Assembly: GCA_934525595.1 (NCBI GenBank)
Contig: CAKSZJ010000014.1
Span: forward strand, 24,563-88,562
From: an uncultured Chiayiivirga sp.
GTDB taxonomy: Bacteria; Pseudomonadota; Gammaproteobacteria; Xanthomonadales; Xanthomonadaceae
Direction of reading: 5' to 3'
Length of the DNA: 64,000 bases
In this document: piece after piece, positions 1 to 64,000 of the stretch
Position numbering within the stretch: the stretch's first letter is position 1
Layout of the letters: each line of letters starts with the position of its first letter
Program-made: the position numbers and the translations under genes
Notes under the pieces: generated by a model
The model's input: only the letters and a program-made list of their open reading frames with translations
Database searches by the model: none
What the model was told of the DNA's origin: nothing

Positions 1-1
1 T

Positions 2-706
2 CACCAGCTCTGCCTGCCCGCCGGCATCGATCATGACGACCTGGAGCGGCTCGACGCCATCGTACGCAAGCGCCGGCCGCTGGCGCGCAGCGAACGGCTT
101 TATCGCATCGGCGACCCGATGGATGCGCTGTACGTGGCGCGCGAAGGCAGCTTCAAGACGGTGGCCATCAACAGCGACGGTGAAGAGCAGATCATCGGCT
201 TCCACCTGCCCGGCGAGCTCATGGGGCTCGACGCACTGGGCACCGGCCGGCACCGCTGCGAAGCCGAGGCGCTCGGCCCGACCCTGGTCTGCGAAGTCCC
301 GATCGAGGCGCTGGAAGACGTCATCCACGCCATTCCGGGCCTGAGCACGCAGATGCTGCGGGTGATCGGGCGCAGCGTCGCGCGCGATCAGGACCACCTG
401 GAGATGCTGGGACGGCGCCAGGCCCAGGAGCGCATCGCCATGTTCCTCCACGGGCTCTCGGAACGGCTCCGCTTGCTCGGGCACTCGGCCACCGAATTCA
501 GCCTGCCGATGAGTCGCGAGGACATCGCGCGCTACCTCGGCCTGGTCATCGAGACGGTCAGCCGCGGCTTCACCCGGCTGCAGGACGAGGGCGTGATCAA
601 GGTGCGCGGGCGGCAGCTGCACATCCTCGATCCGCAGCAGCTCGAAACCCTGGCACTGGGCGCGCAGGAAACACTGCGCGCCCACACCTGCACACGCAGC
701 GCCTGA
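2..706 (+). CDS. fnr: FNR-type oxygen-responsive transcription factor (5' end outside the window)
   Basis: Crp/Fnr family activator, 5' truncated by the window edge; the reading frame is open from base 2. The first visible residues HQLCLPAGI match the segment around the last of the N-terminal cluster cysteines of E. coli FNR, and a further Cys lies in the sensory core (LVCEVP), so the [4Fe-4S]-binding set is plausible although the first cysteines cannot be seen. A cyclic-nucleotide-like barrel is followed by the dimer helix and a C-terminal HTH. The recognition helix carries VETVSR, keeping the Glu, Ser and Arg that read the FNR box TTGAT. It would control anaerobic and microaerobic genes. 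pldA follows 12 bases after the stop. Confidence 0.88.
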   Translation, partial: HQLCLPAGIDHDDLERLDAIVRKRRPLARSERLYRIGDPMDALYVAREGSFKTVAINSDGEEQIIGFHLPGELMGLDALGTGRHRCEAEALGPTLVCEVPIEALEDVIHAIPGLSTQMLRVIGRSVARDQDHLEMLGRRQAQERIAMFLHGLSERLRLLGHSATEFSLPMSREDIARYLGLVIETVSRGFTRLQDEGVIKVRGRQLHILDPQQLETLALGAQETLRAHTCTRSA

Positions 707-718
707 GCGCGCCCCACC

Positions 719-1906
719 ATGCGCACGCCCGCCTGCCTGCTTCTGACGCTGCTCCTCCTCGCAGCCCTGCCGGCCCGCGCCCAGCCGAGCGATGCGGCGC
801 AGAACTGCGCCACGATCTCGCAGGACATCGAGCGCCTGGCCTGCTACGACGCCTTCTATCGCCTGCGCCCCGAAGACACCCGTGCCGCCGACGAAGCGGC
901 ACGCGCGGCCGCGCTCGCACTGGCTGCGCGGCAGGCCGCCGAGGCCGCAGCCGAAGCGGCACGCGCCCCGGAGGAGCACAGCGGCACCCTGCAGCGCCGC
1001 ATCCGCCGATGGTTTGCGCCCGGCGAGCCCTCGGACAGCAGCGAACTGGTCCCGCTCGACGACCCCGCCGCGACCCTCGCCAACGCCGGGCGCGGCTCGC
1101 TGCTGGACAGCCGCTGGGAACTGGCCCGCGATTCCAAGTTCGGCGTGTTCAACCTGCGCGTCTACAAGCCCATCTACGCGCTGCCGCTGTTCTGGGCCTC
1201 GCGCCCCAACCCGCTGCCGCACTCGTCCAATCCCAACAACAGCGTCACCGAAGCGGCCCACACCCAGCCGATCGAAGGCAAGTTCCAGCTGAGCTTCAAG
1301 ACCAAGATCGTCGAAAACATTTTTGGCGACAACGGCGACCTCTGGGGCGCCTACACCCAGACGTCGCGCTGGCAGATGTTCAACAGCATCGAATCGCGCC
1401 CGTTCCGCGAAACCAACTACGAGCCCGAGCTGATGCTGATGTTCCGCAACCGCTACCACCTCGGCGGCTGGAACGGCCGCATGGCGGGCATCGGCATCAA
1501 CCACCAGTCCAACGGCCAGGGCGATCCGCATTCGCGAAGCTGGAACCGCATCGTCGGCACCATCGGTCTGGACCGCGACCGCTGGGCGCTCGTCGTGCGC
1601 CCGTGGTGGCGCATTCCCGAAGGCTCGCGCGAGGACAACAACCCCGACATCGAGGACTACATCGGGCGCGGCGACGCCATGCTGGTGTACCACTACGGCC
1701 ACCACGAGCTGGCCGCCATCGCCCGCCACTCGCTGCGCGGCGGCGAGCGCTCGCACGGCTCCTTGAGACTGGACTGGGGCTTCCCGCTCGACGGCCCGCT
1801 GCGCGGCCACGTGCAGCTGTTCAGCGGCTACGGCGAAAGCCTGATCGACTACAACCACCGGTCCACCTACGTGGGCCTGGGGATTTCGCTGACCGAGTGG
1901 TTTTGA
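719..1906 (+). CDS. pldA: Outer membrane phospholipase A1 (OMPLA)
   Basis: Calcium-dependent outer-membrane phospholipase that removes phospholipid from the outer leaflet of the outer membrane. The N-terminal signal peptide ends near LPARAQ. An Ala-rich extension follows, then the 12-strand barrel from about residue 120. The active-site segment reads GINHQSNG, giving His262 and Ser264, with Asn276 exactly 14 residues after the His as in E. coli OMPLA (His142, Ser144, Asn156). The 395 aa length exceeds the E. coli protein (about 290 aa) because of the Ala/Glu-rich N-terminal insert. The protein ends in Phe, as expected for an outer-membrane barrel. It starts 12 bases after fnr. Confidence 0.93.
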   Translation: MRTPACLLLTLLLLAALPARAQPSDAAQNCATISQDIERLACYDAFYRLRPEDTRAADEAARAAALALAARQAAEAAAEAARAPEEHSGTLQRRIRRWFAPGEPSDSSELVPLDDPAATLANAGRGSLLDSRWELARDSKFGVFNLRVYKPIYALPLFWASRPNPLPHSSNPNNSVTEAAHTQPIEGKFQLSFKTKIVENIFGDNGDLWGAYTQTSRWQMFNSIESRPFRETNYEPELMLMFRNRYHLGGWNGRMAGIGINHQSNGQGDPHSRSWNRIVGTIGLDRDRWALVVRPWWRIPEGSREDNNPDIEDYIGRGDAMLVYHYGHHELAAIARHSLRGGERSHGSLRLDWGFPLDGPLRGHVQLFSGYGESLIDYNHRSTYVGLGISLTEWF

Positions 1907-1962
1907 GGCAGCGGCGTCAGGCCGAAAGCCGGCAGCGCGGCGTCTTCCCCTACACTCGGGGC

Positions 1963-4692
1963 ATGCACACGCCGCACGAAACCCTCGCCGCGCCGCTGCG
2001 CGAAGTCTCCTTTGCGCCGGTGGACCAGCCACTGAGCGACGACGTCAACAGGCTCGGTGCGCTGGTCGGGGAAATGCTGGCCGAACAGCGCGGCGACGAC
2101 TTCCTGGCGCTGGTCGAATCGATCCGTACGGCGGCCATCCTGCGCCGCGAGCGCGGTGAGGCGGAGGTCGTCCTCCAACAGCATCTGGACACCATGGCAC
2201 CGGGCACGGCCGAAGCGGTGGTGCGCGCATTTGCCACCTACTTCAACGCGGTGAATCTGGCCGAACGGGTGCATCGCATCCGCCGCCGGCGCGACTACCA
2301 GCGCGCCGGCAGCGCGCCCCAGCCCGGCAGCCTGCACGCCGTGCTCGACGCGCTGGCTGCCGACGGCGTGGATCTCGACACCCTGGCGCGCTGGCTGCCG
2401 CAGCTCCAGCTCGACCTGGTATTCACCGCGCACCCGACCGAAGCCATGCGCCGCGCGCTGCTGGAAAAGGAACAGGACGTGGTGCGCGCCCTGATCGCCG
2501 GAATGGATCCGAGCCTTACCCCGCAGGAGCGGCGCGCCGAACGCGAGCGCATCCGCACCGCCATCACCGCCGCCTGGCAGACCACCGAAAGCCCGCCCTC
2601 GCTCCCGACCGTCGCCGACGAACTGGAGCACGTCGGGTTCTACCTGTCCGAAGTGATCTACCGGGTGCTGCCGTCCTTCCACGAAGCCCTGGACGAGGCC
2701 ATCCAGTCCGTCTACGGCACCCGCCTGCCGCTGCCGCGCGCCCTCGCCTTCGGTTCCTGGGTGGGCGGCGACATGGACGGCAATCCGAACGTCGGCGCCG
2801 CCACCATCCAGGCCACGCTGGCGCGCCAGCGCGAGATGGTGATCGGCGCCTACCGCCGCGACCTGGCGCGTCTGGCGGGCCTGCTGAGCCAGTCGTCCGA
2901 ACGGGTCGGGATCGATCCGGCGATCGACGCGCGCATCGCGCACTACCGCGCGTGCTTCCCCGACGCGGCGGCGAACGAGCGGGCGCGCCACGCCGACATG
3001 CCCTACCGCACGCTGCTGGGGCTGCTCGACGCCCGTCTTGCGGCAACCGCGGCCGACGAGGCAACCGGCTATGCCGGTCCGGAAGATTTCGAGGCCGACC
3101 TGACGCTGATCCGTGCCAGTCTCGCCGCCCATCGCGGCGATCACGCCGGCGGACTCAACCTGCAGCGGGTGCTGCGCCGCGTGCGCGCGTTCGGCTTTCA
3201 TCTCGCCACGCTCGACGTGCGGCAGGACGCCGCGGTACACGCGCAGGCGCTGGCGCTCTGTCTGGACGACGACGCATTCCCCTCGCGCGACCCGGAAGTG
3301 CGTGCCGCGCGCCTCACCGCCGTCCTCGCCGAGCCCGCGCTCGCGCGCGACGTCGACGCGCTGCCCGAGCCGGCGCGCGGCACGCTGGCGGTGTTCCGCA
3401 CCCTGGCGCAGGCGCGCCGCAGCTTCGGAGCGAATGCGCTCGGACCCTACATCGTGAGCATGAGCCGGTGCGCCGCCGACGCGCTGGCGGTGCTGGCGCT
3501 GGCGCATCTGGCCGGCGACGACAACGCGGCGGCAGCCCTGGACGTGGCGCCGCTGTTCGAAACCGTGGCCGATCTGGAGGCTGCGCCAGACACCCTGCGC
3601 GCGCTGCTGTCCGAGCCGCGCTACCGCGCCCACGTCGCGGCGCGCGGGGACCGTCAGATCGTGATGCTGGGCTATTCGGACAGCGCCAAGGACGCCGGCA
3701 TGCTGGCATCGCGCTTCGCGCTGCAGCAGGCGCAGGTCGCCCTGCTCGCAGTCGCCCGCGCATCCGGCGTGCGGATCGTGTTCTTCCACGGCCGCGGCGG
3801 ATCGATCAGCCGAGGCGGCGGGAAAACCGAGCACGCGGTGATCGCCGCACCGCGCGGCAGCGTCGACGGCCACCTGCGGGTGACCGAGCAGGGCGAGGTG
3901 ATCCATCGCCGCTACGGCATTCGCGCGCTGGCGTTGCGCAACTTCGAACAGGTCGCCGGCGCGGTGCTGCGCACCGGGCTGCGTCCGCGCCACGCGGAAC
4001 CGCGCGAGGCGGTCTGGCGCGAGCGGACACGGGCAATGGCCGCCGCCTCGCGCGAGGCCTACCGCGCGCTGGTGCACGAGAACGCCGACTTCCCCGCCTA
4101 CTTCCGCGAAGCCACGCCCATCGACCTGATCGAGCGCCTGCGCCTGGGCTCGCGTCCGCCCAAACGCGCAGGTGCGGGCGACATCGGCGCGCTGCGCGCC
4201 ATCCCCTGGGTGTTCGCCTGGTCTCAGACACGCGCCAACCTCACCGCCTGGTACGGCGTAGGCAGCGGGCTGGAGCACGGTCTGGCCACCTGGGGCCGCG
4301 AGGCGATGGCTGAAATGACCGCGGACTGGCCCTTCTTCGCCACCTTGGTGGACGACGTGGAAATGGCCCTGGCCAAGGCGGATCTGGGAATCTTCGAAGG
4401 CTATTCGCGCCAGTCCACGCTGCACGGACGGATGTTCCCGCGCATCCGCGAGGCGTTCGAGCGCACCTGCGCCGCCATCCTCGCGCTGCGCGACGCCGAC
4501 GAGCTGCTGTCGCTGGATCCGCGCCTGCGCCGCTCGATCCGCCTGCGCAATCCCTACGTCGACCCGATCAACCTGCTGCAGCAGGGCCTGCTGCGCCGCT
4601 GGCGCGCGGACGGGCGCCCCGACGATGCCACCTACCGCGCCCTGGTCGCCACGGTGAACGGCATCAGCGCCGGCATCCAGAACACCGGCTAG
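1963..4692 (+). CDS. ppc: Phosphoenolpyruvate carboxylase
   Basis: Carboxylates PEP to oxaloacetate to refill the TCA cycle. The ATG at 1963 is chosen (909 aa, normal for the family); the frame stays open upstream through pldA only because of high GC. Signatures in order: FTAHPTEA with the catalytic His, GSWVGGDMDGNPNV, GYSDSAKDAG, the glycine-rich loop FHGRGGSISRGGG, IPWVFAWSQTRANL, and the typical C-terminal QNTG. All key residues look intact. TACACT lies just before the start, so the promoter and 5' leader are unclear. It is transcribed in the same direction as pldA, 56 bases downstream of it. Confidence 0.97.
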   Translation: MHTPHETLAAPLREVSFAPVDQPLSDDVNRLGALVGEMLAEQRGDDFLALVESIRTAAILRRERGEAEVVLQQHLDTMAPGTAEAVVRAFATYFNAVNLAERVHRIRRRRDYQRAGSAPQPGSLHAVLDALAADGVDLDTLARWLPQLQLDLVFTAHPTEAMRRALLEKEQDVVRALIAGMDPSLTPQERRAERERIRTAITAAWQTTESPPSLPTVADELEHVGFYLSEVIYRVLPSFHEALDEAIQSVYGTRLPLPRALAFGSWVGGDMDGNPNVGAATIQATLARQREMVIGAYRRDLARLAGLLSQSSERVGIDPAIDARIAHYRACFPDAAANERARHADMPYRTLLGLLDARLAATAADEATGYAGPEDFEADLTLIRASLAAHRGDHAGGLNLQRVLRRVRAFGFHLATLDVRQDAAVHAQALALCLDDDAFPSRDPEVRAARLTAVLAEPALARDVDALPEPARGTLAVFRTLAQARRSFGANALGPYIVSMSRCAADALAVLALAHLAGDDNAAAALDVAPLFETVADLEAAPDTLRALLSEPRYRAHVAARGDRQIVMLGYSDSAKDAGMLASRFALQQAQVALLAVARASGVRIVFFHGRGGSISRGGGKTEHAVIAAPRGSVDGHLRVTEQGEVIHRRYGIRALALRNFEQVAGAVLRTGLRPRHAEPREAVWRERTRAMAAASREAYRALVHENADFPAYFREATPIDLIERLRLGSRPPKRAGAGDIGALRAIPWVFAWSQTRANLTAWYGVGSGLEHGLATWGREAMAEMTADWPFFATLVDDVEMALAKADLGIFEGYSRQSTLHGRMFPRIREAFERTCAAILALRDADELLSLDPRLRRSIRLRNPYVDPINLLQQGLLRRWRADGRPDDATYRALVATVNGISAGIQNTG

Positions 4693-4737
4693 ACGCCCGC
4701 ACGGCCCAAGACGCTCCGCGCCGCGCCCCGCGCAGGC

Positions 4738-5697
4738 TCAGCCCAGCGAAGCCAGCCACTCGTCGTCGGAGCCTTCGTTCACGCCTTCGAACAGCGCGGT
4801 GGAGAGATAGCGCTCGCCGGTATCGGGCAACACGGTCAGCACCACCGAGCCCTCCGGCGCGCGCTGCGCCACGCGCAGGGCGACGGCAGCGGTGGCGCCG
4901 GCGGAGATGCCGACGAAGAGGCCTTCCTCCGCCGCCAGCCTGCGGGACGTGGCGATGGCCTCCTCGTCGCCGACGGTGAGCACCTCGTCGTGCAGCGCGC
5001 GGTTGAGCACCGGCGGCAGGAAGTCCGGGGCCCAGCCCTGCACCGTGTGCGGCGTCCATCCGGCACCGCCCAGCAGCGCGGCGTTCGCCGGCTCGGCGGC
5101 GATGAGCTTCACCTCGGGTCGCGCGACGCGCAGCACCTCGCCCACGCCGGTGAAGGTGCCGCCGGTGCCCCAGCCCGAGACGAAATAGTCGAGCCTGCGC
5201 CCGGCGAAATCCTGGATCACCTCTGCGCCGGTGGTGCTGCGGTGGTAGGCGGGATTGGCCGGGTTGGCGAACTGGCTGGCAAGCAACCAGCCGTATCGCC
5301 CGGCCAGCTCGTTCGCCTTCGCCACCGCACCGCTGGTGCGCGCCGCGGCCGGAGTAAGAATCACCTTGGCGCCGTAGGCGCGCATCAGCTTGCGGCGCTC
5401 GACCGAAAAGGTCTCGGTCATCACCGCGACGAAGCGATAGCCGCGCGCCGCCGCCACCATCGCCAGGGCCACGCCGGTATTGCCCGAAGTGGCCTCGACG
5501 ATCGTTCCGCCGGGCTTGAGCACGCCGCGCTGCTCGGCGTCGAGCACGATCGCCAGGGCCAGGCGATCCTTCACCGAGCCGCCGGGGTTGAAGGATTCAA
5601 CCTTGGCGTAGACCGTGGCGTGCGCCGGCGCGACCCGGTTCAGGCGCACGACCGGAGTGCGGCCAATGGTCTCGACGATGGACTGATACAGGGCCAT
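4738..5697 (-). CDS. cysK: Cysteine synthase A (O-acetylserine sulfhydrylase)
   Basis: PLP enzyme of the fold-II family that makes cysteine from O-acetylserine and sulfide. Seen: NPGGSVKDR with the PLP lysine, the substrate loop EATSGNTG, the phosphate-binding GTGGTFTG, and LPDTGERYLST near the C-terminus. The segment HTVQGWAPDFLP fits CysK better than CysM. The start at 5697 (MALYQS) is preceded by AAGGAA at good spacing; an upstream in-frame Met at 5745 would add 16 residues unlike the family. 319 aa. It is divergent from cysB, which probably activates it in sulfur limitation. Confidence 0.93.
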   Translation of the reverse strand: MALYQSIVETIGRTPVVRLNRVAPAHATVYAKVESFNPGGSVKDRLALAIVLDAEQRGVLKPGGTIVEATSGNTGVALAMVAAARGYRFVAVMTETFSVERRKLMRAYGAKVILTPAAARTSGAVAKANELAGRYGWLLASQFANPANPAYHRSTTGAEVIQDFAGRRLDYFVSGWGTGGTFTGVGEVLRVARPEVKLIAAEPANAALLGGAGWTPHTVQGWAPDFLPPVLNRALHDEVLTVGDEEAIATSRRLAAEEGLFVGISAGATAAVALRVAQRAPEGSVVLTVLPDTGERYLSTALFEGVNEGSDDEWLASLG

Positions 5698-5825
5698 GGG
5701 TGTTCCTTGAACGAAGCCGGGCGCCGCCCGGAATCGGCGCATCATGGGCGGCCGCGCGACGCGGGGAAAATAGCGGCGACGGCGTCTTTCATTCTTTTAG
5801 GTTATAAGTGCGCAGCGACACGTTC

Positions 5826-5854
5826 TTGGACGGGTGAATACCACGCCCTATAGC
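5826..5854 (+). promoter_or_regulatory. Putative sigma70 promoter of cysB in the cysK-cysB intergenic region
   Basis: TTGGAC at 5826-5831 and TATAGC at 5849-5854 are separated by exactly 17 bases, a good sigma70 match about 30 bases before the cysB start. The region between the divergent cysK and cysB starts (5698-5885) would also be expected to hold LysR-type operator sites, but I cannot define them confidently. Confidence 0.5.
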
Positions 5855-5885
5855 GTGCCGGACGCATCTCATATTCCATGCAGCC

Positions 5886-6851
5886 ATGACACTGACCCAG
5901 CTTCGTTATCTCGTCGCCATTGCCGACGCGGGCCTGAACATCACCCAGGCCGCCGAACGCGTGCATGCGACCCAGCCGGGCCTGTCCAAGCAGCTCAAGC
6001 AGCTGGAGGAGGAGCTGGGCTTCCAGCTCTTCCTGCGCCGCGGCCGCAGCCTGGATTCGATCACCGCCCCCGGCGTGGAAGTGATCGCGCGCGCGCGCAA
6101 GGTGTTGCTGGAAGCCGGCAACATCCGCGCCCTGGCGGCCAACCTGCGCGGCGAGATCCAGGGCGAGCTGGCGATCGGCACCACCCACACCCAGGCGCGC
6201 TACGTGCTGCCGCCGGCAATCGGTCCGCTGCGCGGGCACTTCCCGGAGGTGAGCATCCACATCGTCCCGACCGGCGAAGGCGAGGCGCTGGCGGAGCTGG
6301 GCCGTGGCGCCGACCTGGCCCTGGTCAGCAGCTCGGGCGTGCCGCCGGCCGGCGGCATCGCGGTGCCGCTGTATTCCTGGCGGCGCGTGGTGATGGTGCC
6401 GCGCGGCCACGCGCTGGCGAACCTCGGCCGTGCGCCCACGCTGGAGGCGCTGGCGCGCGAACCGATCGTCAGCTACGAGTCCTCGCTCAAGCCCGAGTCC
6501 TCGCTGCGCGTGGCCTTCGCCCGCGCCGGGCTGGAGCCGCGCATCGCCTTCACCGCGCGCGACGCCGACCTGATCAAGACCTACGTGCGCGCCGGCCTTG
6601 GCATCGGCGTGCTGGCGGAAATGGCGGTCTCGCCCCGCGACGATCCGGACCTGGTGACGCTCCCGGCCAACGACCCTTTCTCCGAGTGCATGGCCTGGGG
6701 CGTGCTGCCGCGCGAGCGGGTTCCGCGCAACTACACGCTCAAGCTGCTCACCCTGCTCGCACCGCAACTGGACGAGCGCGACCTGCGGCGCGCGCTGCAG
6801 GGCACCTTCGACGGCCAGTGGCCGACGCCACCGGCGTGGTCGAAGCGCTGA
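5886..6851 (+). CDS. cysB: CysB-type LysR transcriptional regulator of sulfur assimilation
   Basis: LysR family, 321 aa. The N-terminal winged HTH (about residues 1-60) contains MTLTQLRYLVAIADAGLNIT, and the helix AERVHATQPGLSKQLK is characteristic of CysB/Cbl. The effector domain has GTTHTQARYVLPPAI, where the conserved Thr residues bind sulfate or the inducer O-/N-acetylserine, and the C-terminal domain is intact. CysB activates sulfate uptake and cysteine biosynthesis genes. It is divergent from cysK, a logical target, with 188 bases between the two starts. CysB rather than Cbl is inferred from motif quality and the cysK neighbour. Confidence 0.93.
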   Translation: MTLTQLRYLVAIADAGLNITQAAERVHATQPGLSKQLKQLEEELGFQLFLRRGRSLDSITAPGVEVIARARKVLLEAGNIRALAANLRGEIQGELAIGTTHTQARYVLPPAIGPLRGHFPEVSIHIVPTGEGEALAELGRGADLALVSSSGVPPAGGIAVPLYSWRRVVMVPRGHALANLGRAPTLEALAREPIVSYESSLKPESSLRVAFARAGLEPRIAFTARDADLIKTYVRAGLGIGVLAEMAVSPRDDPDLVTLPANDPFSECMAWGVLPRERVPRNYTLKLLTLLAPQLDERDLRRALQGTFDGQWPTPPAWSKR

Positions 6852-6875
6852 GCCACACGGCAGGCGCTGCGGCGT

Positions 6876-9404
6876 TCAGGCAATCTGCGCGCGCAGCACC
6901 GCCGCCGCGCGCTCGAACTCGACCGCCATCGCATCGGCGCGGCGCATGCCGTCCGCGACCATGCCCTGACGCGCGTCCTGCTCCATGCTGCGGGCGAGGC
7001 CGGACAGGACGCGCGCACCGAGGTTGGCGCTGGTCGACTTGAGGGTGTGCGCAAGGCCCGCGAGCGCCGCGCTGTTGCCCGTGGCCGCGTGCATCTGGAT
7101 GCGCTGGATCACGTCGGGCGCATCGTCGAGAAAGACTCGCACCAGCGAAGCGAACTCCGCGCCCATGATGTCACGCAGCTCGCCGAGCACTTCCGTGTCG
7201 ATCGGGGGTTCGGCTGACACCGGCGATGCCACGGCGGCCCGCGACCTGACGGCCGCGGGCGGCAGCGATCGCACAGTGGGCGATGGTCGCGCCTGCGCCT
7301 CGGTGGCCGCCTGCGGCGCGGCGGGCGTGGCCTCCATGACCGCGGACTGCTTCGCCATCCAGCCGCGCAGCGTGCTCTCCAGCAGCGCGCGGTTGAGCGG
7401 TTTGGAGAGGTAGTCGTCCATGCCCGACTCCAGGCACTTCTCGCGATCGCCGAGCATCGCGTTGGCGGTCATCGCGATGATCGGCAGGCGCGCAAGCCGG
7501 TGCGCCTTCTCGTGCTGGCGGCGCTGGCGGGTGGCGGTGTAGCCGTCCATGACCGGCATCTGGCAGTCCATCAGGACCGACACGTAGCTGCCCGCGTTCA
7601 TCTTGTCGAGCGCCTCCTTGCCGTTTTCGGCGCTGTCGAAGGCGATGCCGGCCAGGCTCAGGAGGCGCTGAGCGACCTGTCGATTGACCGGATTGTCCTC
7701 CACCAGCAACACGCGACCTCCGGGCATCGTCGCGCCCGTCCGCGCCGGCGCGGAGAGCGCGGCACGCGCCGGGGCACTGCCGCTTGCGGGAGCGGGCGGC
7801 GCGGGCGCCGCCGCGGCAAGAGGTGGCGGAGGCGGCGGAACGGGCATCACCACCCGCCCGGACATCGCGACGCCTACGGGCTCTTCATGGCCGCCCATCG
7901 CCGGCGCGTCCGGCACAGCGGACACCTGCGCGTCAACGGCTTCAACGGCGTCTTCGGCGACCTCTTCGGCGCAGGCATCCAGCAAGGCGACCAGACGCAG
8001 ATGCAGATCCCGATCGTCACCGTCACGCATCAGCACGTGGAAGCCCGGGGTCGAGCCCAGCTCCTCCGGCAGCGCCTCTTCGCCCCTCAGGTAGACGCGC
8101 ACGGTCCGATCGGGGCGCGTCTCGCGCGCCAGGGTGCGATGCAGGGCGCGGACGGTATTGGGAATGGAGGACGCGTCGACGAGGACGAGGCTGAAGGCGC
8201 GCTGCCCCGGCGCCTGCGCGGCGCGCAGCCGGGTCAGCGCGTCATGGGTGTTGCCGGCGTGCACGAAGCTCACGCCCCACTGCTGCATCAGCGCGCCAAG
8301 CCGACGCTGCTGGCCGGCGTTGGCGGTCACCACGAGCACCCGGGTACTGGCCACATCGCTCGCCGCGCCACCCTCGATGTCGCCGGGGGCCTTGTCCAGC
8401 GACACCTCGAACCAGAAGGTCGCGCCTTTGCCGGGGGCGGAGTCCACCCCGATGCCGCCGCCCATCAGGGTGACGATGCGCTTGCAGATGGCCAGACCCA
8501 GGCCAGTACCGCCGAAGGTTCGGGTGGTGGAGGCGTCGGCCTGGGAAAAAGGCTGGAACAGGTGCGTCGCCGCTTCGCGCGAGATGCCGATGCCTGTGTC
8601 GCGAACCTCGAAGCGGAGCTTGTTGCGGGTCCGGGTGGAACCCGGCTGGGTGATGTGCACGCTGACGCTGCCGCGCTCGGTGAACTTGATCGCATTGCTG
8701 ACCAGGTTGGTGAGCACCTGGCGCAGCCGCACCGGGTCGCCGCGCACCGCCAGGCGCACCTTCGGATCGATCGAGAGCCCCAGACGAAGCCCCTTGGCCT
8801 CGGCGCTTTTTTCCAGCAGCCGCAGGACGCTGATGGCCAGCTCCTTGAGGTTGATCCCGACGTTCTCCAGCTCCAGCTTCTGGGCGTCCAGCTTGGAGTA
8901 GTCGAGGATGTCGTCGACGATGCGCAGCAGCTCGCGCGAGGAGCCGTAGGCCGTGGTGAGGTAGTCGCGCTGGTCGGGTGACAAATCAGTCGAGAGCATC
9001 AGGTCCAGCAGCGGAATGACGCCGTTGAGCGGAGTGCGGATCTCGTGACTCATCGTGGCAAGGAACTCGCTCTTGGCCATGGTGGCCGCTTCGGCTTCCT
9101 GCTTGGCGCGGATGAGCTCGTGTTCCAGCGCGCGATGACGCTCCAGCTCGGCGCGCAAGTCGCCTTCTTCATTGGCTGGCTCCACCGGCCCCAGGATCGG
9201 CCGATGCGCGGTTGCCGCATCCATCGCCACCTCTCCGCTGCCCGCCTCGCGCGGCGACAGCAGGACGCCCGCAAACCCCGCGCCTGCCCCGATCGCCGCC
9301 GCCAGTGCCAGGGCCATGGCATGCGCCGGAAGCGCCAGTGCAGCCAGCCCGGCCGTCAGGCCGACGCCGCACCCCAGAAGCGCCACCCACCGTGCCGCCC
9401 GCAT
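6876..9404 (-). CDS. Hybrid sensor histidine kinase with pseudo-receiver, receiver and Hpt domain
   Basis: 842 aa inner-membrane phosphorelay kinase. Order: two short hydrophobic helices with almost no periplasmic loop (residues 5-50), a coiled coil (80-115), HisKA with SHEIRTPLNG (His120), HATPase_c with RDTGIGIS and GGTGLGL (220-340), a degenerate receiver (355-475) that lacks the paired acidic residues and the Lys, a Pro/Ala linker (495-560), a true receiver (564-682, Asp613 in LMDCQMPVMDG), and a C-terminal Hpt (738-840, His786 in LAHTLKS). With no obvious sensor domain, the input is probably another protein. The start overlaps the stop of the upstream EAL gene (TGATG), implying translational coupling. 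It resembles RpfC/BarA-type kinases, but no ortholog is assigned. Confidence 0.9.
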   Translation of the reverse strand: MRAARWVALLGCGVGLTAGLAALALPAHAMALALAAAIGAGAGFAGVLLSPREAGSGEVAMDAATAHRPILGPVEPANEEGDLRAELERHRALEHELIRAKQEAEAATMAKSEFLATMSHEIRTPLNGVIPLLDLMLSTDLSPDQRDYLTTAYGSSRELLRIVDDILDYSKLDAQKLELENVGINLKELAISVLRLLEKSAEAKGLRLGLSIDPKVRLAVRGDPVRLRQVLTNLVSNAIKFTERGSVSVHITQPGSTRTRNKLRFEVRDTGIGISREAATHLFQPFSQADASTTRTFGGTGLGLAICKRIVTLMGGGIGVDSAPGKGATFWFEVSLDKAPGDIEGGAASDVASTRVLVVTANAGQQRRLGALMQQWGVSFVHAGNTHDALTRLRAAQAPGQRAFSLVLVDASSIPNTVRALHRTLARETRPDRTVRVYLRGEEALPEELGSTPGFHVLMRDGDDRDLHLRLVALLDACAEEVAEDAVEAVDAQVSAVPDAPAMGGHEEPVGVAMSGRVVMPVPPPPPPLAAAAPAPPAPASGSAPARAALSAPARTGATMPGGRVLLVEDNPVNRQVAQRLLSLAGIAFDSAENGKEALDKMNAGSYVSVLMDCQMPVMDGYTATRQRRQHEKAHRLARLPIIAMTANAMLGDREKCLESGMDDYLSKPLNRALLESTLRGWMAKQSAVMEATPAAPQAATEAQARPSPTVRSLPPAAVRSRAAVASPVSAEPPIDTEVLGELRDIMGAEFASLVRVFLDDAPDVIQRIQMHAATGNSAALAGLAHTLKSTSANLGARVLSGLARSMEQDARQGMVADGMRRADAMAVEFERAAAVLRAQIA

Positions 9405-12400
9405 CAGAGCACCGCCGAATTGAAGTCGAAGTCCAAGGAGCTGCTGGCCGACTGCACCAGGTTGCCCTGAATGTAGTCGATGCCCGACATCCAGAGTACC
9501 GCCGCGGTGCGCGTGTCTTCAACGCGCGGGGCAATGACGCCCAGCGCGCGCTCGTGCATCTGGTCGACGAGCCGGTTGAACACGCTGCGCTGCTCGCCGT
9601 CGCCCAGCCGGGCGATCATGTCCGGTGCGACCTTGACCAGATCCACCGGCAGCACGTGGAGCATGCCGTCCTGGTCTTCGCTGCCGCGATAGCGGCTCAG
9701 GCAGAAACGCACGCCGCGCACCACCAGATCGGTGCAGACCGCATGCACACGATCCAGGTTGAGGCCGATCTCATCGGCGTCGATCTCGATCACCAGAGAT
9801 TCCCCGAGCTGCCCGTGACCGGAAATCCGATCGGTCATCCAGGACACGTAGCCGCCCTCGCACAGGGCTTCCACCGACTGGTTGACGAACAGCGTCACGC
9901 TCCTGGCCATGGCCATGCGGTTGGCGATCACATCAAGTGCCCGCACCAGCACCCAGCGATCGAACTCCGGCATGCGGCCGACCTGGCGCACGACCGGAAG
10001 CAGCTTGCCGGCCGGTATCAGCCCACCCTCGGGCGCACGCAGGCGCAGCAGGGTCTGGTATTGCGCCTGCTCACCGCCCTGCAGCGCGACGATCGGCTGG
10101 AAATCCAGGTCCAGGCGCCCCGGCTGGAAGGGGTCGTCCAGCAGCGCGATGATCCGCGCCGGCAGTCCATGCTCCGGCGCGTCGGCGGGAGTCGTTGCAG
10201 GCGTGGCGAGGGGCGCGGGGGCGGGCGGCTGGGAGGCGCGCACCGATTCCCGCGAGGCGTGTTCGGCCGCGTTGAGCACGGCCGCGGCATCGGCATAGGG
10301 CAGGCGCAGATCCGCCGCACCCACCACCAGTTCGAGCTTGACGCTCTCCCTGGGCGTCTCGAATGCGTGCAGGCGGATGGCCTGGCGCAGCTGCTCTCCG
10401 TCGGCGCGCAGCTGCTCGACGTCGGCCGCGGCATCGAAGATCAGGAAGCAGCCGTCGCCGTAGCGGCTGGCCATGGCATCCAGTCCGAGCTGTCCGACGA
10501 TGAACTGCGCCACGTCCTCCAGAAGTTCTTCTGCCGTGGTCAGGCCGAGCCTCTGGCGCAGCTCGGGCACGTTCTCCACGCCCAGGAACATCACCCCGCC
10601 GCGGCGCCGCGCGGGCTCGGTCTCGACCAGTGCCTGCTCCAGGCGTTCGAGCATGGCGGCGCGGAAATGCAGACCGGTGCCGCTGTCGAACGGCGTGGGC
10701 CGGGCGACCTGCGCCGAGCGCCCGCGGATCGAGCGCGCGCGCCGCACGCGGTTGGTCACCGCCGCGATCAGGTGCTTGGGGCGGATCGGCTTGGACAGGA
10801 AATCGTCGCCGCCGGCGCTGAGCGCTTCGTAATGCTTGTCCTCGTCGCTCTCGCCGGACAGGAACACGATCGGGGTGTGCAGGAACTCGTCGCGTTCGCG
10901 GATCAGTGCCGTCAGTTCGGCGCCGTCGCAGTCGGGCATGTAAAGATCCATCAACACCAGATCCGGCTGGAAGCGCTGCATCGCCTCCATCACGCGCAGG
11001 CCGTCCGCCACCACTTCGGCCTCCATTCCGGCATTGCGCAGGATCGACTCGGCGAACAGGCCCTGGGCGTGGTCGTCTTCCACAATCAGGATGCGATAGC
11101 GATCGTCGGTGTCGACGCGCACCAGCTGCTCGATCCGCGCCAGCACGGCATCGGAAGTCGGCGTGCCGAACAGCAGCGCGTCCGCGCCGGCACGCCGCGC
11201 CGCGATGCGCGAGGTCATGGTGTCGGCACGGCACAGCACCATCAGGCGAATCGGACTGCTGGCCTTCTGCCGGGCGGTGCGCAGCACGCTGCCCACCTGT
11301 TCGAGGTCGGCTTCGAATTCGGCGTCGATGATCACGATGTCGGGCGTCAGCGCACCCAGCACCTCGGCCAGTTCCTCGGCAGTCTCCAGAAGCTCCAGGT
11401 CATAGCCCAGGGTTTCCAGGCGCTGGTCCAGCTCGATCGCCAGCTCGCTGCTCGCGGCCAGGTGATAGATACGCGTTCCGGCGCCGGACACCAGGGTGGG
11501 GCGCGACGCGTCGGCGTCCGCGGCAGGCGTCATCGATGGCGCAGGGCGCTGCGCAGGCGCCGGCCTGGGCGTGCGCGCCGCGCGCACGGGCGCGGGCGGT
11601 GGCGCAGGGGTGGTCGCCTCGGACGCAGACGACGGGCGGGGCGACGGCAGCGCACCGGCCGGCGGCGGAGCGCGGGTGGCCTCCCAGAAGGCATCCAGGG
11701 TTTTATCCTGCCCCGGCGCAGGCTCCGAGACCGGGCGCGTGACGCCCAGACCCCAGTCATAGTCGTCGGGCCGCTCCGGGCTGGCGGCGGCTTCGATGAA
11801 ATCGTCGGGCGGCTCGAACCCACTCGGCTCCGGTCCGGGCTCGGCGGCATAGTGGGGCGCGATGCGCTCGTGCACGATTTCGAGCTTCGAACCGCCGCCG
11901 CTGCCCGCATCGGCAAGCAGCATGCCTACGTCGATCTCGGCGAGGCCGAGGAGCTCGGCGTCACCGCCGCTCGGTTCCGCCTCCGGCTCGGACCATGACT
12001 GCGGTGGCGCATCATCGACCCAGCGCCGCCAGAAGCCCGCGGGAGGCACCTCGATGCGATCGTTCTCGCTGCGGCGAACCTCCAGGTCGGCAGGACGACC
12101 GTCACCCTGCCCGGACTCGAGCACCCCCAGCAGCGCCAGCAGGGCGCTGCGGGACTCGGCGTCGGGCGGGTCCGGCTGCTCCAGCGCGGCGCCGAGCGCA
12201 TCGGTCAGCGACAGCAGCGCAATGCAATCGGACTGCGGCTCCGAGAAGGACAGCTGATCCAGCAGCGCCATCAGGTCGCGGTGCAGCAGCCATACCGAGT
12301 TGATGTCCCACGCCCGCCCGCACAGATGCACGATGCGCGCGCGCACTTCACGAAGGCGTTGGGCGTAGTAGGCGGCAAACACGGGTGAGCGGAACGTCGT

Positions 12401-12427
12401 GTCTGTCGGATCAGCCTGCAAGTGCAT
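9404..12427 (-). CDS. Receiver - degenerate GGDEF - degenerate EAL signalling protein
   Basis: 1007 aa cytoplasmic protein. A helical N-terminal region (1-110) is followed by a long acidic and Pro-rich linker (110-315), a pseudo-receiver (318-435), a true receiver (443-560, Asp494 in LVLMDLYMPDCDG, Lys in SKPI), a GGDEF-like domain (580-730) whose signature is YGDGC, and an EAL-like domain (745-1005). In the EAL domain, the catalytic EAL position reads QTLLRL and the DDFG-type motif is replaced by LSRYRG, while FQPIVAL and YIQGNLV are kept. Both enzymes are predicted inactive. A FimX-like role, with the EAL domain binding but not cleaving c-di-GMP, is inferred. It is coupled to the downstream hybrid kinase. 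Confidence 0.85.
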   Translation of the reverse strand: MHLQADPTDTTFRSPVFAAYYAQRLREVRARIVHLCGRAWDINSVWLLHRDLMALLDQLSFSEPQSDCIALLSLTDALGAALEQPDPPDAESRSALLALLGVLESGQGDGRPADLEVRRSENDRIEVPPAGFWRRWVDDAPPQSWSEPEAEPSGGDAELLGLAEIDVGMLLADAGSGGGSKLEIVHERIAPHYAAEPGPEPSGFEPPDDFIEAAASPERPDDYDWGLGVTRPVSEPAPGQDKTLDAFWEATRAPPPAGALPSPRPSSASEATTPAPPPAPVRAARTPRPAPAQRPAPSMTPAADADASRPTLVSGAGTRIYHLAASSELAIELDQRLETLGYDLELLETAEELAEVLGALTPDIVIIDAEFEADLEQVGSVLRTARQKASSPIRLMVLCRADTMTSRIAARRAGADALLFGTPTSDAVLARIEQLVRVDTDDRYRILIVEDDHAQGLFAESILRNAGMEAEVVADGLRVMEAMQRFQPDLVLMDLYMPDCDGAELTALIRERDEFLHTPIVFLSGESDEDKHYEALSAGGDDFLSKPIRPKHLIAAVTNRVRRARSIRGRSAQVARPTPFDSGTGLHFRAAMLERLEQALVETEPARRRGGVMFLGVENVPELRQRLGLTTAEELLEDVAQFIVGQLGLDAMASRYGDGCFLIFDAAADVEQLRADGEQLRQAIRLHAFETPRESVKLELVVGAADLRLPYADAAAVLNAAEHASRESVRASQPPAPAPLATPATTPADAPEHGLPARIIALLDDPFQPGRLDLDFQPIVALQGGEQAQYQTLLRLRAPEGGLIPAGKLLPVVRQVGRMPEFDRWVLVRALDVIANRMAMARSVTLFVNQSVEALCEGGYVSWMTDRISGHGQLGESLVIEIDADEIGLNLDRVHAVCTDLVVRGVRFCLSRYRGSEDQDGMLHVLPVDLVKVAPDMIARLGDGEQRSVFNRLVDQMHERALGVIAPRVEDTRTAAVLWMSGIDYIQGNLVQSASSSLDFDFNSAVL

Positions 12428-12461
12428 AGTGCTGCGCGCTTTCTCCCCCGGGACGGAACGA

Positions 12462-12490
12462 CTATACCCGTGCGGGATTGTCGCTGTCAG
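12462..12490 (-). promoter_or_regulatory. Predicted sigma70 promoter of the EAL/hybrid-kinase operon
   Basis: On the minus strand CTGACA (12485-12490) and TATAGT (12462-12467) are separated by exactly 17 bases, a 5/6 match at each hexamer. Transcription would start near 12455, about 28 bases before the ATG at 12427. The promoter overlaps the last codons of the DUF4126 gene, so the signalling operon can be transcribed separately from that gene. Confidence 0.6.
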
Positions 12491-13070
12491 GCCGTCCCCG
12501 GCGGCCCCGCCAGCGCCAGACCCGGCGCGCCAGCCAGAACACCACCAGAGCTGCTCCGATCGTCAGGAGCAGAAGCAGGCCCAGGGCCAGCCAGGGGTGT
12601 GCAAAAACCAGCGCAAGCGTACCGAGCGCGAGCGTATCCTCGCCCACCGATGTGGCCACGTTGCTGATCGGCTCGGGCGAGGCGTTGAGCACCGCGCGGA
12701 CGCCGGACTTGAGCGAATGGCTCAGCAGCGCGGCGCTGCCCCCGGCCACCGCCCAGCCCAGCGACATCCCGCCATCCGGATCGGCCAGCGTGGCGCTGGC
12801 AAGGAACGCACCGGCCGGCACGCGCAGCACGGTCTGCAGCAGATCCCAGACCGAATCCACGCCGGGGATCTTGTCGGTGCCGAACTCGACCGCCGCCAGC
12901 AGGCCGGAGATGCCCAGCACCCACGGCGACTGGCACAGCGCCAGCGCGCCGGGCAGCTCGATCCATCCGAAAAAGCCGGCCAGGCCCAGCCCGAACACGG
13001 TCAGATAGGCGCGTATCCCGGCCAGCCAGGCCAGGGTGACGCCCAGCGCGAACACCTGTGCTTCGCTCAT
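12462..13070 (-). CDS. DUF4126-family integral membrane protein
   Basis: 202 aa membrane protein with four to five hydrophobic segments (about residues 5-35, 45-60, 105-125, 145-185) and a basic C-terminal tail. The segment EFGTDKIPGVDSVWD and the glycine-rich GGSAALLSHSLKSGVR are typical of DUF4126. The molecular function is unknown. It is separated from the downstream EAL/kinase operon by 34 bases, but a good promoter for that operon sits inside its 3' end. It is divergent from the DUF6776 gene. Confidence 0.8.
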   Translation of the reverse strand: MSEAQVFALGVTLAWLAGIRAYLTVFGLGLAGFFGWIELPGALALCQSPWVLGISGLLAAVEFGTDKIPGVDSVWDLLQTVLRVPAGAFLASATLADPDGGMSLGWAVAGGSAALLSHSLKSGVRAVLNASPEPISNVATSVGEDTLALGTLALVFAHPWLALGLLLLLTIGAALVVFWLARRVWRWRGRRGRPDSDNPARV

Positions 13071-13227
13071 CGCCGTCCTTGCTCCCGAGTGGACACCGTG
13101 TGCAGGACGCGCACCGCGCGCGTTCCGTGACCGGCCGAGTATAGGCGCAGCGCGGTTGACGTGCCGAACCCGCGGTGGCTAACTGGTCGACCGTTTTTCG
13201 CCGCGCCCTGATCCGCTCGCGTCGCCG

Positions 13228-13956
13228 ATGGCCTCCCGTCCCCAGCCCCGCCTGATCATCACAGAGAACCGCCCCGGCGGGCGAGTGCGCACGGCGCTGC
13301 TCGCCCTGGCCTGGCTGGCGACGACCGCCGCCGCTGCGTGGTCGGGTGCGCGCTGGGCCTCGCCTGACGCCGGCGCGCTGCGCACCGCGCTCCAATCCCT
13401 GGAGTCGGAACACGGCAAGGCGCTGCAGCGCATCGACCGCCTGACCCAGAAACTGACCACGCTGGAACGCTCCAGCCAGGTCGAGCGCGACGCCGCGCGC
13501 GCGCTGCAGGAAACCCTGGCCGAGCGCGACGCCGAGCTGGCCTCGCTGCGCAACGACGTCGCCTTCTTCGAACGCCTGGCCGGCAACACCGCCCAGCGCC
13601 AGCCGCTGGCAGTGCACAGCCTCTCGCTCGATCCCCTGGGGGACGGCGGCTGGCGCTACCTGCTCATCCTCACCCAGAACCTGAAGAAGGCGGCCATCAG
13701 CAAGGGCAGCTTCACCCTGCAGGTGGAAGGCTCGCAAGGCGGCGCGCTGCGCACTCTGGAGTGGAACGAGCTCGTCCAGAAACCCGATGCGGCGGCCCAG
13801 CCGTTCTCATTCAAGTATTTCCAGCAGATCGAAGGCAGCATCGCGCTGCCGGCGGACTTCCTGCCGCACCGCGTGCGGGTGAACGTCCGCTCCGACCAGG
13901 GTCAGACCGAACAGGTCGTACCCTGGCCCGACGCCTCTTCCTCCGGAGTGTCCTGA
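13228..13956 (+). CDS. DUF6776-type membrane-anchored coiled-coil protein
   Basis: 242 aa. One N-terminal transmembrane helix (about residues 20-42, ALLALAWLATTAAAA) is followed by a long coiled coil (55-115: repeated Leu, Glu and Arg heptads) and a beta-rich domain (125-235) containing WRYLLILTQNLKKA and FKYFQQIEGS. The arrangement matches a family of uncharacterised gammaproteobacterial proteins encoded immediately upstream of bactofilin, as here (3-base gap). A role in envelope or shape organisation together with bactofilin is inferred from context only. Confidence 0.75.
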   Translation: MASRPQPRLIITENRPGGRVRTALLALAWLATTAAAAWSGARWASPDAGALRTALQSLESEHGKALQRIDRLTQKLTTLERSSQVERDAARALQETLAERDAELASLRNDVAFFERLAGNTAQRQPLAVHSLSLDPLGDGGWRYLLILTQNLKKAAISKGSFTLQVEGSQGGALRTLEWNELVQKPDAAAQPFSFKYFQQIEGSIALPADFLPHRVRVNVRSDQGQTEQVVPWPDASSSGVS

Positions 13957-13959
13957 CCC

Positions 13960-14382
13960 ATGGTGTTTGGCGACAAGAAAAAGGCCGCGCGCGCGGTCGG
14001 CAGCGTGGAAACCCTGATCGGCTCGCAGGTCTGCATCCGCGGCGACCTCGAATTCAGCGGCGGCCTGTACGTGGACGGCGCGATCCACGGCGCGGTCACC
14101 GCGACGGCCAACGGCCCCGGCGCGGTCCTGACCCTGGCCGAAGCAGGCCGCATCGAGGGCGAGGTGCGCGCGCCGGTGGTCATCCTCAACGGCACCCTGG
14201 TCGGCGACGTGCACGCCAGCCAGCGCGTCGAGCTGGGATCGACCGCGCGCATCGAAGGCAACATCTACTATTCCGTGGTGGAAATGCTGGCCGGCGCCAC
14301 CGTGACCGGCCGCCTGATCCACGACGACGGCAAGCCGCGCCAGCTCACCGGTCCCGGAGCGGAAAACGATACTGCCACCTGA
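13960..14382 (+). CDS. Bactofilin family cytoskeletal protein
   Basis: 140 aa bactofilin (DUF583). The central beta-helix repeat region runs from [20 protein letters not shown] through [16 protein letters not shown], with Gly at regular turn positions; the flanks are short and disordered. Bactofilins self-assemble without nucleotide into filaments that localise cell-wall enzymes. It follows the DUF6776 membrane protein by 3 bases, which suggests co-translation and a membrane partner. erpA lies 55 bases downstream. Confidence 0.92.
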
Positions 14383-14437
14383 CCAGGCGCGCCCCGCGCA
14401 CGGGATTTTCCCCGCGGGCTGCCCTATCCTTGGCGTC

Positions 14438-14815
14438 ATGCACACCCAGTCTCTTGCCCTGCCCGGCGCAGCACCCGCAGCCGCCCCGTCGCCGATCCGC
14501 TTCAGTGCCCAGGCGGCGGCCAAGGTCAGCGAGCTGATCCGTGAGGAGAGCAACGCCGATCTCAAGCTGCGCGTCTACATTTCCGGCGGCGGCTGCTCGG
14601 GCTTCCAGTACGGCTTCGAGTTCGATGAAGAGCAGGCCGAGGACGACATCGCGGTGGAGCGCGACGGCGCGATCCTGCTGGTCGATCCGCTCAGCCTGCA
14701 GTACCTGCACGGGGCCGAGGTGGACTACGCGGAAAGCCTGCAGGGCGCGCAGTTCGTGATCCGCAATCCGAACGCCAAGACCACCTGCGGCTGCGGCTCC
14801 TCGTTCTCGGCCTGA
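14438..14815 (+). CDS. erpA: A-type iron-sulfur cluster insertion protein ErpA
   Basis: 125 aa A-type carrier delivering Fe-S clusters to apoproteins, including isoprenoid-pathway enzymes. The three cluster cysteines are present: one in [13 protein letters not shown] and two in the C-terminal CGCGSSFS. The spacing and the motif [14 protein letters not shown] fit ErpA better than IscA or SufA. The N-terminus is about 10 residues longer than in E. coli. It is followed by nudC after 16 bases. Confidence 0.93.
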
Positions 14816-14831
14816 GCGCGCGCGCCGCGCC

Positions 14832-15764
14832 GTGGATCGTTCCGAGGCCAGCCTGCGCAACTCCTTCGCCGGGCTGGCGCTGGATCGCGCCGAACTGACG
14901 CGCCTGTCGCCCGATGCCTTGCGCGCGCTCTGGCCGAATGCGCACGTGGCCATCGTGGATTTCGAAGGCCACTCGCCCGGTGACGACGTCGGCCCGCGCT
15001 GGCTGCGCGGCGCGGATCTTGGCGAGGCGGCGCTGAAGGCGGCCAGCTTCCTCGGACACAACCCCGGCCAACCCGCATGGTTTGCCCTGCCTGCCGAGTG
15101 CCTGCCTCCGCGGACGCTCCCCGACACTCCGCGCATCGGCCTGCGCCGCGCGGCGGCACAGTGGCCCCCGTTCCTCTCCGGCGTGTTCGCCTATGCCAAG
15201 GCCCTGCTGCTGTGGCAAAGCCGCGCGCGCCACTGCGGCGCCTGCGGCGCGGCCACCCAGCTGGTGCGCGCCGGCCACTGCGCCCGCTGCCGCAACCCCG
15301 AGTGCGCCCTGCAGCATTTTCCGCGCACCGACGCGGCCATCATCGTGCTGGTGTCTGACGGCGACCGCGCCCTGCTCGGGCGCCAGCGCAGCTGGCCGGA
15401 GCGACGCTGGTCCACCCTGGCCGGCTTCGTCGAACCGGGCGAATCGCTGGAAGACGCGGTGCGACGCGAGGTGGGCGAAGAGGTCGGCGTCACGCTCGAC
15501 CAGGTGCACTATCACTCCTCGCAGCCCTGGCCCTTCCCCGGCGCGCTGATGGTCGGCTTCCGCGCCACCGTCGATGATCCGACGATCCGCGTGGGCGACG
15601 AGCTGGAAGACGCACGTTGGTTCGCGGCCGGCGATCTCGTCGCCGCGATCCTGGCCGGCACGGTCGGCCTGCCGCCATCGATCTCGATCTCGCGCCGCCT
15701 GATCGAAGACTGGCTGGCGCAAACCCTCGGCGTGGCCGTACTGGAACGACTGCCCGTGGACTGA
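14832..15764 (+). CDS. nudC: NAD(H)/RNA-cap pyrophosphatase NudC
   Basis: 310 aa Nudix hydrolase that cleaves NADH and NAD-capped RNA. It has the zinc ribbon CGACG...CARCRNPEC (about residues 137-157), the Nudix box GFVEPGESLEDAVRREVGEE, and the diagnostic downstream SQPWPFPGALM. GTG at 14832 is used as the start because the N-terminal domain begins there and no better ATG exists upstream. It lies 16 bases after erpA and probably belongs to the same transcript. Confidence 0.93.
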   Translation: MDRSEASLRNSFAGLALDRAELTRLSPDALRALWPNAHVAIVDFEGHSPGDDVGPRWLRGADLGEAALKAASFLGHNPGQPAWFALPAECLPPRTLPDTPRIGLRRAAAQWPPFLSGVFAYAKALLLWQSRARHCGACGAATQLVRAGHCARCRNPECALQHFPRTDAAIIVLVSDGDRALLGRQRSWPERRWSTLAGFVEPGESLEDAVRREVGEEVGVTLDQVHYHSSQPWPFPGALMVGFRATVDDPTIRVGDELEDARWFAAGDLVAAILAGTVGLPPSISISRRLIEDWLAQTLGVAVLERLPVD

Positions 15765-15826
15765 GGCATCAGCGGCGCGCGCGCGTTTGGGCATAGAATT
15801 GCCGGGCACGCCCATCCGGAGCCTCC

Positions 15827-16744
15827 ATGTCCTCCACCTTGATCGCCGTGGTGCTGGCGCTGCTCCTCGGCCATTACGTCACCCCGCTCGCGCAGCTGCG
15901 CCGCTACGGCTGGTTTTCGCGCTGGGTGGCCTGGCTGGGCCGGCAGCTGGGCACGTCGTTCGCCTCACCCTTCGCGCTGCTCCTGGCCCTGGGCGTCCCG
16001 CTGGCGCTCGCGGCCTGGCTGCAGTACGCCCTGGACAGCCACGCCCTGGGCCTCTCGGGATTTGCCTTCGCCGTGCTCGTGCTGTGCTACTGCTGGGGTC
16101 CGCGCGATCTCGACCTGGACGTGGAAGCAATCGAGGAGGCGAGCGACGAGGCAGCGCGCGAGCGCGCGCTGCTGCAGCTGGGCGGCAGTGCCCGCCCGGT
16201 CAGCCCCGCAGACCCCGCCAGCCTGGTACAGGCCGTGTTTCTCGGGGCACGTCGACGCTGGTTCGGCGTGCTGCTGTGGTTCCTGCTGCTGGGCCCGTTC
16301 GGCGCACTTCTGTATCGATTGACCGAGCGCGGCGCCGAGGCCGAGGCCGGCGAGGCCCTGCCGCCTGCGCAGCGTGCCGCCTGGCAGCACCTGCTCGCAA
16401 TCCTCGACTGGCCGGTCGCCCAGCTGATGACGCTGGCACTCGCCATCGTCGGGCACTTCGACGCGGTCCATTCCGCCTGGCGCGATTGGCACGCCGCGCG
16501 GAGCGGACAGGGCTTCGACTTTTCCACCGGCTTCCTCGATGCCGCCGCACAGGTCAGCGTAGTCCAGGCCTTGCGCGACGCGGCCGCCGAGCGCGAAGTG
16601 GACGACATCGACGCCGACGGGACGCTGCCGGCTGATGCCCCGATACCGCTGCAGACCCTGCACGCGGCAATGACGCAGGTCTGGCGCATCCTGGTGGCCT
16701 GGGTCGTGGTACTGGCACTGTTCGTGCTGGCCGGCCATGTGTGA
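15827..16744 (+). CDS. ampE: AmpE-like inner membrane protein
   Basis: 305 aa protein with hydrophobic segments near residues 1-15, 45-65, 72-90, 145-165, 195-215 and 285-303. The segment YCWGPRDLDLDV and the C-terminal helix resemble AmpE, the CobD/CbiB-related membrane protein described as a modulator of beta-lactamase signalling. No ampD is adjacent, so a link to beta-lactamase is not supported here. A TAGAAT -10-like box lies at 15794-15799. nadE follows after 24 bases. Confidence 0.72.
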   Translation: MSSTLIAVVLALLLGHYVTPLAQLRRYGWFSRWVAWLGRQLGTSFASPFALLLALGVPLALAAWLQYALDSHALGLSGFAFAVLVLCYCWGPRDLDLDVEAIEEASDEAARERALLQLGGSARPVSPADPASLVQAVFLGARRRWFGVLLWFLLLGPFGALLYRLTERGAEAEAGEALPPAQRAAWQHLLAILDWPVAQLMTLALAIVGHFDAVHSAWRDWHAARSGQGFDFSTGFLDAAAQVSVVQALRDAAAEREVDDIDADGTLPADAPIPLQTLHAAMTQVWRILVAWVVVLALFVLAGHV

Positions 16745-16768
16745 GTCGCGCGCGGGCGCCTGCGGGGC

Positions 16769-18403
16769 ATGCGCATGAGCCGGCCGCTGCGGGTCGCGTT
16801 GGCGCAGTTCGATTTCCCGCTGGGCGAGGTGGCGAACAATACGCGCCGCATCGCCGCGATGATCGCCGAAGCGCGCGACGCGCTGCACGCCCAGCTCGTG
16901 GTCTTCCCCGGGCTGGCCCTGAGCGGCAGCCCTCCGCTGGATCTGCTGTCGCGACCGGCGTTCCTGGCCGAATGCGCACGTTCGATCCAGACGCTGGCCT
17001 CGCAGGTGCAGGGCATCACCGCCGTGGTCGGCTGGCCGTGCCAGACCGATGCCGGCGTGGTGATCGCGGCCAGCGTGCTGCACGAAGGCCGCATCATCGC
17101 CACCGCACACGCATGCAAGCGGCCTGACACGACCGAACGTGCGCCGCGACAGGATTTCCACGACGATCCGGATGCCCCCGCGTGTACGTTCGAAACCGCC
17201 GGCACCACCGTGGGCCTCGCCGTCGGCGATGACGGCGAAGGCACCTTGAATGCCCTCGCGGCGGCAGGCGCCACGCTGGGTCTGGTGGTGGCCGCAGAAC
17301 CGTTCGAGCACGGCGCCCTTGCGCAGAGCGCACAGCGCCTGTCCGCACACGCCGCCCGCTCGCACCTCGCGCTGGCACGATGCAACGCCGTGGGCGCGCA
17401 GGACGCATGGATCTTCCACGGCGCAGCCCAGCTCGCCGATGCCGACGGACATCTGCACCCGGCGGCCGAAGCCTTCAAGGACATCTTGCTGACCGCGGAC
17501 TTCGATCCGACCACTCAGCGCTTCGCACCGGCATCCTGGCCTGCCGAGCGCGACGCCTCGCGCCTGTCCCTGATCTGGCGCGCGCTGGTTGCCGGAATCC
17601 GCGGCTACGCGCGCAAGAACGGTTTCGGTGGTGCCCTGCTCGGCCTGTCCGGCGGACTGGATTCGGCGCTGGTACTGGCGCTCGCGGTGGACGCGCTCGG
17701 CGCGGAAAACGTCACCGCCGTGCGGTTGCCTTCGCGCTATACCAGCGCATTGTCCAACGACCTGGCGCAGGAGCAGGCCGAAGCGCTCGGGGTGCACCTG
17801 ATGACGCTGCCGATCGAGGCCACGGTGGCGTCCGCGTTGCAGACCCTGTCGCACGCCGCCGGAGAACCGCCCGGGCTCGTCGTGGAGAACCTGCAGAGCC
17901 GCGCCCGCGGACTTCTCCTGATGGGCCTGTCCAACGCCACCGGCATGCTGCTTCTTTCCACCGGCAACAAGAGCGAGGTGGCCGTGGGCTACTGCACCCT
18001 CTACGGCGATACCTGCGGCGGCTACGCGCCGCTCAAGGACCTGTACAAGACCGAGGCTTTCGCGCTTTCGCGCTGGCGCAACGCGCAGGGCGACGGCGTA
18101 CGGATCCCCGAAGGGGTCATTGCGCGCGCGCCCAGTGCCGAACTGCGCGAAGAGCAGCGCGACGAGGATTCGCTGCCGCCCTACGCGGTGCTGGACGCCC
18201 TGCTCGATCAGTACCTCGAACACAGGCTGTCGCACGCACAGCTGATCGAAGCCGGCTTCGATGCCGGGACGGTCCAGCGCGTGCTGCGGCTGGTGCGCGG
18301 TTCCGAATGGAAGCGCGCCCAGGGCGCACCCGGCCCGTGCCTGTCGCGCAGCGCCTTCGGCAGCACGCTGCACCTTCCCGTCACCTCGGGCTACGCGGGC
18401 TGA
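16769..18403 (+). CDS. nadE: NAD+ synthetase with a catalytically degenerate glutaminase domain
   Basis: 544 aa two-domain NadE of the glutamine-dependent type. The C-terminal synthetase domain (from about 265) is intact: P-loop SGGLDS at 294-299, TGNKSE and GYAPLKDLYKTE. The N-terminal nitrilase-like domain (1-250) has lost its triad. The Glu position in the family motif FPELALSG is Gly48 (FPGLALSG), the Cys position of ICED is Gly153 (AVGDD), and the LPNY...DE lysine loop is not recognisable (a Lys117 remains nearby). Each of the two Gly codons is one substitution from the expected residue. The enzyme should still adenylate deamido-NAD but probably uses free ammonia. Convergent with bamD. 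Confidence 0.9.
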   Translation: MRMSRPLRVALAQFDFPLGEVANNTRRIAAMIAEARDALHAQLVVFPGLALSGSPPLDLLSRPAFLAECARSIQTLASQVQGITAVVGWPCQTDAGVVIAASVLHEGRIIATAHACKRPDTTERAPRQDFHDDPDAPACTFETAGTTVGLAVGDDGEGTLNALAAAGATLGLVVAAEPFEHGALAQSAQRLSAHAARSHLALARCNAVGAQDAWIFHGAAQLADADGHLHPAAEAFKDILLTADFDPTTQRFAPASWPAERDASRLSLIWRALVAGIRGYARKNGFGGALLGLSGGLDSALVLALAVDALGAENVTAVRLPSRYTSALSNDLAQEQAEALGVHLMTLPIEATVASALQTLSHAAGEPPGLVVENLQSRARGLLLMGLSNATGMLLLSTGNKSEVAVGYCTLYGDTCGGYAPLKDLYKTEAFALSRWRNAQGDGVRIPEGVIARAPSAELREEQRDEDSLPPYAVLDALLDQYLEHRLSHAQLIEAGFDAGTVQRVLRLVRGSEWKRAQGAPGPCLSRSAFGSTLHLPVTSGYAG

Positions 18404-18468
18404 AGAAAGCCCGCCCGTGCCCTGAATACGCCGCACGGGACGCGCCCGGCGGCGCGCAGTCACAGCCC

Positions 18469-19329
18469 TCAGGAGGACGTCCGCAGGTCGCCGTAGTAGC
18501 TGCGCTTGTCCGAGCCCACCGGGGTCAGCTTGCGCCACCAGGAACGCTCGGACGGCCAGCTGCCCTGCAGATAGGGATGGTCCGGGAAGTTGAGCTCCAG
18601 CACGCGACGCGCATCGACGGCGAGCGATTCCTGCTGCAGCCGCGCATAGGCTTCGCTCATCACCGCAAGCGCATCGGCGGTGTAAGCGGTCTGCGGATAC
18701 TTCTCGATCAGGTGACGGCCGCGATTTGCCGCCGCCACCCAGGCGCGCCGTTCGAGGTAGAAAACCGCGACGTTGAGGTCATGGCGAGCCATCTGGTCGC
18801 GCAGGTGCATCATTTTGATACGCGAATCGGGGACGTATCGGCTCTGCGGGAAGCGCTGGATCAGATCATTGAAATCATTGAACGCCTGCTGCAGCGACAC
18901 CTGCTCGCGCTGGGTCGGATCCAGGCGCGCCACGCGCAGCACCATGCCTTCCTGTCGATCGAAATTGATCAGGCCGCGCAGGTAATAAACATAGTCGATG
19001 TGGGAATGCGCCGGGTAGGTGCGGATGAAGCGGTTGACCGCCGAGGTCGCGTCTTCGGGCTTGTTGCTCTTGTAGTACGCGTACGCCAGCTCGATCTGGG
19101 CCTGCTCGGTGTAGGCGCCATAGGGGAAGCGCGCGATCAGGCGCTGATAGGCGCGCTGCGCGCGACTGAGGTTGCCTTTCTCGAGCGCGCCCTTGGCCTG
19201 CGAGTAGAGCGCCTCAAGCGGAAGGGTTTCGAGCGGATCCTCGCGCTTGCCCCAACGACCGCAGGCGGCGAGCAGGGCGACAAGCGCCAGAAGGATGGCA
19301 AGGCGGGCGATTCCGGTACGTCGGGTCAT
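18469..19329 (-). CDS. bamD: Outer membrane assembly lipoprotein BamD
   Basis: 286 aa essential lipoprotein of the BAM complex that folds outer-membrane beta-barrels. The start at 19329 puts the signal peptide first and the lipobox LLAAC near residue 23; the frame is open upstream but without family likeness. Five TPR-like helical pairs follow, with [33 protein letters not shown] and [14 protein letters not shown] typical of BamD/ComL. It is divergent from rluD with 128 bases between starts, the conserved gammaproteobacterial arrangement. Confidence 0.95.
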
Positions 19330-19457
19330 CAAGTGGCTCTGTCTGCCGCGTACGACGCGGGGCGGGGCATAATATCCCAAAGCTGCAGGTCGGCCCATTA
19401 AGAAGCCGTGAAGAAATCCCTGCGGCCTCGCGCGCCCGTCAGGAATCCACACCGCCC

Positions 19458-20444
19458 ATGCCGCCCGATTCTCCCGCCACCCAGGTGACGCAAGCCGCGC
19501 TGATTCCCGAGGCCGCGGCAGGCCGCAGGGTCGATCAGGCGCTGGCCGATCTCTTCCCCGAATTCTCCCGCTCGCGCCTGACCGCCTGGCTCAAGGCCGG
19601 CCAGATCACCCTGGACGGCACGGTTCCCCGCCCGCGCGATGCCGTGCGCGGGGGCGAGCAGGTGATGCTTTGCGCCGCGCTGGAGCCGGCCACCCGCTCG
19701 CAGGCCGAGCCGATCGCGCTCGATATCCTGCACCAGGATGCGCACCTCCTGGTGGTGAACAAGCCGGCGGGGCTGGTGGTGCATCCGGGTGCCGGCAATC
19801 CCGACGGCACCCTGGTCAACGCGCTGCTGCACCACGATCCGGATCTCGCGGTGCTGCCGCGCGCCGGCATCGTGCACCGCCTCGACAAGGAAACCTCGGG
19901 CGCGCTGATCGTGGCGCGCACCCTGGAGGCCCATGCCGCCCTGGTCGAGCAGCTCGCCGCGCGCGAGATCCATCGCCAGTACGAGGCCATCGTCAACGGC
20001 GCGATGATTGCGGGCGGCACGGTCGATGCGCCGCTGGACCGCCATCCGGTCGACCGCCTGCGGCGCGCGGTGCGCGAAGACGGCAAACCCGCCGTCACCC
20101 ACTACCGGGTGCGCGAACGCTTCCGTGCCCACACCCGGCTCGAATGCACCCTGGAAACCGGCCGCACCCACCAGATCCGCGTGCACATGGCGCACATCCG
20201 CCACCCGCTGGTGGGCGACACCCTGTACGGCGGCACCCTGCGCCTGCCCAAGGCGGCGTCCGACGACCTGGTGATGACCCTGCGCGGCTTCCGCCGCCAG
20301 GCGCTGCATGCCGAACGCCTGGCGCTGGCGCACCCGATCCACGGCGCACCGCTCGAAGTCATCGCCCCCGCGCCCGCCGACCTGCTCGCGCTGGCCGCCG
20401 CGCTGCGCGCCGACGCGGCCGCGCACGGCGACGATGGGCGCTGA
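19458..20444 (+). CDS. rluD: 23S rRNA pseudouridine synthase RluD
   Basis: 328 aa RluA-family enzyme that modifies helix 69 of 23S rRNA (U1911/1915/1917). An S4 RNA-binding domain (about 25-85, [18 protein letters not shown]) precedes the catalytic domain with HRLDKETSG containing the catalytic Asp, the [10 protein letters not shown] motif and GDTLYGG. Divergent from bamD; its 3' end overlaps the pgeF start by 11 bases, suggesting coupling. Confidence 0.95.
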
Positions 20445-21183
20445 GTTCCTGCTGCCGGACTGGCCGGCGCCGCCCGGCGTCCGCGCCTGCGTGACCACGC
20501 GCCGACTGCCAGGCGCATCGCTTCCGCCCTTCGATGCCTTCAACCTCGGCGCGCGCTGCGGCGACGATCCAGACGCCGTGCGCACCAACCGTGCGCAGTT
20601 GCTCGAACTGGCCGCCCTGCCCGGCGCACCGCACTGGCTCTTGCAGGTGCATGGCACCAACGTGCACGAGGTCATCGCGGACGCCGCGAGCCCGGATGAG
20701 CCGGACGCCGACGCCGCCGTCACCCGCGTCCCCGGCGCGGCACTTGCCATCCTCACCGCCGACTGCCTGCCGGTGCTGTTCGCCGCGCGCGATGGCTCGA
20801 CAATCGCTGCCGCCCATGCGGGCTGGCGCGGATTGGCGGCGGGCGTGCTGGAAGCCACCGTTGCGTCCATGCACACCGCACCGCAAGACATCCTTGCGTG
20901 GCTGGGGCCCGCAGCCGGCCCCGCGCGCTATGAAATCGGCGCCGAGGTGCGCGCCGCCTTCGTCGATGCGGACGCCGATGCCGCCGCGAGCTTCATCCCG
21001 ACGCGCCCCGGCCATTACCTGATCGATCTCTACGCCCTCGCCCGCCGCCGCCTCGCCGCCGCCGGCGTATTGCGCATCCACGGCGGCGGGCTGTGCACGA
21101 TGTCCGACGCCACGCGCTTTTATTCCTACCGCCGCGACGGCCGAACGGGGCGCATGGCGACGCTGGTGTGGCTCGCGGGCTGA
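20434..21183 (+). CDS. pgeF: Purine nucleoside phosphorylase / YfiH (PgeF, laccase-domain) protein
   Basis: 249 aa YfiH/DUF152 protein. ATG at 20434 lies inside the end of rluD and gives the usual N-terminus ([19 protein letters not shown]). The zinc ligands are present: His in LQVHGTNV, Cys in TADCLPVLF and His in AAAHAGWRG. Family members correct peptidoglycan muropeptide errors (PgeF) and show purine nucleoside phosphorylase activity. Coupled to rluD; a bidirectional terminator follows 69 bases after the stop. Confidence 0.93.
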
Positions 21184-21251
21184 AGGCTGCGGCAGGACGC
21201 GGATCGACGCCGATTCGCAACGCCAGCGATCGAAAATCCACACGTGCAAAT

Positions 21252-21280
21252 AAAAAGCCGCCGGAAACCGGCGGCTTTTT
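21252..21280. terminator. Bidirectional intrinsic terminator between pgeF and the CsgG-like gene
   Basis: A perfect 13-bp inverted repeat with AAA loop: AAAAAGCCGCCGG at 21252-21264 and its complement at 21268-21280. The A-run on one side and T-run on the other let it act on both strands between convergent genes. Confidence 0.92.
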
Positions 21281-21302
21281 CGCATCCGACGCGGGTGCGG
21301 GA

Positions 21303-22478
21303 TCAGCGGCGACTGCCTCGCTTGGCCGGCTTCTTGGTCAGGGCCGGGTCCAGCGGCGCGTAGGCCAGCTGCTGGGGTGCACGCTGCGAGCGAACGATGT
21401 CGCCCGCCTTGGGCATCTTCCCGCCCGCAAGGCGGGCCACGGAGAACTTGTCCTGCACCTGGGTGACCTCGACGGCACCAATCTCGCTCTCCTCGCTGCC
21501 CAGGCTGATGCCCGTTTCCGGATCGATCAGCGCCTCGCCCTTGCTCATGAGCGACAGGCGATCGCCCACCTGCACGGAGCCGGCGCCGAGATTGAGGTAG
21601 ATGCCCTTGGCATCGGCCTTCACCACCGAGCCAGAGGCCGGGCGCGCGCCGATCTGGGCGATGAGATCGTAGACGCCTTCGTTGACGGCGGCGGTGACGG
21701 CCTGACCGATGGGGGTCTTGGCGTACTGGCTCATGAAGCCACCCATCGCGTTGCTGTTGCCAAAGCGCGCCGCACCGAAGCCGACGCCCGAATCCTTGAT
21801 CTGGCGGTCCACCTGGTTGGTGAAAATCACTTCGCTGGTGGTCGCATCGATGAGGCGGAAGTTCATGCCGATGATCGAGGTCTTGCTGCCCACGTGCACG
21901 TTGCCAAGCAGGCCTCCGAGTCGGGTACCCGAGGCCAGCGCGCCGACGTTGACATTGTTGCCGGCCACGCCAGGCTCGTAGCTGGTAATGACCACTTCGA
22001 TCAGATACTCGGCGCCGAGCACGCTGCCGATCTTGGCGGCGGAAGGCTGCGCCACGCGGCCGGACGCGCCGAAATCCTGCTCCTGCAGGATGTTGCCGAT
22101 GGCTTGGCGTTCCACCATGCGGAAGCGGCCGGTGCGGTGCATCACGTCGGTGATCATCGCCTCGATGCCGTTCACCGGCACGGACTGATAGGCGAAGGAG
22201 ATATCCGAGGAATAACCGCTGCTGTCGCTCATGCTGTAGCTGCGCATGCTGCTGCGGTTGTCCACCTTGCTCACCGCCACGCGAGTCTTGGGGCCGTTGT
22301 ACTCGGACCAGTCCACGTCGACCAGGTACAGCGTGTCCACTTCGGGCAAATCGCTGGGCGCGGGCAGCGGAATCGCTCGCCCATTGGCCACTGCGTGGGC
22401 GACGTATTCGCTGGCGCCCGCCGGCAAAGGCAGCAGGGCGGCCAGGGCGAGTGCGGAAAGAAGGCGCTTGAAGTTCAT
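21303..22478 (-). CDS. CsgG/HfaB-like secreted or outer-membrane protein
   Basis: 391 aa. The start at 22478 (MNFKRLLSALALAALL) is preceded by AGGTGG and gives a signal peptide cleaved near PAGASE. There is no lipobox Cys, unlike E. coli CsgG. A CsgG-type core is seen from about 65 to 310: DVMHRTGRFRMVERQAIGNILQEQ, KIGSVLGAEYLIEVVITSYE and the paired strands IIGMNFRLIDATTSEVIFTN. The C-terminal region (315-380) looks like a small beta domain, and the tail is Lys/Arg-rich. No curli subunits are nearby, so curli export is not supported; a generic outer-membrane assembly role is possible. Confidence 0.8.
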   Translation of the reverse strand: MNFKRLLSALALAALLPLPAGASEYVAHAVANGRAIPLPAPSDLPEVDTLYLVDVDWSEYNGPKTRVAVSKVDNRSSMRSYSMSDSSGYSSDISFAYQSVPVNGIEAMITDVMHRTGRFRMVERQAIGNILQEQDFGASGRVAQPSAAKIGSVLGAEYLIEVVITSYEPGVAGNNVNVGALASGTRLGGLLGNVHVGSKTSIIGMNFRLIDATTSEVIFTNQVDRQIKDSGVGFGAARFGNSNAMGGFMSQYAKTPIGQAVTAAVNEGVYDLIAQIGARPASGSVVKADAKGIYLNLGAGSVQVGDRLSLMSKGEALIDPETGISLGSEESEIGAVEVTQVQDKFSVARLAGGKMPKAGDIVRSQRAPQQLAYAPLDPALTKKPAKRGSRR

Positions 22479-22674
22479 GGTTCCACCTGGCTGATTGATA
22501 CGAAGAGACCTGGACACCCGCCCGAATGACGCAACCGACTGCTCGGCGCGCCTGAAAGGCGTCACGATGAAGAGTTACGCGACAAGGACGGATTTTGCGC
22601 CCACCGGGGAGCGGCTCGTTCAGGTGCCGTGCATGGTACGGCGTTTTCGCGCACCTGCATACCGCACCACCGCG

Positions 22675-22702
22675 CTTGAAAGCCGCGCTGCAGGACGCAT
22701 CT
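22675..22702 (+). promoter_or_regulatory. Predicted sigma32 heat-shock promoter of clpB
   Basis: CTTGAAA at 22675-22681 is an exact match to the sigma32 -35 element. Thirteen bases later ACGCATCT at 22695-22702 matches CCCCATNT at the conserved CAT and T positions. The pair lies 48 bases before the clpB start, the expected place for a heat-shock promoter. Confidence 0.65.
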
Positions 22703-22749
22703 AGCATCGCATTGCGGCCCCGCCGCGCCCCACCACGGATTCTCTCGCC

Positions 22750-25332
22750 ATGCGAATGGACAAACTCACCTCGCGCTTCCAGCAGGCCCTGGCCGACGCC
22801 CAGTCGCTGGCGGTCGGGCGCGACCACAACCTGCTCGAACCCGCGCACCTGATGCAGGCGCTGATCGACCAGCAGGGCGGATCGACCCTGCCGCTCCTGA
22901 CCCAGGCCGGTGCCAACGCGGGCGCGCTGCGCGCGCGCATCGCGCAGGCGCTCGACGCCCTGCCCGGCGTGCGCGGGCAAGAGGGCAACATCAGCGTTTC
23001 CAACGACCTCAACCGCCTGCTCAACCTCACCGACAAGCTCGCCCAGCAGCGCGGCGATGCCTTCATCGCCAGCGAGCTGTTCGTGCTGGCGGCGCTGGAG
23101 GACAAGGGTGCCGTGGGCGAGGCGCTCAAGGCGGCCGGCGTGCAGAAAGCGCGGCTGGAAGCGGCCATCGAGAAGATTCGCGGAGGAGAAACCGTGCAGT
23201 CGGAAAACGCCGAAGACCAGCGCCAGGCGCTGGAGAAGTACACCATCGACCTCACCGCGCGGGCCGAGTCGGGCAAGCTCGACCCGGTGATCGGTCGCGA
23301 CGAGGAGATCCGCCGCGTCATCCAGGTGCTGCAGCGACGCACCAAGAACAACCCGGTGCTGATCGGCGAACCGGGCGTGGGCAAGACCGCCATTGCCGAG
23401 GGTCTGGCGCAGCGCATCGTCAAGGGTGAAGTGCCCGAGGGCCTGCGCGGCAAGCGCGTGCTCTCGCTCGACATGGGCGCGCTGATCGCCGGGGCCAAGT
23501 TCCGCGGCGAGTTCGAGGAGCGCCTCAAGGCCGTGCTCAACGACCTGGCCAAGAACGAAGGCCAGATCATCCTGTTCATCGACGAGTTGCACACCATGGT
23601 CGGTGCCGGCAAGGCCGAAGGCGCGATGGACGCCGGCAACATGCTCAAGCCTGCGCTGGCGCGCGGCGAGCTGCACTGCGTGGGTGCCACCACGCTGGAC
23701 GAATACCGCAAGTACATCGAAAAGGACGCCGCACTCGAGCGCCGCTTCCAGAAGGTCTTCGTGGGCGAGCCCAGCGTCGAGGACACCATCGCCATCCTGC
23801 GCGGGCTGAAGGAAAAGTACGCCGTGCATCACGGCGTGGAAATCACCGACCCGGCGATCGTCGCCGCCGCCACGCTGTCCCACCGCTACATCGCCGACCG
23901 CCAGCTGCCCGACAAGGCCATCGACCTGATGGACGAAGCGGCCTCGCGCATCCGCATGGAGATCGATTCCAAGCCCGAGGAGCTGGACCGCAAGGAGCGC
24001 CGCCTGATCCAGCTCAAGATCCAGCGCGAGGCGTTGAAGAAGGAAAAGGACAGCGAATCCAGGCAGCGCCTGGCCGACCTGGAGGCGGAAATCGCCGTGT
24101 TCGAACGCGAGTACAACGACCTGGAGGAAGTCTGGAAGGCCGAGAAGGCCACGCTGCAGGGCGCGACGAAGATCAAGGAAGAGATCGAAGCCGCGCGCCT
24201 GGAACTGGAGGCCGCGCAGCGCCGCCAGGACTACGCGCGCATGAGCGAGATCCAGTACGGCCAGCTGCCGGCGCTGGAAAAGCAGCTCAAGGCCGCACAG
24301 GAAGCCGAGACCCGCGGCTTCACCCTGCTCCAGGACAAGGTCACCGCCGAGGAAATCGCCCAGGTGGTGGCACGCTGGACCGGCATCCCGGTCAGCAAGA
24401 TGCTCGAAGGCGAGCGCGACAAGCTGCTGCGCATGGAGGACGCGCTGCACCGCCGCGTGGTCGGGCAGGACGAGGCCGTGCACGCCGTGTCCGACGCCAT
24501 CCGCCGCGCCCGCGCCGGCCTTTCCGACCCGAACCGGCCCAGCGGCAGCTTCCTGTTCCTCGGCCCCACCGGCGTCGGCAAGACCGAGCTGTGCAAGGCG
24601 CTCGCCGGCTTCCTGTTCGACACCGACGAGGCCATGGTGCGCATCGACATGAGCGAGTTCATGGAGAAGCACTCGGTCAGCCGCCTGATCGGCGCGCCGC
24701 CCGGCTACGTGGGCTATGAGGAAGGCGGGTATCTCACGGAGGCCGTGCGCCGCCGCCCCTACAGCGTGATCCTGCTCGATGAGGTCGAGAAGGCGCATCC
24801 GGACGTGTTCAACGTGCTGTTGCAGGTGCTCGACGACGGCCGCCTGACCGATGGCCAGGGCCGCACCGTGGACTTCCGCAACACCGTGATCGTGTTGACC
24901 AGCAATCTGGGCTCGAACCTGATCCAGGACATGCCCGGCGACAGCGAGGAGGAATACATCCAGATGAAGGCCGCCGTGATGGGCGTGGTGCAGGGAGCGT
25001 TCCGGCCCGAGTTCATCAACCGGCTCGATGAAATCGTGGTGTTCCGCCCGCTCGACCGCGCCCAGATCCGCCAGATCGCCCGCATCCAGATCGCCCATCT
25101 GGAAAGGCGCCTGGCCGAACGCCAGCTCCGGCTGGAGATCAGCGAAAAGGCGCTGGACCTCCTCGGCGACGTCGGCTTCGACCCGGTCTACGGCGCCCGT
25201 CCGCTCAAGCGCGCGATCCAGCAGCAGCTGGAAAACCCGCTGGCGCGGCAGATTCTGGAAGGCACCTTCGCCAGCGGCGACGCCATTGCGGTGGATGCCG
25301 AAGGCGGACATCTGGTGTTTGGAAAGGCGTAG
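22750..25332 (+). CDS. clpB: ATP-dependent disaggregase ClpB
   Basis: 860 aa Hsp100 hexameric disaggregase that works with DnaK. The N-domain (1-145) has two Clp repeats. AAA1 carries Walker A GEPGVGKT and Walker B ILFIDELH; the middle coiled-coil domain (about 400-530) is rich in Lys/Glu/Arg; AAA2 carries GPTGVGKT, the pore loop [13 protein letters not shown] and [14 protein letters not shown]. The length matches E. coli ClpB (857 aa). A sigma32-type promoter lies directly upstream, so heat induction is expected. The next gene is comEA-like, 216 bases on. Confidence 0.98.
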
Positions 25333-25548
25333 CGTCGCGACGCGGCGCAGCCTTGGCTCTGCGACGCCCAAGGGCGCTCGCAGTCCGGGGCGTGGCGACC
25401 GGGTGGTTTTCCTAGGTCGTGTCCGGGCAGGCTCCGATGCGCGCATCCGCCTTCCGAGGATGGGAGCGCCACGGCGCGTTTCGCACACTGTCTCCACCGG
25501 CCGGGATGCCTCCCGACGGAATCACACCATCCTTTCTGGAGACACGCC

Positions 25549-25836
25549 ATGAACCGTTTCGCCCTCATCCTCAAGTCCCTGCTGCTGTCGCTCGCGCTGA
25601 GCTTTTCCGCTTTTGCCGCCGGCCCCGTGAACATCAACACCGCCGACGCCACCGCGCTTTCCGCCGGCCTCACCGGCGTCGGTCCGGCCAAGGCACAGGC
25701 CATCGTGGAATACCGCCAGGCCAATGGCCCGTTCAAGAGCGCCGACCAGCTCGCCGCAGTGAAGGGCATCGGCCTGGCCACGGTCGAAAAGAACCGCGAT
25801 CGCATCCAGATCGACGGCGCAGCGCGCAGCAAGTGA
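25549..25836 (+). CDS. ComEA-like secreted helix-hairpin-helix DNA-binding protein
   Basis: 95 aa. A signal peptide (1-24, LSLALSFSAFAAG) is followed by a tandem helix-hairpin-helix domain: VNINTADATALSAGLTGVG and FKSADQLAAVKGIGLATVEK. These bind DNA backbone in ComEA proteins that pull transforming DNA into the periplasm. This single-domain form lacks the membrane anchor of Gram-positive ComEA. SD-like GGAGAC precedes the ATG. Followed immediately by an intrinsic terminator. Confidence 0.88.
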   Translation: MNRFALILKSLLLSLALSFSAFAAGPVNINTADATALSAGLTGVGPAKAQAIVEYRQANGPFKSADQLAAVKGIGLATVEKNRDRIQIDGAARSK

Positions 25837-25851
25837 TGCCTTCGGCTCAGG

Positions 25852-25885
25852 AAAGCCCCGCCGCTTCGACGCTGCGGGGCTTTTT
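25852..25885 (+). terminator. Intrinsic terminator after the comEA-like gene
   Basis: The 10-bp stem AAAGCCCCGC / GCGGGGCTTT with a 12-base loop is followed by a T5 run. It begins 16 bases after the stop codon. Confidence 0.9.
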
Positions 25886-25984
25886 GCCGGGTGCGGCCGG
25901 AAGCGTGCGGAGCCGGAGTGCCCTGCGGTTGTGCCCGCGCGCGCGCGCTCGTAGAGTGCCCGGTCCGCCTTCAACGCAGCGCCC

Positions 25985-26872
25985 ATGCACTATCCCGACT
26001 ATCCATTCACCCCGCAGCGCTTCGAGGTGCGCTCCGGCATCGCGATGAGCTATCTCGATGAGGGGCCGCGCGACGGCGAGACGGTGCTGATGCTGCACGG
26101 CAACCCGTCGTGGAGCTATTACTGGCGCCGGCTGGTGGCCGGGCTGTCGGACCGCTACCGCTGCATCGTGCCCGACCACGTCGGCATGGGCCTGTCGGAC
26201 AAACCGGACGATGCGGCCTATACCTACACGCTGCAGTCGCGCGTGGACGACGTGGCCGGGCTGCTCGAACATCTCGGCATCACCGGCCCGGTGACGCTGG
26301 CAGTACACGATTGGGGCGGCATGATCGGCTTCGGCTGGGCACTGCGCGACGCCTCGCGCGTGGCGCGCATGGTGATCCTGAACACCGCCGCCTTCCCGTT
26401 GCCGGCGGAAAAGCCGATGCCCTGGCAGCTCAGGCTCGGGCGCGATTCGCGCCTGGGCGCGCTGGCAATCCGCAGCTTCAATGCGTTTTCCGGCGCGGCC
26501 TCATTCGTGGGCGTGGAACAGCGCATGCCTTCGGGGGTGCGCGCGGCCTACGTGGCGCCCTACGACAGCTGGGCCAACCGCATCGCCACGCTGCGCTTCG
26601 TGCAGGACATCCCGCTGGGTCCGGAGGATCGCGCCTGGCCGATCGTGGAGGAAGCCGGCCGCCGCCTGCCCGAGTTCGCCGACCGCCCGGCGCTGCTGGT
26701 GTGGGGTCTGCGCGATTTCGTGTTCGATGCGCACTTCCTGCGCGGCTTCGAACAGCGCCTGCCGAACGCGGAAAGCCTGATCTTCGACGACGCCGGCCAC
26801 TACGTGCTGGAAGACAAGGCCGCGATCATCGTGCCGCGGGTGCGCGACTTCCTCGATCGACACCCGATCTGA
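25985..26872 (+). CDS. Haloalkane dehalogenase / OleB-family alpha/beta hydrolase
   Basis: 295 aa alpha/beta hydrolase. HGNPSWSYYWR gives the oxyanion/halide Asn40, VHDWGG gives the Asp109 nucleophile with halide-side Trp110, and DDAGHYV near the C-terminus gives the His. These are shared by haloalkane dehalogenases and by OleB, the beta-lactone decarboxylase of long-chain olefin synthesis in Xanthomonas. The N-terminus (YPFTPQRFEVRSGIAMSYLDEG) reads like OleB. No oleA, oleC or oleD is in the window, so the pathway assignment is tentative. arfB begins 12 bases downstream. Confidence 0.8.
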   Translation: MHYPDYPFTPQRFEVRSGIAMSYLDEGPRDGETVLMLHGNPSWSYYWRRLVAGLSDRYRCIVPDHVGMGLSDKPDDAAYTYTLQSRVDDVAGLLEHLGITGPVTLAVHDWGGMIGFGWALRDASRVARMVILNTAAFPLPAEKPMPWQLRLGRDSRLGALAIRSFNAFSGAASFVGVEQRMPSGVRAAYVAPYDSWANRIATLRFVQDIPLGPEDRAWPIVEEAGRRLPEFADRPALLVWGLRDFVFDAHFLRGFEQRLPNAESLIFDDAGHYVLEDKAAIIVPRVRDFLDRHPI

Positions 26873-26884
26873 CGGCGCGTCACG

Positions 26885-27307
26885 ATGCTCATCATCGCGC
26901 CCGGGCTGGCCATTCCCGAAGAGGAGCTGATCGAGCGCTTCGTGCGTGCCTCCGGGCCGGGCGGGCAGAACGTGAACAAGGTGTCCACCGCGGTGGAGCT
27001 GCGCTTCGACGCCGGCGCCTCGCCCTCGCTGCCCGAAGCGCTGCGCACACGCCTGCTGGCGCGGCGCGACCGGCGCATCGGTGCCGACGGTGTGATCGTG
27101 ATCAGCGCGCAGCGCTTCCGCAGCCAGGAGCGCAACCGCGAGGACGCGCGCACGCGCCTCGCCGCGCTGATCGAATCGGTGCGCGTGCCGCCCAGGCCGC
27201 GCATTGCGACCAAACCCACGCGCGCTTCCAAGGAACGGCGCATCGAGGCCAAGAAGGGGCGCGGCGACATCAAGCGCGGGCGCAGCGCGCATTGGAGCAG
27301 CGAGTGA
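26885..27307 (+). CDS. arfB: Alternative ribosome-rescue factor ArfB (YaeJ)
   Basis: 140 aa codon-independent peptidyl-tRNA hydrolase that releases stalled ribosomes without tmRNA. The catalytic GGQ is at residues 26-28 in RASGPGGQNVNKVSTAVELR, and the C-terminal tail is strongly basic (KPTRASKERRIEAKKGRGDIK), as needed to enter the empty mRNA channel. Its TGA overlaps the ATG of the next gene (TGATG). Confidence 0.95.
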   Translation: MLIIAPGLAIPEEELIERFVRASGPGGQNVNKVSTAVELRFDAGASPSLPEALRTRLLARRDRRIGADGVIVISAQRFRSQERNREDARTRLAALIESVRVPPRPRIATKPTRASKERRIEAKKGRGDIKRGRSAHWSSE

Positions 27308-27903
27308 TGGGCGCGAAGCCGTGCGTACCCGCGCTTCCCGCCTGTGCGCCGCGCCAGGGCAACGCGCTGGCCCGCGCCTTCGGACGCGCCATCCTGCGCC
27401 TGGGCGGGTGGCGCGTCGAAGGCGAGTTCCCCGATCTTCCACGCTTCGTCATCATCGTCGCGCCGCACTCCTCGGCCTGGGACGCGGTCTGGGGCATCGC
27501 CGCCATGCTGGCGATGGGCGTGCGCATCACCTTCCTGGCCAAGGCGGAAGCCTTCCGCGGCCCGCTGGGCTGGCTGCTGCGCGGGATCGGCGGAGTGCCG
27601 GTGGACCGCAAGAAGGCGCACGGCGCGGTGGAACAGGCGGCTGCCCGGCTTCGCGGCGAAGGTCCGACCTGGTTCCTGCTTGCGCCCGAAGGCACCCGCC
27701 GGCGCGTGGAGCGCTGGAAGTCCGGCTTCTGGCACATCGCGCGCAGCGCGCAGGTGCCGGTGATGCTGGCCGCCTTCCATTACCCGGAAAAGACCATGAT
27801 CCTCGGCCCGCTCATCACCCTGGGTCCGGACCCGGACGCCGACATGGCCGGGATTCGCTCGTGGTATCGCCCCTGGATCGGCAAGCGCCGCGGCACGGTG
27901 TAG
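27307..27903 (+). CDS. Lysophospholipid acyltransferase family protein
   Basis: 198 aa PlsC-like acyltransferase. The catalytic H(X)4D motif is PHSSAWD, and the substrate motif APEGTRRRVERWKSG is intact. GVPVDRKK is the usual third block. It is shorter than PlsC proper and lacks a clear transmembrane anchor. The start at 27307 overlaps the arfB stop, so translation is coupled; the frame remains open further upstream only as GC-driven read-through. The acceptor substrate is unknown. Confidence 0.85.
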   Translation: MGAKPCVPALPACAPRQGNALARAFGRAILRLGGWRVEGEFPDLPRFVIIVAPHSSAWDAVWGIAAMLAMGVRITFLAKAEAFRGPLGWLLRGIGGVPVDRKKAHGAVEQAAARLRGEGPTWFLLAPEGTRRRVERWKSGFWHIARSAQVPVMLAAFHYPEKTMILGPLITLGPDPDADMAGIRSWYRPWIGKRRGTV

Positions 27904-27973
27904 CGGCTCGCGGATTTGGGATCTGCGCCGCGCGGCGCGACACTGTGGGTCTCTTGGTTTCCGGGAGCACCCG

Positions 27974-28645
27974 ATGGACACCGCCTGGGCCCGCCGCATG
28001 CTGGGCAGGCTCGACCCCTGGTTCGAGACGCTGCAGGGCTTTCACGACCGCCCCGACGCGCACGCGCTGTACGATCCGGCCACGCCGCACGGGCGCATCC
28101 GTTTTTCCAACCTGCAGGTCTTCCTGCGCCAGCTCCTGCCGTGGAAACCCACGGTGCTGCTGGTGGGCGAGGCACCGGGCTACCGCGGCGCGTGGCGCAC
28201 CGGGGTCAACTTCTGCGCCGAAAGCAACATGATGGGGCCGAAGGATCGCTTCGGCCTGTTTGGCGGCGCGGAGGCCGGCTACCGGCTCATCGCCGAGGGC
28301 CAGCGCCTGCGCAGCGAGGCCAGCGCCACCGTGGTGCAGCGGGTGTTCCAGGAGCTGCCGCGCCCGGTGCTGGTGTGGCCCGCACTGCCACTGCACCCGC
28401 ACCGACCCGGCGTGGACGAATCCAACCGCACGCCGAGGCCCGCCGAGCTCAGGCGCGACGGCCGGCCACAGCTTCAGCAGCTGATCGACATCTTCCGGCC
28501 GGCGCACGTGGCGGCGGTGGGCAACGTCGGCCATGCCACGCTGGCCGAGCTTGGCATCGAGGCGGCGAGGATCCGCCATCCTGCGCATGGCGGCGGGCCG
28601 GAGTTCCGCGACGGCCTGCTCGCGCTGATGAAGGACACGGGCTGA
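27974..28645 (+). CDS. Uracil-DNA glycosylase-superfamily protein
   Basis: 223 aa. LLVGEAPGYRG is motif 1 of the UDG superfamily (water-activating/binding loop) and HPAHGGG near the C-terminus is motif 2. VWPALPLHPHRPG resembles the segment after the uracil pocket. There are no cysteines arranged as in Fe-S UDGs (families 4/5). The exact activity (uracil, hypoxanthine or none) is not determinable. A good SD (GGGAG) precedes the ATG. Convergent with the esterase gene. Confidence 0.78.
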   Translation: MDTAWARRMLGRLDPWFETLQGFHDRPDAHALYDPATPHGRIRFSNLQVFLRQLLPWKPTVLLVGEAPGYRGAWRTGVNFCAESNMMGPKDRFGLFGGAEAGYRLIAEGQRLRSEASATVVQRVFQELPRPVLVWPALPLHPHRPGVDESNRTPRPAELRRDGRPQLQQLIDIFRPAHVAAVGNVGHATLAELGIEAARIRHPAHGGGPEFRDGLLALMKDTG

Positions 28646-28673
28646 GAACCGCCGGCCGCGCTGCGCCACCGGA

Positions 28674-29570
28674 TCAATCCATCCGCCGCTGGAAGGGGCA
28701 GAGGAACTGCCAGGTGTCCGGGAAATGCCACGGAAACACCAGGTGGCCTTCCGGAAAGCTGCCGTAGCTCAGGGTGTCGCCGTTCGCCCAGCCGGTGGCG
28801 AGGAAGGCGTCGCGATCGGCCTGTACCACCGTGTAGTAGTAATCCTGCGTGCCCACGCGCAGATCCACCGGGATTTTTCGCGCGGCCTGCGCAAGCAGCG
28901 CAGGGCAGCTGGCCGGCGGCTGGCACGCCCACTGCTGCAGCACACCCGCGCTGATGCCGTAGCCCGCGAAGGTCCGGATGTCCGGCACGCCGTTGCGCTG
29001 GCGCAGTGCGAGATCGTGCATCACGTGGCCGCCGGCTGAGTAGCCCCAGCCGTGAATGCGGCTGGCGTCGATGTTGTAGTGGGCCGCGACGTCGTCGAGG
29101 ATCGCCTGGAACATCGGGTAGTCGAGCGCCGGATACCAGCTGCCCTGCGAACCGGACGCCACCGGCGCGGCGACGATGAAGCCGCCGGCCTGCGCCTGCA
29201 CCGACCACTCGTCGCGCAGCCACTGCGCCGCGGCAGGCGCGGTGCCCGCACCGCCGGCGCCGTGCAGCACCAGCAGCAGCGGCACGGGCGCGTCGAAGGG
29301 ATACCCTGTGGGCACGTAGAGGTGGTAGTCGCGCGGCTGACCCAGCACCGTGACGCTGCGTGTCTGCGCCCCTGGATAAGCGCCGCCGCTGCCGCCGGAG
29401 GGCTCGCGGTGCAGCGCATCACCGCTCTCGAAGCCGTCGAAGAACAGCGGCGCCTCGCCCTGCCCGCAGACCCAGCCGGGCAGGCGGCCGTTGGAAAGCG
29501 CGGCGGCGGGCGCGGATGCGGCAATCGCCCACGCGGCAACGATCAGGGAAAGGAGTACGGCGTTTTGCAT
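28674..29570 (-). CDS. Secreted polyhydroxybutyrate-depolymerase-like esterase
   Basis: 298 aa (start ATG 29570, preceded by GAGAG). Signal peptide with cleavage near APAAALS, then LFFDGFESGD, a short motif frequent in exported proteins of Xanthomonadales. The alpha/beta-hydrolase core has VPLLLVLHGAGG (oxyanion region), the nucleophile elbow GYSAGG, and a C-terminal His in EGHLVFPWHF. It fits the LpqC/PHB-depolymerase esterase family, acting outside the cytoplasm on polyester or feruloyl-type substrates. An in-frame TTG at 29588 is a weaker alternative start. Confidence 0.8.
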   Translation of the reverse strand: MQNAVLLSLIVAAWAIAASAPAAALSNGRLPGWVCGQGEAPLFFDGFESGDALHREPSGGSGGAYPGAQTRSVTVLGQPRDYHLYVPTGYPFDAPVPLLLVLHGAGGAGTAPAAAQWLRDEWSVQAQAGGFIVAAPVASGSQGSWYPALDYPMFQAILDDVAAHYNIDASRIHGWGYSAGGHVMHDLALRQRNGVPDIRTFAGYGISAGVLQQWACQPPASCPALLAQAARKIPVDLRVGTQDYYYTVVQADRDAFLATGWANGDTLSYGSFPEGHLVFPWHFPDTWQFLCPFQRRMD

Positions 29571-29647
29571 CCGCGTACTCTCGGGCAAGCATTCGGAACG
29601 TGCAAGCGGCGCAGGGAATCGTCCGGGTCACCGCTATCATCGCGACG

Positions 29648-30799
29648 ATGGATACCTCACCGCCCCCGCTCCGGATGCCGCCCTATGCCGATGCGCTGAC
29701 CGGGCTGCGCGGTGTGGCGGCGCTTTGGGTGCTGGTGTTCCACCTCTGGCAGCGCGCCGGTGCGCCCGCGCTGGCCCTCGGGCCGCTGGACGTGACCCCG
29801 CTGGCCGCGCACGGATACCTCGGCGTGGACCTGTTCTTCGTGCTGTCCGGCTACCTCATCGGCGGGCCGTGGGTGGCGATGCGCCTGGGCGGGGCGCCGG
29901 TGGCCTTCGGTGCATTCTGGCGGCGACGCGTCCTGCGCGTCTTCCCGGCCTACTGGGCGCAATGGGCCGTGCTGGCACTGCTCGCTGCGCTCGGCCCGGG
30001 CGGTTTTCCGATGGATGCCGGAGAGGCGCTGCTCAGCGCCACCTTGACTGCGAACCTGATCGACAACGCCACGGCGCTCAACCCGGTGTGGTGGTCGCTG
30101 CCGGTGGAATGGGATTTCTACATTCTGGCGCCGCTGGTCGCCCTGGCCTTCGCCACGCGACGCGCCCTGCCGCACGGACTGCTGCTGATCGTGCTGGCCT
30201 GCGTCGGATTCCGCGTGCTGGTCTGGTGGATGGTGGTCGATCAGGGGCTGGAGTGGCTCACGCTCTATCGCTGGGTGATCCAGCTGCCGGGCCGCCTCGA
30301 CCAGTTCGCGCTCGGCATGCTGGTGGCGCACGCGCTGGTGCGCGGGCGCGGGGGATTCGAGCCGCGTCTCGTGCTCGCCGGCGCCCTGGCCACGCTGGCG
30401 CTGGTATGGCTGCTGCCGCGCGCGGCCTATGTCGTCGATGCCGCGCTGGCTCCCTGGCTCTTCTTCCAGTTCACGGTATTCGGCTGCGCCTTCGCCGCCC
30501 TCGTCGGCGCCGCCGCCATGTCGCGCTCGGCGCTGGTGCGCACGCTGCTGGCGAACCGGCCAATGGTCTTTCTCGGCACCATCAGCTACAGCCTCTACCT
30601 GTGGCACTACCCGGTGCTCGACGGCCTGTCGCGCTACGCGGGAGCGCGCGGGGAAAGTACCGCGAGCTGGAAATGGGCGGCGCTGGCGGTCATCGCGAGC
30701 GTGGCGGTCTCTGCGACGTCCTACGCGCTGACCGAGCGCCCCTTCCTGCGACACCGGCTCGAAAAGACGCCGCCCAGGGCCATGCGCGCAGCGCCCTGA
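29648..30799 (+). CDS. Acyltransferase-3 (OafA/YrhL-type) membrane protein
   Basis: 383 aa integral membrane acyltransferase with about ten hydrophobic helices. TGLRGVAALWVLVFHLW contains the conserved Arg and His, and GVDLFFVLSGYLIGGP is the second family block. Such proteins O-acetylate surface polysaccharides or lipids. ATG 29648 is chosen; the frame is open upstream through the esterase on the other strand without family likeness. No glycan cluster is adjacent. The stop is only 13 bases from the convergent hemF stop. Confidence 0.88.
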   Translation: MDTSPPPLRMPPYADALTGLRGVAALWVLVFHLWQRAGAPALALGPLDVTPLAAHGYLGVDLFFVLSGYLIGGPWVAMRLGGAPVAFGAFWRRRVLRVFPAYWAQWAVLALLAALGPGGFPMDAGEALLSATLTANLIDNATALNPVWWSLPVEWDFYILAPLVALAFATRRALPHGLLLIVLACVGFRVLVWWMVVDQGLEWLTLYRWVIQLPGRLDQFALGMLVAHALVRGRGGFEPRLVLAGALATLALVWLLPRAAYVVDAALAPWLFFQFTVFGCAFAALVGAAAMSRSALVRTLLANRPMVFLGTISYSLYLWHYPVLDGLSRYAGARGESTASWKWAALAVIASVAVSATSYALTERPFLRHRLEKTPPRAMRAAP

Positions 30800-30812
30800 C
30801 ACCTGCGGCGGA

Positions 30813-32809
<1,997 letters not shown>

Positions 32810-32890
32810 CTGCAGGCCTTCCCCGGTATCCGGCCAAGAGTGTAGCGAGCCGGACGCCGCGGGAAAACGCGTCGCGCTGGCGGACCTCGC

Positions 32891-32919
32891 AAAACGCGAA
32901 AGCGGCCCGAAGGCCGCTT
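32891..32919 (-). terminator. Probable intrinsic terminator of rpoD
   Basis: An 8-bp stem AAGCGGCC / GGCCGCTT (32900-32907 and 32912-32919) with a 4-base loop. On the minus strand the stem is followed by TTTCGCGTTTT. It starts 40 bases after the rpoD stop. Confidence 0.65.
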
Positions 32920-32959
32920 CCGATGACACCCTGCGTCGCGCGGCCGTGCGGCCGCCGCC

Positions 32960-34819
<1,860 letters not shown>

Positions 34820-34860
34820 GGGCAACCTGAAAGGGGTTTGTCAAGAGGAAAGAACGCGCC

Positions 34861-34866
34861 AGTATA
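34861..34866 (-). promoter_or_regulatory. Candidate -10 element of rpoD
   Basis: TATACT on the minus strand lies about 42 bases before the rpoD ATG. The hexamer 17 bases upstream (TGGCCG) is a poor -35, so only the -10 box is supported. Confidence 0.35.
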
Positions 34867-34982
34867 GCAATTTGGGCCACTTTCGGCCACGAACTACCTG
34901 AACCGCTCCGCACATGGGCGCGCAATTGCCCTGTAAAAAAACGTCATGTTTCGCGCGTCGGGCTGCCGCAGGGCGGGGAAAA

Positions 34983-35420
34983 TCACGCCTGCAGCCAGAA
35001 CGTGACCGGGCCGTCGTTGACCAGGCTGACCACCATATGCGCCCCGAACTCCCCGGTTTCAACCCTGCCATGGCGCATCCGGCATTCGGCCACCAGGCGC
35101 TCGAAGCCGCGCTGCCCTTCTTCGGGCGAGGCCGCGCTGGTGAAACTGGGACGCATGCCCTTGCGGGTATCGGCCGCCAGGGTGAACTGGCTGACCAGCA
35201 GCAGCCCGCCTCCGATATCGGCCAGGGAGCGGTTCATGCGCCCGGCTTCGTCGGCGAAGACCCGATACCCGAGCAGGCGCTCGCACATCCGCACCACCTG
35301 CGCTTCGCCGTCACCCGGCTGGATCGCCACCAGCGCCAGCAACCCGGGGCCGATGTCGCCGACGATGCGTCCATCGACGCGGACGCTGGCCTGGGTGACG
35401 CGCTGGATGAGGGCGATCAT
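34983..35420 (-). CDS. dtd: D-aminoacyl-tRNA deacylase
   Basis: 145 aa enzyme that removes D-amino acids (and glycine mischarged on tRNA-Ala) from t[20 protein letters not shown] holds the active-site Thr-containing motif and LVNDGPVTF holds the Gly-cisPro chiral-selection motif. Length and both motifs are canonical. Divergent from the lpxL-like gene, 160 bases between starts. Confidence 0.96.
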
Positions 35421-35580
35421 GGAATGGCGCCGAAAGCCGGAAAAGGAGAATCGGGAATGGTAGGCGCAAAGCAGGACCGGTGGTCATCGGCGATGCTCTA
35501 CCATTTCCCGATGCCGCAGCTCCACTCCGGCTTTTGACCATTTCCCACTCTCCAAACTCCACTCCCCGCGCCTGCCAGAG

Positions 35581-36465
35581 ATGCCTGCCCACCTGCTCCA
35601 CGCCGCCCTGTGGCTCATCGGCTGCCTGCCCTACCGCGCCCTGCATGCGCTGGGCGGCGGCATCGGCACCCTGGTACGCGGCCTGGGGTTGCGCGAGGCG
35701 CGGGTGGCGTGGCGCAGCATCGCCCTGTGCTTCCCCGCACTGGGCGAGCAGGCGCGCCGCACGCTGTGGCGTACCAACATGGCCGAAACGGGCCGCACCC
35801 TGCTGGAAACCGCACGTTTCTGGACGCGCCCCGCGGCGCAAAACCTGCGCCTGGTGCGCGAGGTGGAGGGCCAGGAACTGCTGGCTGCAGCGCGCGCCGC
35901 CGGACGAGGCGTCATCATCGCCGCGCCGCATCTGGGCAACTGGGAGCTGCTCAACCAGTGGCTGGCGGCACAGTCGGAGCTGGCCATCCTCTATCGCCCG
36001 CCGCGCCAGCCCTGGGGCGATGCGCTGATCCGGCGCCTGCGCGCGCAGCCGGGCGTCACGCAGGTGCGTGCCGAAGCGTCCGGGGTGCGAACCTTGTTCA
36101 AGCATCTGAAGGATGGCGGCATGGTGGGCATCCTTCCCGACCAGCAACCCAAGCGCGGTGACGGCGAGTTCGCGCCGTTCTTCGGCGTCCAGGCGCTCAC
36201 GATGAGCCTCTTGCCGCGCCTGGCGCACAAGACCGGCGCAACGGTGCTTATGGCGTTTGCCGAACGCCTGCCGGATGCCGAAGGGTTCCGCATCCAGCTG
36301 CGCGCCGCGCCCGAGGCCATCGGCGACGCGGATACGGCGCGCGCCGCCGCCGCGCTCAATGCCGCGATCGAGGCCTGCATCGCGCTCGCGCCGGCGCAGT
36401 ACCAGTGGAGCTACAAGCGTTTCACCATCCGCCCCGAGGGCACCGCGCCGATCCGCTATGACTGA
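35581..36465 (+). CDS. Lipid A biosynthesis lauroyl/acyl acyltransferase (LpxL/HtrB family)
   Basis: 294 aa. Adds a secondary acyl chain to lipid A at the inner membrane. Catalytic H(X)4E is in APHLGNWELL, and the family blocks IIAAPHLG, GGMVGILPDQQP and QWSYKRF are present. The N-terminal hydrophobic helix (about 1-25) is the membrane anchor. The single copy here cannot be assigned to the lauroyl (LpxL) or myristoyl (LpxM) step from sequence. The stop overlaps the start of the PH-domain gene by 8 bases. Confidence 0.9.
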   Translation: MPAHLLHAALWLIGCLPYRALHALGGGIGTLVRGLGLREARVAWRSIALCFPALGEQARRTLWRTNMAETGRTLLETARFWTRPAAQNLRLVREVEGQELLAAARAAGRGVIIAAPHLGNWELLNQWLAAQSELAILYRPPRQPWGDALIRRLRAQPGVTQVRAEASGVRTLFKHLKDGGMVGILPDQQPKRGDGEFAPFFGVQALTMSLLPRLAHKTGATVLMAFAERLPDAEGFRIQLRAAPEAIGDADTARAAAALNAAIEACIALAPAQYQWSYKRFTIRPEGTAPIRYD

Positions 36466-36988
36466 CGCCCCTGACGCCCGCATCGCTGCGCCTTCACCCG
36501 CGACCGGGTGGCAGTTCGAGTACCTCGATCCGCGCGCGCGCTGGGGCATGCGGCTGCGCGCGCTCGTCGTCGCGCTGTTCGCGCTCGGCGTGCTCTGGAT
36601 CCTGGTGGTCGTGCTGTTCGGCGTGGCGTTGGACATGGCCTGGCCGGCGGCGGTGGCCGGTGCCGGCGTGCCGGCGACGCTGCTGGTCGCGCCGATTCTT
36701 GCGTTCTTCCACGCCAGCGCGCGCTGGCGCCGCACCCGCTATGCGCTGACGCCGCAGGGCCTGCGCATCCAGCGCGGGGTATGGTGGCGCAGCGACACCG
36801 TGGTGCCGCGCTCGCGCGTGCAGCACACCGATCTGCACCGCGGCCCGCTGGATCGTGCGCTCGGCCTGGCCGGGCTGCGCGTCTACACCGCCGGCAGCGA
36901 ACTGGGACGGGTGGCGCTGAACGGCCTGGCGGTCGAGCGCGCCGAAGCGCTTCGCGATGCGCTGATCCGGGTGGATGACGATGCCATC
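36458..36988 (+). CDS. YdbS-like PH-domain membrane protein lacking an in-frame stop codon
   Basis: The domain-supported part is 177 aa: two transmembrane helices (about 35-80) and a bacterial PH domain (DUF304/bPH2: RYALTPQGLRIQRGVWWRSDTVVPRSRVQH, given here as its flanks RYALTP and VVPRSRVQH; then GLRVYTAGSE). The normal family length is reached near RVDDDAI, but the next codon is AGA at 36989-36991, not a stop, and the frame stays open to 38593. One change, A to T at 36989, would make TGA here and be silent (TCA to TCT, Ser) in the overlapping ydbT-like gene. So this is either a lost stop, a sequencing error or a genuine long fusion. Confidence 0.72.
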
Positions 36989-38543
36989 AGAGCCGGCGCA
37001 GCCACCGCCCGATGCCGCTGCCGCACGCGATTCACAGCGCCTTGGCGCAGGCACACAGCGTCGCCTGCATCCGCTTTCCTGGCTGTTCGTGCTGCTGATC
37101 CAGCTCAGGGGATTCGCGCTGCCGCTGATCGTGCTGGTGGTGTTCGGACGCAACGAGGACGCCTGGCAGTGGTGGGGCCTGGTGGCGGTGGCGGTGATGA
37201 CGCTGGTGGCGGTGGCGCAGTACTTCACCTACCGCTTCCGCATCGACGCCGACGAACTGGTCATCCGCTCCGGCCTGTTCCAGCGCAACGAACGGCACGT
37301 ACCCTTCGCGCGCATCCAGTCGGTGGCCTTGCATCGCACCCTGCTGCACCGGTTTGCCGGCGTGGCCGAGGTGCGGCTGGAATCGGCGGTGGGCGGCAGC
37401 GAGCCGGAAGCGCACATGCGCGTGCTGTCGATGGCCGATGCCACCGCATTGGAGCGGCTGGTGGAACACCATCGCGATGCGGCGCGCGCCTCCACGTCCG
37501 CGCCTGCGGACGCCGCGACGCCGGCGCCGCGCGCCGAATCCGCATCACGCCTCCTGCTGAGCCTCACGCCGATCGAGCTGGTGAAGCTCGGTCTCGCCTC
37601 CAACCGTGGCACCGTGCTGCTGGCGGCCGGCGTCGGCGTCCTGGCCCAATGGGGTGGCGAGCGCCTGTGGGAACGCTTTGGCGCGTGGCCGGCCGAGGCG
37701 GTCGGGTGGTTCACCTCGCACACCCTGCTCCTGGGCGGCTGGATCGCGCTGGCGCTTGCGGCACTGGTCGCAGCGAGCGTGGTCGGCAAGCTGCTGGCGA
37801 TTGCCCTGGCACTGCTGCGCGACTTCGGCTTCACCCTGGAGCAGGCCGGGCCACGCCTTTCGGTGGATCGCGGCCTGCTGACGCGAATGCGCGCAAGCGC
37901 ACCGCTGCGCCGCATCCAGCACTGGACCCTGCGGCAAGGCGTGGTGCTGCGTCTGTTCGGACGCCGCAGCCTGCACGTGGAAACCGCCGCGCTGCGCGTG
38001 GGCAACGAGGAGCAGAGTCTTTCCGATCTCGTTCCCATCGCGCCGCCCGACACGCTCGATGCACTGCTGCACGGTTGGCTGCCCGACTGGCCCGGCACGT
38101 TCGCGTTCCGCCCATTGCACCCGCGTGCGTGGCGGCGGCTTTCGCTGCCGCCGTGCGTGATGACGCTGGCGGCCTGCGCCGGGCTGACGGGTTTCTTCGG
38201 CAAGGTCGGACTGTTGCCGCTGGCGCTGATTCCATTCTGGATCGGGCTGGCGCGCAGGCAGGCCGCAATGGCCGGCTATGCCGTCACCGACGGCTACGTG
38301 GCCTGGCGCAGCGGCTGGCTGGACCGGCGCGTCTCGTTCGCGCGGATCGAGAAATTGCAGGGCCTGCGCTGGGTGCAGTCGCCGTTCGACCGGCGGCACG
38401 GCATGGCGGGCGTTCGGGTGGATACCGCCGGAGCCCATCCGATGGGGCATCGGCTGCACATTCTCCATCTGCCCGAGGCCGAGGCACGGGCGCTGTTCCG
38501 GCGCTTGTCTACACGGCTGGCGAGAACGCCGTGGCAGTGGTGA
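36975..38543 (+). CDS. YdbT-like protein with repeated bacterial PH domains
   Basis: 522 aa membrane protein. Two N-terminal transmembrane helices (about 32-80) are followed by a PH domain (RIDADELVIRSGLFQR, FARIQSVALHRTLLHRFAG), further helices near 205-260, a second PH domain (GPRLSVDRGLLTRM), helices near 385-425 and a third (GYAVTDGYVAWRSGW, FARIEKLQGLRW). The DUF304 arrangement matches the YdbS-YdbT pair of unknown function. The start (36975, or Met at 36981) lies inside the end of the ydbS-like gene, so the two are translationally linked. Confidence 0.82.
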   Translation: MTMPSEPAQPPPDAAAARDSQRLGAGTQRRLHPLSWLFVLLIQLRGFALPLIVLVVFGRNEDAWQWWGLVAVAVMTLVAVAQYFTYRFRIDADELVIRSGLFQRNERHVPFARIQSVALHRTLLHRFAGVAEVRLESAVGGSEPEAHMRVLSMADATALERLVEHHRDAARASTSAPADAATPAPRAESASRLLLSLTPIELVKLGLASNRGTVLLAAGVGVLAQWGGERLWERFGAWPAEAVGWFTSHTLLLGGWIALALAALVAASVVGKLLAIALALLRDFGFTLEQAGPRLSVDRGLLTRMRASAPLRRIQHWTLRQGVVLRLFGRRSLHVETAALRVGNEEQSLSDLVPIAPPDTLDALLHGWLPDWPGTFAFRPLHPRAWRRLSLPPCVMTLAACAGLTGFFGKVGLLPLALIPFWIGLARRQAAMAGYAVTDGYVAWRSGWLDRRVSFARIEKLQGLRWVQSPFDRRHGMAGVRVDTAGAHPMGHRLHILHLPEAEARALFRRLSTRLARTPWQW

Positions 38544-38977
38544 GGCGAAAAGCCGCTTTACCGCGCGCCGGGCTTTGCCGAAGGAATACCTGACGGCCCG
38601 CCACATTCGCAGAACTCCACCGTGGTTCCGATGACCTGCGGCTTGAGATGCGCCGGTGTCCGAACGCCACCATCCCGTACCTCGAATCGCTGCGCTTGGA
38701 AGTTGAGTCTGCCCCTTGCCCATCCGCCAAAGCCTCCCCGGCCACTGGGCCAAGGAACACATCGCGGACGCATTCGATCGCTTGTCTCCGGGAGCTACGA
38801 CACTCCCGGAGCGCCACGCTGGCGCTCCTTCGCTGATCATAAGTACAAGCCGCAAGGTTTGTCAGCGGGGCCGGTTCGCGTCGCGGGAATCGCGGCCATG
38901 CGGTGCCGGTGGGTTTGACGCTCGCCATCGCCGCGCCTAAGCTTCCGCCTTGTTCAACAATGTTAAACGGGTGGCGC
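38544..38977. other. Intergenic region upstream of the toxin-antitoxin pair
   Basis: 434 bases without a gene I can support. Short frames on the minus strand have no recognisable domain. It contains two overlapping hairpins (38786-38828) and, near the end, the palindrome TTGTTCAACAA at 38950-38960, a possible operator for autoregulation of the toxin-antitoxin pair. Confidence 0.5.
38786..38828. repeat. Two overlapping, mutually exclusive stem-loops
   Basis: Hairpin A: CTCCGGGAG (38786-38794) with CTCCCGGAG (38803-38811), 8-base loop. Hairpin B: GGAGCGCCA (38808-38816) with TGGCGCTCC (38820-38828), 3-base loop. They share GGAG at 38808-38811, so only one can form at a time. There is no T-run afterwards, so it is not a standard terminator. 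It may be an extragenic palindrome or an attenuator-like switch. Confidence 0.6.
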
Positions 38978-39232
38978 ATGGAAGTGGTACTGCGCAAATA
39001 CGGCAATAGTACGGTGGTGGTGCTGCCGCCAGCGGTGCTGAAGGATCTGGGCCTGAAGGCGGGGCAGGCGATGACGCTGGGCACCACGCCTGCGGGAGGC
39101 GTGGTGCTCGAACGAAAGCAGCCCCGCTACACGCTGGAGGACCTGATCGCTCAATGCGACCGCAAAGCACCGCCGCCCGCCGATCTGGCGGCGTGGGACA
39201 CTGCCGCACCCGTGGGCGGCGAGGTCTGGTGA
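38978..39232 (+). CDS. MazE-type antitoxin
   Basis: 84 aa AbrB/MazE-fold antitoxin: MEVVLRKYGNSTVVVLPPAV is the swapped-hairpin DNA-binding domain, and the acidic/Pro-rich C-terminus (PPPADLAAWD) is the toxin-binding tail. Start 38978 has GGTGG five bases upstream; an in-frame ATG at 38960 would add six residues. Its TGA overlaps the toxin ATG (TGATG), the usual coupling. Confidence 0.88.
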   Translation: MEVVLRKYGNSTVVVLPPAVLKDLGLKAGQAMTLGTTPAGGVVLERKQPRYTLEDLIAQCDRKAPPPADLAAWDTAAPVGGEVW

Positions 39233-39576
39233 TGGGGGTGTTCGAGCGCGGCGATGTGGTGAGCGTGCCGCTCGATCCCACGTTGGGACACGAACAGCGC
39301 GGCACGCGCCCGGCACTGGTGCTCACCTCGCGCCAGTTCAATCGTCTAGGCGATACCCTGGTGGCACCCATCACCCAGGGTGGCGACCACGCGCGTTTCG
39401 CGGGGTTCGCGGTGAGCCTTTCCGGCACGGGATGCAGGACGCAGGGCGTGGCTCTGCTGAACAAACTGCGGATGCTGGATCTTGCGGCACGCAAGGCACG
39501 GCGCATCGAGCGCGTCCCGGCAGCGGTGGTCGAGGATGCCTTGCTGCGTCTGGCGGCGATGCTCCAATTGCTTTGA
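39232..39576 (+). CDS. MazF/PemK-type mRNA interferase toxin
   Basis: 114 aa. FERGDVVSVPLDPTLGHEQRG and RPALVLTSRQFNRLG carry the MazF/PemK core with the conserved Arg and the Gly-Thr-Arg-Pro loop; LVAPITQGG continues the SH3-like barrel. Predicted sequence-specific endoribonuclease. Coupled to the antitoxin by TGATG. Convergent with trkH 46 bases on. Confidence 0.9.
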   Translation: MGVFERGDVVSVPLDPTLGHEQRGTRPALVLTSRQFNRLGDTLVAPITQGGDHARFAGFAVSLSGTGCRTQGVALLNKLRMLDLAARKARRIERVPAAVVEDALLRLAAMLQLL

Positions 39577-39622
39577 TGCCGCGCACGTCACCTGTCTGGA
39601 TCAGACCCCTTGAGTCGCCGCG

Positions 39623-41080
39623 TCACTCCCGCCAGAACGAGGGCGCGAACAGCACCAGCACGGTGAAGACCTCCAGCCGCCCGAGGATCATGGCGAAGGA
39701 GCAGATCCACAGCGCCGCCGGCGGCAGCGTGGAAAAGCCGGAGGACACCTCGCCAAGGCCGGGTCCCAGGTTGTTGATCGAGGCCGCCGCCGCGGTGAAC
39801 GCGGTGACCACGTCGAGCCCCACCGCGGCGAGCGCCAGCGTCACCATGACGAAGCACAGCACGTACAGCGTGCAGAATCCGCCCACCGACAGCACGATGC
39901 TCTCCGACACCCGCCGCCCGCCCATCTTCACGATGAACTGGCCCTTGGGATGTACCAGCTGCTTGATTTCGCGCAGCCCCTGGCGGATCGCCATCGTCAC
40001 CCGCGCGACCTTCATGCCGCCCGAGGTCGAGCTGCTGGAGCCACCGACGAACGCCACCATGACCAGCAGCAGCGGCGCGAATGACGGCCACAGGCTGAAG
40101 TTGTCCTTGGTGAATCCGGTCGTGGTGATGTTGGATACCGACTGGAAGATCGCGTGGCGGAACGCCTCGCCCAGGGTGGGATACGCGCCCCCGAGCCAAA
40201 GGGCCAGCGTCACCGCCAGCGCCACCAGGGCGACGAGCAGCAGGAAGAAGCGCAGCTCCGTATCACCGTGATAAGGCGCCATGCTGGCCCGGCGCCAGGC
40301 CATGTAGTGCAGCCCGAAATTGATGCCGCCCACCAGCATGAAGCAGGTGGCCACGACCTCCACCATCGGATTGTTCCAGTAGCCGAAGCCCGCGTCGTGG
40401 GTGGAAAAACCCGCCGTGGCGACGGTCGACAAGGCATGGCAGATGGCATCGAACAGGCTCATGCCGGCAGCCCAGTACCCCAGCGCACACAGCAGGTTCA
40501 GGCCCAGGTAGACCTTCCACAGCGCCTTGGCGGTTTCGGCGATGCGCGGCGTGAGCTTGGTGTCCTTGGTCGGGCCGGTCACCTCGGCGCGGAACAGCTG
40601 CATGCCGCCGACACGCAGCATCGGCAGGATCGCCACCGCCAGCAGCACCAGGCCCAGGCCGCCGTAGAAATTCAGCGACTGGCGATACAGCAGCATGCTG
40701 CGCGGCAGCCCGTCCAGCCCGGTGAGCACGCTGGCGCCGGTGGTGGTCAGCCCCGACACGGCCTCGAAAACGGCCCAGGTGAAAGGAATCCCGGGCAGCC
40801 CGAGGGCAAACGGCAGCGTCGCCACCAGGCTGGCCAGCAGCCAGGCGCCGGAAGCAATCAGGAATCCGTCGCGCAGGCGCAGGTCGTAGTGCACCCTGCG
40901 CACCGGCCACCACAGCGCCGCTCCCAGCGTGGCGGCCACCAGCATGCATTCGCCGAAGATCACCACGGTGTCCTCGCCCAGCACCAGGGCGAGCAGCAGG
41001 GCCGGCAGGGGGAACAGCGACGTCAGCGCAAGCAGCGCGCCCAAGGCCTTCTGGATCGACAGGTAGCGACGCGGCAGCAT
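39623..41080 (-). CDS. trkH: Trk potassium uptake channel subunit TrkH
   Basis: 485 aa membrane protein, the K+-translocating subunit driven with TrkA. Four selectivity-filter-like loops with conserved glycines are seen (e.g. AVSGLTTTGASVLTGLD, STVATAGFSTHD, FQSVSNITTTGFTKDN, AAAASINNLGPGLGEV). Ten or more hydrophobic helices. Start ATG 41080, four bases after the trkA stop; an in-frame GTG at 41101 overlaps trkA and is less likely. Operon ntrX-like, trkA, trkH. Confidence 0.95.
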   Translation of the reverse strand: MLPRRYLSIQKALGALLALTSLFPLPALLLALVLGEDTVVIFGECMLVAATLGAALWWPVRRVHYDLRLRDGFLIASGAWLLASLVATLPFALGLPGIPFTWAVFEAVSGLTTTGASVLTGLDGLPRSMLLYRQSLNFYGGLGLVLLAVAILPMLRVGGMQLFRAEVTGPTKDTKLTPRIAETAKALWKVYLGLNLLCALGYWAAGMSLFDAICHALSTVATAGFSTHDAGFGYWNNPMVEVVATCFMLVGGINFGLHYMAWRRASMAPYHGDTELRFFLLLVALVALAVTLALWLGGAYPTLGEAFRHAIFQSVSNITTTGFTKDNFSLWPSFAPLLLVMVAFVGGSSSSTSGGMKVARVTMAIRQGLREIKQLVHPKGQFIVKMGGRRVSESIVLSVGGFCTLYVLCFVMVTLALAAVGLDVVTAFTAAAASINNLGPGLGEVSSGFSTLPPAALWICSFAMILGRLEVFTVLVLFAPSFWRE

Positions 41081-41084
41081 GGCA

Positions 41085-42464
41085 TCAGAGCCAGGTGGCA
41101 CCGGCGCGGAACATCGCCTCGACGTGGGGCAGGTCGCGCTTGTCCAGGAGGAACACGATGAGGTGATCGTTGGGTTCGACGATCACCTCACGATGGGCGA
41201 TCAGCAGCTTCTCGCCGCGGATCAGGCCGACCACGTTCGCCGATTCTGGCAGCGAAAGCTCGCCCAGCGTGCGCCCTATCACGCGCGAGGTGCGCGCATC
41301 GCCCAGCGCGACCGCCTCGATCGCCTCGGCCAGGCCGCGCCGCAGGCTGTGGACCCGCACCATGGTGCCGGCCCGCACGTGCGTAAGCAGCGCGCCAAGG
41401 GTGACCTGCTGCGGACTCACCGCGATATCGATGCTGCTGTCGCCCTCCACCAGTTCGGCATAGGCCGGACGGTTGATCAGCGCGATCACGCGCGGGCAGC
41501 CCATGCGCTTGGCCAGCATGGCCGAAAGGATGTTGGCCTCGTCGTCGTTGGTCAGCGCGCAGTAGACGTCGGTCTGGTCGATGTTCTCCTCGCGCAGCAG
41601 GTCCTCGTCGGTGCAGTCGCCCACCAGCACGATGGTGTTCTGCAGATCCTCGGCGATGCTCTTGGCGCGATCCCTGGAACGCTCCAGCAGCTTCACGCCG
41701 AACTGCTCCTCCAGCGCACCGGCCAGCGAGACGCCGATGTTTCCGCCACCGGCAATGAACACGCGCCGCACCGGCTTGGCGCGGGGGCGCAGTGTGTCCA
41801 TGATGACGCGGATGTCGCCGCGGTCGGCCAGAAAGAATACCTCGTCATCGGCGGCAATCTGGGTTGCAGGCTCCGGGATGATCGGCCGCCCGCCGCGGAA
41901 GATGGCCGCCACGCGCAGGTCCACGCCGCCCGGCAGCCGTTCCCGCAGCTGCTTGATGGGCTCGCCCACCAGCAGCCCTCCGGCGCGCGCGCGCACCGCG
42001 ACCATCTGCACCTGACCCTGCGCGAAGTCGAGCACCTGCAGCGCGCCGGGGCGCTCGACCAGGCCCTGCACGTGCCGGCACACCAGCGCCTCGGGGCTGA
42101 TCGCCACGTCCACCGCGTTGCCGCCGCGTCGCAGCAGTTCGGGATGCTGCAGGTATTCGCTCTTGCGCAGGCGCGCGATCTTGGTCGGCGTCCTGAAAAG
42201 CGCATCGGCCACCTGGCAGGCGATCAAATTGACCTCGTCGCTGGACGTGACCGCGATCACCAGGTCGGCATCGCCCGCACCGGCCATGTCGAGCACGCTG
42301 GGCAGCGAGGCGTGGCCTGCCACGGTGCGGATGTCGAGCCGCTCCGACAGCTCGCGCAGCCGCTGCGGCTGGTTGTCCACCACGGTGATGTCGCTGTTCT
42401 CCGAAGCCAGCGCCGCCGCCGCCGAACTGCCCACCTGACCGGCGCCGAGGATGAGGATCTTCAT
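41085..42464 (-). CDS. trkA: Trk potassium uptake regulatory subunit TrkA
   Basis: 459 aa peripheral membrane protein with two RCK units. The first begins KILILGAGQVGSSAA with the NAD-binding GxGxxG; the second begins VFIAGGGNIGVSLAGAL; each is followed by an RCK_C domain. It gates TrkH in response to NAD(H)/ATP. It precedes trkH by four bases. The 188 bases upstream separate it from the NtrX-like gene and hold no gene I can support. Confidence 0.96.
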   Translation of the reverse strand: MKILILGAGQVGSSAAAALASENSDITVVDNQPQRLRELSERLDIRTVAGHASLPSVLDMAGAGDADLVIAVTSSDEVNLIACQVADALFRTPTKIARLRKSEYLQHPELLRRGGNAVDVAISPEALVCRHVQGLVERPGALQVLDFAQGQVQMVAVRARAGGLLVGEPIKQLRERLPGGVDLRVAAIFRGGRPIIPEPATQIAADDEVFFLADRGDIRVIMDTLRPRAKPVRRVFIAGGGNIGVSLAGALEEQFGVKLLERSRDRAKSIAEDLQNTIVLVGDCTDEDLLREENIDQTDVYCALTNDDEANILSAMLAKRMGCPRVIALINRPAYAELVEGDSSIDIAVSPQQVTLGALLTHVRAGTMVRVHSLRRGLAEAIEAVALGDARTSRVIGRTLGELSLPESANVVGLIRGEKLLIAHREVIVEPNDHLIVFLLDKRDLPHVEAMFRAGATWL

Positions 42465-42652
42465 GGCTGCCCGGAAGGGGGAAAGGCGCCCCCGAGGCGG
42501 CTGAAGCGGACGGCGATGAGGGAACCGGCGCGGCGCATCACCGGCCGGCGGCGCGCCGGCATTTCAAACGCAAGCCGAAGCGCTTCGAGCCTTGACCGCG
42601 ACACGTCCACCGACACCTCTGCGACTCCCGATGCACGATGTCCCATCGCGGT

Positions 42653-44029
42653 CTACTCCTTGCCGTCCTTGTCGATCCCCAGATCGCGCAGCTTGCGGTA
42701 GAGATGGGTGCGCTCCATCCCGGTGATCTGCGCGAGGCGCCCCACGCTGCCGCCGGCATTGTGCAGCTGGCGCAGGAGATATGCCCGCTCGAAGCTGTCG
42801 CGCGCCTCGCGCAGGGGCAGGTCGAGGTTGAGCGGATGGCTGGCGTCCGCGTTTCCCGACGGCGCACGCGCGCCCTGCCCGGCCAGCGCCGGCTCCACCT
42901 CGTCCAGCGTCACCTCGCCGCTGCCCAGCAGCGCCAGCCGCTGCGCCAGCGCGCGCAGCTCGCGCACGTTGCCCGGCCACGTGTGCTGACGCAGCCGCGC
43001 CAGCACCGGCTCGGTCCAGCGGCGCGGCTCCACCCCGTCGCGCGTCGCGAAGAACTCGTCGAAATGCCGCACCAGCGTCCCGACGTCCTCGCCGCGCTCG
43101 CGCAGCGCCGGCACCTGGATCGGCAGCACGTTGAGCTGGAAATAAAGCTCGTCGCGCAGCCGGCCGGCGGCGCGCTCGGCTTCCAGATCCTGCGAGCTGG
43201 CGGCGATCACCCGCACGTCGAGCGGAACCGGGGCGCGCCCGCCGACGCGCAGGATCTGGCGCCGCTCCAAGGCGCTGGAAAGGCGCATCTGGGTGTCCGG
43301 GCCAAGTTCGGCGATGCCGTCCAGATACACGGTTCCGCCCTGCGCCTGCTCCAGCAGGCCGGCCGCCACCTCGCCGCCGGCCTCGCTGCCGAACAGCGCG
43401 ATCGCCGCCTGCTCGTCCGGAACGGCGCCGGCCGCCACGGTGACGAACGGCCCGCCCCGGCGCGCACTCCTGCCATGCAGCCAGCGCGCCAGCGCCTCCT
43501 TGCCGGTGCCCGGCTCGCCGCGAAGGAGGATCGCCGCATCGCGTCCGGCAAGCCGGTCGAGCTGGGCGAGCACGGCGGCGAACGCGGGCGAGCTGCCCAT
43601 CGGTTCGAACAGCGAGCCGACCTGCTGCTGCAGGCTGCGGTTGGCCTCGCGCAGGCGCTGCGCCTCGAGCGCGCGTTCGAGGGTGATGAGCAGCTTGGCC
43701 AGCGCAATCGGCTTCTCGACGAAATCGTAGGCGCCCAGGCGCGTGGCCTCGACCGCCGTTTCCACGGTGCCGTGGCCGGACATCATGATCACCGGCTGCG
43801 GCAGTCCCCCGCCCGCGGATACCCATTCGCGCAGCAGCGCGAGACCGTCGGTGCCGGGCATCCAGATATCGAGCAGCACGGCATCGAACGACGCCTCGGA
43901 GAGGCGCGCACGCGCTTCGGCCGCATCGCCGGCAAGGGTTACCCGATAGCCTTCATCCCCGAGGATGTCGGCCAGCCCCGAGCGGATGTCGGGCTCATCG
44001 TCGATGACCAGGATGCGTGCAGCGGACAT
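42653..44029 (-). CDS. NtrX-like response regulator with a degenerate sigma54-activation domain
   Basis: 458 aa: receiver (1-120, Asp54 in LLDIWMPG, Lys in EKPIA), AAA+ domain (140-375) and Fis-type HTH (about 415-450, GSVGRLAQITGMERTHLYRK). Walker A GEPGTGKE (171-178) is intact. The loop-1 region reads LFGSEAGGEVAAGLLEQAQG, so the GAFTGA motif that contacts sigma54 is missing. Walker B is LDGI (236-239), with Gly238 replacing the catalytic Glu. It should dimerise and bind DNA but not activate sigma54. Start 44029 is chosen because the receiver begins there. No ntrY-type kinase is adjacent. trkA and trkH are downstream on the same strand. Confidence 0.87.
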   Translation of the reverse strand: MSAARILVIDDEPDIRSGLADILGDEGYRVTLAGDAAEARARLSEASFDAVLLDIWMPGTDGLALLREWVSAGGGLPQPVIMMSGHGTVETAVEATRLGAYDFVEKPIALAKLLITLERALEAQRLREANRSLQQQVGSLFEPMGSSPAFAAVLAQLDRLAGRDAAILLRGEPGTGKEALARWLHGRSARRGGPFVTVAAGAVPDEQAAIALFGSEAGGEVAAGLLEQAQGGTVYLDGIAELGPDTQMRLSSALERRQILRVGGRAPVPLDVRVIAASSQDLEAERAAGRLRDELYFQLNVLPIQVPALRERGEDVGTLVRHFDEFFATRDGVEPRRWTEPVLARLRQHTWPGNVRELRALAQRLALLGSGEVTLDEVEPALAGQGARAPSGNADASHPLNLDLPLREARDSFERAYLLRQLHNAGGSVGRLAQITGMERTHLYRKLRDLGIDKDGKE

Positions 44030-44110
44030 GGCGGATATCGGTGGCGCGAAAGCGCACAGTCTGCGGCTCGGCCTGCCGCGCGGCAAGCGCGCGGGCCCGG
44101 GGCCGGCGCA

Positions 44111-44995
44111 TCATGCGTCCGGGGTATCGCTCCAGTCTTCGCCGGTGCCGCGCGTGATGACCTCGTCGCCGGGCGCGATTTCGCCGGCGGCGAAGGGCGG
44201 CAGATTCGCCAGGCGCGCATAGATCGGCGCGAAGTCCGGGCGGGTGGCTTCGAACAGCTGCTCGAAGCTGTCGATCACGAAGTAGCCGCGCTGGTAGCTG
44301 TCGATGCGGTAGCGGGTGCGCATGATGCGGTCGCGGTCGAATCCGATGCGGTTGGGCGCATCGGATTCGACCGCATACCGGCTCTCCCCTGCGCTGCTCA
44401 GGATCCCCGATCCGTAGATGCGCAGCCCCTCCTTCCCCCGTATCAGCCCGAATTCCACGGTGTACCAGTACAGCCGCGCCAGCTGCGCCAGCGCATCCCC
44501 GCCCAGCCCCACCGCCTTGAGCCCGCCGCGACCGTAGGCGCACATGTAGTCGGCGAAGACCGGATCCATCAGCAGCGGCACGTGGCCGAAGAGATCGTGG
44601 AACAGGTCCGGCTCGGCCAGGTAGTCCATCTGCTCGGGCGTTCGGATCCACCAGGTGACGGGGAATTCGCGCGCCGCGAGGTGGCCGAAGAAATCCGTCT
44701 CGGGCAGCAGCCCTTCCACCGCGACCAGGCGCCAGCCGGTGGCGCGCTGCAGGTGCAGGTTGAGGTCGGAAAAACGCGGAATGCGCGCATCGTCCATGCG
44801 CAATGCCGCCATGGCGCCGAGGAACTGGTCGCAGGCGCGGCCCCGCAGCACGTCGCGCTGGCGCGCGTAGAGCTGGGCCCAGACCGCGTGGTCGGTCGCG
44901 CTGTAGCCGTTCCAGGGCTGCTCGACCACGCCGGTGGCATACACCGGCACGAAACCCTTGTCGGTGACCTGATGCTCCAGGCGCTGAGGATTCAT
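44111..44995 (-). CDS. phhA: Phenylalanine-4-hydroxylase
   Basis: 294 aa pterin-dependent monooxygenase converting Phe to Tyr. The iron ligands are in PDLFHDLFGHVP (two His) and YWYTVEFGL (Glu), and FVIDSFEQLFEATRPDF is the typical C-terminal block. Start ATG 44995 is preceded by GGAGTG. Divergent from an Lrp-type regulator with 126 bases between starts, a common arrangement for a regulated amino-acid catabolic gene. The pterin dehydratase phhB is not in the window. Confidence 0.96.
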   Translation of the reverse strand: MNPQRLEHQVTDKGFVPVYATGVVEQPWNGYSATDHAVWAQLYARQRDVLRGRACDQFLGAMAALRMDDARIPRFSDLNLHLQRATGWRLVAVEGLLPETDFFGHLAAREFPVTWWIRTPEQMDYLAEPDLFHDLFGHVPLLMDPVFADYMCAYGRGGLKAVGLGGDALAQLARLYWYTVEFGLIRGKEGLRIYGSGILSSAGESRYAVESDAPNRIGFDRDRIMRTRYRIDSYQRGYFVIDSFEQLFEATRPDFAPIYARLANLPPFAAGEIAPGDEVITRGTGEDWSDTPDA

Positions 44996-45121
44996 GGTGA
45001 CACTCCGATATCTGTTGCGACGCCCAATGTATCGGGCTTTACGCGCAATCTGCTTGCTTTGTTGCGTGTGTTTCGCTGCAAAATGCATGAACATTGCGCA
45101 AATCCAGAAAAACATCGAACG

Positions 45122-45610
45122 ATGAACCATCCATCCCCATCCCTCGACCGCATCGACCTCGCCCTGCTCGCCCTCCTTCAGACCGAAGGCCGGCTGACCA
45201 ACGCGGAGCTGGCCGAGCGCGTGAACCTGTCGCCTTCGGCCTGCCTGCGGCGGGTGCAGCGGCTCGAGCGCGAAGGCGTGATCGCAGGCTTCGGCGCGCG
45301 CCTCGACCCGGTGCGGATCGGCCTGGGCCTGCAGGCGTTCGTGCGGCTGCAGCTCGAACATCGCGACCGCGAGCGGGTGGAGCGCTTCGCCGAGCTGGTG
45401 CAATCCTGGGACGAGGTGGTCTCCTGCCACGCGCTGACCGGCGACATGGATTACCTGCTGCACATCGCCGTCGCCGACCTGGACCATTTCTCGCGCTTCC
45501 TGCTCGACCGCCTGCTGGCGGCCGGCCTGGTGGCCGACGTGAACTCCAGCCTGGTGCTGCGCGTGGTCAAGGCCGGCCACGCGCTTCCCCTCACGGCGGC
45601 GCGCGCATGA
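45122..45610 (+). CDS. Lrp/AsnC-family transcriptional regulator
   Basis: 162 aa. Winged HTH (1-65: LDRIDLALLALLQTEGRLTNAELAERVNLS, here as LDRIDLALL and NAELAERVNLSPSACLRR) followed by a RAM/AsnC ligand domain (70-155, SCHALTGDMDYLLHIAV). Probably controls the divergent phhA in response to an amino acid; the ligand is not known. The shared 126-base spacer contains TTGCGCAA at 45094-45101 and other TTGCG elements that may be operator half-sites. Its TGA overlaps the truC ATG (ATGA). Confidence 0.9.
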   Translation: MNHPSPSLDRIDLALLALLQTEGRLTNAELAERVNLSPSACLRRVQRLEREGVIAGFGARLDPVRIGLGLQAFVRLQLEHRDRERVERFAELVQSWDEVVSCHALTGDMDYLLHIAVADLDHFSRFLLDRLLAAGLVADVNSSLVLRVVKAGHALPLTAARA

Positions 45611-46419
45611 GTACGGCGAGCGGGGGCGCGCTGCAGGTGCTGTATCGCGACGAGGTGCTGGCGGTGGTCGACAAGCCGGCCGGGCTGATGGTGCACGACA
45701 GCGCGCTGGCCCGCGGGGAGCGCGACTTCGCCGCCGACCGCCTGCGCGAGCAGTTCGCACGCCCCATCCACCTCGTCCACCGCCTCGACCGCGCCACCAG
45801 CGGCTGCCTGCTGCTGGCCTTCGACCGCGAGGTGGCGGGCGCGCTGGGCCGGCAGTTCATGTCGCGCGAGGTGGACAAGACCTACCTTGCGGTGTGCCGC
45901 GGCTGGCCCGCGGAAACGACCTTCAGCATCGATCATCCGCTCGACGGCGGGCCGGGAAAGCCGGAGAAAAAGCCTGCCGTGACGAGGGTGCAGGTGCTGG
46001 CCCGCGGCGAGCTGGAAGAGCCGGCCGCCGGCTTTCCCACCTCGCGCTTCGCGCTCATCGAGTGTCACCCCCAGACCGGGCGCTTTCGCCAGATCCGGCG
46101 GCATCTCAAGCACGTCGATCACCATCTGATCGGCGATACCAGCCACGGTGACGGTCGGCGCAACATGGCCTTCCGCATGCGCGGCGTGCACCGGATGCTG
46201 CTGCACGCCCGCGCCCTGGCCTTCGTGCATCCGGCCAGCGGCGCGATGCTGCGCGTGGAGGCGCCGCTCGACGCGGCGTTCTCCCGGGCGCTGGCCCTCC
46301 TGGGCTGGACGCTGCCCGACGACGCCCGCACCGGGGCGCATTCCGGCACAATGGATGATTCCGGCGCGGGGGGCCATGGCCGAGCAAGGACATCGCAGCG
46401 TGAGCACACAGGACACTGA
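45607..46419 (+). CDS. truC: tRNA pseudouridine(65) synthase TruC-like
   Basis: 270 aa RluA-family synthase without an S4 domain. VDKPAGLMVHDS, the catalytic HRLDRATSGCLL, PQTGRFRQIRRHLKH and GDTSHGDGRRN match TruC, which modifies U65 of tRNA-Ile and tRNA-Asp. It is coupled to the Lrp gene by ATGA. The last 44 bases overlap the sigma-factor start, so the C-terminal tail (after LPDD) may be non-conserved extension. Confidence 0.88.
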   Translation: MSTASGGALQVLYRDEVLAVVDKPAGLMVHDSALARGERDFAADRLREQFARPIHLVHRLDRATSGCLLLAFDREVAGALGRQFMSREVDKTYLAVCRGWPAETTFSIDHPLDGGPGKPEKKPAVTRVQVLARGELEEPAAGFPTSRFALIECHPQTGRFRQIRRHLKHVDHHLIGDTSHGDGRRNMAFRMRGVHRMLLHARALAFVHPASGAMLRVEAPLDAAFSRALALLGWTLPDDARTGAHSGTMDDSGAGGHGRARTSQREHTGH

Positions 46420-46993
46420 CGACGCCATCACGCGCATCACGCGGATCCTGGCCGCGGCCGGCGAGGCGAACCCGCTCGATGTGCTGATGCCGCTGGTGCA
46501 CCAGGATCTGCGCCGCCTCGCGCGCGCGCAGCGCCGCAAGATGGAGTCCGGCGAAACCCTGTCCACCACGGCGCTGGTGCACGAGGCCTACCTGAAGCTG
46601 CGCCGCGCCGACTTCCCCGGCCTGGAGGGTCGCGCGCACTTCTTCGCGCTGGTGGCGCGCGCCATGCGCCAGATCCTGATCGACCACGCGCGCTCGCGCC
46701 TGTCCGAAGCCATGCGCATGCGCGAGGTCAAGCGCGATCTGGACGAGCGCCCGCACGAGGACGCGGCCGACCTGGCGCGCCTGCTGGAGATCGATTCGGC
46801 GCTGGACGAACTGGAGCGCCACCAGCCGCGCCTGGCGCAGGTGGTGCTGTACCGCTGGTTCGCCGGCTACACCCCGCAGGAAACCGCCGATCTCATGGGC
46901 ATCCACCTGCGCACCGTGACGCGCGACTGGCACAAGGCGCGCGCCTGGCTGATGCTGGCCCTGGAGCAGCGCGGCGCGACCGATCCCGCCTGA
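46376..46993 (+). CDS. ECF-like RNA polymerase sigma factor
   Basis: 205 aa. Sigma-70 region 2 (DLRRLARAQRRKMESGETLSTTALVHEAYLKL here as DLRRLARAQ and STTALVHEAYLKL; HFFALVARAMRQILIDHARS) and region 4 (YTPQETADLMGIHLRTVTRDW) of the group often annotated Sig-70_X6/TIGR02999. No anti-sigma gene is next to it. Start at 46376 overlaps truC; GTG at 46400 is an alternative with AAGGA upstream. Targets unknown. Members elsewhere are frequently found near Ser/Thr kinases; the wHTH-kinase at 60.3-63.0 kb is 14 kb away, so no link is claimed. Confidence 0.85.
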   Translation: MAEQGHRSVSTQDTDDAITRITRILAAAGEANPLDVLMPLVHQDLRRLARAQRRKMESGETLSTTALVHEAYLKLRRADFPGLEGRAHFFALVARAMRQILIDHARSRLSEAMRMREVKRDLDERPHEDAADLARLLEIDSALDELERHQPRLAQVVLYRWFAGYTPQETADLMGIHLRTVTRDWHKARAWLMLALEQRGATDPA

Positions 46994-46994
46994 G

Positions 46995-47864
46995 ATGGGC
47001 TTCGCCTTCGTCGCCGCCGCAGCCGTATTCAGCGTGCTGGTATCCATGGCGCTCAAATGGATGCCACGGCGCGGCATCGACGTGGCGCAGGCGGTGACCT
47101 GGAACTACCTGTGCGCCGCCGGCCTGTGCCTGCTGCTGCTCGATCCGCCGCTCGACGCGCTGCGCGCACCGGCCGCACCCTGGCCGGCACTGTTGCTTCT
47201 CGCCCTGGTGTTGCCGAGCCTGTTCCTGGTACTCGCCGCCTCGGTGCGGCGTGCCGGCATCGTTCGCACCGACGCCGCGCAGCGCCTGTCCCTGCTGCTG
47301 TCGCTGATCGCCGCCTTCACCCTGCTGGGCGAAAGCGCCGGCGCGCAGAAGCTCGCCGGGCTGGCGCTGGGTCTGATCGCGGTCATGGCGCTCGTGGCGC
47401 GGCCCGATCCGCACACCGCGCGCGGCGACGGTGCCTGGCTTCCGCTGCTGACGGTCTGGGTCGGATTCGCACTGGTGGACGTGGCGCTCAAGCTGGTCGC
47501 GCGCGCCGGCGTTCCGTTCGCAGCCTCGCTTCTGGCGACCTTCACGCTCGCCTTCGTCGCCATGCTGGCCCTGCAACTGCTGCGCCACGCGCGCGGCCGC
47601 GCGCCGCTGCGCGTGAAGAACCTTGCCGCCGGCCTCGCCCTCGGCGCGCTGAACTTCGGCAACATTGTCTGCTACATCCGCGCCCATCAGGCGCTGCCCG
47701 AACGTCCCGCCGCAGTGTTTGCCAGCATGAACATCGGCGTGGTGGTGCTCGGCACCCTCGCCGGCGTGCTGGTCTTCGGCGAGCGGACCAGCCGCTGGAA
47801 CCGCCTCGGCATCGCCCTGGCGATCCTCGCCATTGCCCTGATCGCCTTCGCACCGCGCGGCTGA
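46995..47864 (+). CDS. DMT-superfamily (EamA-like) transporter
   Basis: 289 aa with about ten hydrophobic helices in two halves. The C-terminal helix pair ending SRWNRLGIALAILAIALIAF is typical of EamA-like permeases; ASMNIGVVVLGTLAGVLVFGERTSR matches the conserved second-repeat end. Substrate unknown. It begins one base after the sigma-factor stop and is probably co-transcribed. Confidence 0.82.
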   Translation: MGFAFVAAAAVFSVLVSMALKWMPRRGIDVAQAVTWNYLCAAGLCLLLLDPPLDALRAPAAPWPALLLLALVLPSLFLVLAASVRRAGIVRTDAAQRLSLLLSLIAAFTLLGESAGAQKLAGLALGLIAVMALVARPDPHTARGDGAWLPLLTVWVGFALVDVALKLVARAGVPFAASLLATFTLAFVAMLALQLLRHARGRAPLRVKNLAAGLALGALNFGNIVCYIRAHQALPERPAAVFASMNIGVVVLGTLAGVLVFGERTSRWNRLGIALAILAIALIAFAPRG

Positions 47865-47970
47865 CGCGGCCGCGACGCGCATCTGCGGGCGCACTGCACT
47901 CGGCTCACCAGGCGATCGTCTCGCCCGCGGCACGGGCAGCCTGCGGCCCGGTGCGGAGGCGGCGTAGGAG

Positions 47971-47976
47971 TAGAAT
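47971..47976 (+). promoter_or_regulatory. Candidate -10 box of prpD
   Basis: TAGAAT lies 33 bases before the prpD start, a sequence commonly seen as -10 in this group. The region 17 bases upstream is GC-rich with no good -35 match. Confidence 0.35.
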
Positions 47977-48009
47977 GGCGGGAATTAACGCGAATAAGGA
48001 TCAGTCGCA

Positions 48010-49449
48010 ATGAGCCGGTTGAACGACTCCACCCGCCCGGACTGGGACGCGGTGCTGGTGCGCATCGCCGATTACGTGCGCGACGTCCGGCCCGAATCGG
48101 CGCTGGCCTGGACCACGGCGCGGCACATCCTGATCGATTCGCTCGGCTGCGCCTTCGAGGCGCTCGACTACCCGGCCTGCACCAAGCTGCTGGGGCCGCT
48201 CGTGCCGGGCGCGACGCTGGCCAACGGCGCACGGGTGCCGGGCACGGCGCACCAGCTCGATCCGGTGAAGGCAGCCTTCGACATCGGCGCGACGATCCGC
48301 TGGCTGGACTACAACGACACCTGGCTCGCGGCCGAGTGGGGGCACCCTTCCGACAACCTCGGCGCGATCCTGGCGCTGGCCGACTGGCGCAGCCGCAGCG
48401 GCGATCCGGTGACGATGCGCGAGGTGCTCGAGTGCGTGATCAAGGCGCATGAAGTGCAGGGCGTGATGGCGCTGGAAAACTCCTTCAACCAGGTCGGCCT
48501 CGACCACGTGGCGCTGGTGAAGCTGGCCTCCACCGCTGTGGCATGCTGGCTGCTCGGGCTGGAGCGGGAGCAGTCGCTGGCGGCGCTGTCGCAGGTCTTC
48601 GTGGACGGGCAGAGCCTGCGCACCTACCGGCACGCGCCCAATACCGGCTCGCGCAAGAGCTGGGCGGCGGGCGATGCCACCAGCCGTGCGGTGCGCCTGG
48701 CGCTGATCGCGCAGACCGGAGAAATGGGCTATCCGGGCGCGCTCACCGCGCCGGCCTGGGGGTTTTACGACGTGTCCTTCCAGGGCCGCGCATTCCGCTT
48801 CGAGCGCGACTTTTCCAGCTACGTGGCGGAGAACGTGCTGTTCAAGATCAGCTATCCGGCCGAGTTCCACGCCCAGAGCGCGGTGGAGGCGGCGATGATC
48901 CTGCACCAGGAGCTGATGGCGACCGGCCGCCGCGTCGAGGACATCGACAAGATCGTGATCCGGACCCAGGCCGCCTGCGTGCGCATCATCGACAAGCAGG
49001 GCCCGCTCGACAATCCCGCCGACCGCGACCACTGCATCCAGTACATGGTGGCGGTGCCGCTGATCTTCGGGCGGCTGACCGCGGCGGACTACGAGGATGC
49101 TGTCGCCGCCGATCCGCGCATCGACGCGCTGCGCGCGAAGATCCACTGCGTGGAAGACCCGCAGTTCACCGCCGACTACCACGATCCGGAGAAGCGCTCG
49201 ATCGCCAACGGACTGTCCGTGAGCTTCACCGACGGCACGGTGATGGACGAGGTGCTGGTCGAATACCCGATCGGCCATCGCCGCCGCCGCGCCGAGGGCA
49301 TTCCCCTGCTGGAAGCCAAGTTCCGACGCAACCTGGCGCGACGCTTTTCGCCGGCGCGACAGGCGCAGATCCTGGCGGTGACGCTGGATCAGGCGGCGCT
49401 GGAGAAGATGCCGGTGCGCGAGTTCATGGATCTACTCGTGCCAGGCTGA
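48010..49449 (+). CDS. prpD: 2-Methylcitrate dehydratase (MmgE/PrpD family)
   Basis: 479 aa. PrpD dehydrates 2-methylcitrate in the methylcitrate cycle. Seen: DSLGCAFEALDYPAC, DYNDTWLAAEWGHPSDNLG (catalytic Asp region), NAPNTGSRKSWAAGDATSRA and a YPAEFHAQSAVEAA block. SD AAGGA precedes the ATG. No prpB, prpC, acnD or prpF is adjacent, so this is an orphan copy in the window; a related activity of the MmgE/PrpD family on another hydroxy acid is possible. Confidence 0.9.
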   Translation: MSRLNDSTRPDWDAVLVRIADYVRDVRPESALAWTTARHILIDSLGCAFEALDYPACTKLLGPLVPGATLANGARVPGTAHQLDPVKAAFDIGATIRWLDYNDTWLAAEWGHPSDNLGAILALADWRSRSGDPVTMREVLECVIKAHEVQGVMALENSFNQVGLDHVALVKLASTAVACWLLGLEREQSLAALSQVFVDGQSLRTYRHAPNTGSRKSWAAGDATSRAVRLALIAQTGEMGYPGALTAPAWGFYDVSFQGRAFRFERDFSSYVAENVLFKISYPAEFHAQSAVEAAMILHQELMATGRRVEDIDKIVIRTQAACVRIIDKQGPLDNPADRDHCIQYMVAVPLIFGRLTAADYEDAVAADPRIDALRAKIHCVEDPQFTADYHDPEKRSIANGLSVSFTDGTVMDEVLVEYPIGHRRRRAEGIPLLEAKFRRNLARRFSPARQAQILAVTLDQAALEKMPVREFMDLLVPG

Positions 49450-49477
49450 TCGCGGCAGCACCGATCGCGCTGCCGCT

Positions 49478-51115
49478 CTAGATCGCCCGGCTCGCGCGCC
49501 TCGCCAGAAGCTCCTCCGGCACCGCGAAACGCTCGGACGTGGCTTCGGCCCAGAAGCGCTGGAACACCGCGTGCCCGGGCGTGCCGGTCAGAAGCTCGCC
49601 CGGCGCGAGCCAGGCGTGCAGCGCGGCGAGCGAGCGCACCTCGTTGCCCGAAACCCGGCGTATCACGTGTTCGGGCCCGAGCTGATCCGGATGCGTGAGG
49701 CCCGCAGCGGCCAGCAGATCGCGCAGCGCACGCAGCGTGCCCTCGTGGAAGCGCGCCACCCGCTCGCTCTTGTCGGCCACGTCAAGCGACTTCTGCCGCT
49801 TCGGATCCTGGGTTGCGATGCCGGTCGGGCACTGCCCGGTGTGGCATTTGAGGGCCTGGATGCAGCCCAGCGAAAACATGAAGGCGCGCCCGGCGTTGCC
49901 CCAGTCGGCGCCCAGCGCCAGCACGCAGGCCAGATCGAACCCGGTGGTGATCTTGCCGGCCGCACCGATGCGGATCCGGTCGCGCAGGTCGAGGCCGACC
50001 AGCGTGTTGTGCACCAGCATGAGCCCCTCGCGCATCGGCACGCCGACGTGGTCGATGAACTCCAGCGGTGCCGCGCCCGTGCCGCCTTCGCCGCCGTCCA
50101 CCACGATGAAATCTGGCAGGATGCCGGTGGCGTGCATCGCCTTGGCGATGTCAAACCATTCCCACGGATGGCCGATCGCGAGCTTGAAGCCGACCGGCTT
50201 GCCGCCGCTGGCCTCGCGCAGGGTCTGCACGAACTGCAGCAGCCCCGTCGGCCCCTCGAAGGCGCTGTGGCGCGCCGGCGAAATGCAGTCCTCGCCCAGC
50301 GGCACGCCGCGCGCCTCGGCGATCTCGGCTGAAACCTTCGGCGCAGGCAGGATGCCGCCCTGCCCGGGCTTGGCGCCCTGGCTGAGCTTGATCTCGATCA
50401 TCTTCACCTGCGGGTCGCACGCGTTGGCGCGGAAGCGCTCCAGGTCGAAGCGGCCCTGCGCATCGCGGCAGCCGAAGTAGCCCGAGCCGATTTCCCAGAC
50501 GAGATCCCCGCCGTTCTGGCGATGCCAGCGCGAAATCGAGCCCTCGCCCGTGTCGTGATAGAACTTCCCGCGCCTGGCGCCGGCGTTGAGCGCAAGAATG
50601 GCGTGGGCCGAGAGCGCGCCGAAGCTCATCGCGGAAATATTGAACACGCTGGCCGAATACGGCTGCGTACACTGCGGCCCGCCGATGCTGACGCGAAAAT
50701 CGTGCGAGGCGATCTCGACCGGCTCCAGCGAGTGGTTCATCCACTCGTAGCCGGGCCGGTAGAGCCGGTGCTGGGTACCGAAGGGACGGGTCTCGAGCAC
50801 GCCCTTGGCGCGCTGGTAGACGATCGAACGCTGCACCCGCGAGAACGGCACCTCATCGTCGTCATTCTCGATCAGGTACTGCCGGATCTCCGGACGGAAC
50901 GACTCCACCAGGAAGCGCACGTAGGAGATCACCGGATAGTTGCGGCGCAGGGTGCTGCGGCGCTGCAGCAGATCCACGGTGCCCGTCAGGGTCAGCGCGC
51001 CGAAGATGCCCAGCGGCCAGTACCAGCCCGCGCCACCGCCACGCCAGAGCATCAGCGCGCAAAGCACGCTGCCGACCAGGCAGCACCAGAACACCAGATA
51101 GCGCGAGGCGAACAT
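49478..51115 (-). CDS. FMN-binding glutamate synthase family protein
   Basis: 545 aa. Two N-terminal transmembrane helices (about 5-45) precede a glutamate-synthase central FMN/Fe-S domain: FNISAMSFGALSAHAI, KLSQGAKPGQGGILPAPKVS, DGGEGGTGAAPLEFIDHVG and the cluster cysteines in CIQALKCHTGQCPTGIA. The amidotransferase domain of GltB is absent. Homologues are membrane-anchored and uncharacterised; an FMN/Fe-S oxidoreductase role is inferred. Start 51115 has GGAGA upstream. Divergent from arsR with 190 bases between the starts. Confidence 0.87.
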   Translation of the reverse strand: MFASRYLVFWCCLVGSVLCALMLWRGGGAGWYWPLGIFGALTLTGTVDLLQRRSTLRRNYPVISYVRFLVESFRPEIRQYLIENDDDEVPFSRVQRSIVYQRAKGVLETRPFGTQHRLYRPGYEWMNHSLEPVEIASHDFRVSIGGPQCTQPYSASVFNISAMSFGALSAHAILALNAGARRGKFYHDTGEGSISRWHRQNGGDLVWEIGSGYFGCRDAQGRFDLERFRANACDPQVKMIEIKLSQGAKPGQGGILPAPKVSAEIAEARGVPLGEDCISPARHSAFEGPTGLLQFVQTLREASGGKPVGFKLAIGHPWEWFDIAKAMHATGILPDFIVVDGGEGGTGAAPLEFIDHVGVPMREGLMLVHNTLVGLDLRDRIRIGAAGKITTGFDLACVLALGADWGNAGRAFMFSLGCIQALKCHTGQCPTGIATQDPKRQKSLDVADKSERVARFHEGTLRALRDLLAAAGLTHPDQLGPEHVIRRVSGNEVRSLAALHAWLAPGELLTGTPGHAVFQRFWAEATSERFAVPEELLARRASRAI

Positions 51116-51274
51116 GCGCAGGGTCTCCCAAAGCCAAGGTCCGCAGCATAGCGATGCGGCATCGCGCCCGCCTGCGCGGCGGCCGCGTCGCGGTACGCGG
51201 ATCCGGGCCACCGGTCTTGCGCACGACGCGGCCGGGTGTATCGCGCCGGCGGGATCCGCAACATGGGGCTGCAG

Positions 51275-51300
51275 AATGATTCGATGATTGATGTATCATT
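51275..51300 (+). promoter_or_regulatory. Likely ArsR operator
   Basis: AATGAT (51275-51280) and ATCATT (51295-51300) form an inverted repeat, with a second ATGAT (51284-51288) pairing with ATCAT (51295-51299). It ends five bases before the arsR ATG in an AT-rich patch, the usual place for an ArsR/SmtB operator. It would repress the whole four-gene operon. Confidence 0.6.
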
Positions 51301-51305
51301 GAACA

Positions 51306-51638
51306 ATGAACGAAGCCGACGCCGTTTCCGCCCTGAGCGCCCTGGCCCATGCCCAGCGGCTGCGCGTGTTCCGCACCCTGGTCGTGGCCGGCCCGGAAGG
51401 GCTCATCCCCAGCGCGCTGTCCGACCGGCTCGACGTGGCCCGCAACACCTTGTCTTTCCACCTCAAGGGGCTGGCCCACGCCGGTCTGGTCACGATCGAA
51501 CCGCAGGGCCGCAACCTGATCTACCGCGCGAACTTCGCGCAGATGAACACGCTGCTCGGCTACCTGACCGAGCATTGTTGCCAGGGCGGCACCTGCGAAG
51601 CCAACGACACCCTTGCACCGGCCTGTGCGTGCCCATGA
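51306..51638 (+). CDS. arsR: ArsR/SmtB-family arsenic-responsive repressor
   Basis: 110 aa winged HTH: LAHAQRLRVFRTLVVAG, recognition region VARNTLSFHLKGLAHAGLV. Metal site: there is no CVC in the recognition-helix region (as in E. coli ArsR); instead Cys91, Cys92 and Cys97 in HCCQGGTCE lie at the C-terminus, like the site of Acidithiobacillus ferrooxidans ArsR, with two extra cysteines (PACACP). As(III) binding should release it from the operator. Its stop overlaps the acr3 start (ATGA). Confidence 0.92.
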   Translation: MNEADAVSALSALAHAQRLRVFRTLVVAGPEGLIPSALSDRLDVARNTLSFHLKGLAHAGLVTIEPQGRNLIYRANFAQMNTLLGYLTEHCCQGGTCEANDTLAPACACP

Positions 51639-52726
51639 GCGTCGCCTCCGAACCCGTCACTCGCACCTCTTCGGCTTCCGCCATGAGCGTGTTCGAGCGT
51701 TATCTGACCGCGTGGGTGCTGCTTTGCATCGTCGCCGGCATCGCGCTGGGCCATTTCGCACCGGGCGTGTTCCAGGCCATCGGCCGCATGCAGGTCGCGC
51801 AGGTCAACCTGCCGGTGGGCCTGCTGATCTGGGTCATGGTGATCCCGATGCTGCTCAAGGTGGATTTCGGCGCGCTCGGCCAGGTGCGCCGGCACTGGCG
51901 CGGCATGAGCGTCACGCTGTTCGTCAACTGGGCGGTCAAGCCATTCTCGATGGCGCTGCTGGCGTGGCTCTTCGTTCGCCAGGTCTTCGCCCAGTGGCTG
52001 CCCGCCGAACAGCTCGACGGCTATGTGGCCGGCCTGATCCTGCTGGCTGCCGCACCCTGCACCGCGATGGTGTTCGTCTGGAGCCGGCTGACCGACGGCG
52101 ATCCCATGTTCACCCTGTCGCAGGTGGCGTTGAACGACACGATCATGGTATTTGCGTTTGCGCCCATCGTCGGGCTGCTGCTGGGCCTGTCGGCGATCAC
52201 GGTGCCGTGGGACACCCTGCTGCTTTCGGTCGTGCTCTACATCGTCATTCCGGTCATTCTCGCGCAGGTGTGGCGCCGCGCCCTGCTGCGGCAAGGCCAG
52301 GCCGCGCTCGATGCCACGCTGGCACGCCTCGGTCCGCTCTCCATCGCGGCACTGCTGCTGACGCTCGTGCTGCTGTTTGCTTTCCAGGGCGAGGCGATCA
52401 TGCGCCAGCCGCTGGTGATCGCCCTGCTGGCGGTGCCGATCCTGATCCAGGTGCTCTTCACCTCGAGCCTGGCCTACTGGCTCAATCGCAAGGTCGGCGA
52501 AAAGCACGGCATCGCCGGCCCTTCGGCCCTGATCGGTGCCAGCAACTTCTTCGAACTGGCCGTGGCCGCGGCCATCAGCCTGTTCGGCCTCCAGTCCAGC
52601 GCGGCGCTGGCCACCGTGGTCGGCGTGCTGATCGAAGTGCCGGTGATGCTGCTGGTCGTGCGCGTGGTCAACCGCTCGCGCGACTGGTACGAGCGCCCGG
52701 CCCGCGACGCAGTGAGCCGTGCATGA
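51635..52726 (+). CDS. acr3: Arsenite efflux permease ACR3
   Basis: 363 aa, ten hydrophobic helices. APCTAMVFVWSRLTDGDP contains the essential conserved Cys and IGASNFFELAVA the conserved Glu of ACR3; SLFGLQSSAALATVVGVLIE follows. Exports arsenite using the proton-motive force. Start 51635 (an in-frame extension upstream belongs to the arsR region). Overlaps arsR and the ATP-grasp gene by ATGA on both sides. Confidence 0.95.
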   Translation: MSVASEPVTRTSSASAMSVFERYLTAWVLLCIVAGIALGHFAPGVFQAIGRMQVAQVNLPVGLLIWVMVIPMLLKVDFGALGQVRRHWRGMSVTLFVNWAVKPFSMALLAWLFVRQVFAQWLPAEQLDGYVAGLILLAAAPCTAMVFVWSRLTDGDPMFTLSQVALNDTIMVFAFAPIVGLLLGLSAITVPWDTLLLSVVLYIVIPVILAQVWRRALLRQGQAALDATLARLGPLSIAALLLTLVLLFAFQGEAIMRQPLVIALLAVPILIQVLFTSSLAYWLNRKVGEKHGIAGPSALIGASNFFELAVAAAISLFGLQSSAALATVVGVLIEVPVMLLVVRVVNRSRDWYERPARDAVSRA

Positions 52727-54006
52727 GCCTCGCCGAGCAGCTCAATCTCTCGTGCGCGTGCAGCACGCTCGATGCGCAGCGACTGTGGCAGGACCTGCCC
52801 GCATCGTTGGCCCGGAGCCATCCGCACCTGTTCTCGGAAACGACGGTATTCATCGACACGCCGACCTGCGATGCCATCACCCGCGCCGTGGCCGCGCTCG
52901 AACGCGCAACTCGCCTTCCGGCATGGCAACAGGCGGTGGCCGAACGCACGCACGGCGTGCTGCCACCCGATTTCGGACCGTCGGGCGCGTTCATGGGGTA
53001 TGACTTCCACCTGCGCGCCGACGGCCCGCGCCTGATCGAGATCAACACCAACGCGGGGGGCGCGCTGCTCAATGCCGCCTTGGCCCGGGCGCAGCATTCG
53101 TGCTGCGCGGCGATGGACGCACCGCTGGGCCAGGCCGATCTGGCGCACGGCTTCATCGAGATGTTCCGTACCGAGTGGCAGTCACAGCGCGGCGATCAAC
53201 CGTGGCGCACGGCGGCGGTGGTCGATGATGATCCGGCGCACCAGTATCTGGCCGCCGAATTCGATCTGGCCCGATCCCTGTTCGAGCGGCACGGCATCCG
53301 CACCGTCGTGGCCGATCCACGCGAGCTGCAATGGCGCGACGGCGCGCTGTGGCACCCGTCGCTGGCGTCGAACCAGCCGATCGACCTGGTCTACAACCGC
53401 CTCACCGATTTCGACCTGTCGGAGCCGCGGCACGAGGCGCTGCGCCGCGCCTATCTGGCCGGCGCGGTGGTGCTGACGCCGCATCCCCGCGCCCATGCGA
53501 TGCAGGCCGACAAGCGCAACCTGATCTGGCTTGGCGATGACGAACAGCTGGCCCGCTGGGACGTGGAGGCCGCTGATCGTGAGGTACTGCGCCGCGCGGT
53601 GCCGAGTACCCGGGCCGTATCGGCCGAGACTGCCGATACCCTCTGGCGCGAACGCAGCCAGTGGTTCTTCAAGCCCATCACCGGCCATGGGAGCCGGGCC
53701 GCCTACCGCGGCGACAAGCTGACCCGACGAACCTGGGAGCACATCACTGCCGGCGGATTCGTGGCCCAGTCGCTGGTGCCGCCGAGTGAGCGCACGGTCG
53801 CGGTCGATGGCGTGCCGACCCGGCTCAAGGTCGACCTGCGGGCCTATGCCTACCGCGGACGCGTGCTGCTGCTGGCAGCGCGCACCTACGCCGGCCAGAC
53901 CACCAACATGCGCACGCCCGGCGGCGGATTCGCACCCGTGCTGGTCCTGCCGGTCAACCACACCGCAGGAACGAACGACATCTCCTTCCATGCGGGCCTT
54001 GCATGA
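52723..54006 (+). CDS. ATP-grasp-like protein of unknown function in the arsenic operon
   Basis: 427 aa. I do not recognise a named family. Features resembling ATP-grasp enzymes: PRLIEINTNAGGALLN (103-118), WFFKPITGHGSRAAYRGDK (314-332, nucleotide-binding Lys and Gly loop), QSLVPPSE (349-356), LKVDLRAYAYRGRV (368-381) and a metal-site-like TTNMRTPGGGFAPV (393-406). Possible As ligands include Cys11-x-Cys13 and Cys127-Cys128. ATGA overlaps with acr3 before and arsC::arsN2 after it argue strongly for a role in the same pathway. A ligase that makes a thiol peptide or conjugates an arsenical is a hypothesis. N-terminal start is fixed by the overlap. Confidence 0.72.
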   Translation: MSLAEQLNLSCACSTLDAQRLWQDLPASLARSHPHLFSETTVFIDTPTCDAITRAVAALERATRLPAWQQAVAERTHGVLPPDFGPSGAFMGYDFHLRADGPRLIEINTNAGGALLNAALARAQHSCCAAMDAPLGQADLAHGFIEMFRTEWQSQRGDQPWRTAAVVDDDPAHQYLAAEFDLARSLFERHGIRTVVADPRELQWRDGALWHPSLASNQPIDLVYNRLTDFDLSEPRHEALRRAYLAGAVVLTPHPRAHAMQADKRNLIWLGDDEQLARWDVEAADREVLRRAVPSTRAVSAETADTLWRERSQWFFKPITGHGSRAAYRGDKLTRRTWEHITAGGFVAQSLVPPSERTVAVDGVPTRLKVDLRAYAYRGRVLLLAARTYAGQTTNMRTPGGGFAPVLVLPVNHTAGTNDISFHAGLA

Positions 54007-54830
54007 GCGACATCTCGATCTTCCACAATCCCGCTTGCGGCACCTCACGCAACGTACTGGCGGCGATCCGCGCCAGCGGCAGCGAGCCGCGGATCATCGA
54101 GTACCTCGAGCATCCGCCCGGGCGCGAATCCCTGAAGGCGCTCATCGCGCGCATGGGCATGACGGTGCGCGACGTGTTGCGCATCAAGGGCACGCCGTAC
54201 GCGGAGCTGGGGCTGGACGCCGCGCATTGGAGCGATGACGAGCTCATCGACCAGATGCTGGCGCATCCGATCCTCATCAATCGCCCCATCGTGGCGTCGC
54301 CCCTGGGCGTTTGCCTGTGCCGCCCGTCGGACCGGGTGATCGAACTGCTGCCGCCGCCAACGCGCGATATGCACAAGGAAGACGGTACGCCATGGCTGGT
54401 GGACGCGCCCGTCGCAGGGGACGATGCCGACCTCATCGAAGCGCTGCAAAACGCAGGTTTGCCCACGGACGATCTGTCGGAGACAGCGGGCCGCTTTTTC
54501 GCCTATGCCACGCTGGGCGGAGAGCATGTGGGCTATGGCGGCTTCGAACGTACGGGCACGGCGGTGCTGGTGCGCTCGCTGCTGGTTCGACCGAGCGCGC
54601 GCCATCGGGGCGTCGGCGGCGGCATGCTGGCGCTGCTGCTGCGTCGCGCCTTCGATGATGGCGGCCGCGAGGCCTGGGCGCTGACCACGACCGCCGTGTC
54701 GTTCTTCGAGCGATCCGGCTTCAAGCCCACGTCGCGCGCTGCCGCACCGGCCGCCATCCTTGCCACGCGGCAAGCCGCGCGCCTGTGCCCGGCAAGCGCG
54801 GTCCTGCTGACGCGCTCGATTCGACCCTAG
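54003..54830 (+). CDS. arsC: Arsenate reductase ArsC fused to an ArsN2-type acetyltransferase domain
   Basis: 275 aa fusion. Residues 1-135 are a glutaredoxin-coupled ArsC: Cys12 in HNPACGTSRN, Arg in LRIKGTPY, INRPIVASPLG and LCRPSDRV with the conserved arginines. Residues 140-275 are a GNAT domain of the ArsN2 group: VRSLLVRPSARHRGVGGG (acetyl-CoA loop), LTTTAVSFFERSGF and a C-terminal APAAILATRQAARLCPASA diagnostic for ArsN2. Arsenate would be reduced to arsenite for export by ACR3; the target of the acetyltransferase is not known. Coupled to the ATP-grasp gene by ATGA. Confidence 0.9.
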   Translation: MSDISIFHNPACGTSRNVLAAIRASGSEPRIIEYLEHPPGRESLKALIARMGMTVRDVLRIKGTPYAELGLDAAHWSDDELIDQMLAHPILINRPIVASPLGVCLCRPSDRVIELLPPPTRDMHKEDGTPWLVDAPVAGDDADLIEALQNAGLPTDDLSETAGRFFAYATLGGEHVGYGGFERTGTAVLVRSLLVRPSARHRGVGGGMLALLLRRAFDDGGREAWALTTTAVSFFERSGFKPTSRAAAPAAILATRQAARLCPASAVLLTRSIRP

Positions 54831-54995
54831 GCATCGGGCGAGCCAGCCGCCGTCCACCTGTCACGCATTCCGGGACGGATCGCGCGCCCGGGTCCGCGGA
54901 CGCTGTGCCGGCGTGCTGCCGGCGGAACCGTGCAAACGCAGGACGATGCCGGCGCGCGCGCCGCACACAAGCCTCTATGCTATGCACCGCCCACC

Positions 54996-55082
54996 GCCCG
55001 GGTGGCGAAACCGGTAGACGCAAGGGACTTAAAATCCCTCGGCCGCAAGGCCATGCGGGTTCGACCCCCGCCCCGGGCACCA
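54996..55082 (+). tRNA. tRNA-Leu (anticodon TAA), CCA encoded
   Basis: 87 nt class II tRNA. Acceptor GCCCGGG (54996-55002) pairs with CCCGGGC (55072-55078), discriminator A, CCA at 55080-55082. The anticodon stem AGGGA / TCCCT encloses the loop CTTAAAA with TAA at 55030-55032. A long variable arm and the T-loop GGTTCGACCCC are present. TATGCT at 54976-54981 may be the -10 box. Confidence 0.98.
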
Positions 55083-55113
55083 CCGTCCCGTTGCGCCCAT
55101 CTCCGGAGCCACC

Positions 55114-56025
55114 TTGATCTCGTCCCTGCGCATCGCCTTCGCCGCCACGCTGGTCGGTCTCAACACCCTGATCCACGCACTGCCGCTGCTGGGGCTGGCG
55201 GTGGTGAAGCTCGCGCTGCCGGTGGCGCGCTGGCGCGACGCGATCTCGAACCTGCTCACGCGCATCGCCGAGTCGTGGATCGGGGTGAACAGCGCGGCCA
55301 TCCTCGCCTTCACGCCGACGCGGATCGTGCTGATCGGGGAGTTCGCGCCCGATCCGCGCGGGCGCTACCTGGTGCTGTGCAACCACCGCAGCTGGTGCGA
55401 CATCCCGATGCTGCAGGCCGCGTTCAACCGGCGGATTCCGCTGCTGCGGTTTTTTCTCAAGCAGGAGCTGATCTGGGTGCCGGTGCTGGGGCTGGCGTGG
55501 TGGGCGCTGGATTTTCCCTTCATGCGCCGGCACTCGCGCGCCAAGCTGCAGCGCGATCCGGGCCTGCGCGGCAAGGACATGGAAGCCACGCGGCGCGCCT
55601 GCGCGAAGTTCGCGGCGCGCCCGGTCTCGATCATGAACTTCGCGGAAGGCACGCGGTTCACCGCGGCCAAGCACGCCTCGCGCGCATCGCCCTATCGTCA
55701 CTTGCTGCGGCCCCGCGCCGGCGGCACGGGCGCGGTGCTGGACGCCATGGCCGGCCATCTGGATGCCGTGCTCGACGTGACCCTGATCTACCTTGATCCG
55801 GAGCCCTCGCTGGCCGCGCTGCTGGCTGGACGCCTGCGCCGGGTCGAGGTGCACGTACGCGAGCGGCCGGTGCCCGAGGAACTGGCGCAGGGCGGCGACT
55901 ACGAGAGCGACGCGAGCTATCGCATTGCCTGCCAGCGCTGGCTCAACGCGCTGTGGGTGGAGAAGGACGCGCTGATCGGCGCGCGGCTCCAGGCCGCGCA
56001 GGAAGACGCTACGGACGCGGCGTAG
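55114..56025 (+). CDS. 1-acyl-sn-glycerol-3-phosphate acyltransferase family protein
   Basis: 303 aa PlsC-domain protein of the larger YihG type. One N-terminal hydrophobic segment (about 8-35), then the catalytic VLCNHRSWCDIP (H(X)4D), FFLKQELIWVPVLG, MNFAEGTRFT and the third block RPRAGGTGAVLDAM. TTG at 55114 is taken as start because GGAG lies seven bases before it and no ATG fits. It follows the tRNA gene by 31 bases. Substrate specificity unknown. Confidence 0.85.
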   Translation: MISSLRIAFAATLVGLNTLIHALPLLGLAVVKLALPVARWRDAISNLLTRIAESWIGVNSAAILAFTPTRIVLIGEFAPDPRGRYLVLCNHRSWCDIPMLQAAFNRRIPLLRFFLKQELIWVPVLGLAWWALDFPFMRRHSRAKLQRDPGLRGKDMEATRRACAKFAARPVSIMNFAEGTRFTAAKHASRASPYRHLLRPRAGGTGAVLDAMAGHLDAVLDVTLIYLDPEPSLAALLAGRLRRVEVHVRERPVPEELAQGGDYESDASYRIACQRWLNALWVEKDALIGARLQAAQEDATDAA

Positions 56026-56052
56026 CCGTGCGTCTCACGAGCCGCTGCGGCG

Positions 56053-56409
56053 TTACAGAAGAAGCCAGGGCCAGAGGGCGAGGGCCAGCATCAGCGCGAT
56101 GACGCCCAGCGCGACGAGCGCGGCCGTCGGATTGGCGCGCAGGGTGTCGATGAATCCCGCCTCCTCGCCGCGCGCACGCGCCTCCTCGCGTTCGGCGCGC
56201 ACGCGCGCCACGCGCTCGGCCTGATAGTGATCGAGCAGGGCGCGGGCAGTGGGGAAGTCGGCCTCTTCCACCCAGATGCCGGCCAGCGAAATGCGCCAGC
56301 GCCCGAGCTGGGTCTCGTAGAAGCCGATGCCGTGCCCGGCGAGCAGCGCGCGCACCTCCCCGGCCTCGTCGTCGGGCACGTGGCGCATGTTCATCAGCAG
56401 ACGACTCAC
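56053..56409 (-). CDS. DUF6164-type small protein with C-terminal membrane anchor
   Basis: 118 aa. N-terminal ferredoxin-like segment LLMNMRHVPDDEAGEVRALL and FYETQLGRWRISLAGIWV, a charged coiled region (about 60-85), and a single C-terminal transmembrane helix (ALVALGVIALMLALALWPWLLL, cited as its start ALVALGVIALM). Function unknown; possible DUF2007-like fold. The GTG at 56409 is chosen because it overlaps the phosphorylase stop (GTGA) and gives the family-like SRLLxN start. Confidence 0.72.
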   Translation of the reverse strand: MSRLLMNMRHVPDDEAGEVRALLAGHGIGFYETQLGRWRISLAGIWVEEADFPTARALLDHYQAERVARVRAEREEARARGEEAGFIDTLRANPTAALVALGVIALMLALALWPWLLL

Positions 56410-57176
56410 GCGACGGCATCCCGCGCCAGCCGGGCCAGCAGCGCGTCGAGCAGCGCGGGAAGCTGTGCGTTGGTCGCAGCGAGGTTGGCGAATACCTCGT
56501 CGAGACTGATTTCCTTGCCGTCGCCGCAGCCGGCGGCCCAGTTCGCCACGGGCGCCAGGCACGCGTAGTCCAGCTCCAGCTCGCGCGCCAGCGCCGCCTC
56601 GGGCATGCCGGTCATGCCGACCAGGTCGCAGCCGTCGCGCCGCATCCGCGCGATCTCGGCGCGGGTCTCGAAGCGCGGCCCGTTGGTGGCGCCATAGCAG
56701 GCGCCGTCCACCAGTTCGATGCCGGCGTCGCTGCCGGCGTCCAGCAGCGCGTTGCGCAGGCGCGCGCCGTAGGGCTCGCCGAACTCGACGTGGCGCATGT
56801 CGCCTGCGGCATCCCAGAAGCTGGCGGCGCGGCCGTGGGTGTAGTCGATGATCTGGTCGGGCACCACCAGGGCGCGCGGCGGGCACGCCGGGGTAATGCC
56901 GCCGACGGTATTGACCGCCAGCACGCCGCGCGGGCGCAGCTGGGCCAGCACGTGCAGGTTGGCGCGGTAGTTGACCCGGTGCGGCGGCAGCGCGTGCCCT
57001 TCACCGTGGCGCGCGAGGAAAGCGACACGGTGGCCGTGCAGGCGTCCGACGCGCACCGGCCCGGAAGCTGCGCCCCAGGGCGTTTTGGCATCCTCCGCGC
57101 GCTCGGGCTCGAAACCGGGCAGCGCATAGAGTCCGCTGCCGCCGATCACCGCCAGCACGATTGCAGCCCCGCTCAT
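56406..57176 (-). CDS. S-methyl-5'-thioinosine phosphorylase
   Basis: 256 aa, PNP/MTAP family. IGGSGLYALPGF (phosphate), VVPDQIIDYTHGR, NGPRFETRAEI (ribose/phosphate) and GMTGMPEAALAREL fit the methylthioinosine-specific branch (MTIP of Pseudomonas) rather than MTAP. It recovers hypoxanthine, which the next-coded hpt can use. Start ATG 57176 overlaps the hpt stop (ATGA). A DUF6164 gene overlaps the stop (GTGA). Confidence 0.87.
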   Translation of the reverse strand: MSGAAIVLAVIGGSGLYALPGFEPERAEDAKTPWGAASGPVRVGRLHGHRVAFLARHGEGHALPPHRVNYRANLHVLAQLRPRGVLAVNTVGGITPACPPRALVVPDQIIDYTHGRAASFWDAAGDMRHVEFGEPYGARLRNALLDAGSDAGIELVDGACYGATNGPRFETRAEIARMRRDGCDLVGMTGMPEAALARELELDYACLAPVANWAAGCGDGKEISLDEVFANLAATNAQLPALLDALLARLARDAVA

Positions 57177-57715
57177 ATCGCGTAGATGCCCGGCAGATTG
57201 CGGCCCTGCTCGTAGTAGTCCATGCCGAAGCCGAAGACATAGCGGTCGGGCAGCTCCACGCCCACGTAGTCGGCGTGGATGCCCGGCACGCGGCGGTCGT
57301 GAAGCTTGCTGGCGAGCACCGCGATGCGCACCTCCTTCGCGCCCTCGCTCAGGCAGGCGTCGCGCACCGCAAGAAGGGTCTGGCCTTCGTCGAGGATGTC
57401 GTCCACCAGCAGCACGCGCCGACCCAGCATCGGCACCTGCGGATGGCGCAGCCAGTTGAGGCCGGCGCCGCGGATCTTGCCGCGGTAGCGGGTGGCGTGC
57501 AGGTAGTCGAATTCGAGGTCGGTCCCGATGCGCAGCGCCAGCAGCGAGGCGAACAGCATGCCGCCATGCATCACGGTGAGGAACAGCGGCCGGTCGCCGG
57601 CGTAGTCCGCGTCGATCTCGTCGGCCATGCGTGCGATTTCGCGCTCCAGCGCGGCGCGGTCGAACAGCAGATCGGCGGTGGGCAAGGCGTCGGAAAGCGT
57701 GGGGGTCTGGGTCAT
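57173..57715 (-). CDS. hpt: Hypoxanthine(-guanine) phosphoribosyltransferase
   Basis: 180 aa. The PRPP motif is LLVDDILDEGQTL, with MHGGMLFASLLALR and VFGFGMDYYEQGRNLP typical of Hpt. Salvages the hypoxanthine released by the coupled S-methyl-5'-thioinosine phosphorylase, giving a two-step path from methylthioinosine to IMP. Start at 57715; an extension upstream lacks family likeness. Confidence 0.93.
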   Translation of the reverse strand: MTQTPTLSDALPTADLLFDRAALEREIARMADEIDADYAGDRPLFLTVMHGGMLFASLLALRIGTDLEFDYLHATRYRGKIRGAGLNWLRHPQVPMLGRRVLLVDDILDEGQTLLAVRDACLSEGAKEVRIAVLASKLHDRRVPGIHADYVGVELPDRYVFGFGMDYYEQGRNLPGIYAI

Positions 57716-57866
57716 GGGCAGCAACGGAAGCGTGGAATGGAAGACGGAATCGCGGACGCCGGCGGCGGCGCAAGAGCCGGGCGGGAAATCCGCTCCGATT
57801 TTCGTCATCCCGGAAAACAGCGGGACGACGACGCGGGCATCCGGCCGCTGCGCCGCTCGCGCAGGG

Positions 57867-58865
57867 CTAGGCCGGAAGCATTATGCCAAGTGCGGCGCGC
57901 GCATCGGACCAGCGCGCGTCGCTCACCAGAGCCTCCCAGCACGGCGAGGGACGCCCCGCCAGCGACGCGAGCGCGTCGGTGCGCACATCGCGCTCGCGCA
58001 TCGCCGCCAAGGCATCGGGAACCAGCGCCGGGGCGCACACCAGCACGCTGTCGCAGCCGGCATCGTAGTGCGCATGCAGGCGTGCCGCGACGCCTCCGGC
58101 GGATTCGGCCGCCGCCATGCCGATGTCGTCGCTGAACACCACGCCGGAAAACTTCATCGTGCCGCGCAGGTAGTCGATCCAGAAGCGCGAATAGCCGGCC
58201 GGCTCGGCATCCACGGCGGGATAGCCCACGTGCGCCATCATCACCGCTTCGGCGCCGGCGGAAAGAGCGGTGCGGAAGGGCAGCAGATCCTCGGCCTCCA
58301 GCACCTCCAGCGGGCGCGGGTCGAGCGCCGCGTCGAAATGGGTGTCCTCGAGCACCGAGCCGTGCCCGGGGAAGTGCTTGAGCGTGGCGGCCATGCCGGC
58401 GTCGTGCATGCCCTGCACGTAGGCCGCGGCGAGGTTTGCGGTCACGCCCGGCGCGAGGTGGAAGGCGCGCTCGCCGATGGCGCGGTTGCCGCGCTTGAGG
58501 TCCACCACCGGCGCGAAGCTCAGGTCCAGGCCGATCGCGCGCATCTCTGCCGCCATCAGCCAGGCGTGGGTGCGCGCGCCCTCCAGCGCGCCGACGGCAT
58601 CGGTGTCGAAGCGCGCACCGAACAGCGACAGCTGCGGCAGTGCGGAAAACCCCTCGCGGAAACGCTGCACCGGCCCGCCCTCCTGATCCACGCACAGGAT
58701 CAACGGACGCGGCGCGGCCTCGCGCAGCTGCGCGCACAGCTCGGACACCTGCTGGCGCGAAGCGAAGTTGCGGGTGAACAGGATCACCCCGCCGACGCCC
58801 GGATGCGCCAGCCAGTCGCGCTCTTCGGGTTGCAGCCGGGTATTGGAAATACCGATTACGAGCAT
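57867..58865 (-). CDS. nagZ: Beta-N-acetylhexosaminidase NagZ
   Basis: 332 aa GH3 enzyme of peptidoglycan recycling that removes GlcNAc from anhydro-muropeptides. DQEGGPVQRFR, KHFPGHGS (catalytic His loop) and FSDDIGM (nucleophile Asp) are present. Cytoplasmic, no signal peptide. Located 151 bases upstream of hpt in the same direction. With ampE-like and NagZ in the window, cell-wall-linked beta-lactamase control is possible but no ampR or ampC is seen. Confidence 0.95.
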   Translation of the reverse strand: MLVIGISNTRLQPEERDWLAHPGVGGVILFTRNFASRQQVSELCAQLREAAPRPLILCVDQEGGPVQRFREGFSALPQLSLFGARFDTDAVGALEGARTHAWLMAAEMRAIGLDLSFAPVVDLKRGNRAIGERAFHLAPGVTANLAAAYVQGMHDAGMAATLKHFPGHGSVLEDTHFDAALDPRPLEVLEAEDLLPFRTALSAGAEAVMMAHVGYPAVDAEPAGYSRFWIDYLRGTMKFSGVVFSDDIGMAAAESAGGVAARLHAHYDAGCDSVLVCAPALVPDALAAMRERDVRTDALASLAGRPSPCWEALVSDARWSDARAALGIMLPA

Positions 58866-59266
58866 GGTCGACGCGCCTTGAAAGCCTGCATGGGAACGCC
58901 CGCTCTCCGGCAGCGACGCAGAGCGGGGCGACGAGGATGCACGCATCCGGATCGGCCTGTAAATCGTCGGCACGTGGGTGGGCAGGCACCTAGGCATTGC
59001 CGTCGCACCCAGCGAGAACAGCTTTGATCCACTTCCGTGATGGTTTCCGGAACGGCTTCGCATCCGCGCTGTCGGCCAGATGAGTGCTCACGAAATAGCC
59101 GGCGGTCGCAGGAGGATCCGGCTCCCAGAGACGTTCGGATCGGATGCACTGCAGCACAGGCATGCGATGGCTTCCGCGCCCGATCCTGGAAATGCGGCCA
59201 TGGGTGGGCCTCAGGGGACTGGGCCAGCGTCGCCTTTGTGATGCCCGCCGCTTCCCTAGAATCCTT
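58866..59266. other. Degenerate sequence downstream of the broken subtilase
   Basis: About 400 bases without a supported gene. On the minus strand one frame ending at 58990 reads plausibly protein-like near its end (e.g. PPATAGYFVSTHLADSADA), but it has no start or domain I recognise. It may be a fragment of a second gene joined to the subtilase remnant. Confidence 0.4.
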
Positions 59267-59989
59267 CGCCGGTTCCCCGGCGCCGCACTCGTCGGCGCCA
59301 TTCCAGGTTCCCATGTCGGAGGGATCGCCGTCGCGTCCGCTGCCGTCGCGTGCTTCCGCGGCATTGCTGATGAAGTCGTAGCCCGGCACGGTCTTGGCAT
59401 CGAGATCCGGGTGCGCGGTGCGACCTGTGTCAATGACCGCGATCACGATCCCGCTGCCCATGGAGTGGTCCCACGCCGGCTCGATGTTGAGCCCTCCGAC
59501 CGCCTCGCGCAGCTCCCACTGGCTGGGATACCTCGGATCGTTGGGTACGGCAGTGGGCCAGTGCCTGACGTTGGGCTCGATGGACTCGATCGCGGGGTTG
59601 GCGGCCATCTAGTGCATGAAACGGGTCGCTGCGCTCTGGCCCAGCGCCTTGGAAAGACTCAGCAGGTGGCCGCCGGTGGCGAGGCGGCGTTCGCGTTTGG
59701 CGCTGACGGACAGCGCCGCGTTGACGCGCGCCAGATCCTGATCCACCGCCTTGCGCGTATCTGCCGCGGCCTTGGCGGCTTCGTCCCCCGGCGCGGCGTC
59801 GTCGCGGTAGTAGACGATGAAGCCACCGATCGCCTCGTTGTCGGCCCCGGCGTTGAGCATCACGCGCGGCGCGGCTGCGGATGGCGTGATCGCATCGGGC
59901 GCGGCTCCTGCCATGCCATCGGCGGGAAGGAGGATGGCGGCGAGAATCAGCAGGGTCGATTTGACGCTGCGGCGGGCTGCGGGTTTCAT
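59267..59989 (-). pseudogene. Broken subtilisin-like (S8) peptidase
   Basis: The reading frame starts with a signal peptide (MKPAARRSVKSTLLILAA...) and a propeptide-like region (GGFIVYYRDDA...), then meets an in-frame TAG (59609-59611) directly after RFMH. The same frame continues with MAANPAIESIEPNVRHWP and the catalytic-Asp segment IAVIDTGRTAHPDLD, as in Xanthomonadales S8 proteases, then loses homology after ECGAGEPA near 59267. The catalytic His and Ser regions are gone. The gene is therefore inactivated twice: an amber codon and a 3' truncation. Confidence 0.82.
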
Positions 59990-60266
59990 GCGGCACCTCG
60001 GTCTGAATGAAGGGCCGGGCGCATCGCGCTGCGTCCGGCAGGGAGAGAAGGCGCAAGATCGCGTCGAACCGGCTCACCCAGGGGATCAGTGCGTAATTGC
60101 GCGACGGATCGTGTCACACCGCCGCCGGCGTGCGCAGCGGCGCTCGGGCGTGCCGCACACGCGGCTCCTCCAGCCCCAATGCTCCGGACTGTCTAGTCTC
60201 GGGACTCCGCCGTCATATGGGTGCCGCGTTTCCTCAGCTCCATGCGAATGGTGGGGAGGGAATACA

Positions 60267-62975
60267 TCAAATCATGCGAAGAATGTCCTGGATGATCCAG
60301 TACTCGTCGCGGTTGCGCTTTCTCAAAAGTTCCAGGGCCGTTTCCAGCCGCTCCCGTCCACCAGCCCGGTCGCCTTCGGCTAGGGTGACCCGCGCATCGA
60401 GATAGCTCAGTTCTCCGGCGAAATCGCTGTCGTTCCGGATCATTTCCGGAGCATGCGTCTGCACCGTCGTTGCCAGCGCGCGCGCTTCGGCGATACGCTC
60501 CTGAGCCAGGCGCAGGTGAATAAGATTCAACTGGAACGCCGCGAGGAAAATCTGCGATAGCGTATCTTCCTTGCCCTGCAAGTGGCCAACGCCCGTTTCG
60601 AGAAGATATTCCGCCGATTCCACGCGCCCCAGCCGCAGTTCGGCCACGGCCAGCGTGTTCTGCGCATTCAAGGTGTGGGCATGGGCAGGTCCCACCTGGT
60701 TGTTCAGGCCGACATAGGCGATGCGCGCATGGCGTTCGCAGTCTTCCCATTGCGCGAGCTTGGTATAGACGTTGGCCAGGCCCAGCGTGGCGCGCAGCGT
60801 GTATTCGTGCTGCGGCCCCATGACCTGCGCATAGTCCCTGACCAGTTCGATATAGGTCTGCTCCATCTCGTGGCCCTTGCCCGCCTGCACCTGACTGCCC
60901 GCCAGTTGCTGGCGCGCACGCAGCACATTGAGGGCTTCTTCGCCCTCGTCCTGACTCAGTTTCGCCACGACTTGCTGCTGCGAGGCTTCGGCGATGGCCG
61001 AAGACGTGGCGCTCATAGTCCTGGCGAAGTTCAGCTTCTGCGTCACCCTGATCAGAAGTTTCGGGTCGGCGTCTGGCAGGTCATTCAGTGACTTCACGGC
61101 CTCTTCGAGGGGCAATATGGCATCCGCATAGCGCATGGAGGCAAGTTCGATCAGCCCGCGCAGTTGATAGGCTTCCACATGCAGCGATGGCGAAGCTGAG
61201 GCCAGATGCAGGATGCCAGGCCAGATGGTGTCGAGGCGTTCCCTGGCTGTGTCGCGTTCGCCAGAAATGGCCAGCGATTGAATCTCGCGGAGCTGCGCCT
61301 CGGCGGTATCTTCCGATGCGCCGTCTCCCAGCTGTGCGAACCGGGTGGCGGCATGGGCGAACTGCTCGCGTGCCTTATCGTATATGGACAGCTGATAATA
61401 GGCCTCGCCCAGCGTGCGGTGAATGTTGGCCGCGACCTGTGGATCGTCGGAGAAACGCGACTGGATGGCAGGTTCAGCGCGGTCGATGGCTTCGATCAGC
61501 GGGATATTCGCCCGCCCGCCATGCACCGGGTTGGCCGTTGCCAGCAAATCCCGGTTGAGAAACTGGGTGACCGCCTGGGCCACTCGCATTTCGCGCACCG
61601 CGCGGACATTGGCCTCGGCCACGCTCTGGTACATGACCCACGTCACCACGCAGCCGATGGCCAGCAGGGATACCCCCGCCAGCATCCAGGGCCGGCGCGC
61701 CCTTGCTGCGGCCAGCGCGCGCTCGTTGATGGCGGCCTGCCGCGCCGCCGCGATCTCCCGTTCCCGCTGCAAGGCGCGCTGTTCTCGATTGCGCAGGCGA
61801 AGCGCCAGCTCGCGTGCGGATGCCGGACGCAATTCCGGGTTGCCGTTGGCGGCAGCGGCAATGTCCTCACGCAACAGGGCGTCGTCGATATCGCCCTCCC
61901 AGCCCGGTGACATCGGCCGGCGGAAATCGCCCACGCATAGCTGATACAGCACCACGCCCAGCGCATAGATATCCGAACGCACCGTGGGCACTTGCCCGGC
62001 GAGTAGTTCCGGGGCCAGATAAGGCAGGGTGCCGCTCAGAGCATTGGCATCCATCATCTGGGTAGCCGTTAGCCCTAGCCGGGAAATGCCCAGAGCTTCG
62101 AGCCGGTCCGGCTCCAGCACCCGACCACTGCCGAAATCCACCAAGCGCGGCTGCCAGTTTCCTGGTGCACCTGTCACCAGCAGATTGGCCGGTTTCAGAT
62201 CCTTGTGCAGCACGCCCACATCGTGCGCCATCGCCACGGCCTCGGCGATACTGGCCAGAAGCGCGATGCGCTCCCCCAGCGGCATCGCCCCAAGGCCGTC
62301 CTGTTCCTCGGCCCATTCGTCCAGTCGCATACCGCCGAAATGGGATTCGATGAAATAAGGTGCGTTGCTGAAATCCCAGTCGGAGACATAAACGAACTCC
62401 TCGCGCTCGCCCAGCGATTCACGCAGCAGGCGTGATATCGTCACCTCGCGCTTGAGCGCATACAGGCGGCTGCCGTCGAAACTGAACTTGTAAACCCGCT
62501 GCGCCCCGGATTTCGCATGCGCAGCCAGCCATACCTCGCTGCGCTCGGCCGAATCCAGCGCCCGCACCAGATGCCAGCCGGGCCTGCGCGGCACACTGTC
62601 GCCCACCTGAAAATGCGAGGGAACCACCTCGCGCGCAACCACCTCGCGCTCCACCTTACCGACCAGGCGATAACCTACCCGGGGGACGGTGATGATGGCC
62701 GCTTGATTCGCCTCCCCGAAAGCCTTGCGTAGCTTGCCGATGGTGTTGGTGAGCGCCGCCTCGACAACGACGCGGCCTTTCCAGATCGCGTCGATCAGCT
62801 CCTCCCGGGTGACCACTTCACCTGCGTTGAGGAAAAGCAACAGCAGCACATCCATCGGCTTGCGCTCGATCGCGATCAGCTCGCCATCCACCCGCAACTG
62901 CCAGGTGCCTTCGTCAAACTGCACGGTGCCCAGCGTCCAGCGATAGGCCGTTCGAGTGTTGTTTGAGGGTTTCAC
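60267..62975 (-). CDS. OmpR-type winged-HTH - protein kinase - transmembrane - TPR protein
   Basis: 902 aa from GTG 62975 (GAGG upstream). Domains: N-terminal OmpR/PhoB-like wHTH (about 12-105, LRVDGELIAIERKPMDVLLLL, WKGRVVVEAALTNTIGKLRK), a Hanks-type kinase domain (135-395) with HKDLKPANLL and VDFGSG, one transmembrane helix (431-450), and a helical TPR region to the C-terminus. The glycine-rich loop is degenerate (RALDSAERSEVW), but the Lys in VYKF, the HKD and the DFG are kept. The topology suggests the kinase and DNA-binding parts are cytoplasmic and the TPRs periplasmic. Function unknown. Confidence 0.85.
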   Translation of the reverse strand: MKPSNNTRTAYRWTLGTVQFDEGTWQLRVDGELIAIERKPMDVLLLLFLNAGEVVTREELIDAIWKGRVVVEAALTNTIGKLRKAFGEANQAAIITVPRVGYRLVGKVEREVVAREVVPSHFQVGDSVPRRPGWHLVRALDSAERSEVWLAAHAKSGAQRVYKFSFDGSRLYALKREVTISRLLRESLGEREEFVYVSDWDFSNAPYFIESHFGGMRLDEWAEEQDGLGAMPLGERIALLASIAEAVAMAHDVGVLHKDLKPANLLVTGAPGNWQPRLVDFGSGRVLEPDRLEALGISRLGLTATQMMDANALSGTLPYLAPELLAGQVPTVRSDIYALGVVLYQLCVGDFRRPMSPGWEGDIDDALLREDIAAAANGNPELRPASARELALRLRNREQRALQREREIAAARQAAINERALAAARARRPWMLAGVSLLAIGCVVTWVMYQSVAEANVRAVREMRVAQAVTQFLNRDLLATANPVHGGRANIPLIEAIDRAEPAIQSRFSDDPQVAANIHRTLGEAYYQLSIYDKAREQFAHAATRFAQLGDGASEDTAEAQLREIQSLAISGERDTARERLDTIWPGILHLASASPSLHVEAYQLRGLIELASMRYADAILPLEEAVKSLNDLPDADPKLLIRVTQKLNFARTMSATSSAIAEASQQQVVAKLSQDEGEEALNVLRARQQLAGSQVQAGKGHEMEQTYIELVRDYAQVMGPQHEYTLRATLGLANVYTKLAQWEDCERHARIAYVGLNNQVGPAHAHTLNAQNTLAVAELRLGRVESAEYLLETGVGHLQGKEDTLSQIFLAAFQLNLIHLRLAQERIAEARALATTVQTHAPEMIRNDSDFAGELSYLDARVTLAEGDRAGGRERLETALELLRKRNRDEYWIIQDILRMI

Positions 62976-63488
62976 GGTTGCCTCATGATCGGTTGAGCGG
63001 GGGTCTCTTGTGTCCGTACGCGGTGCAGGGAGCTTCGAGCAATCGCAGGTAAAACAACTAGTTAAGCTCCGTGTGGCAGCCGTGTGATGGTCGTGCGAAA
63101 TTCGTGCGAAATCCGTGAGGACAAATCGCACGGCGTGTGTTCATCATGGCCTAGGGTAGACATGGCCGCAATCCTGCGGCTGGATTGCCGGGCAGGGCCG
63201 CATCGGCAGAGAGTTCCTGTGATCGTGTGCGGCCTGGCCCGAAGGCGGCTCGGCGCGGTCAACGTATCGTTCAATCGAAGTAAGGGGCGGGACATGATGA
63301 AGGCAAACATGCCAACGATTCAACGCAATGGCGCAGGCACGCCGAGTCGTCTATCTGATGCCGCCCGGATGCACTTTGATAAGAGCGATGCCGCATCAGC
63401 CGGAAGCGTGAGGCGTTCGATCTTACATCAGGTGGATCAGCCACGAGTCCTCAGAAACGGCAACCGCGAAGAAAGGAAAGAATTTGCA
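62976..63488. promoter_or_regulatory. Divergent regulatory region between the kinase and the secreted repeat protein
   Basis: 513 bases with no supported gene. It holds the five 11-bp repeats and, near 63294, an in-frame ATG after GGGGCGGGAC that could extend the secreted protein by 65 residues without a signal peptide. Otherwise I see nothing recognisable. Confidence 0.45.
63069..63123. repeat. Five contiguous 11-bp direct repeats upstream of the wHTH-kinase gene
   Basis: Units: CCGTGTGGCAG (63069), CCGTGTGATGG (63080), TCGTGCGAAAT (63091), TCGTGCGAAAT (63102), CCGTGAGGACA (63113). All begin YCGTG and are spaced exactly 11 bp, one turn of DNA. They start 94 bases upstream of the GTG start. 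OmpR-type wHTH proteins bind such phased direct repeats, so autoregulation is plausible. Confidence 0.75.
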
Positions 63489-64000
63489 ATGAGAACAAAG
63501 CACTCCAATATTCATGCGTTTGCAGCAACCCTGAAGCAGTGGCTTCTTCTGCTGTTGATTGGCGTGCTGTTACTGCCAATTCACGCTGATGCTCAAAGCC
63601 TCCCAGCGCCTACGTTGACCAGTCCATCGAATGGGGCCACAAACCTCACGAATCCTGTCGCATTCAGTTGGTCTGCAGTGACGGGTGCCACAGGCTATGT
63701 AATCGTCATCAGCGAGAACAGTGGGTTTACCGGGTATTCCAATGGAACGTGCAACGATCCCACATGTGTTCTGGCGCGGGGGGTCACAGGAACCAGCACC
63801 AGTTACGACTTGCCCAAGACTGGATTCACCTATTATTGGAAGGTGGCGGCAGCCAATGCAAGCAGCTTCGGCTGGTCATCGACGAGGAGTTTCACCACGG
63901 CCTCAGGCACGCTCCCAGCGCCCACGTTGACCAGTCCATCGAATGGGGCCACAAACCTCACGAATCCTGTCGCATTCAGTTGGTCTGCAGTGACGGGTGC
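63489..64000 (+). CDS. Secreted fibronectin-type-III-like repeat protein (3' end outside the window)
   Basis: Open from ATG 63489 to the window end, 170 codons visible. A signal peptide (about 1-36, LLLLLIGVLLLPIHADAQS) is followed by 104-residue modules beginning PAPTLTSPSNGATNLTNPVA, with FSWSAVTGATGYVIVI and YYWKVAAAN typical of FnIII/Ig-like extracellular domains. The SD is AAGGAAAG. Codon use is more AT-ending than in the neighbours. Such proteins are usually adhesins or binding modules of secreted enzymes. The total length and C-terminal domain are unknown. Confidence 0.7.
   Translation, partial: MRTKHSNIHAFAATLKQWLLLLLIGVLLLPIHADAQSLPAPTLTSPSNGATNLTNPVAFSWSAVTGATGYVIVISENSGFTGYSNGTCNDPTCVLARGVTGTSTSYDLPKTGFTYYWKVAAANASSFGWSSTRSFTTASGTLPAPTLTSPSNGATNLTNPVAFSWSAVTG
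63600..64000 (+). repeat. Tandem coding repeat, period 312 bp
   Basis: Bases 63600-63688 and 63912-64000 (89 bases, the second copy cut by the window) differ at a single base (63611/63923, a synonymous third codon position). The intervening part of the module is not duplicated within view. The near-identity implies recent duplication or gene conversion. Confidence 0.9.

Follow-up and report, generated by a model that had tools for sequence, protein, structure and literature searches.

What does a ligase-like gene contribute to an operon for arsenic resistance? Operons for resistance to arsenic, copper and mercury are usually described as comprising a regulator, a pump and a reductase, and to our knowledge the named ars families, arsH, arsJ and arsM included, contain no ATP-grasp ligase. 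In the stretch of 64,000 nucleotides from an uncultured Chiayiivirga sp. analysed here (the window), the list of open reading frames (ORFs) places four genes in one operon, namely arsR, acr3, a gene for a 427-amino acid (aa) protein and an arsC::arsN2 fusion (Table 1). The operon membership proposed in the initial annotation was confirmed, as the ORFs are contiguous, ATGA overlaps join them at 51635, 52723 and 54003, and the gene order is identical in a metagenome-assembled genome (MAG) locus, L001 (95.6% nucleotide identity to the window over 8 kb), and in L002, at 75% amino acid identity. The 427-aa gene differs between the window and L001 by 10 synonymous and 5 non-synonymous changes (pN/pS 0.18). 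The third gene of this operon appears to belong to a proteobacterial family, so far without a name, whose members entered operons for resistance to arsenic, copper and mercury on repeated occasions.

Table 1 Features of the arsenic operon and of its ligase gene (window coordinates).
Feature	Position	Strand	Details
Candidate ArsR operator, imperfect 12+12 palindrome TTCGATGATTGATGTATCATTGAA	51280..51303	.	directly 5′ of arsR
arsR	51306..51638	+	110 aa
acr3, arsenite efflux permease	51635..52726	+	363 aa; TIGR00832 380 bits, cut-off 282.8
Circularly permuted ATP-grasp ligase gene, no name, predicted glutathione-synthetase/GspS fold	52723..54006	+	427 aa
C11-x-C13 codons, first half of family cysteine quartet	52753..52761	+	
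E106-I-N108-T-N110 codons, predicted Mg-binding E-x-N motif, ahead of ATP-binding Lys (permuted order)	53038..53052	+	
C127-C128 codons, second half of cysteine quartet	53101..53106	+	
K317 codon (KPITGHGS, putative ATP-binding lysine)	53671..53673	+	invariant in 49 rows
D371-L-R373 codons (D-x-R, invariant)	53833..53841	+	family alignment
arsC::arsN2 fusion	54003..54830	+	275 aa; glutaredoxin-type arsenate reductase + GNAT acetyltransferase

The partner genes are recognizable arsenic-resistance components. Both halves of the fusion exceed their curated cut-offs (ArsC, TIGR00014, 122 bits vs. 106; ArsN2, NF040501, 134 bits vs. 125), while ArsR scores above the Pfam HTH_20 cut-off, falls slightly short of the NCBIfam ArsR subfamily model (53.8 vs. 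55), and carries a C-terminal cysteine triad (C91, C92, C97) plus C107 and C109. The palindrome upstream of arsR, whose half-sites agree at 9 of 12 positions, is a plausible ArsR operator: TTCAA...TTGAA palindromes lie shortly 5′ of arsR in L004, L006, L009, L010, L012 and L014, so that six of the seven relatives compared other than L001 are positive and L002 is the exception, in a comparison limited to the native sequences, where GC-rich chance palindromes also reach the candidate's score. A scan of 51150–55150 found no promoter-like site, and the two terminator-like sites detected there on both strands, the first within acr3 at 51955 in the direction of the operon and the second on the opposite strand, are at chance level (1.3 expected).

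We placed the 427-aa protein by its fold. Sequence searches of the PDB, with either the single protein or a family profile as query, returned no relevant match, so the placement comes from structure comparison alone. Confident structure prediction followed by structure comparison assigns it a glutathione synthetase/GspS-type fold, which upheld the ATP-grasp call of the initial annotation and, as a class only, the ligase chemistry suggested with it. Its ligase core is conserved, with the predicted Mg residues intact. Within the ATP-grasp superfamily the protein belongs to the circularly permuted branch, because its E-x-N motif precedes the ATP-binding lysine. Family libraries were less informative: CP_ATPgrasp_2 (PF14403), the sole Pfam family to match the window protein, does so weakly and below the threshold for membership (18.1 bits vs. 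a cut-off of 32), and is found at E ≤ 0.1 in 15 of 49 family members; PF03738, the family of GspS and YgiC/YjfC, has no match in the window protein at E ≤ 1 and turned up in none of the 49 members at E ≤ 0.1; and no NCBIfam 20 model matches the protein. The family, which comprises at least 8000 homologous clusters, has no name in the libraries searched.

The motifs that had been quoted from the sequence alone are all present, as are the two cysteine pairs. Across the 49 rows of a family alignment, C127 and C128 never vary, and conservation of C11 and C13 is at least 90%; the four cysteines occur as a set. In an ungapped motif comparison with E. coli Gss/GspS, the protein keeps D318, E330 and N332 of Gss, which we take to be Mg ligands. 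At the same time, Arg316, presumably catalytic and also an arginine in YgiC, is replaced by G92, and Ser335 and Ser337, presumably glutathione-binding, are replaced by A111 and G113, all three substitutions being invariant across the 49 rows. A profile comparison with YgiC alone paired the E-x-N motifs, in a match too weak to carry membership. We consider it rather unlikely that the protein is a YgiC-type peptide or protein ligase that joins an amine to a peptide carboxylate so as to modify a metal-handling ribosomal peptide or protein.

These replacements also bear on whether the gene encodes an extra, metal-inducible glutathione synthetase, which would join gamma-Glu-Cys to Gly and raise the glutathione (GSH) pool needed by the glutaredoxin-type ArsC of the operon. 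GSH binds arsenic, copper and mercury, and the best sequence-plus-structure matches of the 427-aa protein are true glutathione synthetases. Against this, two glutathione-binding serines and the catalytic arginine of GspS are lost, the Pfam GSS domains (PF03917/PF03199) have no match in the window protein or among the 49 members, and gshB (TIGR01380) is already present in all three carrier genomes tested, making a plain role in glutathione synthesis redundant. We therefore regard an extra glutathione synthetase as decidedly unlikely.

To place the family in its genomic contexts, we scored markers within 8.7 kb of 180 loci by tblastn with reference proteins (E ≤ 1e-10); the 180 include some duplicates (e.g., L081/L196, L043/L120), and those on genome contigs are the best 80 of 185, biased towards near relatives. 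Arsenic markers occur at 24 loci, three of which also have copper markers; copper or heavy-metal P-type ATPase markers at 63, where overlaps with arsenic are counted in both and the ATPase matches may include Cd/Zn/Pb pumps; mercury markers at three; and no marker at 94, where short contigs may hide some. Entering L126 by hand as copper, on the basis of a CopD identified beside it by Pfam, gives 64 copper loci and 93 without a marker. The family is thus not specific to arsenic: most homologues sit apart from arsenic genes, an outcome that the initial annotation had listed among those counting against its proposal. An arsenic-only family was dropped once the copper and mercury loci appeared. 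Copper resistance is the commonest non-arsenic context, so the family appears to be associated with thiophilic metals in general. Comparison of the neighbourhoods found no constant partner gene across contexts, including for a thiol pathway. ICMT-family and TatABC genes recur in copper-type islands, and an HFCD/CoaC-like flavoprotein gene is adjacent in L086, about 4.2 kb away in L067 and was not detected at the other loci compared.

The neighbours likewise address whether the enzyme conjugates arsenicals specifically, in concert with the acetyltransferase ArsN2, an organoarsenical amino acid being one conceivable substrate. The operon that holds the ligase gene also encodes arsN2 in the window, L001 and L002, and a separate branch of the ATP-grasp superfamily is found together with ArsS, the arsenosugar enzyme; yet arsN2 is found at only two of the best 80 of 185 genome-contig loci, and the family also occurs, in most cases with the cysteine quartet, at copper and mercury loci that lack ars markers, so that we hold such a role to be very improbable.

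We next asked how the quartet relates to metal context in two genome samples. The phylum sample, drawn from 129 genomes with a match, comprises 16 loci of 15 genomes (L120–L135, without G001) together with 18 loci of group II; the order sample comprises 60 of 68 matches (L154–L213), six more being already among the loci, with L216 and the fragment L217 outside the main counts. We dropped five truncated rows (L016, L172, L172b, L134, L191) and any row that shared more than 88% identity with a preceding one. Copies in which three or all four cysteines are present, a rule set after a count requiring all four (93 rows have four cysteines and four rows have three), lie near arsenic, copper or mercury genes in 21 of 39 cases vs. 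1 of 30 for copies without the quartet, with kinship left in. The enrichment expected of an accessory gene for thiophilic metal(loid)s is thus seen relative to relatives from the same samples, again with kinship left in. Requiring all four cysteines weakens the link, which is still present (19/36 vs. 3/33; order sample alone, 14/28 vs. 4/32), and it persists when L126 is not set to copper (20/39 quartet-bearing copies, p 1e-5) and when no rows are dropped (22/43 vs. 2/33). None of the 18 group-II loci is near such genes, while L216, which lacks the quartet, has an ArsC-like match about 8 kb away and would bring the copies without it to 2 of 31. A tree-aware paired test had only three usable pairs and was not significant, and 18 of the 39 quartet-bearing copies have no arsenic, copper or mercury marker nearby.

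Could the gene instead be a passenger, namely a mobile ligase of housekeeping type that is merely carried along by metal-resistance islands and whose cysteines form a structural zinc site? Copies that adjoin phospholipase D, F-type ATP synthase or phosphoketolase genes, together with the many loci without a marker, fit this account. It is at odds with the association between quartet and metal context, with the scarcity of metal contexts among relatives without the quartet, and with the position of close relatives inside ars operons, where they sit contiguously at several positions and in several gene orders, some with overlaps, an embedding reached repeatedly on the family tree. On balance, we consider a passenger unlikely.

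We therefore favour, with a probability of about one half, an ATP-dependent amide ligase that has been recruited many times into arsenic, copper and mercury operons, where it would synthesize or alter a small thiol or peptide, and that has a cysteine metal site. Such an enzyme would couple an amino acid or amine through a C–N (amide) bond to a small carboxylate, which is probably a peptide or a thiol compound. Its product may buffer As(III), Cu(I) or Hg(II) or hand them on to the proteins of efflux or reduction. The C11/C13/C127/C128 quartet could bind a soft metal, either as an activity switch or as a holding site for a metal-thiolate substrate; for the 427-aa protein itself, arsenite binding and a thiol product are likewise putative. 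In the window, ArsR would induce the ligase together with Acr3 and ArsC::ArsN2. A bolder form of this ligase reading, which we consider doubtful, is that metal-gated enzymes of this kind supply the Proteobacteria with a common cytosolic carrier of As(III), Cu(I) and Hg(II), a low-molecular-weight thiol or peptide yet to be named, with the quartet sensing the metal and switching synthesis on and with one copy per island under the local metal-specific repressor. In a mercury plasmid the ligase is paired with a CoaC-like flavoprotein, which under this bolder form would hint at decarboxylation of a C-terminal cysteine in the product, yielding an aminothiol.

Nothing recognizable as this ATP-grasp family in arsenic or copper resistance was found in open-licence PMC full text. 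In the passages retrieved from these articles, ATP-grasp refers to a MysC-like protein (PMC7826186) or stands as a bare annotation entry (PMC6016940, PMC10354927), ArsN2 is treated in PMC6465285 and PMC9144182, and an unspecified "ATP-grasp domain-containing protein" of Nitratiruptor, NIS_RS04835, is among the genes up-regulated by Cd and Cu (PMC10092412). The presence of ligase relatives in arsenic, copper and mercury clusters suggests an unstudied helper of defence against thiol-binding metals; if true, small-molecule synthesis would be a shared and overlooked layer of these operons. Among known ars genes, arsR, acr3, arsC, arsN2 and arsH share operons or neighbourhoods with the ligase family, and with the eukaryotic-type glutathione synthetases (yeast 1m0w, human 2hgs, plant 5oes/3kal) the predicted protein has the circularly permuted ATP-grasp fold in common over nearly its full length, although identity in the structural alignments is only 11–16%.

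The window carries a compact ars operon in which each neighbouring gene pair shares an ATGA, and the gene for the 427-aa ATP-grasp protein is a real member of it, as the initial annotation held in proposing that the protein is made with the resistance machinery. The encoded ArsR is a clear HTH_20 protein with a cysteine triad (C91-C92-C97), scoring slightly below the NCBIfam ArsR subfamily cut-off. The nearest genome record, a Lysobacteraceae MAG contig, is 95.6% identical across 8 kb; the ATP-grasp gene differs from its closest relative by 10 synonymous and 5 non-synonymous substitutions (pN/pS 0.18) and is under evolutionary constraint. TTCAA...TTGAA palindromes lie shortly 5′ of arsR in six of the seven relatives tested besides the closest locus, L001 (L004, L006, L009, L010, L012 and L014, not found in L002), and together with the palindrome in the window they likely represent a shared candidate ArsR operator, a function we infer from sequence. 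The tRNA-Leu gene 3′ of the operon is a possible integration site.

Features of the window and of selected homologue loci
Feature	Location	Strand	Remark
Palindrome TTCGATGATTGATGTATCATTGAA	51280-51303		ends 2 bases 5′ of arsR
arsR	51306-51638	+	first gene of compact operon
acr3	51635-52726	+	passes curated family cut-off
ATP-grasp gene, 427 aa	52723-54006	+	third gene of operon
arsC::arsN2 fusion	54003-54830	+	ArsC and ArsN2 both above curated family cut-offs
tRNA-Leu (TAA)	54996-55082		directly downstream of ars operon
CoaC-like flavoprotein	L086 (pMR68) 6242-6778		between mer genes and ATP-grasp gene; scores 132.6 bits with NCBIfam coaBC, under the cut-off
Asparagine-synthase-type or class II amidotransferase genes	L085 8624-10456; L199 9267-11048; L204 9302-10222		directly adjoin ATP-grasp gene

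Homologous loci were read from genome contigs (the best 80 of 185), plasmids (6 annotated regions among 32 matches) and genome samples of the phylum (398 genomes, L120-L153 among the loci found) and of one order (399 genomes, L154-L213 likewise). Close relatives show the orders arsR-X-arsC-acr3 (L004-L006, L012) and arsR-arsC-X-acr3 (L027), where X is the ATP-grasp gene; others are arsR-arsC-acr3-X (L207, and L163 with two arsC genes) and arsR-acr3-X (L210, L001, L002), the intergenic distances ranging from about -19 to +94 nt, starts being approximated from BLAST. Elsewhere the gene shares 4 nt with a heavy-metal P-type ATPase gene (L194), follows copper-type ATPase and tat genes in Psychrobacter and Moraxella, resides in cop islands in many Marinobacter copies, or, on mercury plasmid pMR68, follows merT, merP-like, merF, merA, alkylmercury lyase and CoaC-like flavoprotein genes. 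An arsenic-specific family is contradicted by the markers over these 180 loci (arsenic 24, copper-type 63, mercury 3, overlaps counted; none 94). On a tree of 143 non-redundant rows the arsenic label, possibly incomplete on short contigs, requires 15 changes, at least 11 of them forced by supported branches, which implies many entries into or exits from ars settings. The protein falls in no known family of the libraries searched; the initial annotation knew of no named arsenic-pathway family with this pattern. The best description is a new ligase family, as yet without a name but of a known type, attached to soft-metal(loid) resistance.

C11, C13, C127 and C128 occur as a set, all four being present in 124/181 homologues; 127 non-redundant rows comprise 93 with four, 4 with three and 30 with at most two. 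The tree shows about 7 gains or losses of this quartet, and almost every row, quartet-bearing or not, keeps the catalytic residues. In the two genome samples, 21/39 rows with at least three cysteines lie near arsenic, copper or mercury markers vs. 1/30 without (Fisher p 4e-6, a test that ignores relatedness, on a count including one row labelled by hand). Demanding all four gives 19/36 vs. 3/33 (p 1e-4), dropping no rows under the three-cysteine rule gives 22/43 vs. 2/33, and all non-redundant rows give 60/97 vs. 1/30; a relatedness-aware paired test on the tree had just 3 usable pairs. Two quartet-less loci have ArsC-like matches, L213 within 8.7 kb and L216, additional to the main counts, about 8 kb off. 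The simplest reading is that the quartet would be a soft-metal site, retained where metal handling matters; it may instead be a structural zinc site.

ATP-grasp enzymes phosphorylate a carboxylate with ATP, and an amine then displaces the phosphate; the 427-aa ligase would proceed likewise. As(III), Cu(I) and Hg(II) have thiol affinity in common, which favours a thiol compound or cysteine-containing peptide as its putative substrate or product. The GNAT domain ArsN2, encoded in the same operon, could N-acetylate that product. In the excerpted text of PMC6465285, arsN2 stands closer to N-acetylglutamate synthases, with no function assigned to it. CoaC-like neighbours (on pMR68, and 4.2 kb from the ATP-grasp gene in L067) and the adjoining amidotransferases hint at further tailoring that varies from island to island.

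A branch worth its own study holds more distant relatives that lack the quartet (group II, about 29-40% identity). The arsenosugar radical SAM enzyme ArsS occurs in 95/113 group II genomes vs. 21/285 others of the 398-genome phylum sample, a comparison confounded by lineage, and was not adjacent to the ATP-grasp gene in the seven genomes checked. Genes of the TIGR04282 cluster (all seven loci L147-L153) and TIGR04283 cluster (L147-L149, L151-L153) lie 3′ of the group II gene, each cluster assigned by scanning one representative; NCBI names both arsenosugar biosynthesis glycosyltransferases. A gene for a PstS-like phosphate-binding protein lies close to the group IIa gene in 10/11 loci (L136-L146), with a Rad50-like ATPase gene in 9 and an MFS gene in 8.

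The assignment as an ATP-grasp-like ligase was borne out: the predicted fold matches glutathione-synthetase-type ligases. Among three carrier genomes tested, all have an ordinary gshB and none has PF03738, the family of E. coli glutathionylspermidine synthetase (Gss). Compared with Gss, from which the protein would differ in its substrate site, D318, E330 and N332 match the retained D94, E106 and N108 exactly, whereas R316, S335 and S337 are replaced by G92, A111 and G113, invariant across 49 family rows; thus the ligase core, and not the set of features that defines this synthetase, is retained.
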